Source: Acidithiobacillus caldus ATCC 51756
Lineage (GTDB): Bacteria > Pseudomonadota > Gammaproteobacteria > Acidithiobacillales > Acidithiobacillaceae
Assembly (NCBI RefSeq): GCF_000175575.2
Contig: NZ_CP005986.1
Location: forward strand, 1,371,549-1,435,548
Direction: 5' to 3'
DNA length: 64,000 bases
Shown piece after piece: positions 1 to 64,000 of this stretch. The translations under genes were made by a program, and so were the position numbers. Positions within the stretch are counted from its first letter, which is position 1, and each line of letters starts with the position of its first letter. Under the pieces are notes generated by a model that ran no database searches, was not told the origin of the DNA, and saw only the letters and a list, made by a program, of their open reading frames with translations.

Positions 1-751
1 TGGAACAGGGTAATGCCTTTGCGAAGGGAACGGGAGAGTCGGGCCTGGACATCGAAGGGTTGCTGCGGCGATCTGCTCGCATATGGATGGATCAGGCAAT
101 CGCGCGGAATGGGGTACCTTCCGGAGCAGGAGATCCTGACGGTGGTCGGCCCCGTGCCCGTACCGATCCCCAAGGTGCGAGACCGGCCCAGTTCGGGCGT
201 GGTCTTCCGTTCTTCCCTGGTACTGCCGTATGTGCGCAAGTCGCGGACCGTGGCCGCCTCGCTCCCCTGGCGGTATCGACACGGGGTATCGTCGGGACGG
301 ATGCAAGCGGCGCTGTCCGTCCTCCTGGGCGAGGAGGCCAAGGGGCTTTCTCCGGCCGTGCTGGGGCGCTTGAAAGCCGAATGGGCACAGGAGCATGATC
401 GATGGCAGCGCCAATTCCTACAGGGAAAGCGCTATGCCTACGGGTGGGCCGATGGAGTCTGTACTGACCTGCGGTTGGAGGACGATCCCCAAAATGTGTC
501 TCTTGGTCATCCTTGGCGTGACGGCCGAAGGCAAGAAGGAGGTCGTGGCGGTCACCGACGGTTTACGGGACTCCAAAGCCTCCTGGCTAGAGATCCTGCG
601 GGACTTGCGCGACCGCGGGCCACAGGAGGCGCCCCTACTGGCCATAGGAGATGGGGCGATGGGTTTCTGGGCCGCCCTAGACGAGATCTGTCCGCAAACT
701 CGCCATCAGCGCTGTTGGGTGCACAATGCCGCCAATGAGATGGTTGGGTAA
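1..751 (+). pseudogene. Decayed IS256-family transposase (ISac1-like)
   Basis: This is the remains of a transposase closely similar to the intact IS256 copy at 10288-11550. Stretches such as VRKSRTVAA, LLGEEAKGLSPAVLGRLK and LLAIGDGAMGFWAALDEI are shared but scattered over different frames. Relative to the intact copy there is an internal deletion near positions 100-110, which removes the QLIQQAIEGEVQ region, and at least one frame change near 490. Similarity stops near 735, so the C-terminal third with the catalytic Glu is missing. The 5' end lies outside the window. The published A. caldus tetH cluster starts with a transposase called ISac1 that is co-transcribed with rsrR; position and family match. 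It is non-functional as a transposase but may supply upstream promoter sequence to the rsr-tetH operon. Confidence 0.85.
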
Positions 752-795
752 GTAAGGTGGCCGTTTCCAGCCCAACGGTGGAGAAGAGGTGACGC

Positions 796-1512
796 ATGGA
801 AATCAAATCTTCCGCACACATTCTGGTGGTTGACGACGATTTACGGCTACGGAGTCTGGTGGAAGCACACCTCCGTCAGGTGGGGTTTACTGTCGACGGA
901 GTGCGTGATGGCCAAGGACTCGATCATAAACTTCACGGGGGGGAGGTAGATTTGATCATACTCGATTTGGGCTTGCCCGATGAGGATGGTCTGCAGATTT
1001 GTCAGCGCCTACGCCTGACATACGATACCCCTATCCTGATACTGACGGCCCGTGGGGATGAGGTGGATCGCATACTTGGGTTGGAGATGGGCGCCGACGA
1101 TTACCTATCAAAACCTTTTCATCCACGGGAGTTAATCGCTCGTGTTCAGGCTATACTGCGAAGAACAAAGCCCATGAACAGGGGTCGCCAGCACGCCGAT
1201 GAGCCAGAAATATGTATGAAGGGCGCTTTTGTGGTGGACACGCGCCGTCAAAAAATTCTGTGGCGGGGAGAACCGTTAGAGTTATCACAAGCCGATTTTC
1301 AGACACTTTCTACGCTTATCAAGCACGAGGGACAACCGCTCAGTCGGGAACGGCTCATGCTTCTGAGTCGGGGCCGAACCTATGCGTCGGATGACCGAAG
1401 CATAGACATGCAGATCTCGCGATTACGAAAGCTACTCGATTCCAAAACCGACGGTGCTCAGCACATTCGCACAGTATGGGGTAGCGGATACATGTTTCTC
1501 TCCGAACCATGA
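796..1512 (+). CDS. rsrR: OmpR-family response regulator RsrR
   Basis: Cytoplasmic DNA-binding response regulator of 238 aa. The receiver domain covers about residues 7-122: acidic pair at VVDDD, phospho-acceptor Asp57 in IILDLGLP, and conserved Lys105 in LSKPF. A winged-helix trans_reg_C domain covers about 140-236, ending RTVWGSGYMF. A purine-rich site (GAGAAGAGG) precedes ATG 796. The gene overlaps the kinase gene by 4 bases (ATGA), which indicates translational coupling. In A. caldus the orthologous pair responds to tetrathionate and activates tetH-doxD; that role is from the literature and the identification is by gene order plus family. The proposed binding site lies at 2827-2845. Confidence 0.9.
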   Translation: MEIKSSAHILVVDDDLRLRSLVEAHLRQVGFTVDGVRDGQGLDHKLHGGEVDLIILDLGLPDEDGLQICQRLRLTYDTPILILTARGDEVDRILGLEMGADDYLSKPFHPRELIARVQAILRRTKPMNRGRQHADEPEICMKGAFVVDTRRQKILWRGEPLELSQADFQTLSTLIKHEGQPLSRERLMLLSRGRTYASDDRSIDMQISRLRKLLDSKTDGAQHIRTVWGSGYMFLSEP

Positions 1513-2828
1513 TACGCTTAGGTGGCTGGCCTCGGAGCACATTGGGTCGAACGTTATTGTTGTTGACCGCTCTACTCCTCGTCTCTCAAGGTACCGTGTA
1601 TGTCCTTTACCATCGCTACGTACTGGACCCCGCCGCTGATCGTTTCGCACAACTGCTTTGGCGAATGACTACCACACTTGAGAACAAGGCATTTACGCAG
1701 GCCCGGATTACCGGGTTCGATTATTTACCGCCGAATGATAAACCCGGTCTACCACCAAACGATTACTTTCTTCGACGCACGGCCAATTCTTATCGTCGTA
1801 TTTCTCCAGGGGCATCGTTCAGGGCAACGAACGATAAAGGTCATCGCGTCTGGATTTGGATTCGCCCAAACCGTAAAGACCAGTGGATTGGATTTCCTAT
1901 GGGAGCTATGGATTTTGTCACCCAAGGTTTCTTGTTCGCCAAGCTTGGGTTGTTGATGTTATTTACTTTAGTTGGTGCCTGGCTGATTGTGCGCCAAATA
2001 AATCGGCCCCTGTCCTTGCTTTCCAGGCAGGCCGTACGTATTGGTAAGGGAGAGGTGCCTGCCGCAACGGAACTGAACCATGCTCCAGTTGAAGTACAGG
2101 CTCTAGGGGCAGCCATTCAGCGTATGGCAGAGGATATTCATAGGCTGCACGAAGATCGCAGCCTATTGTTGACAGGAATATCGCACGAATTACGTACGCC
2201 GCTATCTCGTCTTTTGCTGACTTTGCATTTGGATGATGCAGAATTGCTGAAGCAGAAGTCGGAAATGCAAGAGGATGTCGCCGAAATGGACGAGGTACTC
2301 GATAAGTTTCTCACATTGGTTCGGTCGGGAGAGCATGAGCAACCGGTGATAGCAGAGGGCCAGGCGTGGTTGCGGCGCATGTCCGCTCTGGCACAAACAA
2401 AATACCACTTAGATGTGAGATGCCAACGCTTTGACGCAGCCTCCACAGGATCCCCCCTTATAAGGGTTCGACCGTTATCGTTGGAGCGGGTATTTCGCAA
2501 TCTGTTCGACAACGCGAAAAAGTATGGCAGTGGCGTTCTGGATATGACCATGGAGACGGATGGTTCCGAGGTCCGGTTTCTTCTTGTTGATCGTGGTACG
2601 CATCTCGAAGCGCCGATTGTGTACAGAATGAACAGTGGCGAGTCTGCTCGGCAACCCGGACATGGGATGGGAATCGGGTTGATGATTTGTCATCGCATCA
2701 TGGCATTGCACAAGGGCTCTTTGCATTTCACATCAGAGGATGGGCTGGCGGCAACCATTTGCCTTCCGAGAGTACAAGATGGAGTAACATCGGCACAGAG
2801 ACAGGAATTCAACGCACGTAAATTGTAA
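1509..2828 (+). CDS. rsrS: Sensor histidine kinase RsrS
   Basis: Membrane histidine kinase of 439 aa, partner of RsrR. TM1 is at about residues 13-36 and a sensor region at about 37-142 should lie in the periplasm. TM2 at about 143-163 is followed by HAMP. The H-box GISHELRTPLSR has His226, the N-box is FRNLFDNAKKYG, and the glycine-rich G-box is HGMGIGLMICHRI. The D-box between them is divergent (LVDRGTHLE). The order TM-sensor-TM-HAMP-HisKA-HATPase is that of EnvZ/CpxA-type kinases. It overlaps rsrR by 4 bases. Its stop codon touches the RsrR-type inverted repeat, so tetH transcription starts directly behind it. The sensed signal is inferred to be a sulfur intermediate such as tetrathionate. 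Confidence 0.9.
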   Translation: MIRLGGWPRSTLGRTLLLLTALLLVSQGTVYVLYHRYVLDPAADRFAQLLWRMTTTLENKAFTQARITGFDYLPPNDKPGLPPNDYFLRRTANSYRRISPGASFRATNDKGHRVWIWIRPNRKDQWIGFPMGAMDFVTQGFLFAKLGLLMLFTLVGAWLIVRQINRPLSLLSRQAVRIGKGEVPAATELNHAPVEVQALGAAIQRMAEDIHRLHEDRSLLLTGISHELRTPLSRLLLTLHLDDAELLKQKSEMQEDVAEMDEVLDKFLTLVRSGEHEQPVIAEGQAWLRRMSALAQTKYHLDVRCQRFDAASTGSPLIRVRPLSLERVFRNLFDNAKKYGSGVLDMTMETDGSEVRFLLVDRGTHLEAPIVYRMNSGESARQPGHGMGIGLMICHRIMALHKGSLHFTSEDGLAATICLPRVQDGVTSAQRQEFNARKL

Positions 2829-2857
2829 CACCTGTTACACCTGTTACAACTTGTTAC
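2827..2857. promoter_or_regulatory. RsrR-binding inverted repeat upstream of tetH
   Basis: AACACCTGTTACACCTGTT occupies 2827-2845. As I recall, this is exactly the 19-base repeat reported as the RsrR site controlling A. caldus tetH. A third, imperfect unit (ACTTGTTAC) follows in phase to about 2857. The site lies about 45 bases before the TATACT hexamer, suitable for an OmpR-family activator, and begins inside the rsrS stop codon. Confidence 0.85.
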
Positions 2858-2879
2858 ATAAGCTAAAACTTATATGCAA

Positions 2880-2906
2880 TTGTCTCCTATGGGCCCCGAG
2901 TATACT
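2880..2906 (+). promoter_or_regulatory. Probable tetH promoter
   Basis: TATACT at 2901-2906 is a good -10 hexamer. The best -35 candidate is TTGTCT at 2880-2885, with a short 15-base spacer, which fits a promoter that needs an activator. The RsrR-type repeat lies just upstream. Transcription would start near 2913, so the ATG at 2927 would have a very short leader, which favours the ATG at 2969 for tetH. Confidence 0.6.
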
Positions 2907-2968
2907 ATCCGAAGCGCGGCGTAGTTATGCCCCTAGACAACGTATTAGCGATTCGGAGATTATATATC

Positions 2969-4480
2969 ATGATTAAAAGATATTACGCGATCGGTATTGC
3001 CGTTACCGCAACCCTCTTGATTCCGACCGAGGCCCTTGCATCGATCACCCCCGTTCTGCAACCGGGAAACCCGTTCGATCCGGACAGTCCTTTTGCGCGT
3101 TTGTACCTACCCCAAAATGCGCCCAAAGGCAAGGATAAGGTAGGTCCCGCGGAATGGACACACGCGTATGGAAGTCCGACACACAATGCCGGATTTTCGG
3201 TGAGCGCGCACGCACCAGCCTGGGTCCGACGCGGTGTTCAGTGGAATTTTCCAGAAGCCCGCGCCTGGCCGTTGACGGATCCTACTCCTTTCGGAGCTCA
3301 AGTAGACGGCGTTAAGGAAGCACTGCCTGTGCAAACTCAATTTTATGGTAATGCCTTGGGTGTCTCAATGGTTCGCGGCGTTGTCTATGCCGAAAGTGAC
3401 GACATGTTCGCCTATGCGATTAATGCCAGAACCGGAAAATTGATATGGCGCACTAGCCCTGTTGGCAATAATCTGATGGGTAATCCACTGGTTATTGGTA
3501 ACCGCGTTTTCCTTTCTGCTGGAAGTGTATCGTTCAACTTTGCGAACGTAGTGGAGTTTAAGACGGATCCAGATAAAGCAGGCCGCGGAAAAGATATAAG
3601 CTATAACGGTATCTACTGCCTAAATAGCAAGACTGGTATGCTCGAATGGTACTTTCCGACGGCTGGAGACGCAATGCCGACTCCGGCCTATGCGTATCAT
3701 TCGTTATACATTAGTACCGGTGATGGTAATGTATATCGCATCAATGCCAGCGATGGAAAGCAAATCTGGAAAACCCACGTGGGTGGTATCGCAAATATGT
3801 CGAGTCCCGCTGTTTGGCATGGTCGCGTTTATGTTGGCATGTCCGTGGTTCCCGGCCTGTATGCGCTGAATGCGCGCACCGGCAGTGTGGACTGGAAAGG
3901 GGAGATTCCCGGTGCAGTGAACACCGGCATGGGCGACGTGTCGCCTGCTGTGGCTCACGGGATCGTGGTCATGGATGCGGTTGCCAATCCAAAGATTGTG
4001 GACGGAAAGCCCACCATGGTGACCCTCGTGCGTGGCTTCAACGCCAAAACTGGAACCGCGTTGTGGACGGACAACATGGGACGAGGCGCAAAGATCCCGG
4101 CATTCAAAGGTGGTGTTCCAATGATCCACGGAAATGTCGTGTATGTTGGGTCACCGGTGACCTCGGACTACGATGCCATCAATCTGGATACCGGTAAGGT
4201 ACTTTGGACCTGGCATGTGCCGCATCCGGGTCCTGCTGGCGCAGCCAGGGGAGCCCCAACCTACTATCAACATATGCTGTACATCTCAACGGGGCCCGAT
4301 CTATACGTGTTGAATCCAAAAAATGGTCAGGAAGTTGGACATTACCATGTGGGGGGACGGTTTGGAATTGTCAATCCCACTATCGTTGGTGGCACCATTT
4401 ATCTTGGGAACTCGTGGGATTGGGTCAACGCGGTGCCGGTAAAGGACGTATACTCCGGGTTCAACACGGCCAAAGATTGA
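2969..4480 (+). CDS. tetH: Tetrathionate hydrolase TetH (PQQ-type beta-propeller)
   Basis: Secreted tetrathionate hydrolase that splits tetrathionate to thiosulfate, sulfur and sulfate in the S4I pathway. From ATG 2969 the product is 503 aa with a signal peptide (MIKRYY, hydrophobic core, cleavage after EALA). An in-frame ATG at 2927 would add 14 residues ahead of the signal peptide. ATG 2969 is preferred because CGGAGAT sits 9 bases upstream and the N-terminus becomes canonical. The mature part consists of repeated propeller blades (GKLIWRTSP, GKQIWKTHV, GSVDWKGEI, GKVLWTWHV) and contains GDVSPAVA and GSPVTSDYDAINLDTG, features of this family. The gene is followed at 13 bases by doxD. RsrR control is expected from the upstream repeat. 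A paralogue lies at 7549-8906. Confidence 0.93.
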   Translation: MIKRYYAIGIAVTATLLIPTEALASITPVLQPGNPFDPDSPFARLYLPQNAPKGKDKVGPAEWTHAYGSPTHNAGFSVSAHAPAWVRRGVQWNFPEARAWPLTDPTPFGAQVDGVKEALPVQTQFYGNALGVSMVRGVVYAESDDMFAYAINARTGKLIWRTSPVGNNLMGNPLVIGNRVFLSAGSVSFNFANVVEFKTDPDKAGRGKDISYNGIYCLNSKTGMLEWYFPTAGDAMPTPAYAYHSLYISTGDGNVYRINASDGKQIWKTHVGGIANMSSPAVWHGRVYVGMSVVPGLYALNARTGSVDWKGEIPGAVNTGMGDVSPAVAHGIVVMDAVANPKIVDGKPTMVTLVRGFNAKTGTALWTDNMGRGAKIPAFKGGVPMIHGNVVYVGSPVTSDYDAINLDTGKVLWTWHVPHPGPAGAARGAPTYYQHMLYISTGPDLYVLNPKNGQEVGHYHVGGRFGIVNPTIVGGTIYLGNSWDWVNAVPVKDVYSGFNTAKD

Positions 4481-4493
4481 GAGGAGACGGACG

Positions 4494-5579
4494 ATGACAT
4501 CGATCGTAGATAAGGAAATCTCGAAAAATGCACAACCTCACAGCAAACGGAGTTGGTGGATATTGTCGGTAGGCTTATTGGCAGTACGGTTTGTGCAGGG
4601 GTGGATTTATTGGGGTGGGGGATCCAGGCGATTCATATACGGTCCACAAAAACTTAATCCACACGATCACTGGATGGCCTATAAGTTTCAAACGGCTATG
4701 CCCGGCGCAATTCTCGGGACGCAGCATATTATCGCCTTTTTGCTGCATCATTTTACGCTCTTGTATGCTTGCGTCATTATCTTTAGTGCCGTCGAGCTCG
4801 TTTCTGGCCTAATGCTCCTTACGGGATTTCTCACGCGACTGGCCGCATTTTTGACGCTCGGACTTTCGTTTACGCTCATGCTGATGTTTGGTTGGCAAGG
4901 TGCTACCTGTATTGACGAGTGGACCATGGCAGCCTCTAATTTCGCTATGGGGATCACCCTCGTACTCCTCGGCAGCGGAGCGTATTCGCTAGATAACTGG
5001 GTTGCTCGTAAGAATCCGGTACTGGCGGAGAAGGGATGGTTTCGCTGGCTTGGTGGCAGCACACCATTACCGCTATCCGATGGAGCATTTAAAAAGCTGT
5101 CCTTGGTTCTATTCTGGATTGGGGTAGTTTTCATTGTTGGGACGTATTCCTATTACCGTGGCTCTGTTGTAACGCCTTTTCATGGTGATCCCACTGGAGT
5201 AAAGGCGCACCACATCGCGTTGACCAAAGGCCGGATCGTGGATCATAAAACCTTGGACGTAACAATGTACGTGGACGCGGGGACTCCGACCGTGCCGGCA
5301 CATATTATTTGGATTCGGTTGGAGAATGCGGCGGGAAAGACGCTGGACAGGTGGAATGCAAAAACTCTGTCTCACCTGAATCCGAAGGCTATCCACAATA
5401 TTTTTGCGTACCAGAAGGTTGCTCCGGATCCATTGCTCGGCCTAGAAGCTGGACTTGCGGCCAAGGCGACACTTGAACTTCCACTGGTTAGGCCCTTGAA
5501 TAATCCTTCGGCCAATTCGCATGACAAAATTGTGATGCAGGGAATTAATGGGGTCGTTTCGACCGGAATGGTCTCCTGA
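4494..5579 (+). CDS. doxD: Thiosulfate:quinone oxidoreductase DoxD (DoxDA fusion)
   Basis: Membrane enzyme of 361 aa that oxidises thiosulfate to tetrathionate and passes electrons to quinone. An N-terminal DoxD-type bundle of about four to five helices runs to about residue 190 (AVRFVQGWIYWGGG, ELVSGLMLLTGFLTRLAAF). A further helix at about 200-222 leads into a soluble DoxA-like domain to the C-terminus. Archaeal enzymes have DoxD and DoxA as separate subunits; the fused form is known in Acidithiobacillus. GAGGAGACGG precedes the ATG, and the gene is 13 bases behind tetH, so both share the RsrR promoter. Its product is the substrate of TetH. Confidence 0.9.
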   Translation: MTSIVDKEISKNAQPHSKRSWWILSVGLLAVRFVQGWIYWGGGSRRFIYGPQKLNPHDHWMAYKFQTAMPGAILGTQHIIAFLLHHFTLLYACVIIFSAVELVSGLMLLTGFLTRLAAFLTLGLSFTLMLMFGWQGATCIDEWTMAASNFAMGITLVLLGSGAYSLDNWVARKNPVLAEKGWFRWLGGSTPLPLSDGAFKKLSLVLFWIGVVFIVGTYSYYRGSVVTPFHGDPTGVKAHHIALTKGRIVDHKTLDVTMYVDAGTPTVPAHIIWIRLENAAGKTLDRWNAKTLSHLNPKAIHNIFAYQKVAPDPLLGLEAGLAAKATLELPLVRPLNNPSANSHDKIVMQGINGVVSTGMVS

Positions 5580-5600
5580 AGAGGTTGCACCGTGTGATTT

Positions 5601-5631
5601 GAGGGACAGCAATCTTTCCCTCGCATGAGGG
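5601..5631 (+). terminator. Possible hairpin terminator after doxD
   Basis: CCCTCGCATGAGGG (5618-5631) forms a 5-bp stem. An alternative pairing uses GAGGGA at 5601 with TCCCTC at 5617. There is no T-tract, so factor-independent termination is doubtful. Confidence 0.3.
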
Positions 5632-5689
5632 ATAGTATACTCGACTGGCTCTAGGAGGTCGCTGAAAAAATATTGAAAAATCTCTTTTA

Positions 5690-6796
5690 TTAACCAGGCC
5701 CCTAAATATCTAACATCGCGTAGCGTGCTGCGGGATGGTGGAAATAGCGCGCGACTTTCTCGGGCAGTTGGCGTAGCCCGTTCATGAAAGTGGTTGCCTT
5801 CTCCAGCAAGCTTTGGGTATCTGTGCTCATGGGGCCCGTACGCAGAGCGGTTTTGAAATCGCGATTGAGATACTCGTCGGGGTTGGACTCTGGCGCATAG
5901 GGCGGCAGAAATACGAGCTCAATGCGGTCCTGTTTGTCGGCCAGCCACGCGCTTACCACCTTGGCGTGATGTACCCGCAGGTTGTCCACTACCAGGAAGA
6001 CCTTCTGCGGCGCGCCGGTGATCAGCTTTTCCAGAAAGGCGATAAAACGCTCCGCATGGATGCTGCCCTCCACGATCTCGAAGGCGATCTCTCCGCGCGG
6101 GGAAATTGCCGAAATCATCGACAGGGTGGTCCAGCGTGCCGGATGCTCGAGGATGGGGGTCTGCCCCTTGGGGGCATATCCCCGGACCCAGTGGGCATCC
6201 TCTTTGACGGCGGTTTCGTCGCCCCAGTAAATGACCGCACCTTCCTGCAGGGCACGCGCCCGAAGCCTGGGGTACTCCACCTCCAGCCACTGCCGTACAG
6301 CTTCCGGGTTCTGTTCCAGCGCCCGTTTGACCGGACGTTGGGGAGTAAACCCCCAGCGCTTGAGATATTTGCCCACCAATCGCACCTGCAAATCGATCCC
6401 GAAACGCTCCCGAATCAGTTGCCGGATGGCAGGCCGCGTCCAGAGCGCAAAAGGCATCTGCAACTGCCGTGGATCCTTTTGCACGATCTGGTCCCGAATC
6501 CAAGCCTCTGCCGCCAGAGTCAATTTACGGCAAGCCCCAACCGGCCGCCCCCGCGGGCGTTCCTCAAGGCTCTCGGTTCCTTCTCGTTTGGCTCGCGCCA
6601 ACCAACCGCGAATCGTCGAGGGATGGGCACCAGACACCTTGGCCAAGTCCTCTACTCGCATGCCCGACTGTTGGCGCAACCGCACCACCATCTGCCGCAG
6701 TATGTTGCGCCCATCCACCGTCAATTTACGCACATCTACCCGCTTCATGACCCTCAGCATAGCAAACTACTATCGGATATTTAAGGGCCTGGTTAA
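5690..6796 (-). mobile_element. Intact IS630-family insertion sequence
   Basis: Terminal inverted repeats start TTAACCAGGCCC at both ends: left 5690-5710, right 6776-6796 read on the minus strand. They match over about 21 bases with one mismatch. A TA dinucleotide lies immediately outside each end (5688-5689 and 6797-6798), the target duplication typical of IS630/Tc1 elements. One intact transposase gene fills the interior. The element separates the tetH-doxD operon from the Sel1/TetH-like genes. Confidence 0.88.
5702..6760 (-). CDS. IS630-family transposase
   Basis: DDE transposase of 352 aa. The N-terminal helix-turn-helix (VEDLAKVSGAHPSTIRGWL) is followed by a catalytic domain with Asp in YWGDETAVKEDA, Asp in FLVVDNLRVHHAK and Glu in PPYAPESNPDEYLN. 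No frame interruption is visible, so the element may be active. Two starts are possible, 6760 (ML) and 6748 (MKR); the longer is listed. Confidence 0.9.
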   Translation of the reverse strand: MLRVMKRVDVRKLTVDGRNILRQMVVRLRQQSGMRVEDLAKVSGAHPSTIRGWLARAKREGTESLEERPRGRPVGACRKLTLAAEAWIRDQIVQKDPRQLQMPFALWTRPAIRQLIRERFGIDLQVRLVGKYLKRWGFTPQRPVKRALEQNPEAVRQWLEVEYPRLRARALQEGAVIYWGDETAVKEDAHWVRGYAPKGQTPILEHPARWTTLSMISAISPRGEIAFEIVEGSIHAERFIAFLEKLITGAPQKVFLVVDNLRVHHAKVVSAWLADKQDRIELVFLPPYAPESNPDEYLNRDFKTALRTGPMSTDTQSLLEKATTFMNGLRQLPEKVARYFHHPAARYAMLDI

Positions 6797-6970
6797 TAAT
6801 CGGGATATTCGGTCAAAAAACCCCGGGAAACAGGCGCGGGCGCAGCTGTTTTGTTGTATTTCTCAGCTTTTGGTAGCCCTTGGACGGATTCCGGACGCAC
6901 GAATCCCATCAAGTTGCTCCCAGTCGCGCCATCCGCACGAGGACGTACGCGGTCGCCGTGAGATGGACCG

Positions 6971-7384
6971 TTAGTGGTGGGTAGGCCGGACCGCCGGGGC
7001 GTCCAGCCCCAGGTTCAGGCGGTCCTCATCGTTCAACTCAAGGCTGACGGCCGCCAGTCCAGCGCGAGCCCTCTCATCTCCTTGCGCTGCAGCAGATCGA
7101 AAGAGCTCGTACGCGTAGACGAGATTACGCGGCAGCCCCAGCCCCTGGTAAAAGAGTAGACCCAGATTGAACTGGGCTTGCGGGTCTCCCTGGTCGGCGG
7201 CAGCGCCGTACCATTTGGCGGCTTCCAGAAAATCTTGGGCAACACCGCGACCCTCCGCGTAACGCACCCCCATGTTGAACTGGGCTACGGGATCACCGGC
7301 TAGAGCACGCTGCCGCAGGGCTTCCGGTTCGTCTCTGAGTCCGGCCAACTCCAATAAGTCCAGAGGTTCTCCGTTCCAATCCAT
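6971..7384 (-). CDS. Sel1-repeat protein
   Basis: Small helical-repeat protein of about 137 aa from ATG 7384; an upstream in-frame start at 7453 is less likely because it adds Arg-rich sequence with no family features. At least two Sel1-type repeats are visible: AQFNMGVRYAEGRGVAQDF followed by EAAKWYGAAADQGDPQ, then AQFNLGLLFYQGLGLPRN followed by AYELFRSAAAQGD. Sel1 repeats usually mediate protein-protein contacts. No signal peptide is obvious with this start. It lies 164 bases downstream of the TetH-like gene on the same strand. Function unknown. Confidence 0.7.
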   Translation of the reverse strand: MDWNGEPLDLLELAGLRDEPEALRQRALAGDPVAQFNMGVRYAEGRGVAQDFLEAAKWYGAAADQGDPQAQFNLGLLFYQGLGLPRNLVYAYELFRSAAAQGDERARAGLAAVSLELNDEDRLNLGLDAPAVRPTHH

Positions 7385-7548
7385 CTCGATGCTACCCCCA
7401 AGAGCGGCTCTCGGTGCGCACCGAAGCCGGTACTTCGGTCGCCCGGTTCGCACCTACCGACGCCCTCCAAGATAAGGCGATGTGCGTGCTGAATCAAGCA
7501 GACCGCCGCTGCGCTGGTCTGGTAGTTTGTGCTGGAGACCGGCACATT

Positions 7549-8906
7549 CTAATCGTCCACGCCCAGTTTCTGCAAAGGGATGGCCTGTAGATACCCGCTG
7601 TTAGTACCAATGAAAAAGGTTTTCCCGAGCGCCACTCCATTTTGTGGACCGTATCCCCCTTGGTGCAGATTAGCGACGTGTATGACCTTTCCATTGGCTC
7701 TGTCCAAGGTAAAGAGGTTACCGTTACCCGTAGGCTGAATTACAGTATTTCGCACGATGGTGGGCGCCGCTTTCATGCCCACCTTAAGCGGGGTAGTCCA
7801 GAGGATTCGGCCATTGCTAACGTTTATGGCATATTCTCGATGGGTCACCGGGCTGCCCGTATAGATCACCCCGTGGTCAACTGCTGGTACAGCATCCTTG
7901 TTTCTGGGCGGTGTCTTCCCGGTACCCAGTGTGGTCGACCAGACCACTTTCCCGGTCGCTATGTCGATGGCCAACTCTTCCGAGTTCGAGACCGACTTTT
8001 GTCCTTTGGTCCTGGTCTCGATCTGCCCAATCGCCAGTCCGTCGGCTACCGCCCAGGTACCGTCGCCACCGCTGCTGGAGAAAATATGGGCAGGATGCAC
8101 TTTCCACAAAAGTCTGCCCGTTGTAGCGTCGAGCGCGTAGATGTTACTTGGATGGGTTCCGCCGACAATGACTACGTTGTTCTGGGGATCTAAGGCGGCG
8201 GAAGACATGCTGACAAACGATTGGATGGCGGTCTTCCATTTCAGGGCACCGTTGGCAGCATCCAAGGCGTAGACATGGCCGTCGCCGTTACCAAAGATGA
8301 GCATGCCGTGATCGAATACCGCGCTGGGCATGTCCTCTCCCTTTGTCCGGTAGGTCCATACGAGTTTTCCGGTTGCCGCATCGACGGCATCGATTGCCGA
8401 CACATCGCTGCCCCGGATCACCTGAGCGTCTTTCATGCCGAATTTCCGGGCGTGGCTATAGGTGAATACCGAATTTCCGGCACCCACGAACACCAGCGTT
8501 TTACCAGCGACGCGAGCCACTACCGGTGTGGTCATCAACTGGTTGTAGGCGTCGAATGCCCAATCGAGTTTGCCGCTTTTTGCCTGGAGCTTATACAAAT
8601 AGCCGTTGTCATTGGGCGCAAAGACGGCATGGTCCGCTACAGAAACCCCGATAGGAAACCCCACGAGGTCACGGATGGTGGTGTTATTGAGAACCGCTTT
8701 CCGCGCGGCCGCCGCCCCGGGCACCTCAAAGGTCCACGAAACCGCAGGAAATGGTAATTTGATGAAGGCATTATGGCCCGGTTGAAACGCATACATGGGC
8801 CACAGTGTGGGTGTTATCCCTGCCGCGGCGGTTGGTACGTACAGGAAACTGCCGGTGATTACCGCGGAAATTAGCCTGAAAATAGTCGGGATCGTGTCCG
8901 AATCAT
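7549..8906 (-). CDS. TetH-like PQQ beta-propeller protein, probable signal-peptide frameshift
   Basis: Paralogue of TetH. The mature part starts GITPTLWPM against SITPVLQPG in TetH, and both carry a GSPVT motif and blade motifs such as GKLDWAFDA, GKLVWTYRT and GRILWTTPL. The best start is ATG 8906, preceded by AAGGAA (8913-8918), giving a good signal peptide start (MIRTRSRLF). That frame closes after about 11 codons. One extra T in the run of four T (A on the + strand, 8879-8882) would join it to the main frame, ending the signal at PTAAA. As written, the long frame opens only from a GTG at 9009 with a poor N-terminus. The gene is therefore either inactivated, slippage-controlled, or affected by a sequencing error. 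A propeller with a role in sulfur-compound metabolism is inferred; its substrate is unknown. Confidence 0.75.
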
Positions 8907-9009
8907 GGTAGGTTCCTTGTCCATACAAGTATTCGCTCGTGCGCACTGAAGCATTATTTATGCCCGGCAAAACCCGGAGGACCGCGCCCCATATGGCGCG
9001 CAATGGCAC

Positions 9010-9315
9010 ACCGGCATGCCGGGTTTATGGGCAATACGGAACAGCGTGGTGCGCGTCTTATGCTTTTCACAGGACGCTCGAATGGCGCGAGATCGGTGCC
9101 CCATCCGCCTGTTGATGGCTATGGGTTGCGGGGTCTTCGGGTTCCTGCGAATAGCGGGCCGTATCGCTGCATGAGCATTAATTATTTCTTTAATATTTTC
9201 AAGTTCTGAATTTCTTCCGTCTGCATACAGGCGGTTTAGATATTATAAAAAATATCTGGAGTTCGGGGCAATCGTCGTCTATAGGTAAGGATACGTTGAC
9301 ACTGAGGAGTAAGCT
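9010..9315. other. Intergenic region with hairpin before HdeD-type gene
   Basis: No gene recognised over about 300 bases. It carries an AT-rich inverted repeat, AGATATT with AATATCT, at 9238-9257. GAGGAG at 9304-9309 is the ribosome binding site of the next gene. The hairpin could be a regulator site or leader structure. Confidence 0.4.
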
Positions 9316-9930
9316 ATGACGATAGATAAGACCGAAAGACCCGGCAGGTTGACCCTGTTCTCCTGGAAGCTGTTGTTCTTTCGTGGGCTGGCGGCTTTGG
9401 GATTTGTTTTGGCCGCGCTTTTGGATTTCCCGGCCACGATGTCGCTGTTGGTGTGGTTCTTCGTTGGTTATGTCTTTTTTGACGGGGTATATTCGGGGTT
9501 ACGGCTGATGCAACGAGGTACGGGCGTTTGTCCGCGCGTCCTGGTCGGCGTTAAAGCGATCCTGGGTATTGGTGCGGGTTGTGCCGTGCTGGTGCTCGCG
9601 TTGCGTGGTGCGCAGGTGCCCACCCTGATCACGATTTTTTCCTGGATTGCACTGGTTGGGGCGGTCGAGGGTTTGTGGGTACTGCGGAATGTCCAAAACA
9701 AGGAGCTCGTGCTCATCATTGGTTCCACGGCCTATTTGGCGTTGGCCGTTGCGTTACAAATGGTATTCGCCGTAGCGCAGACCGCCGGGGTCGAAATTTA
9801 CAGTTGGATCGTCATTGGATTTTCGGCGGCATTCGCTGCGGCAATGTTCGGTATGAGCTGGGCCATGCACCGGAATGCCTTGCATCGTAGTCCATTGGCG
9901 GGTAGGGGGACGCGGGCGCCGGTGGCTTAG
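9316..9930 (+). CDS. HdeD-type (DUF308) membrane protein
   Basis: Inner-membrane protein of 204 aa with about six hydrophobic segments and a short cytoplasmic N-terminus. Composition, length and the segment LVWFFVGYVFFDGVYSGL resemble HdeD, which in Escherichia coli is linked to acid resistance. ATG 9316 is preceded by GAGGAG. The C-terminus is basic (RNALHRSPLAGRGTRAP). It stands alone, with no acid-chaperone hdeAB beside it. An IS256 element sits 245 bases downstream. Family call is moderate; the acid-stress role is by analogy. Confidence 0.7.
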   Translation: MTIDKTERPGRLTLFSWKLLFFRGLAALGFVLAALLDFPATMSLLVWFFVGYVFFDGVYSGLRLMQRGTGVCPRVLVGVKAILGIGAGCAVLVLALRGAQVPTLITIFSWIALVGAVEGLWVLRNVQNKELVLIIGSTAYLALAVALQMVFAVAQTAGVEIYSWIVIGFSAAFAAAMFGMSWAMHRNALHRSPLAGRGTRAPVA

Positions 9931-10165
9931 GGGTCATCGCGCATCCGCTGCGCAGGTCGTTCAAGGCGTCTGGTTGGGTACGTCCCCGACGGGACGTTCG
10001 GTGAAGCCGGTACGTAGTGCGCCGTCGCAATCGGTTGAGCGGCGGCGTTTTGCTTTTGCAGCCGGGTGTGGCGCTTGGCGGTACGGCGCAGGGTTTGTTT
10101 GGATGCTGGGATCTGGGTTTGGCGACAGGCGAGTTCCGCTCGATGCGGGCTGGCACCGAGGGGGC

Positions 10166-10174
10166 GGTGTCAAT
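10166..10174. repeat. Left target-site duplication of IS256
   Basis: GGTGTCAAT directly precedes the left inverted repeat and recurs at 11596-11604. IS256 elements usually duplicate 8-9 bases. Confidence 0.8.
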
Positions 10175-11593
10175 GAGCTATGCTCGAATCTGGTGTACGG
10201 GAGGTCTACAACTAGCTTGAGGAGGGTGGCGCACTGTTGCTAGAAAAGGGTTTCTGGATCCGATTCGCAACGAATGAGGAGTGCGCCATGCAAGAGAGTA
10301 CTGGTTTCGACGGAGGAATGGGAGAGTTGGGCCTGAACATCGAGGGCTTATTGCGGCGGTCCGCGCGCCAGCTGATCCAACAGGCCATCGAGGGCGAGGT
10401 GCAGGTGCTGCTGGAGGAGTATGCCGCGGTACGCATGGTCGATGGTCGCCGGGCCGTCGTGCGGAATGGATATCTGCCGGAGCGGGAGATCCTGACAGCG
10501 GTCGGCCCCGTGCCTGTACAGGTCCCCAAGGTGCGAGACCGCTCCGGTTCGGGCGTGGTCTTCCGTTCTTCCCTGGTACCGCCCTACGTGCGCAAGTCGC
10601 GGACCGTGGCCGCAGCGCTCCCCTGGTTGTACCTGCACGGGGTATCGTCGGGACGGATGCACGAGGCGCTGTCTGTTCTCCTGGGCGAGGAGGCCAAGGG
10701 GCTTTCTCCGGCCGTGCTGGGACGCTTGAAAGTCGAATGGGCGCAAGAGCATGCCCAATGGCAGCGCCGGTCTCTACAGGGAAAACGCTACGCCTATTGG
10801 TGGGCCGACGGGGTCTATACCCAGCTGCGGGCGGAGGACGATCCCCGGATGTGTCTCTTGGTCATTATTGGCGTGACGGCCGAGGGCAAGAAGGAGGTCG
10901 TGGCGGTCACCGACGGTTTACGGGAGTCCAAAGCCTCCTGGCTAGAGATCCTGCGGGACTTGCGCGACCGCGGGCTGCAGGAGGCGCCACTACTGGCCAT
11001 AGGAGATGGGGCGATGGGTTTCTGGGCCGCCCTGGACGAGATTTACCCACAAACCCGTCATCAGCGCTGTTGGGTGCACAAGACGGCCAACATCCTCAAC
11101 GAGCTACCGAAGCGCCTTCAGGGGAAAGCCAAGGCCGCCCTGCAGGCGATCTGGATGGCCGACACCCGTGAAGCTGCGGAGAAAGCCTGGCAAGCCTTCG
11201 TGCGGGACTACCAGGCCAAATATCCCAGAGCGGTCGCAAAGCTCGAGAAGGACCGGGACGTGCTGCTGACCTTCTTCGACTTCCCGGCAGAGCACTGGCG
11301 GCATATCCGCAGCAGCAACGCCATCGAATCGACCTTCGCCACCGTACGGCAACGCAGCAGCCGCACTAAAAACTGTGTCTCTCGAGCCACTTTCCTTGGC
11401 CTGAGCTACAAGCTCATCCAGCAGGCAGAGAGACACTGGCGCGGGATTCAGCATCCGGAAAGACTGCGCGAGCTCTTTGCCGGGGTGACATTTGTCGATG
11501 GGATGCCTGCCAACGAAACCCGGCTGGATCCTCAACAGGACGCCGCCTGAATCGTGTTAGCAAATGCTCATACACCAATCTTGACCATAGCTC
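10175..11593 (+). mobile_element. Intact IS256-family insertion sequence
   Basis: Left end GAGCTATGCTCGAATCTGGT at 10175; right end, read on the minus strand from 11593, GAGCTATGGTCAAGATTGGT. The inverted repeats match over about 29 bases with several mismatches. A 9-base direct repeat flanks the element, with two extra bases on the right side. It contains one intact transposase and is the full-length relative of the decayed copy at 1-751. It is inserted upstream of cydAB in the same orientation. Confidence 0.85.
10288..11550 (+). CDS. IS256-family transposase
   Basis: Mutator-type DDE transposase of 420 aa from ATG 10288, behind GAGGAG; upstream in-frame codons from a TTG at 10237 are not needed. 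Asp in YWWADGVYTQL, Asp in LLAIGDGAMGFW and Glu in SSNAIESTFATVRQR are the expected catalytic positions, and CWVHKTANIL is the usual conserved Cys/His segment. No interruption is seen, so the element may be active. Confidence 0.9.
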   Translation: MQESTGFDGGMGELGLNIEGLLRRSARQLIQQAIEGEVQVLLEEYAAVRMVDGRRAVVRNGYLPEREILTAVGPVPVQVPKVRDRSGSGVVFRSSLVPPYVRKSRTVAAALPWLYLHGVSSGRMHEALSVLLGEEAKGLSPAVLGRLKVEWAQEHAQWQRRSLQGKRYAYWWADGVYTQLRAEDDPRMCLLVIIGVTAEGKKEVVAVTDGLRESKASWLEILRDLRDRGLQEAPLLAIGDGAMGFWAALDEIYPQTRHQRCWVHKTANILNELPKRLQGKAKAALQAIWMADTREAAEKAWQAFVRDYQAKYPRAVAKLEKDRDVLLTFFDFPAEHWRHIRSSNAIESTFATVRQRSSRTKNCVSRATFLGLSYKLIQQAERHWRGIQHPERLRELFAGVTFVDGMPANETRLDPQQDAA

Positions 11594-11595
11594 TT

Positions 11596-11604
11596 GGTGT
11601 CAAT
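11596..11604. repeat. Right target-site duplication of IS256
   Basis: GGTGTCAAT, identical to 10166-10174, two bases outside the right inverted repeat. Confidence 0.78.
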
Positions 11605-11770
11605 GATATAACTGCAGAGAATATCGGCTTTCAATAATAGAACTTGCCTGCCCGTGGACCGAGGACAAAACTATCACCGTGTTCAAGCAGCACGTGCTGC
11701 AAGCGGAGTCGGCAGGTGCATTTCGTGCCTGTTTGGTGTGTTTTGCGCGAACCCGGAAATAGGAGGTTGT

Positions 11771-13237
11771 ATGCTACTGGAAAACACCATGCCCGTGCTC
11801 CTCAGTCGTCTGGACTTTGCCTGGATCACGTCCATGCATATCCTCTGGACGCCGATGACCATCGGTATGTCCTGGCTGCTCTTCGCCCTGGAGATGGCCT
11901 GGCTCAAGACCGGTGACGAGCGCTGGTACAAGCTCAACCGCTTTTTCGAAAAGATCTTCATCATCAACTTCGGGGCCGGTGTGGCCACCGGTGTGACCAT
12001 GGAGATGGCCTTCGGCATCCTCTACGGTCCCTTCTCCCAGGCCGTGGGGCCCTTCTTCGGCAACATCCTGGGCTTTGAGACCATCACCGCCTTCATGTAC
12101 GAGGCTGGCTTCATCGGCCTCATGGTCTTCGGCTGGGGCAAGGTGAGCAAGGGCATGCACGCCTTTGCGACCTTCAACGTGGGCCTGTCCTCGACCCTGT
12201 CGGCCATGTGGATCCTGGTGGCCAACTCCTGGATGCAGAGTCCCAACGGTGTAGTCCTGAAGCATGGCCTGTTTCAGGTGACCAACTGGTGGCACGCCAT
12301 TCTCAATGACAACTTCGTCTGGGGCTTTCCGCACATGTGGGTGGCCTGCTTGGAGCTGGCGCTGTTCGTCTTCGCGGCGGTCTCTTCCTGGTTCATCCTG
12401 AAGAACCGCAATGCCGACCTCTTCACCAAGTTGCTGAAACCCACGCTCCTGGCGCTGCTCATTGTCACGCCCATCCAGATCTTCATCGGTGATACCCTGG
12501 GGCGCGATGTGGCCATGACGCAGCCGACCTCCCTGGCGGCCATGGAAGGGCACTACCATACCTACCTGCCCAACGGTAAGGTCAATACGGGCTGGCACCT
12601 CATCGCTTTCCCCAACGCCAAGAACGATGGCAACAGCTTCGCCATCACCATTCCCCACGTCCTGAGTCTCTTGGAGACCCACACCTGGAACGGCAAGGTG
12701 ACGGGCATGGACAGCTTCCCGGCCAAGGATCGCCCCGATGTCTGGGTACCCTTCTATGCCTTCCGGGCCATGGTGGCCATTGGCTTCTTCCTGTTCTTCG
12801 TGGCCCTGTGGGGCAACTGGCTGCGCCTGCGTGGGCAGTTCAACGCCCAGGCCCTGCGCAAGCATCCCTGGTTCTTGCGTTCCGTGGTGTTCTCGGGCTT
12901 CCTGCCCTATCTCGCCATCTGGTGCGGTTGGTGGACGCGTGAAATCGGTCGGCAGCCCTGGGTCGTCTACAACCTCATGCGCACCTATCAGGGCGTGAGC
13001 CACATGTCCGTGGGGCAGGAGATCTTCTGGTTCACGGGCTACATCGTCTTTGAGCTCGTCGTGTGGAGTGGCGCCTGGTACTTCTTCAGCCGCGTCATTC
13101 GCAAGGGTGCAGACGACATCGCGCCGTCGGAGTCCTTGTTCCACCATCCGGATGCGGGGGAGACCGATGCCGGTCGGGCAGGAGGCGGCTTTGCCAAGCC
13201 CACGTTTGCCAAGCCCACGATGGATAAGAGCCGCTAA
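11771..13237 (+). CDS. cydA: Cytochrome bd ubiquinol oxidase subunit I
   Basis: Subunit I (488 aa) of the quinol-oxidising terminal oxidase in the inner membrane; it binds haems b558, b595 and d. ATG 11771 is chosen because AGGAGG lies directly ahead and translation starts MLLENTMPVLLSRLDFAW, as in the family; an upstream TTG-initiated extension is not credible. Family blocks include SMHILWTPMTIGMSWLL, the GRQPW segment and the TYQGVSHMS region. The loop between helices is short, typical of bd oxidases with a short Q-loop (CIO-like). It is followed at 77 bases by cydB. The gene lies just behind an IS256 insertion, which may have replaced or altered its promoter. Confidence 0.93.
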   Translation: MLLENTMPVLLSRLDFAWITSMHILWTPMTIGMSWLLFALEMAWLKTGDERWYKLNRFFEKIFIINFGAGVATGVTMEMAFGILYGPFSQAVGPFFGNILGFETITAFMYEAGFIGLMVFGWGKVSKGMHAFATFNVGLSSTLSAMWILVANSWMQSPNGVVLKHGLFQVTNWWHAILNDNFVWGFPHMWVACLELALFVFAAVSSWFILKNRNADLFTKLLKPTLLALLIVTPIQIFIGDTLGRDVAMTQPTSLAAMEGHYHTYLPNGKVNTGWHLIAFPNAKNDGNSFAITIPHVLSLLETHTWNGKVTGMDSFPAKDRPDVWVPFYAFRAMVAIGFFLFFVALWGNWLRLRGQFNAQALRKHPWFLRSVVFSGFLPYLAIWCGWWTREIGRQPWVVYNLMRTYQGVSHMSVGQEIFWFTGYIVFELVVWSGAWYFFSRVIRKGADDIAPSESLFHHPDAGETDAGRAGGGFAKPTFAKPTMDKSR

Positions 13238-13314
13238 CCGCGGCGTGGGGCAGTTCCGGTCGGGAGGCATCGGTGAGGTGCCCCCGGCCACACCAGAATA
13301 CGGAGGAATAGCAA

Positions 13315-14409
13315 ATGGGAATTGCAGGTCAAGTGACGCATATCGTTTCTGCGCTGTCGACGTGGTGGTGGTTACTGCTCTGTCTGATGTTCCTGTTGTA
13401 CATTGGTCTCGATGGGGCCGATCTGGGCGCCGGGATTTTCGCGCTCTTCTCCAAAGATGAGGAAGAGCGGGGCGCCATCATGGCCTCCATGGCCGGCTTT
13501 TGGGACGGTAACGAGACCTGGCTCGTGGTAGCCGGCGGGGTCCTTTTCGGCGCTTTTCCCTTGGTGTATGGATCGGCCTTCAACTACCTCATGATTCCGC
13601 TGGCGGTTGCCTTGTGGGCGATCATTTCCCGCGCCATTGCCTTTGAATTTCACGTGCACGCCATCGGCTCCAAGCGGTTTTGGGGATGGATGTTTGCCGG
13701 TGGTAGCCTGGTGGCTCCCTTTGGTGCTGGCGTGGCCCTGGGTGCTGCCTTGCAAGGCTTTCCTATGGCCCATGGTATGGCGCTCGAGTCGGTTCCCGGG
13801 GCCCATGCCAGCGCTTTCGATGCGGTACCGCACTTCTCGGGCAATGCGCTGAGTTTTCTGTCGCCCTTTTCGCTGTGGACCGGCGTTGGGGCTGTTGTCG
13901 CCGCAAGCCTCGCGGGTGGGCTCTATCTCTGCGCCCGATTCCTGCCTGGAGATCCCATTCACCAGCGGGCCAAAGCCTGGACCAGCGGGTTTTCGCTGGT
14001 GGCGCTCGCGGCAATCGCCGTAACGCTCATTTGGTCCTACGCCATCTTCCCCTGGGCGGCAGCCAAATGGACCGGTCCCGACTGGTGGTTTTGGCTTGCC
14101 TGGCTGGTGATCATCCTGGGGTTTGCCTACAAGTCCATGATGGCCCACGCAGAACAGCGCGACTTTACCGCACTGCTCTGGGGGGAAGGGGTGGTCGCCC
14201 AACTCTGGATTGCTCTGTGGGCGACGATGTACCCCTACATCGTGCCCGAAACCTGGACGATCCAGTCCGCAGCGAATCCAGCCAATTCCTTGGCCGTCTT
14301 TACCCTGTTTATGACCGGATTCGTCCCGGTGATGATCTTGTACAACTGGTATCAGATCTGGGTTTTCCGCGGGCGTTTCACCAAGAAGAGTGTGTACGGA
14401 GGGCACTGA
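13315..14409 (+). CDS. cydB: Cytochrome bd ubiquinol oxidase subunit II
   Basis: Subunit II (364 aa), about nine helices, the partner of CydA. ATG 13315 is preceded by GGAGGAATAG. Family motifs at the N-terminus are LYIGLDGADLGAGI and FWDGNETWLVVAGGVLFGAFP. The C-terminus (RGRFTKKSVYGGH) looks complete. With the SoeABC-like enzyme encoded next, it provides a quinone-linked route to oxygen at low oxygen pressure. No cydX or cydDC is seen nearby. Confidence 0.93.
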   Translation: MGIAGQVTHIVSALSTWWWLLLCLMFLLYIGLDGADLGAGIFALFSKDEEERGAIMASMAGFWDGNETWLVVAGGVLFGAFPLVYGSAFNYLMIPLAVALWAIISRAIAFEFHVHAIGSKRFWGWMFAGGSLVAPFGAGVALGAALQGFPMAHGMALESVPGAHASAFDAVPHFSGNALSFLSPFSLWTGVGAVVAASLAGGLYLCARFLPGDPIHQRAKAWTSGFSLVALAAIAVTLIWSYAIFPWAAAKWTGPDWWFWLAWLVIILGFAYKSMMAHAEQRDFTALLWGEGVVAQLWIALWATMYPYIVPETWTIQSAANPANSLAVFTLFMTGFVPVMILYNWYQIWVFRGRFTKKSVYGGH

Positions 14410-14548
14410 AGGCTGGTGATCTGGTGGACAGTACCGGGCCGTTTTTCCCGGGGCTTCGGAACCCATGGGCTGTCCATCCGGTCGTAGCCTGAGCACACGA
14501 CGACCCATGTGCACAATCCGTGCTCCCATCCTATCGTTGAGGTGACCC

Positions 14549-14875
14549 ATGCAGTTGCCGTATTTTCGCTTCGATCCGCACAGCTTCATTCTGCGGGACT
14601 GGTTGGCGCTGGACCGAACCGTATTGGCGAATGAGCGGACCTTTTTGGCCTATACGCGTACGGCACTGACCTTGGTGCTTGCGGGCCTCACCTTCATTCG
14701 GTTTTTCGGTCCCGATTTTTGGGCGATTTTGGGCTACGCCGCCTTGACCGTGGGTGTGGCGTTGTGGCTGCTCGGGTTAAAACGCTATCGCACGATGCTG
14801 GAACATTACCGGGCGCTCCTCCCGGAAGAGGAGCGAGCCCTGAGCCCCGAATCCCAACGGCAGGGGATTTCGTGA
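14549..14875 (+). CDS. DUF202 (YidH-like) membrane protein 1
   Basis: Small membrane protein of 108 aa with two helices after a conserved front part: ILRDWLALDRTVLANERTFL, then YTRTALTL. The NERTFLAYTRTAL stretch is the DUF202 signature; the preceding LRDWLAxDRT is shared with two further DUF202 proteins at 20305 and 20619. GAGGTG precedes the ATG. It sits between cydB and the soeA-like gene. Function unknown; the neighbourhood suggests a membrane accessory role for the respiratory enzymes. Confidence 0.75.
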   Translation: MQLPYFRFDPHSFILRDWLALDRTVLANERTFLAYTRTALTLVLAGLTFIRFFGPDFWAILGYAALTVGVALWLLGLKRYRTMLEHYRALLPEEERALSPESQRQGIS

Positions 14876-14928
14876 ACGAAACGGAGCAGCGGTCGTGGGT
14901 ACGTGCGTGATATTCGAAATACGAAAGG

Positions 14929-14960
14929 CTACATTCTCAGATCGAATTGGCAATATGTAG
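14929..14960. promoter_or_regulatory. Dyad upstream of the soeA-like gene
   Basis: CTACAT at 14929-14934 and ATGTAG at 14955-14960 form a spaced inverted repeat, and TATTCGAAATA at 14911-14921 is a second short dyad. The spacing could suit a LysR-type dimer, and a LysR gene lies at the end of the block. This is a candidate only. Confidence 0.35.
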
Positions 14961-15005
14961 TCATCTGCACCACAATGCAACCTATATGCAAAGGAGACGT
15001 AGTCG

Positions 15006-17870
15006 ATGAGCGAAACGATCACCGTATTTGAGGACCATTCCAAACAACGGATCGAGTATTCGACGTGTTACATGTGTGCCTGTCGCTGTGGCATCAAGGT
15101 GACCGTAGAGAATAACAACATTCGTTTCATTCAGGGTAATCGTGAGCACCCAACGAACCGTGGGGTGCTCTGCGCAAAAGGTTCGGCGGGCATCATGAAG
15201 CAGAATTCGCCCGCCAAACTGCACCATCCCTTATTGCGCAAGCCGGGGACGGCCCGCGGTGCGGGTGAGTTCGTACCCATATCCTGGAATGAAGCTCTGG
15301 ATATGCTGACCAAACGGTTGCAACATATTCGCTCCACCGATCCCAATCGTCTCGCTTTCTTCACCGGGCGCGATCAAATGCAGGCGCTCACCGGCTTGTG
15401 GGCACAGCAGTTTGGCACACTCAATTGGGCTGCGCACGGCGGATTCTGTTCCGTCAATATGGCCGCTGGCGGACTCTATATGATGCCGTTTGCGTTTTGG
15501 GAATTCGGGGATCCCGATTGGGACCGTACCAAATACTTCATGCTGTGGGGAGTGGCGGAAGATCACGCGTCCAATCCCATCAAAATCGCGTTGGAGGGGC
15601 TGAAGCGGCGCGGTGCCAAATTCGTTGCCGTCAATCCCGCACGCACCGGGTATCAGGCGATTGCCGACGAATGGGTCGCCATTCGCCCCGGTACCGACGG
15701 ACTGCTCGCATTGTCCATGGTGCACGTACTCCTCAAGCACGAACTGTTCGATTGGGATTTCCTGATTCGCTATACGAACGCTCCGTTCCTGGTCATTCAG
15801 CATCCCGGTCACAGCGATGACGGGCTGTTCTGGCGTACCGAAAGCGGCGAGCCCTATGCCTGGGATATGTGCCAGAAAACGTTTGTGACCGGGACGGATG
15901 CGGGCATCGCGCCCTCGCTGTTGGGGGATTATCAAACCCCGGATGGGAAGACGGTCAAGACGGTCTTCTCCGTGCTCGCGGAGAAATATCTGGACGAAGC
16001 GTACGCGCCGGAGCGGGTTGCCGAGACCACGGGGGTTCCGGCGGAAACCATCGAACGGTTGGCGCTCGAGATGGCGCACGTGGCGTTCGAGGAGACGATC
16101 GAAATCGCCTGTGAGTGGACCGACTGGGCAGGGCGCAAGCACGATCGCTTCATCGGGCGTCCCGTCTCGATGTACGCCATGCGCGGTGTGTCGGCCCACT
16201 CCAACGGCTTTCAATCGGCTCGCGCCATTCACCTGCTTCAGATTCTATTGGGCACCATCGACTGCCCTGGGGGCTTCTGTGCGAAGCCGCCGTACCCCAA
16301 GCCTGTTCCGCCGCCCATCAAGCCTGCGCAGCACAGCGCGCCGAATACGCCGCTCAAATCCTCTCCCTTGGGCTATCCCACGGCACCCGAGGATCTCGTC
16401 ATCGACGAACAGGGCCGTCCGAAGCGGATCGACAAGGCGTTTTCCTGGGAATCGCCATTGGCCATTCAAGGCCTCTTGCACATGGTGATCACCAACGCCC
16501 ACAACTACGATCCCTATCGGATCGATACCTTGATGTTGTTCATGGCGAATATGGCCTGGAACAGCAGTATGAATACCGCAGAGATCCAGAAAATGCTGGT
16601 GGCGAAGGATCCGGAGGACGGGGAGTATCGCATTCCGTTCATTGTCGTATCGGATGCCTTCCATTCGGAGATGGTCAACTTTGCCGATCTCGTGTTGCCG
16701 GATACGACCTACCTCGAGCGGTACGATACGCTGTCGATGCTGGATCGTCCGATTTCCGAGACAGACGCTGTCTGCGACTCCATACGCCATCCTATCCTAG
16801 AGCCCAATCGGGATGTGCGTGCTTGGCAGGAGGTGTTGGTGGATCTCGCCGGGCGACTGGGTTTCCCGGCGTTCGTCAATGCCAAGGGTGAGCCGCGTTA
16901 TAAGGGGTATAAGGACTTCATCGTGTACTACGAGAAGGAACCCGGTATCGGATTTCTTTCGGGGTGGCGGGGAGAGAAGGGGGACCAGCATCTGCGCGGT
17001 GCGCCCAATCCGAAGCAGTGGGAGGCCTACATCGAGCACAAAAGTTTCTTCCAGTATCACTTGCCGATGTCCCTACGCTACTTCCGCTCGGCGAACAAGG
17101 ATTATCTCGAGTTTGCCGTAGAGGCCGGATATATCCCCGAGGCGAAGCCCATTCTGATCGAGCTCTACTCGGAGCCGCTGCAGAAATTCCGTCTGGCGGG
17201 GCTCGGTCTCTACGATGGTCCGCAGCCCAAGGATCCCGTGGACCGGGAGCGTTTGGCGACCTATTTCGATCCTCTGCCGATCTGGTACGAACCGCTGGAG
17301 CAGCAGCGAGTCGATGCCGAGGAGTATCCCTTCTTCGCCGTCAACCAGCGGCCGATGATGATGTACCACTCCTGGGACAGTCAGAATGCCTGGCTGCGGC
17401 AAATCATCGCGCAAAATTATCTGTACATGAATCGGGAGCGCGGTGAGCAGATGGGCATCAAAGACCAGTCCTGGGTTTGGGTGGAGAGTCACAACGGCAA
17501 GATCCGGGTGCAAGTGAAGTTGATCGAGGGGTGTCAACACAACACCGTGTGGACGTGGAATGCCATTGGTAAGCAATCGGGCGCCTGGGGCTTGACCCCC
17601 GATGCACCGGAAGCGACTCGGGGATTTTTGATGAACCACCTCATTTCGGAGCTCTTACCGGATAAGCAGGGAGAACGCCGACTGACGAACTCCGATCCCA
17701 TCACGGGGCAGGCGGCGTGGTACGACCTGCGGGTGCGGGTCTATCCGGCAGCTCCGGGCGAGGAGGGGGTGTGGCCCACATTCCCGACCATCAAACCGCT
17801 GCCGGAGGAACCGAAACAGCCGGATCGGTTGCGTTATCACACCCACAATCCGGTCAACCTCAAATCCTGA
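15006..17870 (+). CDS. soeA: SoeA-like molybdopterin oxidoreductase, catalytic subunit
   Basis: Molybdopterin-guanine-dinucleotide enzyme of the DMSO-reductase superfamily, 954 aa. The N-terminal [4Fe-4S] motif is Cys21-x2-Cys24-x3-Cys28-x27-Cys56. There is no twin-arginine or other signal peptide, so it should stay in the cytoplasm. With the FeS subunit and DmsC-like anchor that follow, and with this size, it fits the cytoplasmic sulfite:quinone oxidoreductase SoeABC, which oxidises sulfite to sulfate. Polysulfide and thiosulfate reductases normally carry a Tat signal and an NrfD anchor, which argues against them. AAAGGAGA precedes ATG 15006. Substrate assignment is inference from architecture and genomic context. 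Confidence 0.7.
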   Translation: MSETITVFEDHSKQRIEYSTCYMCACRCGIKVTVENNNIRFIQGNREHPTNRGVLCAKGSAGIMKQNSPAKLHHPLLRKPGTARGAGEFVPISWNEALDMLTKRLQHIRSTDPNRLAFFTGRDQMQALTGLWAQQFGTLNWAAHGGFCSVNMAAGGLYMMPFAFWEFGDPDWDRTKYFMLWGVAEDHASNPIKIALEGLKRRGAKFVAVNPARTGYQAIADEWVAIRPGTDGLLALSMVHVLLKHELFDWDFLIRYTNAPFLVIQHPGHSDDGLFWRTESGEPYAWDMCQKTFVTGTDAGIAPSLLGDYQTPDGKTVKTVFSVLAEKYLDEAYAPERVAETTGVPAETIERLALEMAHVAFEETIEIACEWTDWAGRKHDRFIGRPVSMYAMRGVSAHSNGFQSARAIHLLQILLGTIDCPGGFCAKPPYPKPVPPPIKPAQHSAPNTPLKSSPLGYPTAPEDLVIDEQGRPKRIDKAFSWESPLAIQGLLHMVITNAHNYDPYRIDTLMLFMANMAWNSSMNTAEIQKMLVAKDPEDGEYRIPFIVVSDAFHSEMVNFADLVLPDTTYLERYDTLSMLDRPISETDAVCDSIRHPILEPNRDVRAWQEVLVDLAGRLGFPAFVNAKGEPRYKGYKDFIVYYEKEPGIGFLSGWRGEKGDQHLRGAPNPKQWEAYIEHKSFFQYHLPMSLRYFRSANKDYLEFAVEAGYIPEAKPILIELYSEPLQKFRLAGLGLYDGPQPKDPVDRERLATYFDPLPIWYEPLEQQRVDAEEYPFFAVNQRPMMMYHSWDSQNAWLRQIIAQNYLYMNRERGEQMGIKDQSWVWVESHNGKIRVQVKLIEGCQHNTVWTWNAIGKQSGAWGLTPDAPEATRGFLMNHLISELLPDKQGERRLTNSDPITGQAAWYDLRVRVYPAAPGEEGVWPTFPTIKPLPEEPKQPDRLRYHTHNPVNLKS

Positions 17871-17930
17871 CCGGGATCTGAGGGACCCTGGCTCCCCAGA
17901 GGGGAGCTCGATGGAATCATGGAGGTTCGT

Positions 17931-18623
17931 ATGCGATTGGGATTGGTTATCGATCTGGACACCTGCGTGGGCTGTCACGCCTGCGCGGTGGCCTGCAAGG
18001 AATGGAATACCAGTGGCACCACGGGTGCGCTCACGGACTACCAGCCCTACGGGGCCAAGCCCTCGGGCGTGTGGTTCAACCGCATTCGCCACTACGAGAT
18101 CGGCGATTATCCCCACAATAAAACCATCAATTTCCCGATGTCGTGCATGCATTGCGAGAACGCGGAGTGCGTCACGGTGTGCCCGACGGGGGCGAGCTAC
18201 AAGCGCGCCGAGGACGGCATCGTGCTGGTGGACCAGAGCAAATGCATGGGCTGCAATTACTGCTCCTGGGCTTGCCCCTACGGCGCCCGTGAGCTGGATC
18301 GCGCCTCCGGCACCATGAAAAAGTGCACCCTGTGCATCGATCGTATCTACGACATGGAGATCCCGGAAGAAGAGCGACAGCCAGCCTGTGTGCTGACCTG
18401 CCCGGCGCACGCCCGTATGTTCGGCGATTTTGACGATCCCGAAAGCCCGGTGAGCCGGGCCGTGCGCGAGCGCGGCGGCTATCAGCTCATGCCCGAACTG
18501 AACTACAACCCCAGCAATCATTACCTGCCGCCGCGGGTGCACGCGCCCATCGACACCGAACGCATGCGCCAAAAGGGCTTGCGAGCGGTGAAGGACTGGA
18601 TCCATCGGGCGGTGGAACGTTAG
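17931..18623 (+). CDS. soeB: SoeB-like four-cluster ferredoxin subunit
   Basis: Electron-transfer subunit of about 230 aa with four [4Fe-4S] cysteine groups: CVGCHACAVAC, CMHCENAECVTVC, CMGCNYCSWAC and a final CTLC with later Cys. It would carry electrons from the molybdenum subunit to the membrane anchor. ATG 17931 (MRLGLV) is preferred because GGAGG lies 5 bases upstream; an in-frame ATG at 17919 overlaps that ribosome binding site. It is 60 bases behind soeA and 15 bases ahead of the anchor gene. DmsB/PsrB proteins have the same fold; context gives the Soe call. Confidence 0.75.
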   Translation: MRLGLVIDLDTCVGCHACAVACKEWNTSGTTGALTDYQPYGAKPSGVWFNRIRHYEIGDYPHNKTINFPMSCMHCENAECVTVCPTGASYKRAEDGIVLVDQSKCMGCNYCSWACPYGARELDRASGTMKKCTLCIDRIYDMEIPEEERQPACVLTCPAHARMFGDFDDPESPVSRAVRERGGYQLMPELNYNPSNHYLPPRVHAPIDTERMRQKGLRAVKDWIHRAVER

Positions 18624-18638
18624 TTCAGGAGCAATACT

Positions 18639-19577
18639 ATGCATCCGGCACTGGCAGTTATTTTTCTTACCTTGTTTTCGGGTGGGGGCTTTGGGCTGAT
18701 GGCACTAACCGCCATCGTCAACGATTTTCAGATCGACGGCGGACTCAATCCGTTACAGACCATGATCGCTTTGTTGGTGTCCTTGGCGTTCGTGAGTATC
18801 GGTCTGCTCTCCTCCACTGCGCACCTGGCCAATCCCAAGAATGCCTGGCGTGCCTTCACCCGCTGGCGAACGTCCTGGCTGGCGCGCGAGGGGGTGTTCG
18901 CGGTGGCCTATTATCCCTTTGCCATGCTCTACCTGATCTGGGTTTTTTTCACGGGGCATCCGGCCGCACTCCCGGGGCTGGTGCTCGCGAATATGGCGGC
19001 GTTGATCGGCCTGATCACCATCTTCTGCCAAGGCATGATCTATGCGGTACTGAGAACCATCCGGCAATGGAATACGCCGTTGGTCCCAGCCAACTTCTAC
19101 CTGATGGGCCTGGCCATCGGTGCCACCATTTTGGTCGCCATCCGGTGGGCCACGGGTAACCCAGCGCCGGCGCTTCTGGGCACGGCCGCAGCGCTCTTGG
19201 TCCTTTCCGCGGTCTTCAAGGGAATTTACTACTTTTGGATCAGCCGTCCCGCTGGGCCTACGATTCGCACGGCAACGGGATTCAATCGCCTGAATGTCCG
19301 GATCCTGGATCCCGGGCATACCTTTGGGACCTTCCTCACGGAAGAGTTCGGACATACCCTCGCCCCGGCAAGCGCGCACCGTATCAAGGCCCTCATGTAC
19401 ACGATCGCCTATGGGGTTCCCCTGATTCTGCTGGCGACGGTCGCGCAGAGTAATGCGGCGATACTCGCCATCCTTGCGGCGGTACTGGTGGTAGGGGGGA
19501 TTGGTATCGAGCGCTGGCTGTTCTTCGTCGAGGCCCAGCACGTGATCAACCTGTACCACGGACGGCAGCACTGTTGA
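18639..19577 (+). CDS. soeC: SoeC-like DmsC-family membrane anchor
   Basis: Inner-membrane anchor of 312 aa with about eight helices, beginning MHPALAVIFLTLFSGGGFGL, as in DmsC-family subunits, and ending with an RWLFFVEAQHVINLYH motif. It should pass electrons to quinone. The DmsC type, not NrfD type, supports SoeABC over polysulfide or thiosulfate reductase. CAGGAGC lies ahead of ATG 18639. It closes the three-gene enzyme set; accessory genes follow 27 bases later. Confidence 0.75.
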   Translation: MHPALAVIFLTLFSGGGFGLMALTAIVNDFQIDGGLNPLQTMIALLVSLAFVSIGLLSSTAHLANPKNAWRAFTRWRTSWLAREGVFAVAYYPFAMLYLIWVFFTGHPAALPGLVLANMAALIGLITIFCQGMIYAVLRTIRQWNTPLVPANFYLMGLAIGATILVAIRWATGNPAPALLGTAAALLVLSAVFKGIYYFWISRPAGPTIRTATGFNRLNVRILDPGHTFGTFLTEEFGHTLAPASAHRIKALMYTIAYGVPLILLATVAQSNAAILAILAAVLVVGGIGIERWLFFVEAQHVINLYHGRQHC

Positions 19578-19604
19578 GTCGCTTTAAGAGCCAGGAGAAA
19601 CATC

Positions 19605-20312
19605 ATGACTAGACGCATCACGCTTATAGGTGGCACGGGCTTTTTGGGCAAGCAGCTCTGTCGGGTACTCGCCGGCTCGGGCGATAGCGTTCTCGTCACC
19701 AGCCGCAACGTTGCGACACACCGCTCCGCCTTCGCCTCCTTTCCAGGAATTCAGCTCTGGCAAGTGGATCGATACGACGCGCTCACCCTGGCCGACCTGT
19801 GCCGTCGCTCCGACGTGATCGTGAATTTGGCCCACATCCACAAGGAGCAACACCGAAGCCGGATCGATCTGCCCCCGGCACGGCGGGGCGATTTTGAGGA
19901 GGTGTTCATCGAATTGCCGCGTCGACTGATCCATGCGGCAAGCGGTTGTGGTGGGCTGCATATCCTGCAGATCAGTTGCACCGGGGCGAGTCCGCTGTCG
20001 TCCTCGGGTAAACATCGTGCCCAGGGGTTGGGGGAGATCCTGATGGTGGAGGCGAGTCGAGACAGCCAGGCGCAGGGACATTTCACCTACCTCGACGGCC
20101 CCAAATTCGTGTGGGGCGATCGCCTGCACACCACGGTGTTACGCCTGCCCGATCTGAGTTCCGGCAATCTTGCGAGATTGGCCGGGGTGGTGGTGGATCG
20201 GCTCACGCCCCGATCCGAGGAGGTTGGGCGTATCCTCGAGGCTTCCCCAGAGGGTCGCGTGTCCGTGGTTTATCCCCGTACCTCGGCACAGCCGGTAGCC
20301 GCCCATGCGTAG
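19605..20312 (+). CDS. Short NAD(P)-binding (NDUFA9/NmrA-like) protein
   Basis: Rossmann-fold protein of 235 aa. The N-terminal nucleotide loop is ITLIGGTGFLGKQL, followed by VTSRN and NLAHIHKE. The catalytic YxxxK of true short-chain dehydrogenases is not apparent; FTYLDGPKFVWGD is the nearest segment. This resembles atypical NmrA/NDUFA9-like proteins, which often act as assembly or redox-sensing factors. It lies 27 bases behind soeC and overlaps the next DUF202 gene by 8 bases, so it belongs to the same operon. A role in maturation or regulation of the molybdoenzyme is inference. Confidence 0.65.
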   Translation: MTRRITLIGGTGFLGKQLCRVLAGSGDSVLVTSRNVATHRSAFASFPGIQLWQVDRYDALTLADLCRRSDVIVNLAHIHKEQHRSRIDLPPARRGDFEEVFIELPRRLIHAASGCGGLHILQISCTGASPLSSSGKHRAQGLGEILMVEASRDSQAQGHFTYLDGPKFVWGDRLHTTVLRLPDLSSGNLARLAGVVVDRLTPRSEEVGRILEASPEGRVSVVYPRTSAQPVAAHA

Positions 20313-20622
20313 GTTGCCGTACGACGACTTCAGTCGCGCGGAACTCATCTTGCGCGATTGGTTGGCCATGGATCGCACGGTGTTTGCGGGCACCCGGACC
20401 TTTCTCGGATATATCCGGGCAGTCGTTACGCTCGTGATCGCGACCACGATATTCGTGGCGGTTTTTCACCGGGAGGCCTGGGATGCGCTGGTGTATGTCG
20501 GCTTCCTGGTGGCGGCGGTACTGATGCTGGTGGGTGTCCTGCAGTACCGGGCGATTCGCCAGCACCATCGCGATCTGCAGGCGCTGGAACGCTGTGCAAA
20601 ACTGGACGCATCCGAACGATGA
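20305..20622 (+). CDS. DUF202 membrane protein 2
   Basis: Small membrane protein of 105 aa. The front part LILRDWLAMDRTVFAGTRTF then LGYIRAVVTL parallels the DUF202 protein at 14549, and two helices follow. It overlaps the preceding gene by 8 bases and the next DUF202 gene by 4 (ATGA), so translation is coupled. Function unknown. Confidence 0.72.
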   Translation: MRRLPYDDFSRAELILRDWLAMDRTVFAGTRTFLGYIRAVVTLVIATTIFVAVFHREAWDALVYVGFLVAAVLMLVGVLQYRAIRQHHRDLQALERCAKLDASER

Positions 20623-20999
20623 CGGCGAGCACTCACCGGTTTCGGCACCTGGATCGGCATCGGTGGCACATGCACCGCTATCCGGCCACGAAGCTCGTCC
20701 TGCGGGACTGGCTGGCGGCGGATCGCACCGCGGCCGGCAACCGGAGGACTTTCTACTCCTATTTACGCACGACGCTGGATTTCAACATCGCCGGGTTGGT
20801 GCTGATCCGCTTTTACGGGTACGGCTGGATCATCGTCCTGGGGGTGTGTTTTTTAGCGGCATCGGTGTTCTTGGCCGCTTACGCCGTGCATCGCTTTTTT
20901 ACGGTGCGCCGACACTATTTTCAATTCCAGCGGGAATTTGCCAACGCTTTTCCCGCATGTCTGGTGCGAGTGGATCATTCGGTCCAAGCTCAGAAGTAG
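20619..20999 (+). CDS. DUF202 membrane protein 3
   Basis: Membrane protein of 126 aa, start ATG 20619 in an ATGA overlap with the previous gene. After a His/Arg-rich N-terminus (HRFRHLDRHRWHMHRYP) comes LVLRDWLAADRTAAGNRRTF, then YLRTTLDF and two helices. It is the most divergent of the three DUF202 proteins. The extended His-rich N-terminus could bind a metal, but this is only a suggestion. Confidence 0.7.
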   Translation: MTASTHRFRHLDRHRWHMHRYPATKLVLRDWLAADRTAAGNRRTFYSYLRTTLDFNIAGLVLIRFYGYGWIIVLGVCFLAASVFLAAYAVHRFFTVRRHYFQFQREFANAFPACLVRVDHSVQAQK

Positions 21000-21018
21000 T
21001 CACACAGGAGATTAGGCC

Positions 21019-21345
21019 ATGCAGCATATCGATCACGCGCGTGCGGTAGAACGGGCCCGTGCCCTGAACTTGCACAGTCCCCTCGATGCCGCGTTTCTCG
21101 CCATTATGGAGCAGATAAGCCCAGTGAAGCCGCTGACCCTCGATGCGGCCGTGGCGGCGCTGGACAACGATCAGATCCTCGAATACGCCGCTTTTCTCTT
21201 TCAGAGCCGAACGCACGAGGATCTCGAGCGGCCTTGTCGCAGCCAACCCCCGAGCGCCGAGAGCGAGCGGGAGTGGCTGCTGACCGAGGATCAGGCGTGC
21301 CTCGCCCGGAAGATTGCTGCGGTGGCCAGCGACCTCGACAGCTAA
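21019..21345 (+). CDS. Unrecognised small protein in soe-like operon
   Basis: 108-aa soluble, acidic, helix-rich protein with no membrane segment or cysteine motif (one Cys in RPCRSQ, one in DQACLARK). ACAGGAGAT precedes ATG 21019 and the gene lies 19 bases behind the third DUF202 gene. I do not recognise the family. Co-location with soeABC-like genes and moaA suggests an accessory role. Confidence 0.6.
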   Translation: MQHIDHARAVERARALNLHSPLDAAFLAIMEQISPVKPLTLDAAVAALDNDQILEYAAFLFQSRTHEDLERPCRSQPPSAESEREWLLTEDQACLARKIAAVASDLDS

Positions 21346-21404
21346 TCCCGTCGTCCGTCACCGTGGTGCCCGATAGACCACATGGGGTGGTCAAAGGAGA
21401 AGTT

Positions 21405-21731
21405 GTGGCCTACTTTCGCATTCCAGAAGAGACCTCCCTTCTGGTCGATACGGTACTGACGCACTTTCAGCGCACGGCCGCCGAGGACACGCGGGTCGTT
21501 CTGATCTGCGTGGACGATGGTGTGCAGGTTGTCTGTGGGCAATCGCAAATCCGTCGCCTGGGAAACAGTACCTGGGACCACGTGCTCGCCGTCTACGATC
21601 GCGCCGTCCCCATCGAGTTCGTATGGGAGGATCTCGTGTACTTTCAGCAGCACCGGGAGCAGCGTGCACCGGCCAGCTCCAAGTCGCGCACGCCGGCTAC
21701 CGAGTCGGCCAGGGTGTTGGTGCATCCATGA
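21405..21731 (+). CDS. Unrecognised small protein, GTG start
   Basis: 108-aa protein starting at GTG 21405 behind AAAGGAGA. A longer open frame from 21234 exists but overlaps the previous gene and has no ribosome site. Segments RVVLICVDDGVQVVCG and WDHVLAVYDRAVPIEFVWED suggest an alpha/beta fold; a distant similarity to DsrE/TusD-type sulfur-relay proteins is possible but unproven. The stop overlaps the moaA start (ATGA). Confidence 0.55.
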   Translation: MAYFRIPEETSLLVDTVLTHFQRTAAEDTRVVLICVDDGVQVVCGQSQIRRLGNSTWDHVLAVYDRAVPIEFVWEDLVYFQQHREQRAPASSKSRTPATESARVLVHP

Positions 21732-22726
21732 GTTCCCTTCTGCGCGATGGCGTCGGCCGCTCCATCACCTATCTGCGGCTATCCCTTACCGAGCATTGCA
21801 ATTTCGCCTGTCGCTATTGCAGCCCCGAGGAGGGTAGCCCCTATTTTGCCGGCGCGGACCACCTGACACTCACCGAGTACGGACGACTACTCGCGATATT
21901 CGGCGGGCTCGGCGTTCAGCACGTAAGACTGACCGGCGGAGAACCCCTGATCTATCCCCGTCTGGCTGGCTTGCTGGAAATGCTTCCGACCTTGGCCATT
22001 CCCCAATGGAGTGTGAGTACCAACGGGGTCCTTTTGCCGCGGTGGGCGACGCCGTTGCGGGAGGCGGGCGTGCGCAAGGTCAATATCAGTCTCGACACCC
22101 TGGATCCGCAGCGCTTTGCCTGGTTGACCCGTGGCGGATCCTTGGCGAAGGCCTTGCACGGCATCGAGGCCGCTCTGGACGCTGGCTTTGATTCCGTGGC
22201 TATCAACGTCGTTCTGCTGGACGCACACAGTGTGACAGAATCGACCCGCATGGTGGAAACCTTTGTACCTCAGGGAGCGCAGGTACGTTTTATCGAGACG
22301 ATGCCACTCGGGCCCGCCGGGGTCGCGGCAATCCACGCCGATTCGCCTTCCGTCGACGCGGTGCGCGAAGCGCTGGAAAACCGGTGGGGGGCACTCGAAC
22401 CCGCACCCTCTCCAGACCATCACGGTCCAGCCACGTTCTATCGTTTGCGCCAGTGGCCTGGGATGGTGGGCTTCATCGCTCCGTGGAGCGCCGTGTTTTG
22501 CGATACCTGTAATCGCGTGCGGCTGACTGCCTCGGGACGCTTGCACTACTGTCTGGGGCAGGAGCGGGGTTTGGACCTGCGCGCCTTGCTGCGGTCCGGT
22601 GCCCAGGACGCGACCATCGCTCATGCGATTGCGGTGGGAATCGCCGCGGACAAACCGCAGCGGCACCACTTCCACGAAGACCTTCGACCCTCGCGCGCCG
22701 TGTACATGATGCAGCTTGGTGGCTGA
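21728..22726 (+). CDS. moaA: GTP 3',8-cyclase MoaA
   Basis: Radical-SAM enzyme of the first step of molybdenum-cofactor synthesis, 332 aa from ATG 21728. The SAM cluster motif CNFACRYC is near residue 24-31, LTGGEPL follows, and the C-terminal cluster motif CDTCNRVRLTASGRLHYC is present. The chain ends in Gly-Gly, as functional MoaA requires. The start overlaps the preceding gene by 4 bases. A moaA inside the operon of a molybdoenzyme suggests coordinated cofactor supply; no other moa genes are in the window. A strong terminator follows. Confidence 0.88.
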   Translation: MSSLLRDGVGRSITYLRLSLTEHCNFACRYCSPEEGSPYFAGADHLTLTEYGRLLAIFGGLGVQHVRLTGGEPLIYPRLAGLLEMLPTLAIPQWSVSTNGVLLPRWATPLREAGVRKVNISLDTLDPQRFAWLTRGGSLAKALHGIEAALDAGFDSVAINVVLLDAHSVTESTRMVETFVPQGAQVRFIETMPLGPAGVAAIHADSPSVDAVREALENRWGALEPAPSPDHHGPATFYRLRQWPGMVGFIAPWSAVFCDTCNRVRLTASGRLHYCLGQERGLDLRALLRSGAQDATIAHAIAVGIAADKPQRHHFHEDLRPSRAVYMMQLGG

Positions 22727-22748
22727 AATCCATGGTGTTGGGCCTATT

Positions 22749-22779
22749 GAGGACGTGGTATCTCGCGTCCTCTTTTTTT
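22749..22779 (+). terminator. Rho-independent terminator after moaA
   Basis: GAGGACG (22749-22755) pairs with CGTCCTC (22766-22772), 10-base loop, followed by seven T. It ends the soe-moaA transcription unit. Confidence 0.9.
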
Positions 22780-22823
22780 AGCGGGGACGCTGCGTTGACG
22801 GCGATACGGAAAGGGTACAGCAC

Positions 22824-23033
22824 ATGAGCGTCGATTGGCCCTTGATCCTGGTGGTCATGGGGATCGCCAGCATCATCCTCATCGGTTTTGTGGTCTTCCT
22901 GCGGGTGGAGGCGCGCGGCCACCGCGGGCGGGAAAAGGCCCTGCTGATCTGGATCGAGGGGATTAGCGCTGGCCTATTTTTGGGGTTGATCGGGCTGTCC
23001 ATTTGGGTGCTCGGTCATACCGCCTTGCTGTGA
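22824..23033 (+). CDS. Small two-helix membrane protein
   Basis: 69-aa protein: a helix at about residues 6-26, a basic loop (RVEARGHRGREK), and a second helix at about 43-63. AAAGGG lies ahead of ATG 22824. It is placed between a terminator and the LysR gene, 22 bases before the latter, so it is probably co-transcribed with it. Family not recognised; small oxidase or transporter subunits have this form. Confidence 0.55.
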   Translation: MSVDWPLILVVMGIASIILIGFVVFLRVEARGHRGREKALLIWIEGISAGLFLGLIGLSIWVLGHTALL

Positions 23034-23055
23034 TTGGAACGACAGGATAATACGA

Positions 23056-23955
23056 ATGGAACACTTGGATCCCGAACTGCTGCTTACGTGGGCTAAGGTG
23101 GCGCGAGCCGGAAACCTCAAAGCCGTCAGTCAGCAACTCTTCATCTCCCAACCCGCGTTGTCGCACCAGATGCGCAAGCTACAGGACTGGTTTGAGGAGC
23201 CCTTATATCAGCGCACGACCCATGGGATCGAGCCGACCGTCATTGGACGAAGACTGCAACGGATCGGTGAACAGATCGAAGCCCTGATCCAGGAGGCGCG
23301 CCTGCTGCGTCAGCATACCCACGATCTGATCCTGGGAAATCTCAAGATCCTCGCAAGCCAAACGAACGCCGAGTTCATTCTGCCTCGCCTCATCAGCGCG
23401 TTTCATGAGGCCTATCCTGCCGTGAACGTGGAGTTGACGACGGTCAATAGCCGCGAAGCATGGGCGAACCGGGCCGAAGCCGATCTGGTGTTCTTAGAAA
23501 ACTCGCAGAACGTCTTGAAGCCACCGGCCGAGTGGCAACAAGACCATCTGATCGAGACCGAGATCGTCCTGATCGCGCGACCGGATCATCCCCTCGCGCA
23601 GCAGGATGTGGTGGCATTGGACGTTCTGCGCGAAGAGACGATTGTTTGGAGAGAGGAGGGGTCGGGCATACGCGAACACGCCCTGAATGCTCTGCACCAG
23701 CAAGGGATCTTCCCCGAGGTGCACTACGCACTCAGCGGCCTGTCCGCAGTTCGCGATGCCGTACGGTACGGTTTGGGAGTCGCCTTTGCGTCGGCTCTGG
23801 TCTCCCCGCATCAGCAGCAGGATCTTGCCGTCATCCGCCTCTGTCCGGCTATTCCCCATACCTTGAGCATGGTCTATCGCACCCCCGGAAGTACTGCCTT
23901 GGAAGCCTTTGTCCATAAAACTCACGAACTGCTGATGGGCTATAAATCGGCCTAG
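23056..23955 (+). CDS. LysR-family transcriptional regulator
   Basis: 299-aa regulator. N-terminal helix-turn-helix: LLTWAKVARAGNLKAVSQQL, then FISQPALSHQMRKLQ. The C-terminal substrate-binding domain runs from about residue 92. It resembles CysB/NhaR-type LysR proteins in general shape, but I cannot assign a subgroup. It follows the soe-moaA block on the same strand, so it may control that block; the dyad at 14929-14960 is a candidate site. Effector unknown, possibly a sulfur compound. Confidence 0.8.
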   Translation: MEHLDPELLLTWAKVARAGNLKAVSQQLFISQPALSHQMRKLQDWFEEPLYQRTTHGIEPTVIGRRLQRIGEQIEALIQEARLLRQHTHDLILGNLKILASQTNAEFILPRLISAFHEAYPAVNVELTTVNSREAWANRAEADLVFLENSQNVLKPPAEWQQDHLIETEIVLIARPDHPLAQQDVVALDVLREETIVWREEGSGIREHALNALHQQGIFPEVHYALSGLSAVRDAVRYGLGVAFASALVSPHQQQDLAVIRLCPAIPHTLSMVYRTPGSTALEAFVHKTHELLMGYKSA

Positions 23956-24129
23956 CTGAGCCAAAAGCCCGGATGACGAAAGAAACACGCTGGCCCTGGG
24001 GCGGAACGGCACGACAGATATTCGCGCAGAGAATGGCGAGTTTCAATCTTAGCATTTGTCGGCCACGCGAAAAGAGTCTAGTGTTCATTTCGGTATCTTA
24101 ACCATCGGAATGCACGCTTGGAGGCTATC

Positions 24130-24261
24130 GTGAAATCGCTTATCGCCGTTGCCGCACTACTTACCGTCAGCTCTGTTGCCTATGCGGACATTACCACCAG
24201 TCCAACCATGCCGTATGGTGGACCCATCGGTCAAGACCAAAAACAGGTCAGTTTAAGCTAG
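24130..24261 (+). pseudogene. Secreted protein truncated by IS3 remnant
   Basis: GTG 24130, behind TTGGAGG, opens a 43-residue frame starting MKSLIAVAALLTVSSVAYAD, a clear signal peptide with cleavage after YA. It then runs on for about 22 residues and stops inside the IS3 remnant. The original gene was evidently cut by the insertion; its remainder is not seen in the window. Confidence 0.6.
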
Positions 24262-25360
24262 TGCTGGCGTCCTCATTCGCAGCGGATTGGCGCTGCCCCA
24301 CGACCTCCTCGATGACCTTTCGGTCCGCTTTTGGATACTTGTCCACAATACAGGCACCACCGCCCTGCCCAGTCCGATAGACGAGATCGGGAGTGGCGTA
24401 GCCCAGCGATTGATGGGGGCGAAGGGTATTGTAGTGCTCGAAATACTCGGTAAGCCCTATCAACAACTCCGGCACACCCGCGTAGGCCTTCAGGTAGATG
24501 TCCTCGTACTTCACGGATCGCGCTCCACAAAGACATTGTCCAAGGCTCGGCCACGCCCGTCCATGCTGATCCTCACATCGTGGGCCTTGAGCACGCCGAC
24601 GAAGGCCTCGCTGGTGAACTGGCTGCCTTGATCCGAATTGAAGATCTCCGGGGCTCCGTAACGCTGTAGCGCTTCTTCCAGGCAATCGACACAAAAGGCC
24701 GTGTCCATCGTGTTGCTGATTCTCCAGCTCAAGACCTTGCGGCTATACCAGTCCATGATGGCGACCAGGTAGACAAACCCCTGCTTCAGCCGAACGTACG
24801 TGATATCCGTGCTCCACACCTGCCCAGGCCGCTCAATCACTAAGCCCCGCAGCAGGTAGGGATAGACCTTGTGCTCGGGGTGTGGCGTGCTGGTATGTGG
24901 CCCTGGCGCCATGCCCGCGAGACCCATCTGGCGCATCAACCGCTGCACCCGCTTGCGATTGACCAGGAAGCCCAGGTTCCGCAAGCAGACCGTCATCCTG
25001 CGGCTCCCAAAATAGGGGGTCTCCGTATACAAGGCATCGATGGCGTTCATGAGCTCAACATCCTCCGCGTTGGGCTTCACCGCTTTACGCTGAGCATAAA
25101 TCGTGGCCCTGGCCACCCCAGCCAACTCACATTGCCGACGCAATGAGATCTGGCCGTGCCGCGCAATCCAGCCCCTACGCACCCCTACTGGGAAAGCCCC
25201 GACTTTTTTTGAGCCAGTCCAGCTCAACCTTGAGACGCCCGATCTCGCTATACAGATGCTCTGGGTCACTCTGAGCATCCACGCGCCGCGGTCCCCGCTT
25301 GCCGTCAAACAGCGAGCCCGCCTGTTCCTGGATGTGGTGGCCAGGCATTCAGACATAATT
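24248..25360 (-). pseudogene. IS3-family element remnant (orfA 3' part, frameshifted orfB)
   Basis: orfB (about 24248-25205) encodes an rve-type integrase: QVWSTDITYVRLKQGFVYLV, IMDWYSRKVLSW and FNSDQGSQFTSEAF are the usual IS3 blocks, including two catalytic Asp. Near 24515 a loss of a few bases in FVER|RSVKYEDIYL shifts the frame, so the C-terminus with the last catalytic region is read separately. orfA survives only as its 3' part (SLFDGKRGPRR, then EHLYSEIGRLKVELDWL) to about 25345. The 5' half of orfA and the left inverted repeat are missing. The element is inactive. Confidence 0.85.
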
Positions 25361-25446
25361 TCTTTTGGATAGAGAGGTCCACTACAGGAGTGTAGCGAGC
25401 GGCTGCTTACGCTGCAAACCACCCATTCATGCACCAGAGCGTACTG

Positions 25447-26436
25447 TCAATGCAGCGTGATTATATTCCCATTTGCAGGTCTGTCGATGACTACGGTGAA
25501 GTTCAGCCGTTCCAGAACCTGCCGGAGTTTGTCCACGAGGTGATCGCGTGGCACTTGAGCGGCCTCGTAAGCCAGACCGCAGAGCAAATGCTGGGCTCGC
25601 CCCTGGGGTTGGATGAAAACATGGAGGGTAGCATCCGCCCCCTCCTTCACCTGGATCTGGCAACCCTCAGCACCCACCCCCGACTCTTCGACCCAATGCT
25701 TTGCCGCGGACACAGCCGCAAGGATCATCTCCATCGTGCGTCCTTCTACCGAATCGGGCTCGGCAATATCTCGTTCCAGGAACCATCGCAACGGGGCACA
25801 GGCGTCCATGGTATTTGGGGGCCATCCAAGCGCCTCGGACTGCGCGCGAATCAATGTGTCGGGATGGGGCCAAATCGGTATATGTCCCATCGGAAACTCC
25901 AATCGCCCGACCAGCAGGTAGACGGTTGGCGTTGTCGTGCGGCCATAGTTCCAGGTATATGGCTCTCTAGCACCCGGGGTATTGAACGTCCAGAGCTGCA
26001 AAGGGCTGGCATCCCGTAGCACATATATCGACTGTGGCTTCTGTACCCAGTAGACCTTACCGCCCCGGGGGAGGATCTCCTGTTCTCTGAGCACCCGCGT
26101 AAGGGCCTTGCGGTCTGCTCCCCGGCACTCCCCGGTCCAGGGAGCGAGGAAGGGAACGGCGATCAAAAGGCTTTGATAGTCATCTTCGTAATTTTTCGTG
26201 CAGGCCATATCCAGAGCGCGGTCCCAGAGAAATTCCCAGATCGCTCTAAGGCCTTCGGCACGGAGCGTTTCGAATACCGTCGTAAAGGCGTGACTGTCCT
26301 GATCGACAAGCACCTCATAAAGCCAGTCCAACAAACGGGAAATGTCTGGGCCGGGTTCCAGATTGTCGGACACCGCGTGTGCCAAGGGCATCAGCTCGCC
26401 CAATAGTGCTTCCATGCGGGCACTGCGTTTTTTCAT
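25447..26436 (-). CDS. Orphan hypothetical protein (329 aa)
   Basis: ATG 26436 (MKKRSARMEALL) is chosen because GGGAGT sits 7 bases upstream; the frame is open to 26499. The protein is soluble, rich in Trp and acidic residues, with no signal peptide or membrane segment. Recognisable segments are GGKVYWVQKPQSIYVLRDA and TPTVYLLVGRLEFPMG; none belongs to a family I know. The intact frame among broken genes suggests it is expressed. It lies between the IS3 remnant and a decayed stretch, so it is likely accessory-genome cargo. Confidence 0.6.
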   Translation of the reverse strand: MKKRSARMEALLGELMPLAHAVSDNLEPGPDISRLLDWLYEVLVDQDSHAFTTVFETLRAEGLRAIWEFLWDRALDMACTKNYEDDYQSLLIAVPFLAPWTGECRGADRKALTRVLREQEILPRGGKVYWVQKPQSIYVLRDASPLQLWTFNTPGAREPYTWNYGRTTTPTVYLLVGRLEFPMGHIPIWPHPDTLIRAQSEALGWPPNTMDACAPLRWFLERDIAEPDSVEGRTMEMILAAVSAAKHWVEESGVGAEGCQIQVKEGADATLHVFIQPQGRAQHLLCGLAYEAAQVPRDHLVDKLRQVLERLNFTVVIDRPANGNIITLH

Positions 26437-26631
26437 GGCAGACTCCCAATATCCGCTCGCCTTACAGGGCGATACGTGGTAGCGGAATCCAGGAAACACA
26501 TCCCGATTTTCATCTCAGGGCCGGTCCACGGTACGCGATCTGGTCAGACCGCTCATTTTTTGGGATGCCCATGTGCCCTTGTACCCGTTCCAGTGTTAGC
26601 ATGCGCCTACGATACTCCGGGTGCCGCTGTT

Positions 26632-26960
26632 GCTAAAGTTCCTGATTCAGCACCAGTGATGCCAATCCCATTTTTCCGCTTTTCTTGATCCAGCCCGAGA
26701 GCCATTCGCTCAGCCACTCAAGGGTCTACTGGCTCTCCGGGCACAACCACACTTCGGCACATCCTCCGGGAATCCGCTGCAGGGCTTCGATGTCTTCCGC
26801 AATGCTTGCGGCGCTTTCCGGACGAAGGTTCAATCACCGCTTCCCAGGCGCAAGAACCAGAATTCCTGGAACCACAGGAGCCATCGCCCCATAGCTTATA
26901 CGTGGTCGCGAAGGCTTTCGCCAGTTCTCGTGACGCCTTGCCCGACAGTTGGCGCCCGGG
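26632..26960 (-). pseudogene. Decayed gene fragment, minus strand
   Basis: Read on the minus strand, protein-like text is spread over two frames: RELAKAFATTYKLWGDGSCG, then in another frame SIAEDIEALQRIPGGCAEVW, a stop, and EWLSEWLSGWIKKSGKMGLA running to a stop near 26632. This pattern suggests a C-terminal fragment with a frameshift and a nonsense codon. The family is not recognised. Confidence 0.4.
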
Positions 26961-27690
26961 TCATGGCCGCGCCACGAGGAGTAATCCCATCCCTTTCAGA
27001 AAAGGGTTATGCCCGGTCTGTTGCCTCGGGCGTCTTTGGCTCCAGATTTTAGCCGAGTTTTCCTATGCCTATCCGTCCCGCGCATCCTTCCAGCCTCCGA
27101 GGAACTGTTTCCCCGAAATCGCATCGCCTATTTCTCCAGCACCCCCCCACCCGGTGGTAACAGGACTGCTGGCATCAAGTCTACGCCCCTAGAGGGCACC
27201 AGGGTCAACTGCTCGAAGGTAACGTGCCCGAGGGAAGGATGTCAAAATACACGGACGCCACACTGGCGCTCGAGGCCACGGCATCGGTCGAGATAGACGC
27301 CGCGATTACCATTTTTTAGCGATCTTCTGATCTTGCCGCTGCGGGTTCCAAGCGACCTTACAGGCGGGCGTTCAATTGTGTGTGCCAGCTTACCAGCGCT
27401 CCGGATTTTTGTCTTTGCCGCCTCAGAGAGCGCACGCCACAGGGTATGGTCTTCTCCTTGGTAACGCTGATCTTGGTCTCAAGGGGAATCCGGATGTGAC
27501 GATGCCCCTGGTTGTACCGAGCGAAAGTTCCATCACGCTTTACGGGGCCGGACGAAGTGGGAGCACAAAGTAAAGCGTCGCGGTCCGGATGAGCGCACCC
27601 AATACTATCGCGGAAGGGCGACGGTCCCCCATAATGTTTTTCTTCGAAAGGCATATTTGCAAAAAGCCAAAGTGGGTTTATCCTGACCTT
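26961..27690. other. Stretch without a recognisable gene
   Basis: Short open frames on both strands have no ribosome sites or family features. One minus-strand piece (about 27358-27540) reads VKRDGTFARYNQGHRHIRIP and may be another gene relic. Consistent with decaying accessory DNA. Confidence 0.4.
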
Positions 27691-27712
27691 TTTGCCAAAG
27701 AAAAGGATGGTT

Positions 27713-28075
27713 ATGCAAATGGAAAGGAAGCGTCATCGCCGGACAGCGGAAGAACGGTTGGCGGACCTGGAAGCCAAACGCCAGCAGACGGAAGCAAAGC
27801 TGCGTGAGCAGTTGGCGAAAATCGACGAACAGAAGCGGCGTTTGGCCCAGAGCCCCGCTGTGCGCAAAACGCAGGTGGAAAACCAGAAGCGTTTTGAGCG
27901 CGCGGTGCAGAAACTGGCACCGGACCTGGATCACCGGCATTTCATCGCCATCATTGCCGATGCCGTGGATGGTGGTTTCGACGCCGATGCGCTGGCTGAG
28001 AGGGGCGAGGCGCTGTTGGCCGAGCACGGCAAGTCCCGGCGTGGTCGTCGGCCCCGTTCGGCGGTAGGATTGTAG
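27713..28075 (+). CDS. Charged coiled-coil protein
   Basis: About 120 aa from ATG 27713, with AAAAGG 6 bases ahead; in-frame starts at 27692 (TTG) and 27707 are alternatives. The N-terminal half is a coiled coil (RTAEERLADLEAKRQQTEAK, LREQLAKIDEQKRRL). A basic C-terminus (SRRGRRPRSAVGL) follows. Such small proteins occur beside mobilisation genes on plasmids and integrative elements, but I see no relaxase here. Function unknown. Confidence 0.55.
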   Translation: MQMERKRHRRTAEERLADLEAKRQQTEAKLREQLAKIDEQKRRLAQSPAVRKTQVENQKRFERAVQKLAPDLDHRHFIAIIADAVDGGFDADALAERGEALLAEHGKSRRGRRPRSAVGL

Positions 28076-28217
28076 CGCAGTTTTTGGGAACCCGGGCGTA
28101 AGCACGATATGCCCCCTTCGGGGGGAGAGCTAGGCCGGATCGAGTGCAGACGTCGTGCCAGATCGATCCCTGTGGGTTCCTCCTATTTTTGGCTTTCTGA
28201 AATTTGAAGAGGCGATC

Positions 28218-28631
28218 ATGGATATTCAGACAGTCGATCAGCAGTACCAGCAGTTGCAGCAAGAAGCCCAGGGCGTCATGCAGAGTTTGCAGACGCTGGC
28301 TGGCAAGCTCAAGGCCGCCGCTGACGGGGGTAACCAGGATGCTCGGGAGTGGCTCTTGGATCTCAAGGAGCTTGCGCTCAACGTCCAGCAGGAGCAGCAG
28401 CAGGTGATGGCGGTGATGCAGGCGCTGCATCAGGCCATGCAGAATGCGCAGAGCCAGTGGCAGCCCGGCTATCCGCAGACACCGCAACCGCAGGGATATG
28501 GCCAGTCTGGTATGCAGACGAGGCAGGGGGGTGGTTTCCTGTCGAACTTCCTGAATTCCGGCTTTGGCCGCGCCATCGAGCTGGGGGCGGGTTTTGGTAT
28601 TGGGGATGACCTGATCAACAGTATTTTCTAG
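28218..28631 (+). CDS. Gln-rich hypothetical protein with glycine-rich tail
   Basis: 137-aa protein from ATG 28218, behind GAAGAGG. The N-terminal half is helical and Gln-rich (QQYQQLQQEAQGVMQSLQ, VQQEQQQVMAVMQALHQ). A Pro/Gln/Gly linker (QPGYPQTPQPQGYGQSG) leads to GGGFLSNFLNSGFGRAIELG, reminiscent of small membrane-associated or self-assembling proteins. No signal peptide. It lies 142 bases after the coiled-coil gene. Family not recognised. Confidence 0.55.
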   Translation: MDIQTVDQQYQQLQQEAQGVMQSLQTLAGKLKAAADGGNQDAREWLLDLKELALNVQQEQQQVMAVMQALHQAMQNAQSQWQPGYPQTPQPQGYGQSGMQTRQGGGFLSNFLNSGFGRAIELGAGFGIGDDLINSIF

Positions 28632-28841
28632 GTGAGCTGTCGTTTCACGGAATACGTTTTCTCAGTAAGGTGTCCTGGCTGTCGGTCAGCGTGGAAAAAT
28701 GAACAGGATGCTTGCCAAATCAGCAATTCATTTGAACACCTTGCTTGATGGGCGATCGGCGGCTCTTTTTGTTATGTATCAAATTAGTATGTCGACGATC
28801 GCTCTGCTGGCATGTTTTCACGCCCGGATGCTGACGATTGT

Positions 28842-29045
28842 TCAACCCATGACGCTCTGATTAATAGTCCTTCGTCTGGTCAGGATATACGCGTGCTTCA
28901 AAATCTGCAGGTCTTCGTATCCAACCAGTAGCGCCGAATCGCCGCAGGGAATAAGGTAAAACCAACCATAAGACCCAAGATCTAGGCCAGCTACCGATGA
29001 TCGGGTTTCGGGAGCGAATGCTTCTCGTATTACGTAATCCGGCAT
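28842..29045 (-). CDS. Possible small protein next to IS5
   Basis: 67-residue frame starting MPDYVIREAFAPETRSSVAG, with plausible protein composition, but no clear ribosome site and no known family. It could be a gene fragment left by rearrangement near the IS5 element. The rest of 28632-29146 holds nothing recognised. Confidence 0.3.
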   Translation of the reverse strand: MPDYVIREAFAPETRSSVAGLDLGSYGWFYLIPCGDSALLVGYEDLQILKHAYILTRRRTINQSVMG

Positions 29046-29146
29046 GGTCAACTCATCGACATGTTACCCCATCGGGCGCTCCCAGGGGATGTGTTGCCTT
29101 ATTACCCGGCTCTGGTCCATCCCATGGAGACCTATTACGTGTCTAA

Positions 29147-30331
29147 GGAACCTCTGAACTGGTAGTAAAATCGTCGCGATTTGGGGCGAGTTTGTCTCGC
29201 AAAATCGATTTGGCGACGAAAATTCTCATTTTCCCTTCCCAGAGACGCGAAAGAGCGCATGGTGAGCACGGAAATCGCCCGCTTTCCGTCTTGGTGACGG
29301 ATTACGCCCGTAACCAACAGAGCTCCTTACGAACCAGATAGAGGTTCACCAGGGCAAACAAGGTGGTCAGTTGCGCACCGTTTTTGGTCAGGCCTCGATA
29401 GCGGGTCTTGTGGTAGCCAAACTGACACTTCAGGACGCGGAAGGCATGTTCACCACGCGCACGGATGCTTGCCACACGGCGGTTGAAACGCTTGAGTGCC
29501 TGTAGCCCCGTCCTCTGGCCGGGATAGCGACGTCGGGCCACGGCATCCTGAATCCCCTGCTTGCGCAAAAATTCATGGACCTGCGGGTAATCGTAGCCAC
29601 GATCGGCGAGCACCGTCTTCTCGTCTCCGGTCAGCAGCTCTTCCAGCACCCGATGGTCCGGAACATGGGCCGCGGTGAACTCGACAGCCTGAACCAGGCC
29701 TTGCGTGTCCGTCGCGACATGGGCCTTCATGCCGAAATACCATTGGTTCCCCTTCTTGGTTTGATGCATTTCGGGGTCCCGTTTGCGGTCTCGATTCTTG
29801 GTCGAGCTGGGGGCGTGAATCAAGGTGGCATCCACCATCTTGCCTTCCTGCAGAATCAAGTGGGAGGCTTCCAGCAGCTCCTGTACTTGGGCAAATATCT
29901 GTTGCGCCAAGCCGTGCTGCTCGAGCAGGCGACGAAAGCGCAGGATAGTGGACTCGTCGGGGATCAGGTCGCGGCCCAAGTCGATACCGGCAAAGGCCCG
30001 TAGCAAGGGAATTTCATACAGGGCCTCTTCCATGCCCGGGTCCGAGTAGGCATACCATTGCTGCAGGAAGTGAATACGCAGCATTTGCTCTATCGGCATG
30101 GGCTTGCGACCGCCACGCGGTCCAGCTTTGGGGTAGTAGGGAGCGATGCACTCAATCAAAGCCTGCCAAGGCACCACCTGGTCCATCTCCCGCAGGAAAC
30201 GCTCCCGCTTGGTCTCCTTGTGTCGGCGCGACAGCCCCATTGTCTCTGCAAACGTCATCTGGCCCGCCATGATCGCCTCCTGCCTTGCGCGTACCGCCTC
30301 ATTCTATCAACTCAGGCTGTGCAGAGCTTCC
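29147..30331 (-). mobile_element. Intact IS5-family insertion sequence
   Basis: Ends GGAACCTCTGAAC (from 29147) and, read on the minus strand from 30331, GGAAGCTCTGCAC: 13-base inverted repeats with two mismatches. CTAA lies directly outside both ends (29143-29146 and 30332-30335), the 4-base target duplication typical of IS5. It has one intact transposase gene. Confidence 0.9.
29302..30270 (-). CDS. IS5-family transposase
   Basis: 322-aa DDE transposase. An N-terminal DUF772-type region (MPIEQMLRIHFLQQWYAYSD) is followed by catalytic Asp in GKMVDATLIHAPSSTKN, Asp in TVLADRGYDYP and the YREK-like region RARGEHAFRVLKCQFGYHK. GGAGGCGATC precedes ATG 30270. No interruption is seen. Confidence 0.9.
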   Translation of the reverse strand: MAGQMTFAETMGLSRRHKETKRERFLREMDQVVPWQALIECIAPYYPKAGPRGGRKPMPIEQMLRIHFLQQWYAYSDPGMEEALYEIPLLRAFAGIDLGRDLIPDESTILRFRRLLEQHGLAQQIFAQVQELLEASHLILQEGKMVDATLIHAPSSTKNRDRKRDPEMHQTKKGNQWYFGMKAHVATDTQGLVQAVEFTAAHVPDHRVLEELLTGDEKTVLADRGYDYPQVHEFLRKQGIQDAVARRRYPGQRTGLQALKRFNRRVASIRARGEHAFRVLKCQFGYHKTRYRGLTKNGAQLTTLFALVNLYLVRKELCWLRA

Positions 30332-30346
30332 CTAATTCGTGCAGAA

Positions 30347-30499
30347 ACTAGAGCCAGCAAGGGTTAGAAAAGTTTTTGTCATGTTTTGCCATGTGATGTC
30401 ATCCGCAGCGCCGGCGCGCGAAAACTAGAGCCAGCTGGGAACATTGTAGCCAGCATCTGGCGTGAGGCGTTGGCAGAACTAGAGCCAGACTAGAGCCAG
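30347..30499. repeat. Four copies of ACTAGAGCCAG
   Basis: The 11-base motif occurs at 30347-30357, 30424-30434, 30478-30488 and 30489-30499, the last two directly adjacent. All are in the same orientation, between the IS5 right flank and the tRNA-Thr terminator. Spacing is 66, 43 and 0 bases. Possible origins are decayed integration-site arms or regulator sites. Confidence 0.75.
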
Positions 30500-30504
30500 A
30501 TAAG

Positions 30505-30537
30505 CAAAAGGCACTTAGGTAATATTCCTAAGTGCCT
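30505..30537 (-). terminator. Rho-independent terminator of tRNA-Thr
   Basis: AGGCACTTAGG and CCTAAGTGCCT (30509-30519, 30527-30537) form a perfect 11-bp stem with a 7-base loop. On the minus strand it is followed by TTTTGCTT. It lies 8 bases downstream of the tRNA CCA end. Confidence 0.88.
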
Positions 30538-30545
30538 GATTTTCT

Positions 30546-30621
<76 letters not shown>

Positions 30622-30953
30622 GTATTGGTGCATTATATCTTTGGCGCCTCGGCAGGACAAGAATCCGCCTCCTTGAACGGCCGAAGTGCCGCGGGGACAT
30701 GGGCGAGACCAAGGCGCCATGGATGTCCTCACAACGACCTGGCAGTTTCCCCACAAACCCCACAGCAACCATCCAAACACAGAGAAATGTCCGACACTCG
30801 ATGCCTTGGGATGGTTTGGGTGCATGAAGAGGCCAGCGAAACGCGCGCAGGCCCTGAGTGGGCATTAATGCGCCAGAGCCCCGCATTCAAAGAGGCCGAC
30901 CGGCACCGAGACCTGGCACCAGTCGGATTCGAGCCGACGAACCGTCCGGGGCA

Positions 30954-32510
30954 TCAGCTCTGCGGAGCAAACTTGATCTGCTGAGACACTTCCATGCGTG
31001 AGGCAACGCCCCACGGTAGAAAAATGAGCAGCGAAAGCAGTACCACGATGCCGCTGGCCACGGGCATGCTAAACACCTTCAGTGCTCCCTGACTCCCCAG
31101 ATAGGTCATCAGAGACAGGAACACAATGTAGGCGATGTACCAGATGGAATTGCTCATTCCTTTCTTTACCCCGCTGAAGTAGCCGAAGACTACGGATAGC
31201 AGCAGAACCAGCACGGCAGCGTAAGGCACGGACGGCCAGCCGCTCCAATAGATGATCAAGGACGCCGAAGCAAAAGCCAGTGCCGCGACGACGGTACTGA
31301 CGGTTTCCGAGCGGAATTTCCCATGCCGGCCTTGCTTGCGTAGAGCAATCATGATGGGCGGATTGATGGCAAAACCGATATAACCGGCGACGACGGCATC
31401 GCCGATGAGGTTGTAGATAGAGGGCAGTGGTGCGGCAATAAAGGCGATGATGATACCGATCACCGTCGTAACCACCAAGGACTTGGCCGGAATACCATGG
31501 GTATGGCTCAATTCGACCATACGCCTGCTCACGATCTTCGACCTGCCCATGGCAAAGAGAATACGGCTACCCGCTCCCTGATAGATATATCCCGTCACGA
31601 AGGGGCCGATGATGACGATAAGTATGACCAAGCCGATGAGCCATGCTGCGTCGGTGTGCTTGGCAATCTGTAGAAAAGGATTTCCTGGAATGGAAGAAAG
31701 ACCACCCCAGTGCCCGGCTGTGATGTCCAGATGACCCCAGTTGAGCGCAAAGAGCAGCGCGATCCCAAAGAGTACGTAAAGTAGGGTTTGCCCAAAAAGC
31801 GACCAGAGAATGGCACCAGGAATAGCCGATGGATACTTCGCCTCTTCGATGTAATCGGGAATCACACGCAAGCTCCCGAAGGCAAACATTCCCAAGGGAA
31901 TGGCGACAAACACGCCTTCGAGACCGTAGGGTAGGGCGCCCCCGTAGGAGTACATGTTGTGCACATGCCAGAAAGAAATGAAGCCGAAAGCCACCAGAAA
32001 ATAAATGAGCAGCTTCACGCCACCGAAAAGGTTGGTGCTTTTGGAAAAGGCCTTCACTCCGTAGTAATTGAAGGGAAAGAACAAAAGCATCAACAATACG
32101 CCCAATAGACCACCGAGCATGGTCGGGTCACCAGAGCTATTCACAAAATGTGGATAGAAAAAATTCAACCCCATGACCACACCCAGTGCTTCTATGGGGG
32201 GAATGAAGAGATACCACAATAGATCAGATATCGCATTGATCATATTGGCGATGGGCCCAAAGGTATAGAGGCTATACCGCGAGGGTCCACCCTCTTCGGG
32301 ATAGAGCTCATTGAGATCGATATAGGTTAGACCCACGGTGAGATACATCAGCGCACCGATCAACCAGGCCAAAACTACACCTGGCCCTGCCGCTGCAGCC
32401 ATACCTGCAGTTCCAAAAAGCACACCGGTGCCTACGGCACCACCGATACCGATGATTATCAAATCGAGTTGGCTGAGCTCACGATGCAATCGAGCTTTGG
32501 ATTGAGCCAT
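30954..32510 (-). CDS. APC-family amino-acid permease
   Basis: 518-aa inner-membrane transporter with about twelve helices. The N-terminus DLIIIGIGGAVGTGVLFGTA is the APC substrate-binding helix 1 signature. It most resembles the broad amino acid/polyamine/organocation group; the substrate cannot be read from sequence. Start ATG 32510, with GGAGT about 6 bases ahead on the coding strand. It stands alone, reading toward the tRNA. A 17-base T-arm-like hairpin (30922-30938) lies just beyond its stop. Confidence 0.85.
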   Translation of the reverse strand: MAQSKARLHRELSQLDLIIIGIGGAVGTGVLFGTAGMAAAAGPGVVLAWLIGALMYLTVGLTYIDLNELYPEEGGPSRYSLYTFGPIANMINAISDLLWYLFIPPIEALGVVMGLNFFYPHFVNSSGDPTMLGGLLGVLLMLLFFPFNYYGVKAFSKSTNLFGGVKLLIYFLVAFGFISFWHVHNMYSYGGALPYGLEGVFVAIPLGMFAFGSLRVIPDYIEEAKYPSAIPGAILWSLFGQTLLYVLFGIALLFALNWGHLDITAGHWGGLSSIPGNPFLQIAKHTDAAWLIGLVILIVIIGPFVTGYIYQGAGSRILFAMGRSKIVSRRMVELSHTHGIPAKSLVVTTVIGIIIAFIAAPLPSIYNLIGDAVVAGYIGFAINPPIMIALRKQGRHGKFRSETVSTVVAALAFASASLIIYWSGWPSVPYAAVLVLLLSVVFGYFSGVKKGMSNSIWYIAYIVFLSLMTYLGSQGALKVFSMPVASGIVVLLSLLIFLPWGVASRMEVSQQIKFAPQS

Positions 32511-33026
32511 GGCTAAACTCCTTCAGATTGTTGGTGTGAGCGCAACAAAAAGGTTGCAGGCGCTCAACATCGTCGTGGTCATCCAAGCTGTTGATAGACC
32601 TGCTTGGCGATACACCATCATGCGGCTGAGTGCAATTTTTACTACACCAGCATAAAACTAGCATAGGTTACCGATTACCGCAAGAAAATGCTGATGCTCC
32701 TAAATCATGGATGGGCAACCCCATGTAAATCAAAAATATTTATCAAATACGGCGTTTCCAGATCAGACGGTTTTTTTGAGAAGTACTTGTGAGTCGCTCA
32801 TGGAAGCGCCTGAAGAGTGTGGTGTCGGCAACAGCATTTAAAAGTGAGATCTCCATACCCTCCACAACCGGAGCTCGATGTAAGCAAGTCCAGATGGACT
32901 GAATCATGATCGCCCGCAGCGTATTAATGTCTCTTCATACACTGATGCCTTGCGCGAGCCTCGTCGAGACGCTACGATCTCGACGACATCGGAAGCCAGC
33001 CGAATGCTTCGCGAGACAGCAGCCGC
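32511..33026. other. Divergent intergenic region, permease and efflux operon
   Basis: About 515 bases between divergent genes. No gene or clear repeat is recognised. The permease-proximal part is AT-rich (TTTTTACTACACCAGCATAA near 32640) and probably carries promoters. Confidence 0.4.
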
Positions 33027-34550
33027 ATGCACATGTTGATGGAGTTCAAACGCCTCCGCAGGTCGGCGGTAGCCCATGACGGTAAGCTCCCACTCGGGCT
33101 CGCGGGGTTCGTGGTCTGCCTTGGATTGGCGTGTCCCGCAGCCGCATACGGGGCGATTTTCCAGAAACTGTATCACGATCCCTGGGGCATCGAGCGCGGC
33201 GAGGTGCCCAACCGAATTGGTCATCCCTGGACTCGTCTGCCGCGCGACCTGCCCCAAGCGAGGGTACCGAAAGCGACGGCGACAGCGCCAAAGTTCAAGA
33301 ATCTCTGGAGCCTCACCCAGTACGCGCTCGCCCACAATCCGCAGTCGCGAGAAGCCTATGCGAATCTGCAGGCGGCGGCCGCAGGGCTTGGCGTCGCTGA
33401 CGCCGCTTATCTGCCCACCCTAAGCCTGCAAAGCACGGCAGCACGATCGGAAGCCAACACCACCGCCGGTTTTTCGATTCCCGTCCAAAACAACGACAGC
33501 ACCAATCTCACCTTCAGTTACATCCTGCTGGAATTCGGCGAGCGCCGTGCTGCACGCGCGCAGGCCTTGGCCCAGATCTATCTCAACGGTTTCGATTACA
33601 ACGCGGCCTTGCAGAGTGTGGCGCTGACGGTCACCAAGGCCTACTACACCCTCATCGGTGAGGAGGCTCTGGTGCGCGCCTATGAGCGGACCGTGGCGGA
33701 GGATCGCGCCAGCCTCGATGCCGCCAAGATCAAGAGGCATGCCGGCATGGCGACGGTGGCAGATGTGCTGCAGGCACAATCGGCACTGGCCCAGGCACGC
33801 GCCAATCTCCTTTCAGCCCAGGCGCAAGTGCAATCGGACCGCGGCGCTCTGGCGGTGTCTTGCGGTCTCGCGCCAACGGCGAAGATCGTGGTGCCGCCCC
33901 TGCACACCCATGCGCAACCGCCGACTCTGGCTCCCGGACTGCATCGCCTCATGGCGCAGGCTTTGCGGAACAACCCGTCTATCCGCGCAGCCGCCGCCAA
34001 CGTGCTGGAGAGCCAGGCCAGTGTGCGGGCCGACGAGGCGGCAGGCATGCCGACACTCAGCTTCCAGGCCAGTGGCGGCAAACGTTTCCAGAACGGACTG
34101 CTGCCCTCGGAGAATTGGTCCATTGGGGTCAGTCTCAAGGTTCCGCTGTTCACCGGTTTTCAGGACAGCTATCGCATCAGCGAGGCGCGGGCACAGGAGC
34201 GCTCGTCCCAGGCGAGCCTCGACAATGAGGCCGCCACCATTCGCAGTACCGTCTATCAAGACGCACAGCAGCTGGCCGGGGCGCGCACCGCAGCGCAGGC
34301 GGCACGTCTGGCCGTGGCCAGTGCACGCGCCTCGCTAGCGGCGGTGCAGGCGCAGTACAAGGTAGGGCTGGCGACGATGATCGACGTACTCACGGCGCAG
34401 GCAACGCTGACCACGGCGGAACAAACGGAGATCCAGGATCTGACCACCTCGTATACGGACCTGGCCAATCTTGCCGATGCCTTGGGCTACATCGCCTTGC
34501 CGCAAGCACTGGATACTGGGGCGGGCCCGGAAAAGGAGATGCAGCCGTGA
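33027..34550 (+). CDS. TolC-family outer-membrane efflux protein
   Basis: 507-aa outer-membrane channel of a tripartite RND pump. A signal peptide follows a longer N-terminus (LGLAGFVVCLGLACPAAAYG). Two TolC repeats are recognisable, each with long helices; the C-terminal one contains YKVGLATMIDVLTAQATLT, a typical family segment. Its last 4 bases overlap the next gene (GTGA). First gene of the operon channel-adaptor-pump; substrate unknown. Confidence 0.88.
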   Translation: MHMLMEFKRLRRSAVAHDGKLPLGLAGFVVCLGLACPAAAYGAIFQKLYHDPWGIERGEVPNRIGHPWTRLPRDLPQARVPKATATAPKFKNLWSLTQYALAHNPQSREAYANLQAAAAGLGVADAAYLPTLSLQSTAARSEANTTAGFSIPVQNNDSTNLTFSYILLEFGERRAARAQALAQIYLNGFDYNAALQSVALTVTKAYYTLIGEEALVRAYERTVAEDRASLDAAKIKRHAGMATVADVLQAQSALAQARANLLSAQAQVQSDRGALAVSCGLAPTAKIVVPPLHTHAQPPTLAPGLHRLMAQALRNNPSIRAAAANVLESQASVRADEAAGMPTLSFQASGGKRFQNGLLPSENWSIGVSLKVPLFTGFQDSYRISEARAQERSSQASLDNEAATIRSTVYQDAQQLAGARTAAQAARLAVASARASLAAVQAQYKVGLATMIDVLTAQATLTTAEQTEIQDLTTSYTDLANLADALGYIALPQALDTGAGPEKEMQP

Positions 34551-35722
34551 GCTTTTGGTCTTCGACGCCGCTCTACCGATCCCGGGGTCGCGGCAGCTTG
34601 GCGGCTGCGGCGTTGCTTTTACTCGCTGCTTGCGCCAAATCGGCTCCGCCGCCTGCTCCCAAGCCATTGGATGTGGAGGTCGAGCCGGTGCGCATGGGCA
34701 ATCTATCCCTGTCGGTGCCTACCCTGGGGACCGCGCAGGCGGTACACACCGTCACTCTGATTCCCCAGATCTCGGGGATATTGCAGCACGTTCTCGTCCA
34801 CTCGGGGCAGATGGTGCACCGCGGTCAGCTGCTCTTCGTCATTGACCCAGCGCCGGAGCAGGCAGCCCTTGCCGAGGACAAGGCCAAGCTCAAGGGAGCA
34901 CTGGCGGATCTTGCCTACGAGGAAGGGCAGGTGCGCGCGTATCGACCGCTTTTGCCCAAAGGCTATGTCACCACGCAGACCTACGATCAGACGGTGTCTC
35001 AGGCGGAGCAGGCGGCGGCTTCCGTTGCCGAGGACCGCGCAGCCATCGATAGTGCTCGTCTGCAGCTCGGTTACACGCAGATCCGTGCGCCCATCACGGG
35101 GCGCCTCGGTATGTTGACGACCAAAAGTGGTAATCTCGTCTCGGCTAACAGCAGCACCCTGGCGACCATCACCCAATTGCAGCCCATCCACATCCAGTTC
35201 AGCCTCCCGCAGCGCTACCTGCCGGATTTGTTGCAGGCGGAAAGGTCGGGCAAGGCGCGCGTGCGCCTCTACGGCAACGATGGCCAGAACCTCCTCGGGC
35301 AAGCACCCGTGACGGCGGTGGATAACAGCGCCGACAGCAGTTCCGGAACGATATCGGCCCGCGCTACTTGGCCCAACGCCCATTTGCAGCTCTGGCCGGG
35401 AGACTACGTCCAGCTGCGTTTTCAATACGCGACCCTGAAGCGCGTGGCGCTGATACCGCGAAACGCCCTGCAGGAAGGGGTCAACGGCCCCTTCGTCTAC
35501 GTCCTGCGCAAGGACCATGCGCAGATGACCGCGGTGCACTATCTGGGTACCGAGGGGAACCTGGTGGCCGTATCCGGACTGTCGCCGGGAACTTTGGTGA
35601 TCTACGACATACCAGCGCACCTGCATCCGGGTAGCCTGGTGCGGGAGCTGGCGCGGCCACCCAAAGCCCTGCCACAGGCCCACGAGCATGACCGGCCAAA
35701 AGCTGAGGGTGTGGTACCGTGA
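34547..35722 (+). CDS. RND efflux membrane-fusion lipoprotein
   Basis: 391-aa periplasmic adaptor, GTG start behind AAAGGAG. The lipobox LLLLAACAKS gives an N-terminal lipid-modified Cys after the signal sequence. Lipoyl and hairpin regions (ISGILQHVLVHSGQMVHRGQ) and a beta-barrel domain (LQLGYTQIRAPITGRLGMLT) are those of AcrA/MdtA. It connects the TolC-like channel and the pump encoded either side, overlapping both genes by 4 bases. Confidence 0.9.
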   Translation: MSFWSSTPLYRSRGRGSLAAAALLLLAACAKSAPPPAPKPLDVEVEPVRMGNLSLSVPTLGTAQAVHTVTLIPQISGILQHVLVHSGQMVHRGQLLFVIDPAPEQAALAEDKAKLKGALADLAYEEGQVRAYRPLLPKGYVTTQTYDQTVSQAEQAAASVAEDRAAIDSARLQLGYTQIRAPITGRLGMLTTKSGNLVSANSSTLATITQLQPIHIQFSLPQRYLPDLLQAERSGKARVRLYGNDGQNLLGQAPVTAVDNSADSSSGTISARATWPNAHLQLWPGDYVQLRFQYATLKRVALIPRNALQEGVNGPFVYVLRKDHAQMTAVHYLGTEGNLVAVSGLSPGTLVIYDIPAHLHPGSLVRELARPPKALPQAHEHDRPKAEGVVP

Positions 35723-38700
35723 ATCTGTCGGCACCATTCATTCGCCGCCCCGTGGCAACGACGGTGCTGGCCTTTGCCATTCTGATTTTGGGTACCGTGG
35801 GCTATTTTCAGTTGCCCGTCGCGCTCTTGCCTAATGTGAGCTTTCCCACGGTGGCCGTGAGTGCCAGTCTGCCCGGCGCCAGTCCGCGCACCATGGCCAA
35901 TTCCGTTGCCACGCCCCTGGAGCGGCAGTTCACCAGTATCCCCGGCATCAACTCCATGACGGCGGTGAGTCAGAACGGTTCCACCCGCATCACCCTGCAG
36001 TTCAACCTTGGGGTATCGGCCACCGCGGCAACCCAGGAGGTCTCGGACGCGGTGGCCGACGCTCAGGGACTCTTGCCTTCGGACCTGCCGCAGCCGCCGA
36101 AGGTGCGCAACATCAATCCATCGGCGGCACCCATTCTGTTTTTGGCGGCCACCGCTCCGGATATGCCCCTGTCCCGCCTGGATCGCTATGCCCAAACGCG
36201 GGTCGCCACCGAACTCGCCACCATTCCCGGGGTGGCGAGTGTCCAGCTTTTTGGTGCGAAGACCTACGCAGTGCGTATTTACGTCAATCCCTTTGCCCTG
36301 TCCAGCCGCGGTCTAAGCCTGCAAGATCTGCAAACGGCCATTGCCGATGCCAATGTGGATTTGCCTCAGGGCACCATCGAGGGGAGCAGGGACAATATCG
36401 AGACGGATGTGCACGGCCAACTGCACACAGCAGCCGCGTTCAACCGCTTGACCATTGCCTACGTGCACGGGCACGCCGTGCCGCTGCAAGCGGTGGCCAG
36501 GGCCCACAACAGCACCGAGTATAACGAGCAGCAGACGTGGTTTGACACCACCCCAGCCATTGGCATGGCCATCATTCGCGAACCCGGCAGCAGTACGGTG
36601 GCCATTTCCAGGGCGGTTCGGGAGATGCTGCCCCGGCTCGAAGCGGCTGCCCCAGGGGGTGCCAAGCTCCACGTGCTTTTCGACGACGCCGATTACATAC
36701 GCGCCGCCGTCCACGAAGTGCTGCTTACCCTGGCCCTGTCCAGCCTGCTGGTGGCAGGGGTCATGTGGATCTTTCTGCGCCGCTTTTGGGCAACGGTCAT
36801 CGGTGCGCTGGCCATTCCCTTTTCCTTGCTCGGCACCTTTCTGGTGCTCTGGTTACTGGGCTACAGCATCAACACCCTCACACTTTTGGCCCTGACGCTG
36901 GCCGTGGGTTTCGTGGTTGATGATGCGGTGGTCATGCTCGAAAACATCAACCGGCACCTGGACTGGGGCGAGGAGGGGAGGCAAGCGGCCCTGGAGGGGA
37001 GCCGCGAGATCAGCTTTACCATTCTCTCCATGACCCTGTCCTTGGCCATTATTTCTCTACCCTTGCTCTTTCTCGGGGGGTTCGTCGGGCACCTGTTCAC
37101 GGCCTTTGGGGTGACCATTGCCGTGGTGATTCTGGTGAGCGGCCTGGTGGCGCTGTCCGTGACCCCGGCATTGGCAGCGCGTTTCCTGCGCCGCGATAGC
37201 GCTGGAGTGGACAGCGGCTTTCAGCGCCTCTTCAACCGCAGTCGCGACGCCTACGTACGCAGCCTGGCCTGGTCGCTGCGCCACAAGCTCTGGATTCTGG
37301 GACTGGCCGGGCTTACGCTCGTCGGCTGCTTCGTGTTGACGGCGGCGGTACCCAAGAGCTTTCTCCCGACGGAGCAGAACGGACTCATCAACGTCAATGT
37401 CGATTATCCACCCGGAATGAGCTTTGCCGAGGTCAAAAAGGAGCAGGAGGCCATTGCTGCGGCGGTGCGCCGCAACCCGGCGGTCTTGCAGGTGGTATCG
37501 TCGGCGGGGCAGGGGCCGGGAGCCTTCGCCGGACCCACGAACGGGCACCTCTTCATCCGCCTCAAAAATGCGTACAGTCAGGATGCCAGCCAGGTGACGC
37601 AGCAACTGGAGCGGTCCGTGCGACCCTTCCGCAACGCCGAGATCGTCTTTGTGGGCCAAAAGGGTGCCCAGGCGGGGACGGCAGCGGCCAACGGCGCCTA
37701 CGTCTATGAGGTGACCGGAACCCGCTGGAGTGACGTGAATCGGGCCGCCCACCGGCTCGCCGACGCCCTGCGCGCCTCGCCGCTACTGCAATCCGTCAAC
37801 ACCGACCTGCACGACCATGACCCGGTGCTGGCCATCCACATCCGCCGGCAAGAGGCAGCGGCTTATGGCGTGAGCAGCCAGGCCATCGAGGAAACCCTGA
37901 ATCTGGCCTTTGGCGGTCGCAAGGTGGGGACGATCTACGGCTCCGCCGACGAATACGAGGTGCTCATGGAGATCGACCCGCGCTATCAGAACAGCATCGC
38001 GGCCATGGACACCCTCAGCGTTCCCAGCAACAGCGGCAGCCTGGTACCCTTGTCGGCTCTCGTGCGCATGCACCTGGCCGCCAGCGCCCAAAAACTGCAT
38101 CAGCACAACGGGCTCCCTGAGGCCAGTGTGTCCTTCAATCTCGCCCCCGGGCACAGCATCGGCGACGTCGTGCCAGCGGTACAACGCATTGCCCATCGCG
38201 TGCTGCCCAATGGCATCAGCGGACAGTTTGGCGGCAATGCCCGTCTCTTCCAGGCCTCATTCAAGGAATTACCCATACTGCTCCTGGCAACGATACTCCT
38301 CATCTACGTCGTTCTGGCCATCCTCTACGAGCATTTTCTGCACCCGTTGACCATCCTCACGGCTCTCCCGCTGGCTGCCTTTGGCGCACTTCTATTCCTC
38401 TATCTGCTGCATTTGCCCCTGGATCTGTATAGTTTTATCGGCATCATCATGCTCCTTGGGCTCGTCAAGAAAAATGGCATCATCCTCCTGGACTTCGCCA
38501 TAACCCGCCGACGCGACGGACTCACGGCGGAAGAGGCCATCGTGGACGCCTGCTCCGTCCGCTTTCGCCCCATCATGATGACTACCATTGCCGCCATCCT
38601 GGGAGTGCTGCCCATAGCCATCGGCTTTGGTACCGGCAGCAGCAGTCGCGTACCTCTGGGTGTTGCCGTGGTGGGCGGTCTCATCTTTTCGCAGTTCCTG

Positions 38701-38790
38701 ACGCTTTATGTCACGCCGGCATTTTATGTGGTCATGGATGGATTGCATGATCTACCCAAGCGTTTTCGCCGGCCATTGCCGAGCCCGTGA
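35719..38790 (+). CDS. RND-family multidrug efflux pump
   Basis: 1023-aa AcrB/MdtB-type inner-membrane pump, GTG start in a 4-base overlap. N-terminus NLSAPFIRRPVATTVLAFAI; helix 4 carries the proton-relay acidic pair in AVGFVVDDAVVMLENINRHL. Twelve helices and two large periplasmic loops are expected at this length. MdtB/MdtC-like sequence suggests organic substrates, not metals (CusA-type would be longer with Met clusters). Confidence 0.9.
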   Translation: MNLSAPFIRRPVATTVLAFAILILGTVGYFQLPVALLPNVSFPTVAVSASLPGASPRTMANSVATPLERQFTSIPGINSMTAVSQNGSTRITLQFNLGVSATAATQEVSDAVADAQGLLPSDLPQPPKVRNINPSAAPILFLAATAPDMPLSRLDRYAQTRVATELATIPGVASVQLFGAKTYAVRIYVNPFALSSRGLSLQDLQTAIADANVDLPQGTIEGSRDNIETDVHGQLHTAAAFNRLTIAYVHGHAVPLQAVARAHNSTEYNEQQTWFDTTPAIGMAIIREPGSSTVAISRAVREMLPRLEAAAPGGAKLHVLFDDADYIRAAVHEVLLTLALSSLLVAGVMWIFLRRFWATVIGALAIPFSLLGTFLVLWLLGYSINTLTLLALTLAVGFVVDDAVVMLENINRHLDWGEEGRQAALEGSREISFTILSMTLSLAIISLPLLFLGGFVGHLFTAFGVTIAVVILVSGLVALSVTPALAARFLRRDSAGVDSGFQRLFNRSRDAYVRSLAWSLRHKLWILGLAGLTLVGCFVLTAAVPKSFLPTEQNGLINVNVDYPPGMSFAEVKKEQEAIAAAVRRNPAVLQVVSSAGQGPGAFAGPTNGHLFIRLKNAYSQDASQVTQQLERSVRPFRNAEIVFVGQKGAQAGTAAANGAYVYEVTGTRWSDVNRAAHRLADALRASPLLQSVNTDLHDHDPVLAIHIRRQEAAAYGVSSQAIEETLNLAFGGRKVGTIYGSADEYEVLMEIDPRYQNSIAAMDTLSVPSNSGSLVPLSALVRMHLAASAQKLHQHNGLPEASVSFNLAPGHSIGDVVPAVQRIAHRVLPNGISGQFGGNARLFQASFKELPILLLATILLIYVVLAILYEHFLHPLTILTALPLAAFGALLFLYLLHLPLDLYSFIGIIMLLGLVKKNGIILLDFAITRRRDGLTAEEAIVDACSVRFRPIMMTTIAAILGVLPIAIGFGTGSSSRVPLGVAVVGGLIFSQFLTLYVTPAFYVVMDGLHDLPKRFRRPLPSP

Positions 38791-38865
38791 TGGGCTCTCT
38801 CTTGCCGGTTCTGGATGCCGAAGCCTATCCTTGGGGTAATACCGCGTGACGAGGCAGCAAATAGC

Positions 38866-39507
38866 ATGGATCCCGAGAGCCATTGGCAGAATATATACGC
38901 TGAAAAATCAACGAACAGTGTGAGTTGGTTCTGTGCTCACGATACACCGTCTTTGGCGATACTGGATACCCTCCAGCTAAAATGTACTGACCCGATCATC
39001 GATATCGGGGGCGGTGCCTCGACTTTTGTTGACGATCTTCAACAACGAGGATTTCGGGATATAACGGTGCTGGATATTTCCGCGACAGCGTTGGACGCGG
39101 CGCGGGCCAGACTTGGACCGCAGTCCGGCACAATAAAATGGGTAGTCGGTAATGTTCTTGATATCGACTTGCCCAAACGACACTATCGTCTGTGGCGCGA
39201 CAGAGCCGTGTTCCATTTCCTCATCGAGGCAAAGGACAGGGCTGCTTACCTGGATCAACTCAAGGGATCCCTCGTCGCTGGCGGTGATATCATCATCGCC
39301 ACTTTCGCCAGTGATGGGCCGGAACGGTGCAGCGGTCTGCCCGTTGTCCGCTACGATGCAGACGACCTGCACAGGGAATTGGGCAAGGACTTCGCCTTGA
39401 TGACGAGCAGGAAGATTTTGCACAAAACCCCGGCGGGAAACGATCAATGGTTCACGTATTGTCACTTTAGGCTATCGGGCGGCGCGCACGACGAGCGGTC
39501 GGTATAG
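38866..39507 (+). CDS. Class I SAM-dependent methyltransferase
   Basis: 213-aa cytoplasmic methyltransferase from ATG 38866 (MDPESHWQNIYAEKS), matching the usual family start; an in-frame ATG at 38815 would add 17 residues. Motif I is IIDIGGGASTFVDDL; motif II-like DITVLDISATALDAA; LWRDRAVFHFLI is further along. It belongs to the group often annotated as thiopurine or tellurite-type methyltransferases; the substrate is not predictable. It follows the efflux operon at 75 bases. Confidence 0.75.
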   Translation: MDPESHWQNIYAEKSTNSVSWFCAHDTPSLAILDTLQLKCTDPIIDIGGGASTFVDDLQQRGFRDITVLDISATALDAARARLGPQSGTIKWVVGNVLDIDLPKRHYRLWRDRAVFHFLIEAKDRAAYLDQLKGSLVAGGDIIIATFASDGPERCSGLPVVRYDADDLHRELGKDFALMTSRKILHKTPAGNDQWFTYCHFRLSGGAHDERSV

Positions 39508-39771
39508 GAGCCCCACCAAACCCACGGCAAGCCGCGGGGATGGCTCTGGAAACCGGGTGTACTTGTACGTCGCATAATACCTATTATGTTAAATGATAAA
39601 CACGGCAAAGGCGTAAGGGGTGCTCACGGTACCCTAGACCGTCTTCCCCCATTCGAGCTACAGAGACCCAGAGACCCGCGGACGTCCGGCCGCTTACCGT
39701 GGGAACCTTGTGCTACCCTCAGGGTCCACCACTGAAGTTACGGACAACTGTCCTTCTGCCGGGGAGCATGG

Positions 39772-40050
39772 ATGATGCGGATCAACCATTTTCAATATCG
39801 GGCTTCACACTGGTGGCATCGCCTGCTCTTGAGTTTCTTTGCCCTTCTCTTGCTCCTGGCGTTTTTCTTTTTCGCGATTTTTGCTTTGATTGCCGTTGGC
39901 ATCCTAGGCCTGGCATGGAGCGTTCATCTCTGGTGGCGTCACCGGAGCCGAAGAAATTCCGTGCAACAGGATATTTTTGTCAAGGAATATCTGGTCTTGA
40001 GAGACAATTCAGAAGCACTTCCCAAAGATGAAGCGGATGGCCGACATTAA
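39772..40050 (+). CDS. Small single-helix membrane protein
   Basis: 92-aa protein, ATG 39772 behind GGGGAG. One long hydrophobic stretch (LLSFFALLLLLAFFFFAIFA extending to about residue 50) is followed by a basic patch (RRHRSRRNS) and an acidic tail. Positive-inside suggests the C-terminus is cytoplasmic. Family not recognised. It converges with the DUF3293 gene. Confidence 0.6.
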   Translation: MMRINHFQYRASHWWHRLLLSFFALLLLLAFFFFAIFALIAVGILGLAWSVHLWWRHRSRRNSVQQDIFVKEYLVLRDNSEALPKDEADGRH

Positions 40051-40064
40051 GGTAAACGGTTCAC

Positions 40065-40448
40065 TCAGCACTCCGCGCAGCAAACCAGAAAGACCCGGCG
40101 ACCATCGAGCCAGAGCCAGGCATTCTGTCGCATTGCCCCGGCAAGCCAGCAGGCCGTGCGCGGATCGAGCCCAGCGGCAAAGTAGTGTTGCTCCCACCAC
40201 GAGGCACAGCCACCCCAGACCGTCACGGGCGCACCGCGGCCTACCCGCCGCAGCCGCCTTTCGAGTTGCCGATCTGCGCGAAGATTCCGCCAGAGGCCCT
40301 GGCGCTGGGAGTGGGGATTCCAGGCACCGAGAATCGCGCCATGGCGCCCGTGACACGACCCGCCAATCCTCCAGTTGAGTCTCAGGCTCGGACAGACGTA
40401 GCTGGAGCGCTGGTATGCTGAGATGAGTTCAGCCGTGTGGGCCGGCAG
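40065..40448 (-). CDS. DUF3293 protein overlapping dacB
   Basis: The frame reads AYQRSSYVCPSLRLNW, ILGAWNPHSQRQGLWRN and QNAWLWLDGRRVFLVCC, fitting the DUF3293 pattern of an AWNP motif, conserved Asn/Arg and QNA. About 125 residues. No ATG, GTG or TTG lies near the domain start. A CTG at 40448 is the nearest candidate; the next ATG lies deep inside dacB. The gene overlaps the 3' end of dacB by about 20 bases, suggesting coupled translation. Function unknown; start uncertain. Confidence 0.55.
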   Translation of the reverse strand: MPAHTAELISAYQRSSYVCPSLRLNWRIGGSCHGRHGAILGAWNPHSQRQGLWRNLRADRQLERRLRRVGRGAPVTVWGGCASWWEQHYFAAGLDPRTACWLAGAMRQNAWLWLDGRRVFLVCCAEC

Positions 40449-42039
40449 CGGAACGGACCGTTTTCGGGTAGTCCTGCGCTGCCAGGGCGAGGGCACGCGC
40501 CCATCCTTGCACCAGACGATCCAGGACTCCGCGCAGGGCTGCTCGTGACAGGGAAAAATCATTGACCAGAATCGCGAATACATAGGCCTGCTCGGGTTTG
40601 ATGTAGAGGATGCCGGCAAGGGAGATGGCATCGGATAGGGTTCCCGTTTTCGCCAAGAGCATGCCGGCGTCCAGAGTGCGGAAACGATGGCGCAGGGTAC
40701 CGTCACTGCCTGCTTCCGGTAAGGAGGCGGCATACTCTGGCCACCAGGGTTGCTGTGTGGCCCAGTTCAGCAGGCGCACTAGGTCGCTGGCACTGAGCCG
40801 ATCGTCCCGCGACAGGCCGCTGGCATCCACGAAGCGCGTCTGCCCAGCCAACAGTCCCCGCTCCCGTGCCCAGGTCTCTAGGCCTGCCACTGCCGAACTT
40901 CGGGTACCGCTGCGCCCCTGAGCGATGTCGGCCAGCCGCGTGAGGGTCTCGATGTGGGTATTCTGACTGACCTTGTTGATGACCTGAATTTCCTCGGCCA
41001 GCGGCGGTGACCAGTGCTCTGCCAGGAGGAGCCTGGCGTGGGTAAGGACCGATGCCTGTTCGGGAATTCCCGACTCCTCCAAGCCCGCATCGCGGTTGCG
41101 CGATAGCCCTCGGACTCGAATGTCCCCGGAGACGGCTATGCCCCGCTCCCGCAGAACCTCGGCCAGGGTAATGGCGGCAAACCGCGGTGGATCGGGCTGT
41201 GCAAGTCCGGCGACCAAGGTACGTGACCCCGCACGCACGCTTCCGGACAGCCGCCAACCCGTAGTATCGGTCACGAGGCGCACGGGCTCCGTGGGCTGCC
41301 TCTTGCCCACCGTGCGCACGGCGTTACGGATGAAACCTTGCGGATTCGGCGTGATCTGCACCGTCGCCAGAGCACCGGGTTTCGCCGCTGGCCGGACGCG
41401 CACCAGGACACTGGCATCGTTGATATACAGCCCGTGGATGGGAGCACCGTACCAAAAACGCTGGTCATCCTCTGTCCAGCCCGGTGGCGAGCCTGTTTCT
41501 GCCGGAAAGGGGCCGTCCACGGCGACGATGCCGTCTGGTACGCGCCGGACACCCGCCTGCCAGAGTTGTTCCGCCAGCTCCCGCAGGACCACAAGGGAAT
41601 CCGCCTCGTGCTCCGAGTTACCCGTGTACGGAAACCGGCGAGACGAAAGGTTGGGATCTCCACCACCCACAAAAACCAGTGGACCTTGGAGCGTGCCCTG
41701 ATCCAGGCCACGCGCCCGCAACTGCGTACATTGCCGTGCGTCGGCGCCAAGGCGGTCAAGAATGTAGGCGGTGCTGAACAGTTTGAGGACGGACGCGGGC
41801 GCCAGCAAGGCATCTGGCCGATGGGCTACGAGAGGATGGGAGTCGCCGATTTTCTCAAGAAGCACGCTCCAGCGGCCATCGGTCGAGGCTGGTGGCGCGA
41901 GTAATGGCATCGCCTGCGCCCGCGCAACGCCCAAACAGATAACGCACAAAAGGAGCATGCGCAGGTGCCGGAGCACGGGGCTGGGCCCGAGCTTCGCCGG
42001 ATCATACTGGGGTACACGCATGGAAACAAAACCAGGCAT
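40429..42039 (-). CDS. dacB: D-alanyl-D-alanine carboxypeptidase/endopeptidase (PBP4)
   Basis: 536-aa periplasmic class C penicillin-binding protein. The signal sequence is LLLCVICLGVARAQA after a longer N-region; AAAGGAGAC 7 bases ahead supports ATG 42039. Catalytic motifs: PASVLKLF (Ser-x-x-Lys), SQN in VSQNTHIE, and KTG in LLAKTGTLSD. It trims or cleaves peptidoglycan cross-links. It lies 24 bases downstream of the AmpG-like transporter gene, whose product may recycle muropeptides, so a shared cell-wall role is likely. Confidence 0.88.
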   Translation of the reverse strand: MPGFVSMRVPQYDPAKLGPSPVLRHLRMLLLCVICLGVARAQAMPLLAPPASTDGRWSVLLEKIGDSHPLVAHRPDALLAPASVLKLFSTAYILDRLGADARQCTQLRARGLDQGTLQGPLVFVGGGDPNLSSRRFPYTGNSEHEADSLVVLRELAEQLWQAGVRRVPDGIVAVDGPFPAETGSPPGWTEDDQRFWYGAPIHGLYINDASVLVRVRPAAKPGALATVQITPNPQGFIRNAVRTVGKRQPTEPVRLVTDTTGWRLSGSVRAGSRTLVAGLAQPDPPRFAAITLAEVLRERGIAVSGDIRVRGLSRNRDAGLEESGIPEQASVLTHARLLLAEHWSPPLAEEIQVINKVSQNTHIETLTRLADIAQGRSGTRSSAVAGLETWARERGLLAGQTRFVDASGLSRDDRLSASDLVRLLNWATQQPWWPEYAASLPEAGSDGTLRHRFRTLDAGMLLAKTGTLSDAISLAGILYIKPEQAYVFAILVNDFSLSRAALRGVLDRLVQGWARALALAAQDYPKTVRSAAGPHG

Positions 42040-42062
42040 CGCCAGTCTCCTTTGGGCCTCCC

Positions 42063-43274
42063 TCAGACCCTATGACGGTGTTCCGGGAAAAGATCGCGGG
42101 GTAAAAAATAGGCAAGTATGAGACTAGGGAGCGCGGCGATGAATGCCAAGAGAAAAAACGCGGTAAAACCCACTTTGGCTGCCAGAAATCCGCTGAAACT
42201 TCCGGCCACCGTGGACGCAACGGACATGAGTGCCGAGCCAATGGCAAAGTGGGTTGCCTCGAAGCGCTTCTGGCAGCGCTGCATCAAAAACACCATGAGC
42301 ACCGCCGTACCCAGGCCCGCCGCCGCCTGTTCAAAGGCCACCACAAGGCCCACCCAAGGCAGGTCTGGTGTCACCCACGCGAGCCATGCGTAGGCCGGAA
42401 TGGCGAACGATTGCACCGTGGCCAGGGGCAAAAGCGCGCGGCGCAATCCCCAGCGGGCGATGATCAATCCGCCCAGCAGCGCCCCGCCGATGCCCGTTAC
42501 CGTACCCAAGGCACCCGTGAGTAGGCCGCGGGCCACCAGACCATAACCCAGATGATTGAGAAAAGGCGTGACCATGGCAAACATCAAGGCGTCGCCGGCA
42601 CGAAAAAGCAGGATGAAGGCCAGCGCCCAAAGGACGTGTTTCTGCCCAAAGTATGAGCGAAAGGCCTGTACCGTAGCCGTGCGACGGCTTGCGCCGGGTG
42701 CCCTGGCAACGGGCCGCGGAAGCATCCAGCGATGAAAGCCGGCAAGCAGCCACAGCATCCCCGCCGCGGTGAGAAAGCAGGCAGTCCAAGATACCCAGCC
42801 GGCCAGGACCACCAGCCCGCCGTTTCCCACCAGCATGGCCACCCGATAGGCAGCAACGCGCAGACCGGAGTAGGCCGCCTGCGCATCCACCGGCAAGGTC
42901 TGAATGTAATAACCGTCCACGGACATATCGTGAGTAGCCGACAGGAAGGCCATGAGCGCAAAAATCTTGAAGGCGAGATCCAGATCCAGCGTCTGGGCCG
43001 GCCATATCAATAGGATGGCCACGGCGCCCAAGAGTAACTCCATCGATACCAGCCAACTTTTCTTATTGCCGAAAAGATCGATGAAGGGACTCCAGAACCA
43101 TTTGACATTCCAGGGCAGGCCCAACAGGGATAGCAGACCGATGGTCTGGAGGCTGGCACCAGCAAAGGTAAAAAATTGGACGGATACCTGCTGTACCAGG
43201 GAAAAAGGCAAACCCTCAGCGTAATAGGTGCTGGCAATCCAGGAGAATTTCTTCAGGCGATCGTGAATGCGCAT
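42063..43274 (-). CDS. AmpG-like MFS transporter
   Basis: 403-aa MFS protein from ATG 43274 (MRIHDRLKKFSWIAS); a longer frame reaches into the upstream cytochrome gene but crosses a terminator. Family segments YYAEGLPFSLVQQ and GLPWNVKWFWSPFID resemble AmpG, the inner-membrane permease for anhydromuropeptides. About twelve helices. The pairing with dacB supports peptidoglycan recycling. Confidence 0.75.
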   Translation of the reverse strand: MRIHDRLKKFSWIASTYYAEGLPFSLVQQVSVQFFTFAGASLQTIGLLSLLGLPWNVKWFWSPFIDLFGNKKSWLVSMELLLGAVAILLIWPAQTLDLDLAFKIFALMAFLSATHDMSVDGYYIQTLPVDAQAAYSGLRVAAYRVAMLVGNGGLVVLAGWVSWTACFLTAAGMLWLLAGFHRWMLPRPVARAPGASRRTATVQAFRSYFGQKHVLWALAFILLFRAGDALMFAMVTPFLNHLGYGLVARGLLTGALGTVTGIGGALLGGLIIARWGLRRALLPLATVQSFAIPAYAWLAWVTPDLPWVGLVVAFEQAAAGLGTAVLMVFLMQRCQKRFEATHFAIGSALMSVASTVAGSFSGFLAAKVGFTAFFLLAFIAALPSLILAYFLPRDLFPEHRHRV

Positions 43275-43280
43275 ATCGTA

Positions 43281-43309
43281 AAATAAAAACCCCCGCCAAG
43301 GCGGGGGTT
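43281..43309 (-). terminator. Rho-independent terminator after cytochrome c gene
   Basis: CCCCCGCC (43290-43297) pairs with GGCGGGGG (43300-43307), extended by AA/TT. On the minus strand it is followed by TTTTTATTTT. It ends the cytochrome gene and separates it from the AmpG-like gene. Confidence 0.9.
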
Positions 43310-43326
43310 GGTCGCTGGTCGGAGAC

Positions 43327-43857
43327 TCAGGAGGCCTTTGGAGGGGCAATGGGCTTTTGGGCCAGCACCCAACTAGCCAGCTCCTTGGCCTGCTCGGGCG
43401 TAACATTCTGGGCCGGCATGGGCATGCCACCCCATACGCCAGCAACACCGTGCTCGATGGCGTGACTGACGGTGGAGAGTGCCTTTGGGTCGCCCTTGTA
43501 CTTATAGGCCACCCACGCAAAGGCAGGACCAACCACCTTGGCTTCCACCTGATGACAGGCAAAACATCCCTTGGCTTCCGCCAGAGATTTGGCCTTGGCC
43601 ATCTGATCACTACTCATGCCCGCTGCCACCTTTACCAGGTGACCGCCCCCGCTCTCGGACTGGAATGCCGCAGGCGAGTTGGTCGCGGCAGAGGAGCCAG
43701 CGTCGGTGGAGGAACTCGAACTGGTCGCACCGGAATCACTGCGGCCTCCGCTGGACTCGCTCTGCTTTCCCTGACCACAGCCGGCAGCCAGTGCAACCAC
43801 GCACGACATGGCGAGGATGCGAAGCCAGGACGCCCGAATGTTATCTGCACGAATCAT
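43327..43857 (-). CDS. Lipoprotein c-type cytochrome with Ser-rich linker
   Basis: 176 aa. The lipobox VALAAGCGQG predicts a lipid anchor on Cys. A linker of about 50 residues is dominated by Ser/Gly/Ala. A small class I cytochrome c domain follows: GCFACHQ haem site, and GGMPMPAQN with the distal Met. It would carry electrons at the periplasmic membrane face; which oxidase or donor it serves is unknown. A Ser-rich lipoprotein gene lies 52 bases upstream on the same strand. Confidence 0.85.
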   Translation of the reverse strand: MIRADNIRASWLRILAMSCVVALAAGCGQGKQSESSGGRSDSGATSSSSSTDAGSSAATNSPAAFQSESGGGHLVKVAAGMSSDQMAKAKSLAEAKGCFACHQVEAKVVGPAFAWVAYKYKGDPKALSTVSHAIEHGVAGVWGGMPMPAQNVTPEQAKELASWVLAQKPIAPPKAS

Positions 43858-43909
43858 GATGCCCCTCCCTGTTCAGAGGACTCTGACTAGCGTTATCGAA
43901 GACCGATTA

Positions 43910-44212
43910 TCAGTCGGAACTGCCGTTGCCGCTGCTGCTGGTCTCGGCGCTGCTGGACGAGCCACTCTCGTCGGAAGAAGCGGAAGATTCCATGGGCGCG
44001 GTGGAGCTGGAGGACATATCGCTGGAACTGCTGCTCTCGGTTGCGGCGCTGCCGTTGTCCGAAGAAGCGGCGGAGGAGGAGGATTCGGTGGTGGCGGAAC
44101 TGCTCGCCGGAGCGCTGGACTCTTCCTTCTTGGCACAGGCGCTGGCCAGAGCGATGACGCCGGCGATGAAGACGACGCGAGCGACGGGCTTGAATTTGGC
44201 TACGTCTAACAT
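43910..44212 (-). CDS. Ser-rich lipoprotein
   Basis: 100-aa protein, ATG 44212 behind AAGGAGAAG. The lipobox ALASACAKKEE predicts a lipid-anchored Cys. The remaining 70 or so residues are a low-complexity Ser/Ala/Thr/Glu tail (SSSSSDMSSSSTAPMESSAS) with no folded domain. Its tail resembles the linker of the neighbouring cytochrome lipoprotein. Function unknown; possibly a flexible periplasmic spacer. Confidence 0.7.
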   Translation of the reverse strand: MLDVAKFKPVARVVFIAGVIALASACAKKEESSAPASSSATTESSSSAASSDNGSAATESSSSSDMSSSSTAPMESSASSDESGSSSSAETSSSGNGSSD

Positions 44213-44515
44213 GTTTACACTTCTCCTTGCACGATGGATGAACAACACAATGGCTACTAAACAAAGGTCGCTGACATACCTCTGAGAAAGAGTAGCACCT
44301 TCGGCGCCGAAAGGGGAAGAGTCCTCTGTGCGGATCGCGCAACCCATCTCGGGGCCAGAATGGCCACAAGGGCCCTACCCCGCCTGGACATTGCCGGGCG
44401 GACGGGTGTCGCGCAGCAGAACCTCGAGGCTCTGGGCTTGCCTCGTATGCCCCATATAACTACAATCGCATCTGTAACTCGTTATTAATGCGCTCACCCT
44501 CCAGGAGGCGACACG

Positions 44516-45625
44516 ATGTCGGACACCCCATCGCATCAGGACTGGGAAACCTTGCACTCCGTAAAGCTGCAGGACCTACGCAGTACCATCTCGCCCGAGC
44601 GCTACCGCCGTTCGCCGGCGCGCGCACTGCTTTGGTACGGCATCGATGGAAGCCTTTATCTGCTCAGCATCGCCGGCGCACTCCTGCTCCCCTGGTGGTG
44701 GGCACAGATACTGTGCGGTCTGTTTGCGGGTTCGGCGGTGGCATTCATGTTCGTCTGGGCACACGACGCCGCCCATGGCGCCCTCTTCCAAAGCAAGCGC
44801 GTGAGTGAGATCCTCGGCACGCTCTTCATGCTGCCATCCCTGAACATGTATCGACTCTGGGCATTTGGCCACAATCGTGTGCATCATGGCTTCACGAGTC
44901 TTGTCTCCCTCGACTGGATATGGCGTCCCTGGACACCTGCGGAATACCGCGCCAAAAGCGCATGGCAGCGGCTCCTGTATCGACTGGAGCGCAGTCCCTA
45001 TGGTTGTGCCCTGCACTACCTCCTGCGGGTATGGTGGCCGGGGATGGTCCGCTTTCGTGCGGATCCCAAAAGCCGGGACAAAGGCGCCTTTTTCCTGGCA
45101 AAAATGTCTACTCTTCTGTTTTTTTTGTTGTTCTCTGCCGTGGCGCTGGTACTGTCGGGCTGGCTCGGCTGGTTTGCGGCCATTGCGCTGCCTTTTTTGG
45201 TCTTCAATTACTACATTGCGCTGTTCGTCTTTCTTCACCATACCCACCCGGACCTTCCTTTCTTTACGGATAAAGAGGAGTGGAGTCAGAGTATTGGACA
45301 GATGTATTGCAGTACCGTGGTACGTTGCTCGGCACTGAGCGAGGCCTTGATCCACGGTATCCTGATCCACGCCCCACACCACGTGGACCCACGTATCCCC
45401 TTCTATCATCTGCGTGGCGCCTACGACGATCTGCGTAAACACTATGCCGCCTATCTGCACGAAAGTCGCTTCAGCTTTGCTCTGGTACGAAGGATTTTCC
45501 GCCAATGCCAGCTTTACGATTACGAGAATAAGCGGTGGTTGAGCTTCCGCTCGCTGAGACAGTCGGTGCTCACCCCCGGTCTGGCGGAGGAACCACGGGT
45601 TGGAGTAGCGACCAACCTGCACTAG
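44516..45625 (+). CDS. Membrane fatty-acid desaturase
   Basis: 369-aa integral-membrane di-iron desaturase. Histidine boxes: HDAAHG, HNRVHH, FLHHTHPD and HAPHHVDP. Hydrophobic segments at about 45-90 and 205-245 flank them. It introduces double bonds in acyl chains or related lipids and helps keep membrane fluidity; fatty acid versus carotenoid or alkane substrate cannot be decided. CAGGAGG lies ahead of the ATG. It converges with the epimerase genes. Confidence 0.85.
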   Translation: MSDTPSHQDWETLHSVKLQDLRSTISPERYRRSPARALLWYGIDGSLYLLSIAGALLLPWWWAQILCGLFAGSAVAFMFVWAHDAAHGALFQSKRVSEILGTLFMLPSLNMYRLWAFGHNRVHHGFTSLVSLDWIWRPWTPAEYRAKSAWQRLLYRLERSPYGCALHYLLRVWWPGMVRFRADPKSRDKGAFFLAKMSTLLFFLLFSAVALVLSGWLGWFAAIALPFLVFNYYIALFVFLHHTHPDLPFFTDKEEWSQSIGQMYCSTVVRCSALSEALIHGILIHAPHHVDPRIPFYHLRGAYDDLRKHYAAYLHESRFSFALVRRIFRQCQLYDYENKRWLSFRSLRQSVLTPGLAEEPRVGVATNLH

Positions 45626-45731
45626 TGGAACAAGGCGAGCAAGCGGACCCCTGCCCGAAAGGGCGGGGGCAGCTCTGCGGCCAGAGCCTGGTGGATTGTT
45701 CTGGAGGGCGGCGACGCCGCATGACGGACGT

Positions 45732-46742
45732 TCAGGCAGTACCGTAGTACTGCCGGTACCAGCGCACAAACTCGGCAAGCCCCCGCGCCAATGGGGTTCG
45801 CGGGGCAAAATCGACGAGGGCAGCCAGATCGTTCACCTCGGCATAGGTGGCCAGGACGTCACCCGCCTGCATGGGCAGAAGCTCCAATTGTGCCTTGCGA
45901 CCGAGACACTCCTCCAAAGTCGCAATGAAGTCCAGGAGCGCTACGGGCTGATGGTTTCCGATGTTGTAGATTCTGAAGGGTGCGGCACTGGTGGCAGGAT
46001 CGGCGGGCCAGTCCACCTGCCTCTGGGGCGGATGATCCACGAGCCGCACGACGGCCTCGACGATGTCGTCGATGTAGGTAAAATCGCGCTGCATCTGGCC
46101 GTGGTTGAAAACGGGAATGGATTCCCCGGCCAGGATCTTGCGGGTGAAACTGAAGTAGGCCATGTCGGGCCGTCCCCAAGGGCCGTAGACCGTAAAAAAA
46201 CGCAGACCCGTGACGGGGATATCGTAAAGATGGGCGTAGCTGTGGGCCATCAACTCCCCTGCCCGCTTGGTGGCCGCATACAAGCTCACCGGGTGGTCGA
46301 CGGGGTCGTGTTCGCTGTAGGGAAGTCGGCTATTGGCACCGTAAACCGAACTCGAGGAGGCAAACAGCAGATGGTCGACACCTTGATGTCGGCAACCTTC
46401 GAGCAGGTTCACAAAACCCAGGAGATTGCTGTCGGCATAGCTGTGGGGATGTTCCAGGGAGTAGCGGACACCCGCCTGGGCGGCCAGATTGACCACCACG
46501 TCAAAACGTGACCCCGTAAACAGGCGGTGCAGGTCATCACGCTGGGCAATGTCCAGATGCTGAAAGGTGAAGGCGGGATGTCCTTCCAGCTGGCTCAGGC
46601 GAGCCCGCTTGAGGGCAGGATCGTAGTAGTCGTTGAGGTTGTCGATACCCCTCACGGTCCAGCCCTCGGCCAGCAGACGCCGACAGAGGTGAAAACCGAT
46701 GAAACCAGCGGCTCCAGTGACCAGCAAGCGACCGGGCGTCAC
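45732..46742 (-). CDS. NAD-dependent epimerase (UDP-glucuronate 4-epimerase type)
   Basis: 336-aa extended short-chain dehydrogenase, GTG start. The nucleotide loop is LLVTGAAGFIGFHLC; catalytic Tyr/Lys in SLYAATKRAGE; SSSSVYGANSRLPYSE carries the conserved Ser. The DYYDPALKRARL and YGPWGRPDMAYF segments are typical of UDP-glucuronate 4-epimerases. It overlaps hldD by 4 bases (GTGA). Presumably makes UDP-galacturonate for surface polysaccharide. Confidence 0.82.
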   Translation of the reverse strand: MTPGRLLVTGAAGFIGFHLCRRLLAEGWTVRGIDNLNDYYDPALKRARLSQLEGHPAFTFQHLDIAQRDDLHRLFTGSRFDVVVNLAAQAGVRYSLEHPHSYADSNLLGFVNLLEGCRHQGVDHLLFASSSSVYGANSRLPYSEHDPVDHPVSLYAATKRAGELMAHSYAHLYDIPVTGLRFFTVYGPWGRPDMAYFSFTRKILAGESIPVFNHGQMQRDFTYIDDIVEAVVRLVDHPPQRQVDWPADPATSAAPFRIYNIGNHQPVALLDFIATLEECLGRKAQLELLPMQAGDVLATYAEVNDLAALVDFAPRTPLARGLAEFVRWYRQYYGTA

Positions 46743-47728
46743 TCAGGCTGCTCCTCGAGCCAGGCGATATAGCGGGCAACCCCCTCCTCCACCGTCAACA
46801 TGGGCGCCTGGTATCCCGCCGCACGCAGTTGACGCGTATCGGCCTCGGTAAAGCTCTGGTATTTGCCGTGCAGACTTTCGGGCATGGGAATGTAACGGAT
46901 GATCTCAGCCTTCTGGAGCTTCTCCAGCTCCCGAATCGGCCCGTCACGGCGCGCCTCGATCCCGTTGATGACGGCAACCGCCATGGCATTGAAGCTTCGC
47001 GCCACACCCGTGCCAACGTTGTAGATGCCCGAGCGCGGGTGGTCGAGAAAATGCAGATTGACGGCACATACGTCGTCTACGTGGATGAAATCTCGACGCT
47101 GTTCGCCATCGGCATAACCCCCCGAGCCAGCAAAGAGATGCACGTGCCCATCGAGTCGGTACTGGCGGGAAAAATGCAGGGCGACGGAGGCCATTCGCCC
47201 TTTGTGGAACTCCCGCGGCCCGTAGACATTGAAGTAGCGGAAACCATGGACCGGGGCCCGTAACTCCTGCCAATGGCGGCGCAGGTATTGATCGAACTGA
47301 AATTTACTGAAACCGTAGATATTGAGAGGGTCTTCCGACTCCCGCGCCTCGGTGAAGCTACCGCTGCGACCATAGACCGAGGCGCTGGAGGCATAGAGCA
47401 AGGGCACGTTTGCCTTCTGCGCCCAGTGCAGCAGGGTTTTGCTGTACTCGAAATTGTTCGTCATGACGTAGCGACCGTCGCTGGCCATGGTGTCGGAACA
47501 GGCGCCCTCGTGGAAAATCGCCTCCACCGGCCCAAAGCTGCCCGCCTCGAGGCGGGCAAGAAAGGGCTCTGCCTCCAGGTAATCGGCAATGTCGAGTCCA
47601 GAGAGGTTGCGGAACTTGTCCGCCTGCTGGAGATGGTCCACCACCAGGATGTCGCGCTCGCCGCGCCCATTGAGAGCGGCCACCAGATTGGCACCGATGA
47701 ACCCTGCCCCGCCCGTAACGATGATCAT
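46739..47728 (-). CDS. hldD: ADP-L-glycero-D-manno-heptose 6-epimerase
   Basis: 329-aa short-chain dehydrogenase of lipopolysaccharide core heptose synthesis. N-terminal loop MIIVTGGAGFIGANLV, ILVVDHLQQADKFRNL, EGACSDTMASDGRYVM, and catalytic Tyr/Lys in NIYGFSKFQFDQ, all characteristic of HldD (RfaD). Start ATG 47728; translationally coupled to the downstream epimerase. No hldE in the window. Confidence 0.9.
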   Translation of the reverse strand: MIIVTGGAGFIGANLVAALNGRGERDILVVDHLQQADKFRNLSGLDIADYLEAEPFLARLEAGSFGPVEAIFHEGACSDTMASDGRYVMTNNFEYSKTLLHWAQKANVPLLYASSASVYGRSGSFTEARESEDPLNIYGFSKFQFDQYLRRHWQELRAPVHGFRYFNVYGPREFHKGRMASVALHFSRQYRLDGHVHLFAGSGGYADGEQRRDFIHVDDVCAVNLHFLDHPRSGIYNVGTGVARSFNAMAVAVINGIEARRDGPIRELEKLQKAEIIRYIPMPESLHGKYQSFTEADTRQLRAAGYQAPMLTVEEGVARYIAWLEEQPE

Positions 47729-47791
47729 AAAGTCGTGCTCCTTTTGCGCTATGATACCAAAAAGACCTGCCCAGGAGACCCCTCAGCCACC

Positions 47792-49786
47792 ATGCCCGAC
47801 TCCAGCCTGCTCATCGTCGTGGTATTACTGGCAACGACGGTCGTCCTCGTCGGCCTCCTGAAGTGGCTGCGCCTGCCGGCCATCTTTGCCTATCTCTTGA
47901 CGGGCGTCCTTCTGGGACCGCATGCCCTGGCTTTAGTGCCCGATCTCGAGCGCACACGCCAGTTAGCCGAATTCGGTGTGGTCTTTCTCATGTTCAGCAT
48001 TGGTCTGGAGTTCAGTCCGGCCCAGTTCATGGCCATGCGCCGTCTGGTATTCGGCATGGGCAGCCTGCAGGTCCTGGCTTCCCTGTTGCTCTTTTTGGCC
48101 ATTGCCACATTCCTGGGTCTAGGCTGGCGCTCTGGAATCATCGTCGGCGGCATTCTGGCCATGTCGTCGACGGCCATGGTTGCCCGGGTGCTTTCGGAAA
48201 AGATGGAAACGGCATCCCGCCACGGCCGTATTGCCATCAGTATCCTGCTTTTTCAGGATCTTGCCGTGGTGCCGTTGCTGGTACTGATTCCCGCGCTGGC
48301 CGGGGACCGCGCTGCCCTGCCCGCCGCCCTCGCCCTCGCCGCCTTGAAGGCAGCGGTGATACTGCTGGTCTTATTGGTACTGGGGCGCCCGATCGTTCGC
48401 CCCTGGTTTCAGCTCGTAGCTCAGCGCAAGTCCAGTGAGCTCTTTATGCTCAATGTCCTCTTCGTCACCTTGGGACTTGCCTGGATCACGGAGGCCGCGG
48501 GACTGTCCCTGGCGCTCGGCGCCTTCGTGGCGGGCATGCTCATCGCTGAAACGGCCTATCGTTATCAGGTGGAAGCGGATATAGCCGCCTTTCGTGATAT
48601 TCTCCTTGGGCTTTTCTTCATCACCATCGGCATGCTGGTGGATCTGCACCAGATCCTGGCCGATTTTCCCGAGATCCTGGTAATTCTCGTGGCGATCCTG
48701 GTGATCAAGGGTATCGTGGTCTGGGCCAGCTGCCGTCTGTTCGCCTTTGAGCAAGGGGTGGCCCTACGCACGGCCCTGGTGTTGGCGCAGGCGGGCGAGT
48801 TTGGCTTTGTTCTTCTGTCGCTGGCCAACCAGTTCCGCCTCCTGCCGGCGGCGGTATTGCAGCCGCTTCTCGGTGCCATGCTGCTTTCGCTGGTGCTTGC
48901 ACCCATCTTTCTCGAACATAACGGTTGGATAGCACAGCGGCTCGTGCGCTCGTACCGGCGCGGGCGCGAGCGTTCGTTGCGGGCGATTCGCAGCCTGCAA
49001 CTAAAGGAACACGTCATCCTTTGCGGTTACGGGCGAGTGGGTCAGAGCATCGCGCGGGTGCTGGAGGAAGAAGGCATCCCCTACCTTGCCCTGGACCTCG
49101 ATCCGAGTCGCGTGCGTCAGGCACAGTCTGCGGGCGAGTCCATATTCTTTGGCGATGCCAGTCGGCGCGACGTTCTGCAGGCTTCTGGCCTGGCCGAAGC
49201 GCGGGCGCTGGTAGTGACCTTCGGTGATGTGGCCACTAGCCGGCGGGTGCTGGCCGTGGCCTCGGAACTGCAACCGCGGCTACCGCTTCTGGCCCGCGCC
49301 CACGACGATAGTCAGATTGCCGCATTGGAGGCCGCTGGTGCCGATGAGGTCGTACCGGAGGTAACGGAGGGTGCTCTGATGCTCGCCTCCCAGACCCTTT
49401 TGCAGCTGGGTTTCCCCTTGAGCCAGATCCTTCGCCGTGTGCGTCGTTTTCGCGAGGAACGCTATCGGGTTTTTCGCGGCAGCTTTTGGGGTGGATCGGA
49501 GCCGGGCGAGGATCAAGGTTCACCGCGGCTGCTCTCCGTCTCCCTGGGGGACACCGGCTGGGCCATAGGCAAGACATTGGCCGAACTGAATCTGCCGGCA
49601 CTGGGGGTACAGGTCACGGCCCTGCGTCGTCAGGGGATCCGCGGGCGCGATCCCGCCGACACCATGCGTTTGCGTGCCGACGACGTGCTGGTTATTTTCG
49701 GGGATCCCAAAAGTCTGCAGGCGGCCCAGCAGTGGTTGCTGGAAGGCCCAGACGCAGGCGCATTCGTGACGCAAAACCGCGAGTAG
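47792..49786 (+). CDS. Kef-type CPA2 monovalent cation/H+ antiporter
   Basis: 664 aa from ATG 47792; the open frame upstream overlaps hldD on the other strand and is ignored. An N-terminal Na+/H+ exchanger domain with about twelve helices runs to about residue 380 (LLTGVLLGPHALALVP, GLEFSPAQF). A TrkA-N Rossmann domain follows (VILCGYGRVGQSIARVLEEE), then TrkA-C. Similar to KefB/YbaL. Probably exports K+ or handles cytoplasmic pH, relevant for an acidophile. Confidence 0.88.
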   Translation: MPDSSLLIVVVLLATTVVLVGLLKWLRLPAIFAYLLTGVLLGPHALALVPDLERTRQLAEFGVVFLMFSIGLEFSPAQFMAMRRLVFGMGSLQVLASLLLFLAIATFLGLGWRSGIIVGGILAMSSTAMVARVLSEKMETASRHGRIAISILLFQDLAVVPLLVLIPALAGDRAALPAALALAALKAAVILLVLLVLGRPIVRPWFQLVAQRKSSELFMLNVLFVTLGLAWITEAAGLSLALGAFVAGMLIAETAYRYQVEADIAAFRDILLGLFFITIGMLVDLHQILADFPEILVILVAILVIKGIVVWASCRLFAFEQGVALRTALVLAQAGEFGFVLLSLANQFRLLPAAVLQPLLGAMLLSLVLAPIFLEHNGWIAQRLVRSYRRGRERSLRAIRSLQLKEHVILCGYGRVGQSIARVLEEEGIPYLALDLDPSRVRQAQSAGESIFFGDASRRDVLQASGLAEARALVVTFGDVATSRRVLAVASELQPRLPLLARAHDDSQIAALEAAGADEVVPEVTEGALMLASQTLLQLGFPLSQILRRVRRFREERYRVFRGSFWGGSEPGEDQGSPRLLSVSLGDTGWAIGKTLAELNLPALGVQVTALRRQGIRGRDPADTMRLRADDVLVIFGDPKSLQAAQQWLLEGPDAGAFVTQNRE

Positions 49787-49796
49787 GAGGTGTGTC

Positions 49797-50678
49797 TTGC
49801 AGTGGAGCCGTTACCGTCGAGAGGGCGTCGTGGAGTGGGGAGTGTGGCTCGATGAGGAGCTATTTTCCCTGGAATCCCTGGACGATGGCCTGAATCCGTC
49901 GCAGTTACTGACCTCAGATCCCGTCGCCCTCCTCCAACATCTGCGCCGGCGACGGAGTGCACGGGTGTGCCCCGTTGCGGTGGAGCGCATCCATTTCCTC
50001 CCGCCCACGCAACCACAGAAAATACTGTGTGCCGGCCTGAACTATCGCGATCATGCGCGGGAAACCGGAGCAGAACTGCCAAGTTCCCCCACCTTCTTCA
50101 TCCGCTTTCCCGACACCCTTTGCGGAAGTGGCGAGGCCATACCGCACCCAGTCCAGTCCGATGCCATGGACTTCGAGGGCGAACTATTGGTGGTACTCGG
50201 TCAGGCCGTCCATGGCAAGCTCCAGCGCCATGAGGCTCTCGCAGCCGTCGCGGGCTACGGAATTTTCAACGATATCAGTATGCGCGACTACCAGTTTCGT
50301 ACGAGTCAGTGGACCATGGGCAAGAACTTTCCCCACAGTGGTTCCTGCGGCGCGCGGGTGACGACCACAGACGAGCTACCCGAAGGGGCCAACAACCTCT
50401 ATTTGCGTACCGAGGTCAATGGCGACAGGCTGCAGGACGGTAACACCGCCGATCTCATCTTTGACGTCGCCGCACTCATCCAGACTCTGGCGGAGGTCAT
50501 GCCACTGCACCCCGGCGACCTCATCGCCACCGGAACCCCAGCCGGCGTGGGCTTTGCCCGCAAGCCGCCCCGCTATTTGCAGCCGGGGGATACCATCCGG
50601 GTAGAGATCGAGGGACTGGGTGTTCTCGAGAATCCCGTGATACCTGCACGCCTTGACACCGTCGAACGGCCTGCCTAG
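49797..50678 (+). CDS. Fumarylacetoacetate-hydrolase-fold protein
   Basis: 293 aa, TTG start chosen because AGGAGG lies 6 bases ahead. FAH domain from about residue 75: KILCAGLNYRDHARETG, with metal-binding acidic residues in MDFEGELLVVLG, and GDLIATGTPAGVG near the C-terminus. Family members are acylpyruvate hydrolases, oxaloacetate decarboxylases or isomerases of ring-cleavage products. The substrate is unknown. It follows the antiporter at 10 bases. Confidence 0.85.
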   Translation: MQWSRYRREGVVEWGVWLDEELFSLESLDDGLNPSQLLTSDPVALLQHLRRRRSARVCPVAVERIHFLPPTQPQKILCAGLNYRDHARETGAELPSSPTFFIRFPDTLCGSGEAIPHPVQSDAMDFEGELLVVLGQAVHGKLQRHEALAAVAGYGIFNDISMRDYQFRTSQWTMGKNFPHSGSCGARVTTTDELPEGANNLYLRTEVNGDRLQDGNTADLIFDVAALIQTLAEVMPLHPGDLIATGTPAGVGFARKPPRYLQPGDTIRVEIEGLGVLENPVIPARLDTVERPA

Positions 50679-50730
50679 CTTTAAACAAACGTACTGGACG
50701 GTTTGCTAGCTGCCCATGTGGGGGTGATCG

Positions 50731-53046
50731 ATGGCGGAGAAGACGAAACTGGTCAAGAAGGCCCGGGTGGGCGCAGCGGGTGGATGGGGTTCCGTGCGCG
50801 GTATCGTTGAAGTCTACGGCGCCGAGCATCCGGTACCGGGTGTATATCGGACCCTGTTTCAGCTCAACAAGCCCGGCGGCACCATGTGTACTTCCTGTGC
50901 CTGGGGCAAGCCAGCCAAGCCGGGGCTGTTCGAGGTCTGCGAAAATGGTGCCAAGGCGACCATCTGGGATCTGACCTCGGATCGCTGTACGCCGGAGTTT
51001 TTTGCCGAGCACAGCCTTGCGGATCTACGCAGCTGGTCCGACCACGACCTGGAGATGCAGGGTCGTCTCACCGAGCCCTTGCGCTACGATGCCGGCTCCG
51101 ACCGCTACGTGCGCTGTGGCTGGGATGAGGCATTTGCCGGCATAGGCGCTGCCCTGCGCCGACTCGAACCGCAGTCGGTCGTTTTCTACGCCTCTGGTCG
51201 GGCGTCGCTGGAGACGTCCTATCTCTACGCCCTTTTTGCGCGGCTATACGGCCACAACAATCTGCCGGACAGCTCCAACATGTGTCACGAGACCACCTCC
51301 GTCAGCCTCAAGGAGCATATCGGTACGCCCGTCGGCACCTGCGTCCTGGACGATTTCGAGCATTGCGACGCCATTTTCTATTTCGGTCAGAATCCCGCCA
51401 CCAACAGCGGTCGCTTCCTTCACCCCTTACAGAAGGCCGTGCGCCGCGGCTGTCGCCTGATCGTTTTCAATCCCGTGATCGAGAAAGGCTTGCTGGAATT
51501 CATCGATCCGCAAAATCCCGTGGAGATGCTCACAGGCACTGGCACACGGCTCGCGCACCAGTACCTTCAGGTCAAGGCCGGTGGCGACATCGCTGCCATA
51601 ATCGGTGTCTGTAAACACCTGCTGGAACGGGACGAAGCGGCCCTGCAACAAGGCAAGCCAGGTATTTTGGATCGCGCCTTTCTGGAGGAGCACTGCCATC
51701 GATCCGAAGCCTTCCTTGCCCAGGTACGTGCCACGGCATGGGAGGACATCGAGGCGCACTCGGGACTCAGCCGCGACGATCTGAGCCAGGCGGCGACGGT
51801 CTATGCCGAGGCAGAACGGGTGATCGGGGTGTACGGTATGGGCCTGACCCAGCACGTGCACGGTTCCCAGGCCATTGGAACGTTGCTGAATCTACTATTC
51901 TTGCGCGGCAACATCGGCCGCCCGGGTGCCGGTATCTGTCCCGTGCGCGGACACTCCAATGTCCAGGGACAGCGCACCGTGGGCATCTCGGAAAAACCCG
52001 AATTGGTACCCCTGGAGCGTCTGGCCGAACTTTTTGATTTTGAACCCCCGCGGGAGCATGGACTTGCCACGGTGGACGCCTGCGAGGCCATTCGCGCGGG
52101 TACGGTCAAGGCCTTCGTCGCCCTGGGTGGCAATTTTCTGCGTGCCATCCCCGAGCAGGAGGCCATGGAGCAGGCATGGGTCAAACAGGAACTGACCGTC
52201 AGCATCGCCACGAAGCTCAATCGCAGCCATCTTTTTCCGGGCAAGGAGGCCTGGCTCCTGCCCTGTCTGGTGCGCTCCGAGATCGACGTGCAGGCTAGTG
52301 GTCCCCAGGTAGTTACCATCGAGGATAGCTTCAGCCACATCCACGTCTCCAGCGGACGGCATCCGCCCGCCAGCCCGCACCTCCGCTCCGAGTTGGCCAT
52401 CGTGGCCGGGATGGCCAAAGCCACGTTGACACCCAATCCACGCTGCGACTGGGATGCCTGGGTGGCCGATTACGGCAAGGTGCGCGATCTCATCGCCGCT
52501 ACCTATCCGGAGTTTCACGACTTCAATGCGCGGCTGCAAACGCCTGGAGGCTTCTACCGCGGCAACCCCGCCCGCGAGCGACGCTGGCAGACCGCCAGTG
52601 GTAAGGCCGAATTCACCCTGCCCTCGGTACTCTCCTCCCTGGGCATCGGCGACGCACCCGGACGCTACCACCTCATCACCATGCGCTCCAACGATCAGTT
52701 CAATACCACGATCTACGGATACAGCGATCGCCTGCGCGGTCTCGAAGGCTCGCGTATGGTGTTGCTAATGAATGCGGACGACATGACGGCAGCCGGTCTG
52801 TACGAGGGCCAGGAGGTCAGCCTGGTTTCCGATGCGGGGGACGAAACGGCACGCCAAGTGGATGGCTTGCGCGTTACCACTTTTGCCCTGCCGTGCGGTT
52901 GCGTAGGCGGTTACTATCCGGAACTCAACCCACTGATACCCCTGTGGTATCACGATGAACTCTCGAAAACCCCCGCCGCCAAGGGGGTACCGGTCCGTAT
53001 CCAGATTGGCGGCGTGCACGGGAACGGACGTGCCGCAGCACGGTGA
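50731..53046 (+). CDS. FdhF/YdeP-family molybdopterin oxidoreductase
   Basis: 771-aa molybdoenzyme alpha-type subunit without signal peptide. The N-terminal motif TMCTSCAWGKPAKPGLFEVC has a reduced set of cysteines, as in YdeP-type proteins, compared with formate dehydrogenase H. DSSNMCHETTSVSLKEHIG has Cys-His at the molybdenum-ligand position, and RGNIGRPGAGICPVRGHSNV and a C-terminal molydop-binding domain follow. YdeP is linked to acid resistance in E. coli; the reaction is unknown. A separate fdhD follows, but no beta or gamma subunits. Confidence 0.82.
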   Translation: MAEKTKLVKKARVGAAGGWGSVRGIVEVYGAEHPVPGVYRTLFQLNKPGGTMCTSCAWGKPAKPGLFEVCENGAKATIWDLTSDRCTPEFFAEHSLADLRSWSDHDLEMQGRLTEPLRYDAGSDRYVRCGWDEAFAGIGAALRRLEPQSVVFYASGRASLETSYLYALFARLYGHNNLPDSSNMCHETTSVSLKEHIGTPVGTCVLDDFEHCDAIFYFGQNPATNSGRFLHPLQKAVRRGCRLIVFNPVIEKGLLEFIDPQNPVEMLTGTGTRLAHQYLQVKAGGDIAAIIGVCKHLLERDEAALQQGKPGILDRAFLEEHCHRSEAFLAQVRATAWEDIEAHSGLSRDDLSQAATVYAEAERVIGVYGMGLTQHVHGSQAIGTLLNLLFLRGNIGRPGAGICPVRGHSNVQGQRTVGISEKPELVPLERLAELFDFEPPREHGLATVDACEAIRAGTVKAFVALGGNFLRAIPEQEAMEQAWVKQELTVSIATKLNRSHLFPGKEAWLLPCLVRSEIDVQASGPQVVTIEDSFSHIHVSSGRHPPASPHLRSELAIVAGMAKATLTPNPRCDWDAWVADYGKVRDLIAATYPEFHDFNARLQTPGGFYRGNPARERRWQTASGKAEFTLPSVLSSLGIGDAPGRYHLITMRSNDQFNTTIYGYSDRLRGLEGSRMVLLMNADDMTAAGLYEGQEVSLVSDAGDETARQVDGLRVTTFALPCGCVGGYYPELNPLIPLWYHDELSKTPAAKGVPVRIQIGGVHGNGRAAAR

Positions 53047-53130
53047 GCCTTTGCCGGCCCCGGATCGTATCGGTTCGACCCAGGCGAAGCGGCCCAGGGC
53101 GCCCATGTCCGCGCCCGGGGGAATGGACAG

Positions 53131-54006
53131 GTGAATCGCGATCCACACATCTCTGGCGTCTTGTGGTCGTCGGCCCACTGCCTGGACAACGACAAGGACC
53201 TTGGGATGCACGAGGAGGCTATCCTGGAAGAAGCCGCCGTCTCCATCGTCATCCACGGTGCCGTTTATGGGGTGATGATGCTCACCCCCCACGACCTGGA
53301 AGACTTCGTAACGGGATTTCTGTGGACCGAGGATGTGTTGCGCTCGCCCGCAGACATCCTCGCTTGTGAGCACGAGAGCAGCGCCGAGGGTGAGGCCCTT
53401 TACCTGCAGCTTCGTGCAGAGGCCGCCGAGCGAGCCGAGACCCGGCGCCGCTGCCTGCCCGGTGGCAGCGCCTGCGGCCTGTGCGGCGTGCCGGACTTTC
53501 ACGGCTTGCAGCCCTTCCCGCCCATCCGCGACGGCCGGCGGATTTCCTGCACCGCCATCGCGCAGGCTCTGCAGCACCTCTGTGCCGAACAAGAGCTCAA
53601 CCATCACACCGGAACCGCGCACGCCGCGTGTCTGTGCACGGAAGACGCTGTCATCGTGCGCGAGGATATTGGCCGGCATAACGCCGTCGACAAGGCCATA
53701 GGTGCAGCACTGCGGCAGGGCTGGCGAAGCGGCCAGGCGCGCCTGCTGGCGGTCTCCTCCCGCCTCAGTTTTGAAATCGCTCAGAAGGCCTTGAGCTTTG
53801 GTATCCCGACCGTGGTAGCCGTGTCCGGCGTCAGCAGCCTCGCCATCCAGCTTGCCCAGAATTGCGGCTTGACCGTCATCGGCTATGCCCGCAATGGGCG
53901 CCTGACCGTCTACGCCAATGCCTGGCGTCTTGCCCGATCGAGCAGCCGCCCGGAAGATACGGGTGCGCCCAGCGTACTGGAGATGCCGCGCTGCGCTCGC
54001 GGTTGA
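53131..54006 (+). CDS. fdhD: Formate-dehydrogenase accessory sulfurtransferase FdhD
   Basis: 291 aa, GTG start 53131. Family motifs: the two-Cys loop GSACGLCGV and EDIGRHNAVDKAIGAAL. FdhD transfers sulfur to the bis-MGD cofactor of formate-dehydrogenase-like enzymes. It lies 84 bases behind the YdeP-like gene, its probable client. The N-terminal 25 residues are poorly conserved and the true start could be slightly later. Confidence 0.88.
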   Translation: MNRDPHISGVLWSSAHCLDNDKDLGMHEEAILEEAAVSIVIHGAVYGVMMLTPHDLEDFVTGFLWTEDVLRSPADILACEHESSAEGEALYLQLRAEAAERAETRRRCLPGGSACGLCGVPDFHGLQPFPPIRDGRRISCTAIAQALQHLCAEQELNHHTGTAHAACLCTEDAVIVREDIGRHNAVDKAIGAALRQGWRSGQARLLAVSSRLSFEIAQKALSFGIPTVVAVSGVSSLAIQLAQNCGLTVIGYARNGRLTVYANAWRLARSSSRPEDTGAPSVLEMPRCARG

Positions 54007-54043
54007 GGTGCCGCGGCACGCCCTTTACACCGTGTCGTGGATC

Positions 54044-55933
54044 CTACTCGAGGTAGGTGTAGCCCTTCAGTCCCTCCGCATAGTGGCGAAGAAAGTCTCG
54101 GGCCTCATCGGCACTGAGGTTGGTGCTCGCTGCTATCTGCCGGCCAAACCCTTGGGACAGGGATTCTGCGGAAAACTGCACGTAGGCCAGAACCTCCTCG
54201 ACGGTGTCGCCAGGCACGGGTTCCTGCAGCTGAAAGCCGCCGTCGTCGGTGCAGAGGACATTCACGGCATCGGTATCGCCGAAAAGATTGTGCATATCGC
54301 CAAGGATCTCCTGGTAGGCACCCACCAGGAAAAAGCCGATGTGGTACTCCTCACCGCGCGTCCAGGGATGCAGGGGTAACGTCGGCCCCACCCCATCCGC
54401 AAAGACGTAGCTGTCGATGCGTCCGTCCGAGTCGCAGGTGATATCCTCGAGTCGACCACGGCGGTTGGGCTCCTTATCCAGGCGGTGAATGGGGAGAATG
54501 GGAAAGACCTGGTCGATGGCCCAGACGTCGGGCAGAGACTGAAAGAGAGAAAAGTTGACAAAATATTTATCTACGAGCTTTTCTTCCAGTTCGTCCAGAA
54601 TCTCACGATGGGCGCGTTTGGCGGGATCCAGCAGCGCCCGCACGCGCCACATCAGATGCGCGTAGCTGTTTTCGGCAAGGGCGCGCTCGGGCAGGCGCAA
54701 GAGCCCGAGCCGAAAGGCCTCCTGATTCTCGGCCAGGAGGAACACCGCTTCCTGGTAGATCTCCATGGCTTCGGTGGCACTCGCCCCCGGGAGTCGATCC
54801 AAAAGCCGCTGCCATGCGCCCAGGGCCGGACTGCTGCCTTCAAGCACCGGCCGTTGTTCGCCCGGCGCGCGCTCCACATCGATGATGTTGCTGATGAGGA
54901 CTGCGTGGTGCGCCGTCAGGGCACGACCGGACTCGGACACGATCTCCGGATACGGCAGATGCTCACGCTGGCAGAGCTCGGCGAGTATCCCCACCACGCT
55001 CTGCGCGTAATCGCTGACGCGATAGTTCACGGAACAATAGGCGCGGGAGTGGGTGCCTTCGTAATCGACGCCAAGGCCACCACCCACATCCACCACGCGA
55101 ATGTCGGCGCCCTGGTGGCGCAGCTCTTGATAAAGTCGTGCACATTCGCGCATACCGCCCTGAATATGCTGTATATTCGGGATCTGTGAACCCAGATGAA
55201 AATGGAGCAGTTGCAGATTCTGCAAGGCATCTGCTGCACGCAGGTCCTCTAGAAGCTGGAGGATCTCGTGGGAAGACAGGCCAAACTTGGATTTTTCGCC
55301 CCCGGTATTCTGCCATTTGCCGGCACCCGCCGAGGCGAGCCGAGCGCGGACGCCGATGCGGGGCTGTACCTGGAGTTCACGGGCAATCCCCAGGATCAAT
55401 GGCAGCTCCGAGCTTTTTTCCACCACCAGAAAGACCCGTCGACCCAGGCGCTCGCCCATGAGCGCCAGACGGATGTACTCCGCATCCTTATAACCGTTGC
55501 AGACGATGGTGGCTTTTTCGGGCGAAAGGGCCAGTACCGTCAGCAATTCCGGCTTACTGCCCGCCTCCAGACCGACGCCGCCGTCGCCCGCCTGCAGGAT
55601 ACTCTCCACCACGCGACGGTGCTGGTTGACCTTGATGGGATAGACAGCGGTGTACGGCGCTGGATAGTTCCAGGCAGCCATGGCCGCGGCAAAGGCCGAC
55701 TGCAGGCTCTGGACGCGCTGGGCAAGGATCTGCGGGAATCGCAGCAGACAGGGGAGCGCAAGACCTTGCTCACCCAGAGCCGCCACGACATCGCTGAGGC
55801 GCACCCCCCGAGCACCCGGCGAACCCTCGGGAAGTACCCGCAGAAATCCAGCCTCGTCGATATCGAAGAACCCTGCGCTCCAGTGGGCGAGATTGTAGAG
55901 CTTACGACTATCGGCAACGGTCCAGGCTGGCAT
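54044..55933 (-). CDS. speA: Biosynthetic arginine decarboxylase
   Basis: PLP-dependent enzyme of about 629 aa making agmatine for polyamine synthesis. ATG 55933 (MPAWTVADSRKLYN) matches the family N-terminus; a GTG 13 codons earlier is an alternative. PLP Lys lies in AVYPIKVNQHR; DVGGGLGVDYEGTHS is the glycine-rich phosphate-binding segment. Full length for SpeA. Convergent with fdhD with only 37 bases between. Confidence 0.9.
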   Translation of the reverse strand: MPAWTVADSRKLYNLAHWSAGFFDIDEAGFLRVLPEGSPGARGVRLSDVVAALGEQGLALPCLLRFPQILAQRVQSLQSAFAAAMAAWNYPAPYTAVYPIKVNQHRRVVESILQAGDGGVGLEAGSKPELLTVLALSPEKATIVCNGYKDAEYIRLALMGERLGRRVFLVVEKSSELPLILGIARELQVQPRIGVRARLASAGAGKWQNTGGEKSKFGLSSHEILQLLEDLRAADALQNLQLLHFHLGSQIPNIQHIQGGMRECARLYQELRHQGADIRVVDVGGGLGVDYEGTHSRAYCSVNYRVSDYAQSVVGILAELCQREHLPYPEIVSESGRALTAHHAVLISNIIDVERAPGEQRPVLEGSSPALGAWQRLLDRLPGASATEAMEIYQEAVFLLAENQEAFRLGLLRLPERALAENSYAHLMWRVRALLDPAKRAHREILDELEEKLVDKYFVNFSLFQSLPDVWAIDQVFPILPIHRLDKEPNRRGRLEDITCDSDGRIDSYVFADGVGPTLPLHPWTRGEEYHIGFFLVGAYQEILGDMHNLFGDTDAVNVLCTDDGGFQLQEPVPGDTVEEVLAYVQFSAESLSQGFGRQIAASTNLSADEARDFLRHYAEGLKGYTYLE

Positions 55934-56053
55934 GGTGGTGGCTTCCGGAGGTGGCGCGGGATGGGAGCCCACAAGATACCGGACTGGCGCGGAGAATCAA
56001 GAAATAGCCGTAAAGTTACGGGTGCCCGGCTTCAGCGATGCTGGGGCGATGCC

Positions 56054-57463
56054 TTACAGGGCCTCGTTGGCAAAATCCGCCAGACGCGAGCGCTCGCCAC
56101 GGCGCAGCGTAACGTGCCCGCTGTGCTCCCACGACTTGAAACGGTCCACCACATAAGTCAGACCCGAGGTGGTTTCCGACAGGTAGGGTGTGTCGATCTG
56201 GGCAATATTGCCCAGACACACGACCTTGGTGCCGGGCCCGGCCCGGGTGATCAGGGTTTTCATTTCCTTGGGAGTGAGATTCTGCGCTTCATCGATGATA
56301 ACGAACTTCTCCAGAAAGGTACGTCCGCGCATGAAGCTCATGGACTTGATGCGAATGCGCTTACTCACCAGATCCTGGGTGGCGCTGCGTCCCCAGCTGC
56401 CTCCCTCATCGCCACCCCGGGCGAGGATTTCGAGGTTATCCTCGAGCGCTCCCATCCAGGGCTGCATCTTTTCTTCTTCCGTGCCCGGCAAAAAACCGAT
56501 TTCATCGCCGACGGGTACCGTCGCACGGGTGATGATGACCTCGGAATACTGCTTGTTCTCGAAGATCTGATGCAGAGCCGCCGCCAGGGTCAGCAAGGTC
56601 TTACCCGTCCCGGCCGAGCCGATGATGCTGACGAAATCGATGTGCGGATCCATGAGCAGATTGAGGGCGAAGTTCTGCTCCGGGTTGCGCGCGCGAATAC
56701 CCCAGACGGAATGCCGTTCGCTGCGAAAATCGCTGACCCGCTCGATCACCGCCTGCTGCCCCTCGATACGCCGAACGATGGCGGCAAAGCCCTCCTGGGC
56801 ATCATCGCTCTGGGGCAAAAACAGAAACTGATTGGGATACCAGTGCTGCGCCGATGGACCCGTGATCCGGTAGAAGCTGCGCCCGGTCTCCTGCCAGGCA
56901 TCCAGATCGCGGCTGTGGACCTCCCAGAAATCGGGACTGAGTATCTCTACGCCGGTATAGAGGAGGTCGACGTCTTCCAGGGTCTGATCGTTGCGGTAAT
57001 CCTCGACGCGGATCGCCAGCGTGCGCCCCTTGATGCGCAGATTGATGTCCTTGCTGACCAGCACCACATCCTTCTCGGGGTGACGGTTCTGCAGGGCGAG
57101 GGTCACCGCCAGGATCTCGTGATCCGCCTTGCCTCCGGCAAGATCCGCCGGTAGAGCCTGCTCGTAGGCGGCGGTCTGGAAAAAGAGCCGACCCTGGGCG
57201 TGCGGCAGGGGCAGGCCTACTTCGAGATCCTCGTGGCCCACCAGGAGATCGTCCAGGGTACGACTGACCTGTCGGACATTGCGCGCCTGTTCGCTGAGCC
57301 CCTTCTTGTGCTGATCCAACTCTTCCAGCACCACCATGGGGAGAAAGATGTCGTGCTCCTGAAAGCGGAACAGCGCCGATGGATCGTGCATGAGCACGTT
57401 GGTGTCGAGCACGTACAGCCGGGATTTCGGTGCTGCCGTCAGCGAGCTGACCACAGCGGTCAT
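56054..57463 (-). CDS. PhoH-family ATPase with N-terminal PIN domain
   Basis: 469 aa: PIN-type nuclease domain at about residues 14-150 (LYVLDTNVLMHDPSALFRF), then a PhoH ATPase domain with Walker A IGSAGTGKTLLTLAAAL and Walker B FVIIDEAQNLTPKEMKT. PIN-PhoH fusions act on RNA. It overlaps the bcp gene by 4 bases, so both are co-transcribed. Confidence 0.9.
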   Translation of the reverse strand: MTAVVSSLTAAPKSRLYVLDTNVLMHDPSALFRFQEHDIFLPMVVLEELDQHKKGLSEQARNVRQVSRTLDDLLVGHEDLEVGLPLPHAQGRLFFQTAAYEQALPADLAGGKADHEILAVTLALQNRHPEKDVVLVSKDINLRIKGRTLAIRVEDYRNDQTLEDVDLLYTGVEILSPDFWEVHSRDLDAWQETGRSFYRITGPSAQHWYPNQFLFLPQSDDAQEGFAAIVRRIEGQQAVIERVSDFRSERHSVWGIRARNPEQNFALNLLMDPHIDFVSIIGSAGTGKTLLTLAAALHQIFENKQYSEVIITRATVPVGDEIGFLPGTEEEKMQPWMGALEDNLEILARGGDEGGSWGRSATQDLVSKRIRIKSMSFMRGRTFLEKFVIIDEAQNLTPKEMKTLITRAGPGTKVVCLGNIAQIDTPYLSETTSGLTYVVDRFKSWEHSGHVTLRRGERSRLADFANEAL

Positions 57464-57939
57464 GGCAGGGACTTGACGATATCGAGAATGTGGGCGGCGT
57501 GCCCGGCGACCTTTACCTTGCGCTCCATATGGGCAAGGCGTCCAGTACGGTCCACAACAAAGGTGCTGCGCTCGATGCCCAGGTAGGTCTTGCCGTAGTT
57601 TTTCTTCTCCTGGATGACGTCGTAGGCCCGACAGACCGCCTCGTCGGCGTCGGTGATCAGCGGAAAAGGCAGCGAGAACTTATCAATGAAACGCTGGTGA
57701 CTGGCCAGCGAATCGCGTGACACACCGATGACCTCGGCTTCCGCCGCCTGAAACTCGGGATACAGGGCAGCAAAATCTTGGGCCTCGACACTGCAGCCTG
57801 GGGTATTGTCCTTGGGATAAAAATAGAGGACCACCTTGCGACCCTGAAGGCTCTTGAGACAGAGCTCGCCTCCACTGGAAACGGGTGCACAGAATTCCGG
57901 AGCCGGTTCGCCGACGGTTAGGGATTTTACGGTAGTCAT
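57460..57939 (-). CDS. bcp: Thioredoxin-dependent peroxiredoxin (Bcp/PrxQ)
   Basis: 159 aa from ATG 57939, with GGGAGTG ahead; the open frame extends further but without features. Peroxidatic Cys49 is in NTPGCSVEAQDF. The resolving Cys expected five residues later is replaced by Gln, so this is a 1-Cys-type Bcp or uses another resolving Cys. Reduces peroxides in the cytoplasm. First gene of a bcp-phoH unit, divergent from a Fur-family gene. Confidence 0.88.
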   Translation of the reverse strand: MTTVKSLTVGEPAPEFCAPVSSGGELCLKSLQGRKVVLYFYPKDNTPGCSVEAQDFAALYPEFQAAEAEVIGVSRDSLASHQRFIDKFSLPFPLITDADEAVCRAYDVIQEKKNYGKTYLGIERSTFVVDRTGRLAHMERKVKVAGHAAHILDIVKSLP

Positions 57940-58067
57940 GGTCACTCCCACAGAATCTCTCCTGCAATCTAGCGCGCGCCGCCGTGCCTTGTCCAGCCGC
58001 CTGGAAGGATGTCGTCGTCTGCATCTTGGCCCTTGCCCCCACGGTGTTGGCGCGCCTACACTGGGCC

Positions 58068-58592
58068 ATGGCAGACGGTCGGCATGGACAAGGTCCAAAA
58101 CTCTCGGCAGCGGTCAGGATTCGGGCTTCGGGGAGCCGGGCGACCCGCTGGCGCATCCGCATCCTGCAGGCGCTTCTGGATGCTGGCAAGCCCGTTAGCC
58201 ATCAGGAGTTGCAGGAAAGTCTTCGCCGGGACACTGGGGAGGTCGTCGACCGGGTGACCCTCTATCGCAATCTCGACTGGTTACTGCAGAAGGGTCTCGC
58301 CCATCGCATCACCACCGACGATCGGGTCTGGCGTTTTGGCGTTGCCGACGACGCGGCCCACCCCCCACACCCCCACTTCCGCTGTCTGCGCTGTGGCGAG
58401 CTGCTCTGTCTCGCTGATACGCAGTTGCCGCGACCCGAGCTTCCCCAAGGCTATGCCCTGCGCGATGTCGACATGGTCGTCAACGGTATCTGCCCACACT
58501 GTCAGGTTCAGGCGACCGTTGGGGACCACGATAGTCGCGACACAACAGCATCGTCACCCGATGCCAAGTCACCTCGGCAGAGGCAGCGTTGA
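58068..58592 (+). CDS. Fur-family metalloregulator
   Basis: 174 aa from ATG 58068; the frame opens at 57984 but family similarity starts around TRWRIRILQALLDAG. Winged helix with DRVTLYRNLDWLLQKGL, then the metal-binding HPHFRCLRCGELLCL with Cys-x2-Cys and a second pair ICPHC. The short HPPHPHF stretch and Cys pairs resemble Zur or PerR-like members. It is divergent from bcp, so it may control the peroxide gene. Its 3' end overlaps the convergent glycosyltransferase gene by 113 bases. Confidence 0.8.
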   Translation: MADGRHGQGPKLSAAVRIRASGSRATRWRIRILQALLDAGKPVSHQELQESLRRDTGEVVDRVTLYRNLDWLLQKGLAHRITTDDRVWRFGVADDAAHPPHPHFRCLRCGELLCLADTQLPRPELPQGYALRDVDMVVNGICPHCQVQATVGDHDSRDTTASSPDAKSPRQRQR

Positions 58593-60054
58593 CGTTCTCC
58601 GGCGTGCCGCAGCTCCGGAACTGCCGTATCCACGACTTGGGAATGGGCGCATCTTCGCCGTCCAGTACGAGCAAGGCATTCTGTCCAATCCGATGCTCGT
58701 AACCTGGCCACAGGAGATACTGGTTGCCGTGAATACTGCACTTGCTCGGCTCGCCGGAAAAATCGTGGTAGTACACGAAGGGATGCGTAGGCAGGTAAAA
58801 GGATAGCGTAGCACTGTACTGATAGAAGTTGGTCACCACAAAAGCCGGTTGGGCGCGCTCGAGTCGGTCCTGTGCTGCTGCGGCGAGTTCACGCCAAACG
58901 CGGGTCTGCTTGAAGGGAACATACCATTTACTGGGCAAGGGTATCCCGAGCCCGTGCAGTTGCGGGAGTGACAGGACCGTGCCGATGAGCACGGCGCAGA
59001 CCGCGATGGATGCCAGAGCCAGTCGCCGCCAAGGCGCTCGACTCAGGGGACCAGCCGCCCAGATCACCAGGCCAAGGTACGCGGCTATGGGCCAGTTGGC
59101 ATCCACCTGACCCGAAAAGCTCTTTTGCGCGTAAAAAACCCAGGTGATCAGACTGGTCCACACCAAGATAGCGCCGCGCCCCGTCGGCCAGGAACGCCGC
59201 TCTTGCCAAAGCGCCACCACAAACAAGAGAAACGGGAATACACCGAGGATACCCAGTTGTCCGCCAAGAAAGCTCCACCAGGACGACCAGCCGCCCTCTC
59301 CGCCAGTAACATTACCCCAGGTGGCGCGCACGGTCGCCCAATGGTGCTGCGCGTTCCACCAGAGATTAGGCGCCAGGATCAAAAGCGCCACGGCCACACC
59401 GAGCCAGGGCCAGACGGTTTGCAGATGGCGGCGTCCGGCGCCGTGGCTCAGCAGGTAAAGCAAAACAGCCGCCGGTAGTACGCCCATGTTGTATTTGGCC
59501 AGCAGCCCCAACCCCACTATCGCGCCAGCCAGCAACCAAGCCTGCCGCTGCCGGCACACCGAGGCACGCCAGAAAGCCCACAGCGCCAGAAGCCAGAGCA
59601 ACAGCATGGGCACGTCTGTGGTCATGACCAGCCCACCCAGGAAATAGACAGGAATGCCGGCCATGAACAACGCCGCAAGGCGTGCCGAGTGCAGATCGCC
59701 GTGTACTTCTCGGGCAAAGCCGTAGGCCACACCGGCCAAGGCCAGAGCAAACCACGGGGCCAACAGGCGCACGGCCAAAAGACTGTTGCCGGCTACCCAG
59801 GTGCTGAAAGCCAAGATACCGGCGATGAGCGGAGATTTGGTGTAGTAGCCCCAGGCGAGATGGCGCGCCCACAACCAGTACTGCGCTTCGTCGCCGGAGA
59901 TGCCAAAAGGCCCCCAGAGAATGAGTGCGTAGTGCACGATAACGAGCAGGCCGAGAGCCGCCCACAAGAGCGGCGATTCTGCCAGGATGGTCCATGACAA
60001 GGCAGCCCGAGGCTGCCGGGCGTTGATGTCGACGCCCTCGTTTATCGTCTGCAT
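58480..60054 (-). CDS. GT39-type membrane glycosyltransferase
   Basis: 524-aa membrane protein, about ten or more helices. Near the N-terminus GISGDEAQYWLWARHLAWGY contains the acidic motif of the PMT/ArnT superfamily, which transfers sugars from polyprenyl-phosphate donors. GLVMTTDVPMLLLW carries a second conserved Asp. A soluble C-terminal part follows. Substrate probably lipid A or surface glycan. The last 113 bases overlap the Fur-family gene in opposite orientation; the true stop of either could be earlier in evolution, but both frames are open. Confidence 0.8.
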   Translation of the reverse strand: MQTINEGVDINARQPRAALSWTILAESPLLWAALGLLVIVHYALILWGPFGISGDEAQYWLWARHLAWGYYTKSPLIAGILAFSTWVAGNSLLAVRLLAPWFALALAGVAYGFAREVHGDLHSARLAALFMAGIPVYFLGGLVMTTDVPMLLLWLLALWAFWRASVCRQRQAWLLAGAIVGLGLLAKYNMGVLPAAVLLYLLSHGAGRRHLQTVWPWLGVAVALLILAPNLWWNAQHHWATVRATWGNVTGGEGGWSSWWSFLGGQLGILGVFPFLLFVVALWQERRSWPTGRGAILVWTSLITWVFYAQKSFSGQVDANWPIAAYLGLVIWAAGPLSRAPWRRLALASIAVCAVLIGTVLSLPQLHGLGIPLPSKWYVPFKQTRVWRELAAAAQDRLERAQPAFVVTNFYQYSATLSFYLPTHPFVYYHDFSGEPSKCSIHGNQYLLWPGYEHRIGQNALLVLDGEDAPIPKSWIRQFRSCGTPENVNAASAEVTWHRVTMLLCRDYRGPQRSPEPDSVGRYR

Positions 60055-60131
60055 GTCGTGTGTTCGTCCACGTATCCCGGGGAGTGGCTACTGAAGGGAG
60101 CAAGTCCCAGAATGCATGGGGAGCAAACGCA

Positions 60132-60917
60132 TTACCCGTTGCGGAGCGTTCCCTTGCCCTTGTGCGCCTCTTCCCACCAGGCCTGAAGTTCCTGGAGTCC
60201 AACGCAGACCGAAGTATCGCGCTGCATACCTTCGATAATACGGGCCGGCGCATCCGGCTCCCCGAGGCAGTCCAGAACCCGCACCGCACCGGTAAAATCC
60301 TGGCCCCGGGTATAGTCCGTCTGCGTTACGACCGTAGTGAGCCCCGCCGCCAAGGCAGAACGCAGGCCATTTTCAGAATCCTCCAAAGCCAGGCAATCCT
60401 CGGGATTCGCCCCAAGGGCGTCGAGCACATGCTCGTAGATATCGGGCGCCGGTTTTTTCTGGGGGACGATATCGCCGGCACCGATGTAGTGGAAAAAACT
60501 TTCGCCCATTTCCCCCAGGGTGCTCGCCAGAAGCGCCTGGACGTTGTCCGGGGTCGTCGTGGTGGCAATGCCAAGGCGCCAGCCCGCCGCCCGCGCCGCC
60601 CGCAACAAGCGCGCCACGCCGGGGCGCAGGGCCACCGCTCCGCTCTGGACGATCTCGACGTACAGAGCGGTCTTGCGGCGATGGATTCGCGCAATATCGG
60701 CATCGCTCAACTGCGGGTATTGGGGATGGTCGTCGAGGAAACGACCCAGACGTTCCTTGCCTCCAGTAACCTTGAGGTATCGACCATAGGTTTCCACATC
60801 CCACGCAAAGTCGAGGCTCATTTCCGCGAAGGCGCGGTTGAAGGCCACGCGATGGGCGTCCCTCTCCGTGTCGGCCAAGGTACCGTCCACATCAAAGATC
60901 AAGGTATTCAGGGGCAT
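60132..60917 (-). CDS. cbbY: CbbY-like HAD phosphatase
   Basis: 261 aa from ATG 60917 (MPLNTLIFDVDGT). HAD motifs: IFDVDGTLAD (nucleophile Asp), IATTTTPDNV (motif II Thr), KKPAPDIY (Lys), LEDSENGL (acidic pair). It resembles CbbY, which removes the RuBisCO inhibitor xylulose-1,5-bisphosphate. The form II RuBisCO gene lies 2.5 kb away, which supports this, although phosphoglycolate phosphatase is possible. Confidence 0.82.
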   Translation of the reverse strand: MPLNTLIFDVDGTLADTERDAHRVAFNRAFAEMSLDFAWDVETYGRYLKVTGGKERLGRFLDDHPQYPQLSDADIARIHRRKTALYVEIVQSGAVALRPGVARLLRAARAAGWRLGIATTTTPDNVQALLASTLGEMGESFFHYIGAGDIVPQKKPAPDIYEHVLDALGANPEDCLALEDSENGLRSALAAGLTTVVTQTDYTRGQDFTGAVRVLDCLGEPDAPARIIEGMQRDTSVCVGLQELQAWWEEAHKGKGTLRNG

Positions 60918-61086
60918 ATTCTGGCGCCACTCCATTTCTGAGCTCGATTACATTCTGCACACGCCCAGGGCGGTTACCTTCCGTCCGGTCGGTCGAGACG
61001 CAGTATAACGGCCATCGCCGGAATTGCCAAAGCCCTAGTTCTCTGTTAAACGTAGCGCCATTTACCGAGAGGACAGGAACCTTTCC

Positions 61087-61548
61087 ATGACCGACCAACG
61101 CTCTACTCCCGTCGCATCTCCCTCCAGCAGCCAGCAATTCACTGCCTTCAATCCCTACCAGCCGGCTCCGAATGAGCCCTACATGAGCCCGGCGCAACTG
61201 GCCCATTTTCGGAAGATTCTGGAAGACTGGCGTGACGAACTGATGACGGAGGTCGAGCGTACGGTCCAGAACATGCAGGTGGAAAACGTCAACTATTCTG
61301 ACCCCAACGACCGGGCCAGCCTGGAGACCGACATGGGTTTGGAGCTGCGGGCGCGCGACCGCGAACGCAAACTGATCCGTAAGATCAATCAGGCTCTGGC
61401 GCGGATCGATGCGGGCGAATACGGATATTGCGAAAGTTGTGGTGTAGAAATCGGCTTGCGCCGACTGGAGGCGCGCCCAACGGCTACCCTGTGCATCGAC
61501 TGCAAGACGCTGGAAGAAAAGCGCGAAAAACAGATGGCACAGGACTGA
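61087..61548 (+). CDS. dksA: RNA polymerase-binding transcription factor DksA
   Basis: 153 aa. A coiled-coil region (residues about 40-110) with LEDWRDELMTEVERTVQNMQ and the tip DPNDRASLETD, then a four-Cys zinc finger YCESCGVEI to ATLCIDCKTLE. DksA works with ppGpp at RNA polymerase to control ribosomal and amino-acid genes. Start ATG 61087, preceded by GAGAGGACAGG. Single gene unit. Confidence 0.93.
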   Translation: MTDQRSTPVASPSSSQQFTAFNPYQPAPNEPYMSPAQLAHFRKILEDWRDELMTEVERTVQNMQVENVNYSDPNDRASLETDMGLELRARDRERKLIRKINQALARIDAGEYGYCESCGVEIGLRRLEARPTATLCIDCKTLEEKREKQMAQD

Positions 61549-61627
61549 TCCTGCCGACCACTGCCACAGGTACCCTCCAGTGGTCCCTGAACGGTGTTGG
61601 TAAAGCGTGATCCCGCGCCAGTGAAGC

Positions 61628-61656
61628 AGAGTACCCGGCGCAGAGCCGGGCTCTTT
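61628..61656 (+). terminator. Possible terminator after dksA
   Basis: CCCGGC (61634-61639) pairs with GCCGGG (61645-61650) and flanking AGAG/CTCT extends the stem. Only a short T-run follows. Confidence 0.45.
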
Positions 61657-61751
61657 GCCACTTCCCTACCACGCCAGGCTGCTTCCAACCTTGGTTATGC
61701 GAGGCCGAATCGGCATCGCATGTCGCAGCACGGGATCCTTTCGGGACGATA

Positions 61752-62498
61752 TCAATAGGCCGGCAAACTACACCGTTCCGCCGCCGACAAGGCCGTTGCC
61801 ATGAACACCTCCGGACTGAGATGCTCGGGATGGTATGTCACGCCGAGTTGGGTTTTCCAGCGGTAGAAGGCCCGCAAGTGATTCCGAGAGCCGCGTTCCA
61901 ACTCGTCGTACACGGCGCGAATGGCCTGCTGGTGGGTGCGTCGCGCCGCTTTCTGCAGATCATCGATGTCCAATTCTTCAATGAGCAGGCCGACTCGGAT
62001 AGCCTCCTCCGGACTACGTTCGCCTTGTGCTATCAGGGTATCGTACAGGTGCTGCAGCTTCGAATTGTGGAACTGCCCCACCGCCAATCCGGCAGCGGGA
62101 TCGGGCAGACCGAAATGCTCCAGTAGGGCCAGTATCGCATCCATATGTGCCTGCTCTGAGCCGCTGATATTGGCAAAGGGTTGGATATTCCAACGATCGT
62201 AGAGCCGAAGATAGACATCTCGGGCAATTTTCTCCTCTTCCCGCATATGCAGCAGATCCTCCTGCTCTGCCAGGCTTAGCGGCAGGCGGGGACTTGCAGC
62301 GATCCGAGCGCGCATGGCGGCCACGTGTTGTTGGCGCTCGGCGTCGCGTTCGGGTGTCTCATCCAAGCCAGTTTCCTGCCTTCTCCCCAATCCTTGACCC
62401 TGGGCCATCTCGGGCATGCCTCGCTGTATGCTACTGCGTCTACGTCCTCTTCCCATACCCCGTCCTTGCCGGGAGGTACCACAACATGGCGTATTCAT
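61752..62498 (-). CDS. DUF2202 ferritin-like protein
   Basis: 248 aa, ATG 62498 behind AAAGGAGAG. A Gly/Arg-rich N-terminus (GRGMGRGRRRSS) is followed by a DUF2202 helical bundle: LLHMREEEKIARDVYLRLYD, ISGSEQAHMDAILALLEHFG, HNSKLQHLYDTLIAQGERS and EELDIDDLQKAARR. Conserved Glu/His residues could hold a metal pair as in ferritins. Metal-handling or redox function is inferred. It lies downstream of padR on the same strand, 34 bases away. Confidence 0.8.
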   Translation of the reverse strand: MNTPCCGTSRQGRGMGRGRRRSSIQRGMPEMAQGQGLGRRQETGLDETPERDAERQQHVAAMRARIAASPRLPLSLAEQEDLLHMREEEKIARDVYLRLYDRWNIQPFANISGSEQAHMDAILALLEHFGLPDPAAGLAVGQFHNSKLQHLYDTLIAQGERSPEEAIRVGLLIEELDIDDLQKAARRTHQQAIRAVYDELERGSRNHLRAFYRWKTQLGVTYHPEHLSPEVFMATALSAAERCSLPAY

Positions 62499-62532
62499 AA
62501 CTACTCTCCTTTTCCGTTCAATATGTTACAGA

Positions 62533-63057
62533 TCACAGATTGCGAACCTGTTTCAGGGCGTTTTCAAGAATTTCTTCAAGCCGTGCCACCACTTGACGCT
62601 GCCCATGGGCCACAGCGACACGTTCGTGGACTGCATCCCGCAGTCCTTGCAGGTGACGACGCATATTTTCCCAATCGTCCTTCGCCAATGCTTCCAGGCG
62701 CTCTGCAACGGCCTGCGTAAGCGCTCGATTCTCATCCAGAAAATCTTTGCCACGGTCCGTTAGACTATAGCGCCGCTTGTTGCCCGATTCCGTCACGAGC
62801 ACGAGTCCCAATTCCTCCAACATCGTGAGCATGGGATAAATCATCCCGGGACTTGGGCTGTATATCCCTCCGGACCGCTCCGTCAGGCGCTTGATGAGTT
62901 CGTAGCCATGGCAGGGCTCTCGATCGAGCTCCTGCAAGACCACGAAGCGCAGCATTCCCTGATCCAGGAGCCGACGCCTTCTCCCGCCGCGCCCTTGGCG
63001 GCAGCCCTTGCCGGAACACTCACTCCATGGGTCGCTATCCACACCACCTCCAAGCAT
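62533..63057 (-). CDS. PadR-family transcriptional regulator
   Basis: 174 aa, AAGGATGG before ATG 63057. The winged helix starts at about residue 34: LRFVVLQELDREPCHGYELI, then GIYSPSPGMIYPMLTMLEE. The N-terminal extension is rich in Gly, Cys and Arg (CSGKGCRQGRGGRRRR), which could bind a metal or ligand. Long C-terminal helix for dimerisation. Probably controls itself and the DUF2202 gene. Confidence 0.85.
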   Translation of the reverse strand: MLGGGVDSDPWSECSGKGCRQGRGGRRRRLLDQGMLRFVVLQELDREPCHGYELIKRLTERSGGIYSPSPGMIYPMLTMLEELGLVLVTESGNKRRYSLTDRGKDFLDENRALTQAVAERLEALAKDDWENMRRHLQGLRDAVHERVAVAHGQRQVVARLEEILENALKQVRNL

Positions 63058-63083
63058 TAGCCATCCTTAGATACATCTAAGTT

Positions 63084-63093
63084 CGATATATCG
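63084..63093. promoter_or_regulatory. Palindrome upstream of padR
   Basis: CGATATATCG, a perfect 10-base palindrome, 27 bases ahead of the padR start. PadR regulators bind dyads in their own promoter, so this is an autoregulation candidate. Confidence 0.45.
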
Positions 63094-63404
63094 TATAAAC
63101 TTTCCGCTCCATGTCAAGGGCTGGCCGGCGTCGTCGCAAGGGCGCAAGCTCCCGAACCGACGATGGGCTTCGTCTACTGCCGAGCAATCGGCGCCCATTG
63201 CCCTGACTGCCCGTTAGGGTAGAGGTATCGGAGGCAGCGTATAAACCCGGGAGCGACTTTAGGGCCATCGAGATGCTTCTGAAACCGGGATGAATGGCAG
63301 AACATATTCTGTTCTGCAAATTATATATATATAAAATAATCGTTTTTACAAATAGATCGGTCGGGTTAGTCTACGGCGGTTTTCGATGCCACCTGGAGTT
63401 CCGC
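63094..63404 (+). promoter_or_regulatory. Probable cbbM promoter region
   Basis: About 310 bases between divergent padR and cbbM with no gene. An AT-rich block at about 63320-63350 (TTATATATATATAAAATAAT) likely contains the promoter. TGGAG lies about 7 bases before ATG 63405. No cbbR gene is adjacent. Confidence 0.45.
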
Positions 63405-64000
63405 ATGGACCAATCCTCTCGCTATGCCGATCTTTCACTGAAAGAGGAAGATCTGATCAAGGAAGGCAACCACATTCTGGTCGCTTATAAAATGCAACCC
63501 AAGGCAGGCCACGGTTATCTGGAAGCCGCGGCGCATTTTGCCGCCGAATCGTCTACCGGCACCAACGTGGAGGTCTCCACAACTGACGATTTCACTAAAG
63601 GTGTCGACGCCCTCGTCTACTTCATCGACGAAGCACGGGAAGACATGCGGATTGCGTATCCGCTGGAGCTTTTCGATCGCAATGTCACGGACGGGCGAAT
63701 GATGATCGTTTCCTTCCTGACCCTAGCCATTGGTAATAACCAGGGAATGGGGGATATCGCCCATGCCAAGATGATCGACTTCTGGCTGCCGCCGCGAGCC
63801 ATCCAGCTCTTCGATGGTCCCGCCAAAGATATTTCCGATTTATGGCGTATTCTCGGTCGGCCCATCCAGGATGGCGGCTACATTGCCGGGACGATCATCA
63901 AGCCCAAGCTTGGTCTACGCCCTGAACCCTTTGCCGAGGCTGCGTACCAGTTCTGGCTCGGCGGCGATTTCATCAAGAACGATGAGCCCCAGGGTAACCA
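63405..64000 (+). CDS. cbbM: Form II RuBisCO large subunit (5' part)
   Basis: First 198 codons of ribulose-1,5-bisphosphate carboxylase/oxygenase form II; the gene runs past the window end. N-terminus [20 protein letters not shown], then [20 protein letters not shown] and the catalytic-site segment [11 protein letters not shown] with the conserved active-site Lys. Form II enzymes have about 460 residues and no small subunit, and favour high CO2 and low O2. It shows the organism fixes CO2 by the Calvin cycle. The upstream cbbY-like gene fits. Confidence 0.95.

Follow-up and report, generated by a model that had tools for sequence, protein, structure and literature searches.

The closest described relative of the gene reported here is tetrathionate hydrolase (TetH or Tth). 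For Acidithiobacillus caldus, the gene order of the tetH locus and a 19-base inverted repeat that is bound by RsrR have been published (PMC5093147), and, according to a review, tetH knockouts of this organism do not survive on tetrathionate (PMC6335251). For the enzyme from A. ferrooxidans (Af-Tth), the exchange D325N is known to abolish activity (PMC10859504).

The window, a stretch of 64,000 nucleotides from A. caldus ATCC 51756, contains an exact match to the RsrR-binding repeat at 2827-2845 (+), upstream of tetH; 0.01 matches are expected by chance even if 3 mismatches are allowed. As this exact site precedes tetH and doxDA, the window is identified as the rsrRS-tetH-doxDA locus of A. caldus. 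The gene for the true tetrathionate hydrolase, tetH, is intact (2927..4480, +), as seen from its ORF, its position in the tree and a gene order as published (PMC5093147). The ORF at 4494..5579 (+) was assigned to doxDA, which codes for thiosulfate:quinone oxidoreductase, in agreement with the same published order.

Gene neighbourhood and protein family

Along the window, doxDA is followed by a transposase-like gene, a Sel1-repeat gene and a gene for a beta-propeller protein, which is the subject of this report. The Sel1-repeat protein gene (6971..7453, -; Pfam Sel1, E 1.7e-19) is located downstream of the propeller gene. The transposase-like gene (5702..6760, -), which follows doxDA, was delineated from its ORF and from the inverted repeats that flank it in the sequence, and we take it to belong to an insertion sequence. 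The tetH region lies between two mutually resembling transposase gene copies (13-751 and 10237-11550), of which the left is partial and frame-broken.

Upon scanning the window, no RsrR site was found near the propeller gene, the single match being that at 2827, and two promoter-like matches upstream of the gene are not above chance. A literature search on pseudogenes and frameshifts in A. caldus yielded nothing about this gene. Comparison with plasmid records gave no DNA match and, at the protein level, only remote propellers.

The propeller protein matches Pfam PQQ_2 (E 5e-33), and its best PDB matches by sequence are the structures 6l8a and 7cqy of A. ferrooxidans tetrathionate hydrolase (6l8a, E 5e-44). 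An AlphaFold model, built with 28 clade sequences, has a pLDDT of 87.6 and a pTM of 0.89. The same two structures are the best Foldseek matches of this model at a TM score of about 0.8 (~0.83), with BamB scoring lower. The protein is a propeller of the PQQ_2 type with TetH as its closest structure. By alignment to 6l8a, where Asp325 is chain residue 296 via the Cys301 offset, the codon equivalent to that of catalytic Asp325 was located at 8062..8064 (-). It codes for Asp (residue 261 of the window protein, P0001), and this residue is invariant in 28 of 28 aligned clade rows.

In the initial annotation, the mature sequence was considered a clear TetH paralogue, which proved too strong. The TetH rows are held together in the tree with 100/100 support, and the propeller protein falls outside this clade, where it groups with L002, L005, L006, L007, L008 and L034. 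Identity to the window's own TetH is only about 33%, while a second clade member in the A. caldus genome (C1:879 kb), which is intact, is 57% identical to the window copy. The tree places the propeller protein in a separate, well-supported sister clade of TetH (100/100) and not among close TetH paralogues.

The frame break at the export signal

The beginning of the gene is as described in the initial annotation: a well-placed ATG at 8906 opens a signal peptide and is preceded by AAGGAA (8913..8918, -), which resembles a ribosome-binding site. In an alignment with the intact gene from A. ferrivorans, both elements coincide with its start region, which has AAGGAG. The frame initiated by this ATG (8871..8906, -) covers the start of the export signal and is closed after 11 codons by a TAA (8873-8871, -). 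Its product is a short basic peptide, and translation from ATG 8906 would now yield these 11 residues only. The remaining signal peptide and the mature beta-propeller (7549..8870, -), as assigned by ORF, Pfam PQQ_2, PDB 6l8a and AlphaFold/Foldseek, are encoded in a frame that is one base apart in register. Read in this frame, a hydrophobic stretch leads via an AAA/GITPT junction into a propeller of ~420 residues, with no interruption before the stop at 7549, so that a broken signal-peptide frame with an otherwise open gene, as originally noted, is confirmed.

The break had been attributed to a run of four T, with the lesion confined to this homopolymer. The run is indeed present (8882-8879), but the break may have occurred anywhere in 8874..8905 (-), because neither frame has a stop there, and the run is only one candidate site. 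The gene has 18 runs that are four bases or longer, and the 17 besides this one (four or five bases) are without a break.

Relative to its intact relatives, the reading frame of the window copy is disrupted, as in a pseudogene, and the in-frame export signal that is present in the relatives is absent. The observation comes from one assembly of one A. caldus strain. Sequence comparison indicates that the frame break is more than chance, given the homology of the start, the match to tetrathionate hydrolase (E 5e-44) and the uninterrupted export signal in essentially all other members.

In the upstream direction, no stop interrupts the mature frame until about 9024 (-). The non-ATG start codons available in this frame are limited to GTG 9009, TTG 9003, TTG 8970, GTG 8946 and TTG 8928, and the first in-frame ATG (8796) is already within the mature domain. 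With TTG 8928, GTG 8946 or GTG 9009 as start, the protein might still be made and exported, its hydrophobic segment then being preceded by a long amino-terminal extension, and in a related protein from G001 the signal likewise comes after a long stretch. However, a convincing ribosome-binding site was found at none of the candidates, the n-region would hold two aspartates and little positive charge, and homology puts the start at ATG 8906. We consider it improbable that such a start, GTG 9009 included, is used.

Slippage control had been suggested as well. Programmed frameshifting or transcriptional slippage could toggle secretion, as the lesion is positioned at the export signal and the mature frame is still open. 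However, known slippage requires longer runs than four T, no slippery heptamer of the type X XXY YYZ fits a -1 shift, and the relatives lack the two-frame arrangement, having either one frame or different deletions. It is therefore very unlikely that the break is programmed.

Relatives, a second broken copy and the age of the lesion

When the clade alignment was used as query against GTDB species genomes, 33 loci were obtained; an earlier scan of genome contigs with the single propeller protein as query had given no matches. The loci include A. ferrivorans DSM 22755 and A. ferriphilus DSM 100412 (74% each) as well as many MAGs from acid mine drainage. The export signal is intact and in frame in about 30 relatives, as a signal peptide that in some is of the lipoprotein type. 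Exceptions are the window copy and the copy from A. ferriphilus. In the latter (L049:2540-2640), the signal has lost 7 bases by one deletion, and a second one, of ~100 bases, has removed its end together with the start of the mature part. The DNA flanking these deletions is 96-98% identical to the intact A. ferrivorans DNA, and the counterpart of this copy in A. ferrivorans DSM 22755 is 98% identical and intact. To judge from the deletions, which are different but affect the same gene end, the A. ferriphilus break is independent of that in the window.

An apparent second frameshift, which was encountered in a syntenic 18-kb comparison, was rejected as a spurious reading frame overlapping a likely tRNA gene.

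The second propeller copy of A. caldus adjoins a DsrE-like gene (L035:6660-7150, C1 about 878.7-879.1 kb) in which several small indels break the first 48 codons, including the signal peptide, while codons 49-166 are 98% identical to a congeneric protein. Two intact homologues of this gene exist elsewhere in the A. caldus genome. Also next to the second propeller copy, beside the DsrE-like gene and a DUF302 gene, is a conserved gene of ~453 residues (L035:5281-6642, with homologues in L037, L038 and L052), for which searches of Pfam, NCBIfam and PDB gave no match.

Two clade members lack the signal while the propeller frame has been kept, which would also be expected if the signal-less mature domain were a functional cytoplasmic protein and if loss of export had been selected in A. 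caldus and A. ferriphilus. However, the window copy has no good internal start, with the ATG at 8796 lying inside the mature domain, and the A. ferriphilus copy is also missing mature residues. In addition, enzymes of the TetH type are active at pH 2.5-4 (PMC10859504). A selected cytoplasmic form is thus extremely unlikely.

The mature frame has been under strong purifying selection in the past, its dN/dS being 0.05-0.17 (NG86, with saturated synonymous distances). The end branch of the window copy (0.27) is no longer than the branches of intact relatives, the copy retains 160 of the 169 positions that are invariant in the other members, and the mature frame has no further stops or frame breaks. 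In a simulation of neutral evolution, the median divergence at the first stop was 0.019 changes per site, and by 0.075 a stop had appeared in 95% of cases; these values became smaller when indels were counted. As stops arise this early and no further lesion is present, the break must be either young or a sequencing error. Both possibilities had been raised in the initial annotation and both stand, the otherwise pristine mature frame being compatible with either.

In the case of a sequencing or consensus error, the organism would carry an intact gene, with a single base miscalled in the signal-peptide region. This would account for a single one-base change of register in a gene that is otherwise pristine and has its codon constraint intact, and the cluster of small indels in the 5' end of the DsrE-like gene belongs to the same assembly. 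On the other hand, the run at the candidate site has only four bases and 17 comparable runs in the gene are unaffected, the genome is near-complete in four contigs, and the breakage of the A. ferriphilus ortholog suggests that the gene is genuinely dispensable. We consider an error rather unlikely, but it has to be taken seriously.

A real and nearly neutral loss is favoured by the independent breakage in A. ferriphilus, the intact TetH-DoxDA system and the intact second paralogue. We thus think it probable that a redundant gene for an exported TetH-like beta-propeller was recently inactivated by a small frame-changing mutation in the signal-peptide region. Proteins of the clade would be exported and would hydrolyse tetrathionate or a different polythionate, the substrate being supplied by a thiosulfate dehydrogenase encoded nearby. 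The copy in A. caldus would have been dispensable, since TetH-DoxDA and the second intact clade member remain, and a small mutation between ATG 8906 and TAA 8873 could then break the frame with little effect on fitness. In summary, the frameshift is most likely an ordinary breakage of a redundant gene, or else an assembly error. In annotations of A. caldus, this locus should not be listed as a functional second tetH.

Function of the clade and comparison with known systems

The surroundings of the relatives point to the function of the clade. In A. ferrivorans (L042) and A. ferriphilus (L049), a thiosulfate dehydrogenase gene (NCBIfam NF052225; score 402 bits, cut-off 300) is found downstream of the propeller gene, while the genes upstream code for sulfur oxygenase reductase and for a pyridine-nucleotide-disulfide oxidoreductase similar to sulfide:quinone reductases. 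A gene of the NF052225 type also adjoins the propeller gene in L041 and L048. In L050 and L051, the neighbour is a cytochrome of the TsdA type, a thiosulfate dehydrogenase that is unrelated to NF052225; the L050 cytochrome matches the TsdA structure 4wqc with E 7e-49. Matches to both types of thiosulfate dehydrogenase were obtained for L050 and L048. No NF052225 protein was found in the A. caldus genome. Because tetrathionate-making enzymes of two unrelated kinds are neighbours of the propeller gene and the catalytic Asp has been kept, the clade probably hydrolyses tetrathionate or another polythionate, which would take place in the periplasm.

From the reported failure of tetH knockouts to survive on tetrathionate, it follows that neither paralogue stands in for TetH under these conditions. 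This result fits a dead window copy, and it equally fits a copy with a different substrate.

A far more extended reading is conceivable, in which the clade represents a hitherto unrecognised second type of polythionate hydrolase, exported and paired with thiosulfate dehydrogenases instead of DoxDA, and in which A. caldus and A. ferriphilus have independently and selectively shed the export signal but retained the catalytic domain, either for use in the cytoplasm or as a reversible switch. Taken as a whole, we regard this reading as very doubtful. Apart from it, the gene family behind the broken copy is a more useful outcome than the frameshift: a clade which carries the catalytic Asp and occurs beside two kinds of thiosulfate dehydrogenase is a candidate for a second polythionate-hydrolysing enzyme in bacteria from acid mine drainage.

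Among the systems with which the window copy can be compared, BamB and other PQQ_2 propellers share the propeller repeat, but they are weaker matches by sequence and fold, and the window protein scores below the BamB family cut-off. The Tsd-linked TetH-like clade, with A. ferrivorans DSM 22755, A. ferriphilus DSM 100412 and several MAGs from acid mine drainage, is the clade to which the window copy itself belongs (71-75% identity), but the window copy differs from it in having neither an adjoining thiosulfate dehydrogenase gene nor an in-frame export signal. From the tetrathionate hydrolases proper (A. caldus TetH; A. ferrooxidans Tth, 6l8a and 7cqy), the propeller protein is set apart by its low identity (~33%), its separate clade and the absence of the long amino-terminal segment of TetH, and the window copy additionally by being out of frame at the export signal. 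Nevertheless, it has the PQQ_2 beta-propeller in common with these enzymes, they are its best match by both sequence and fold, and the equivalent of Asp325 has been kept.
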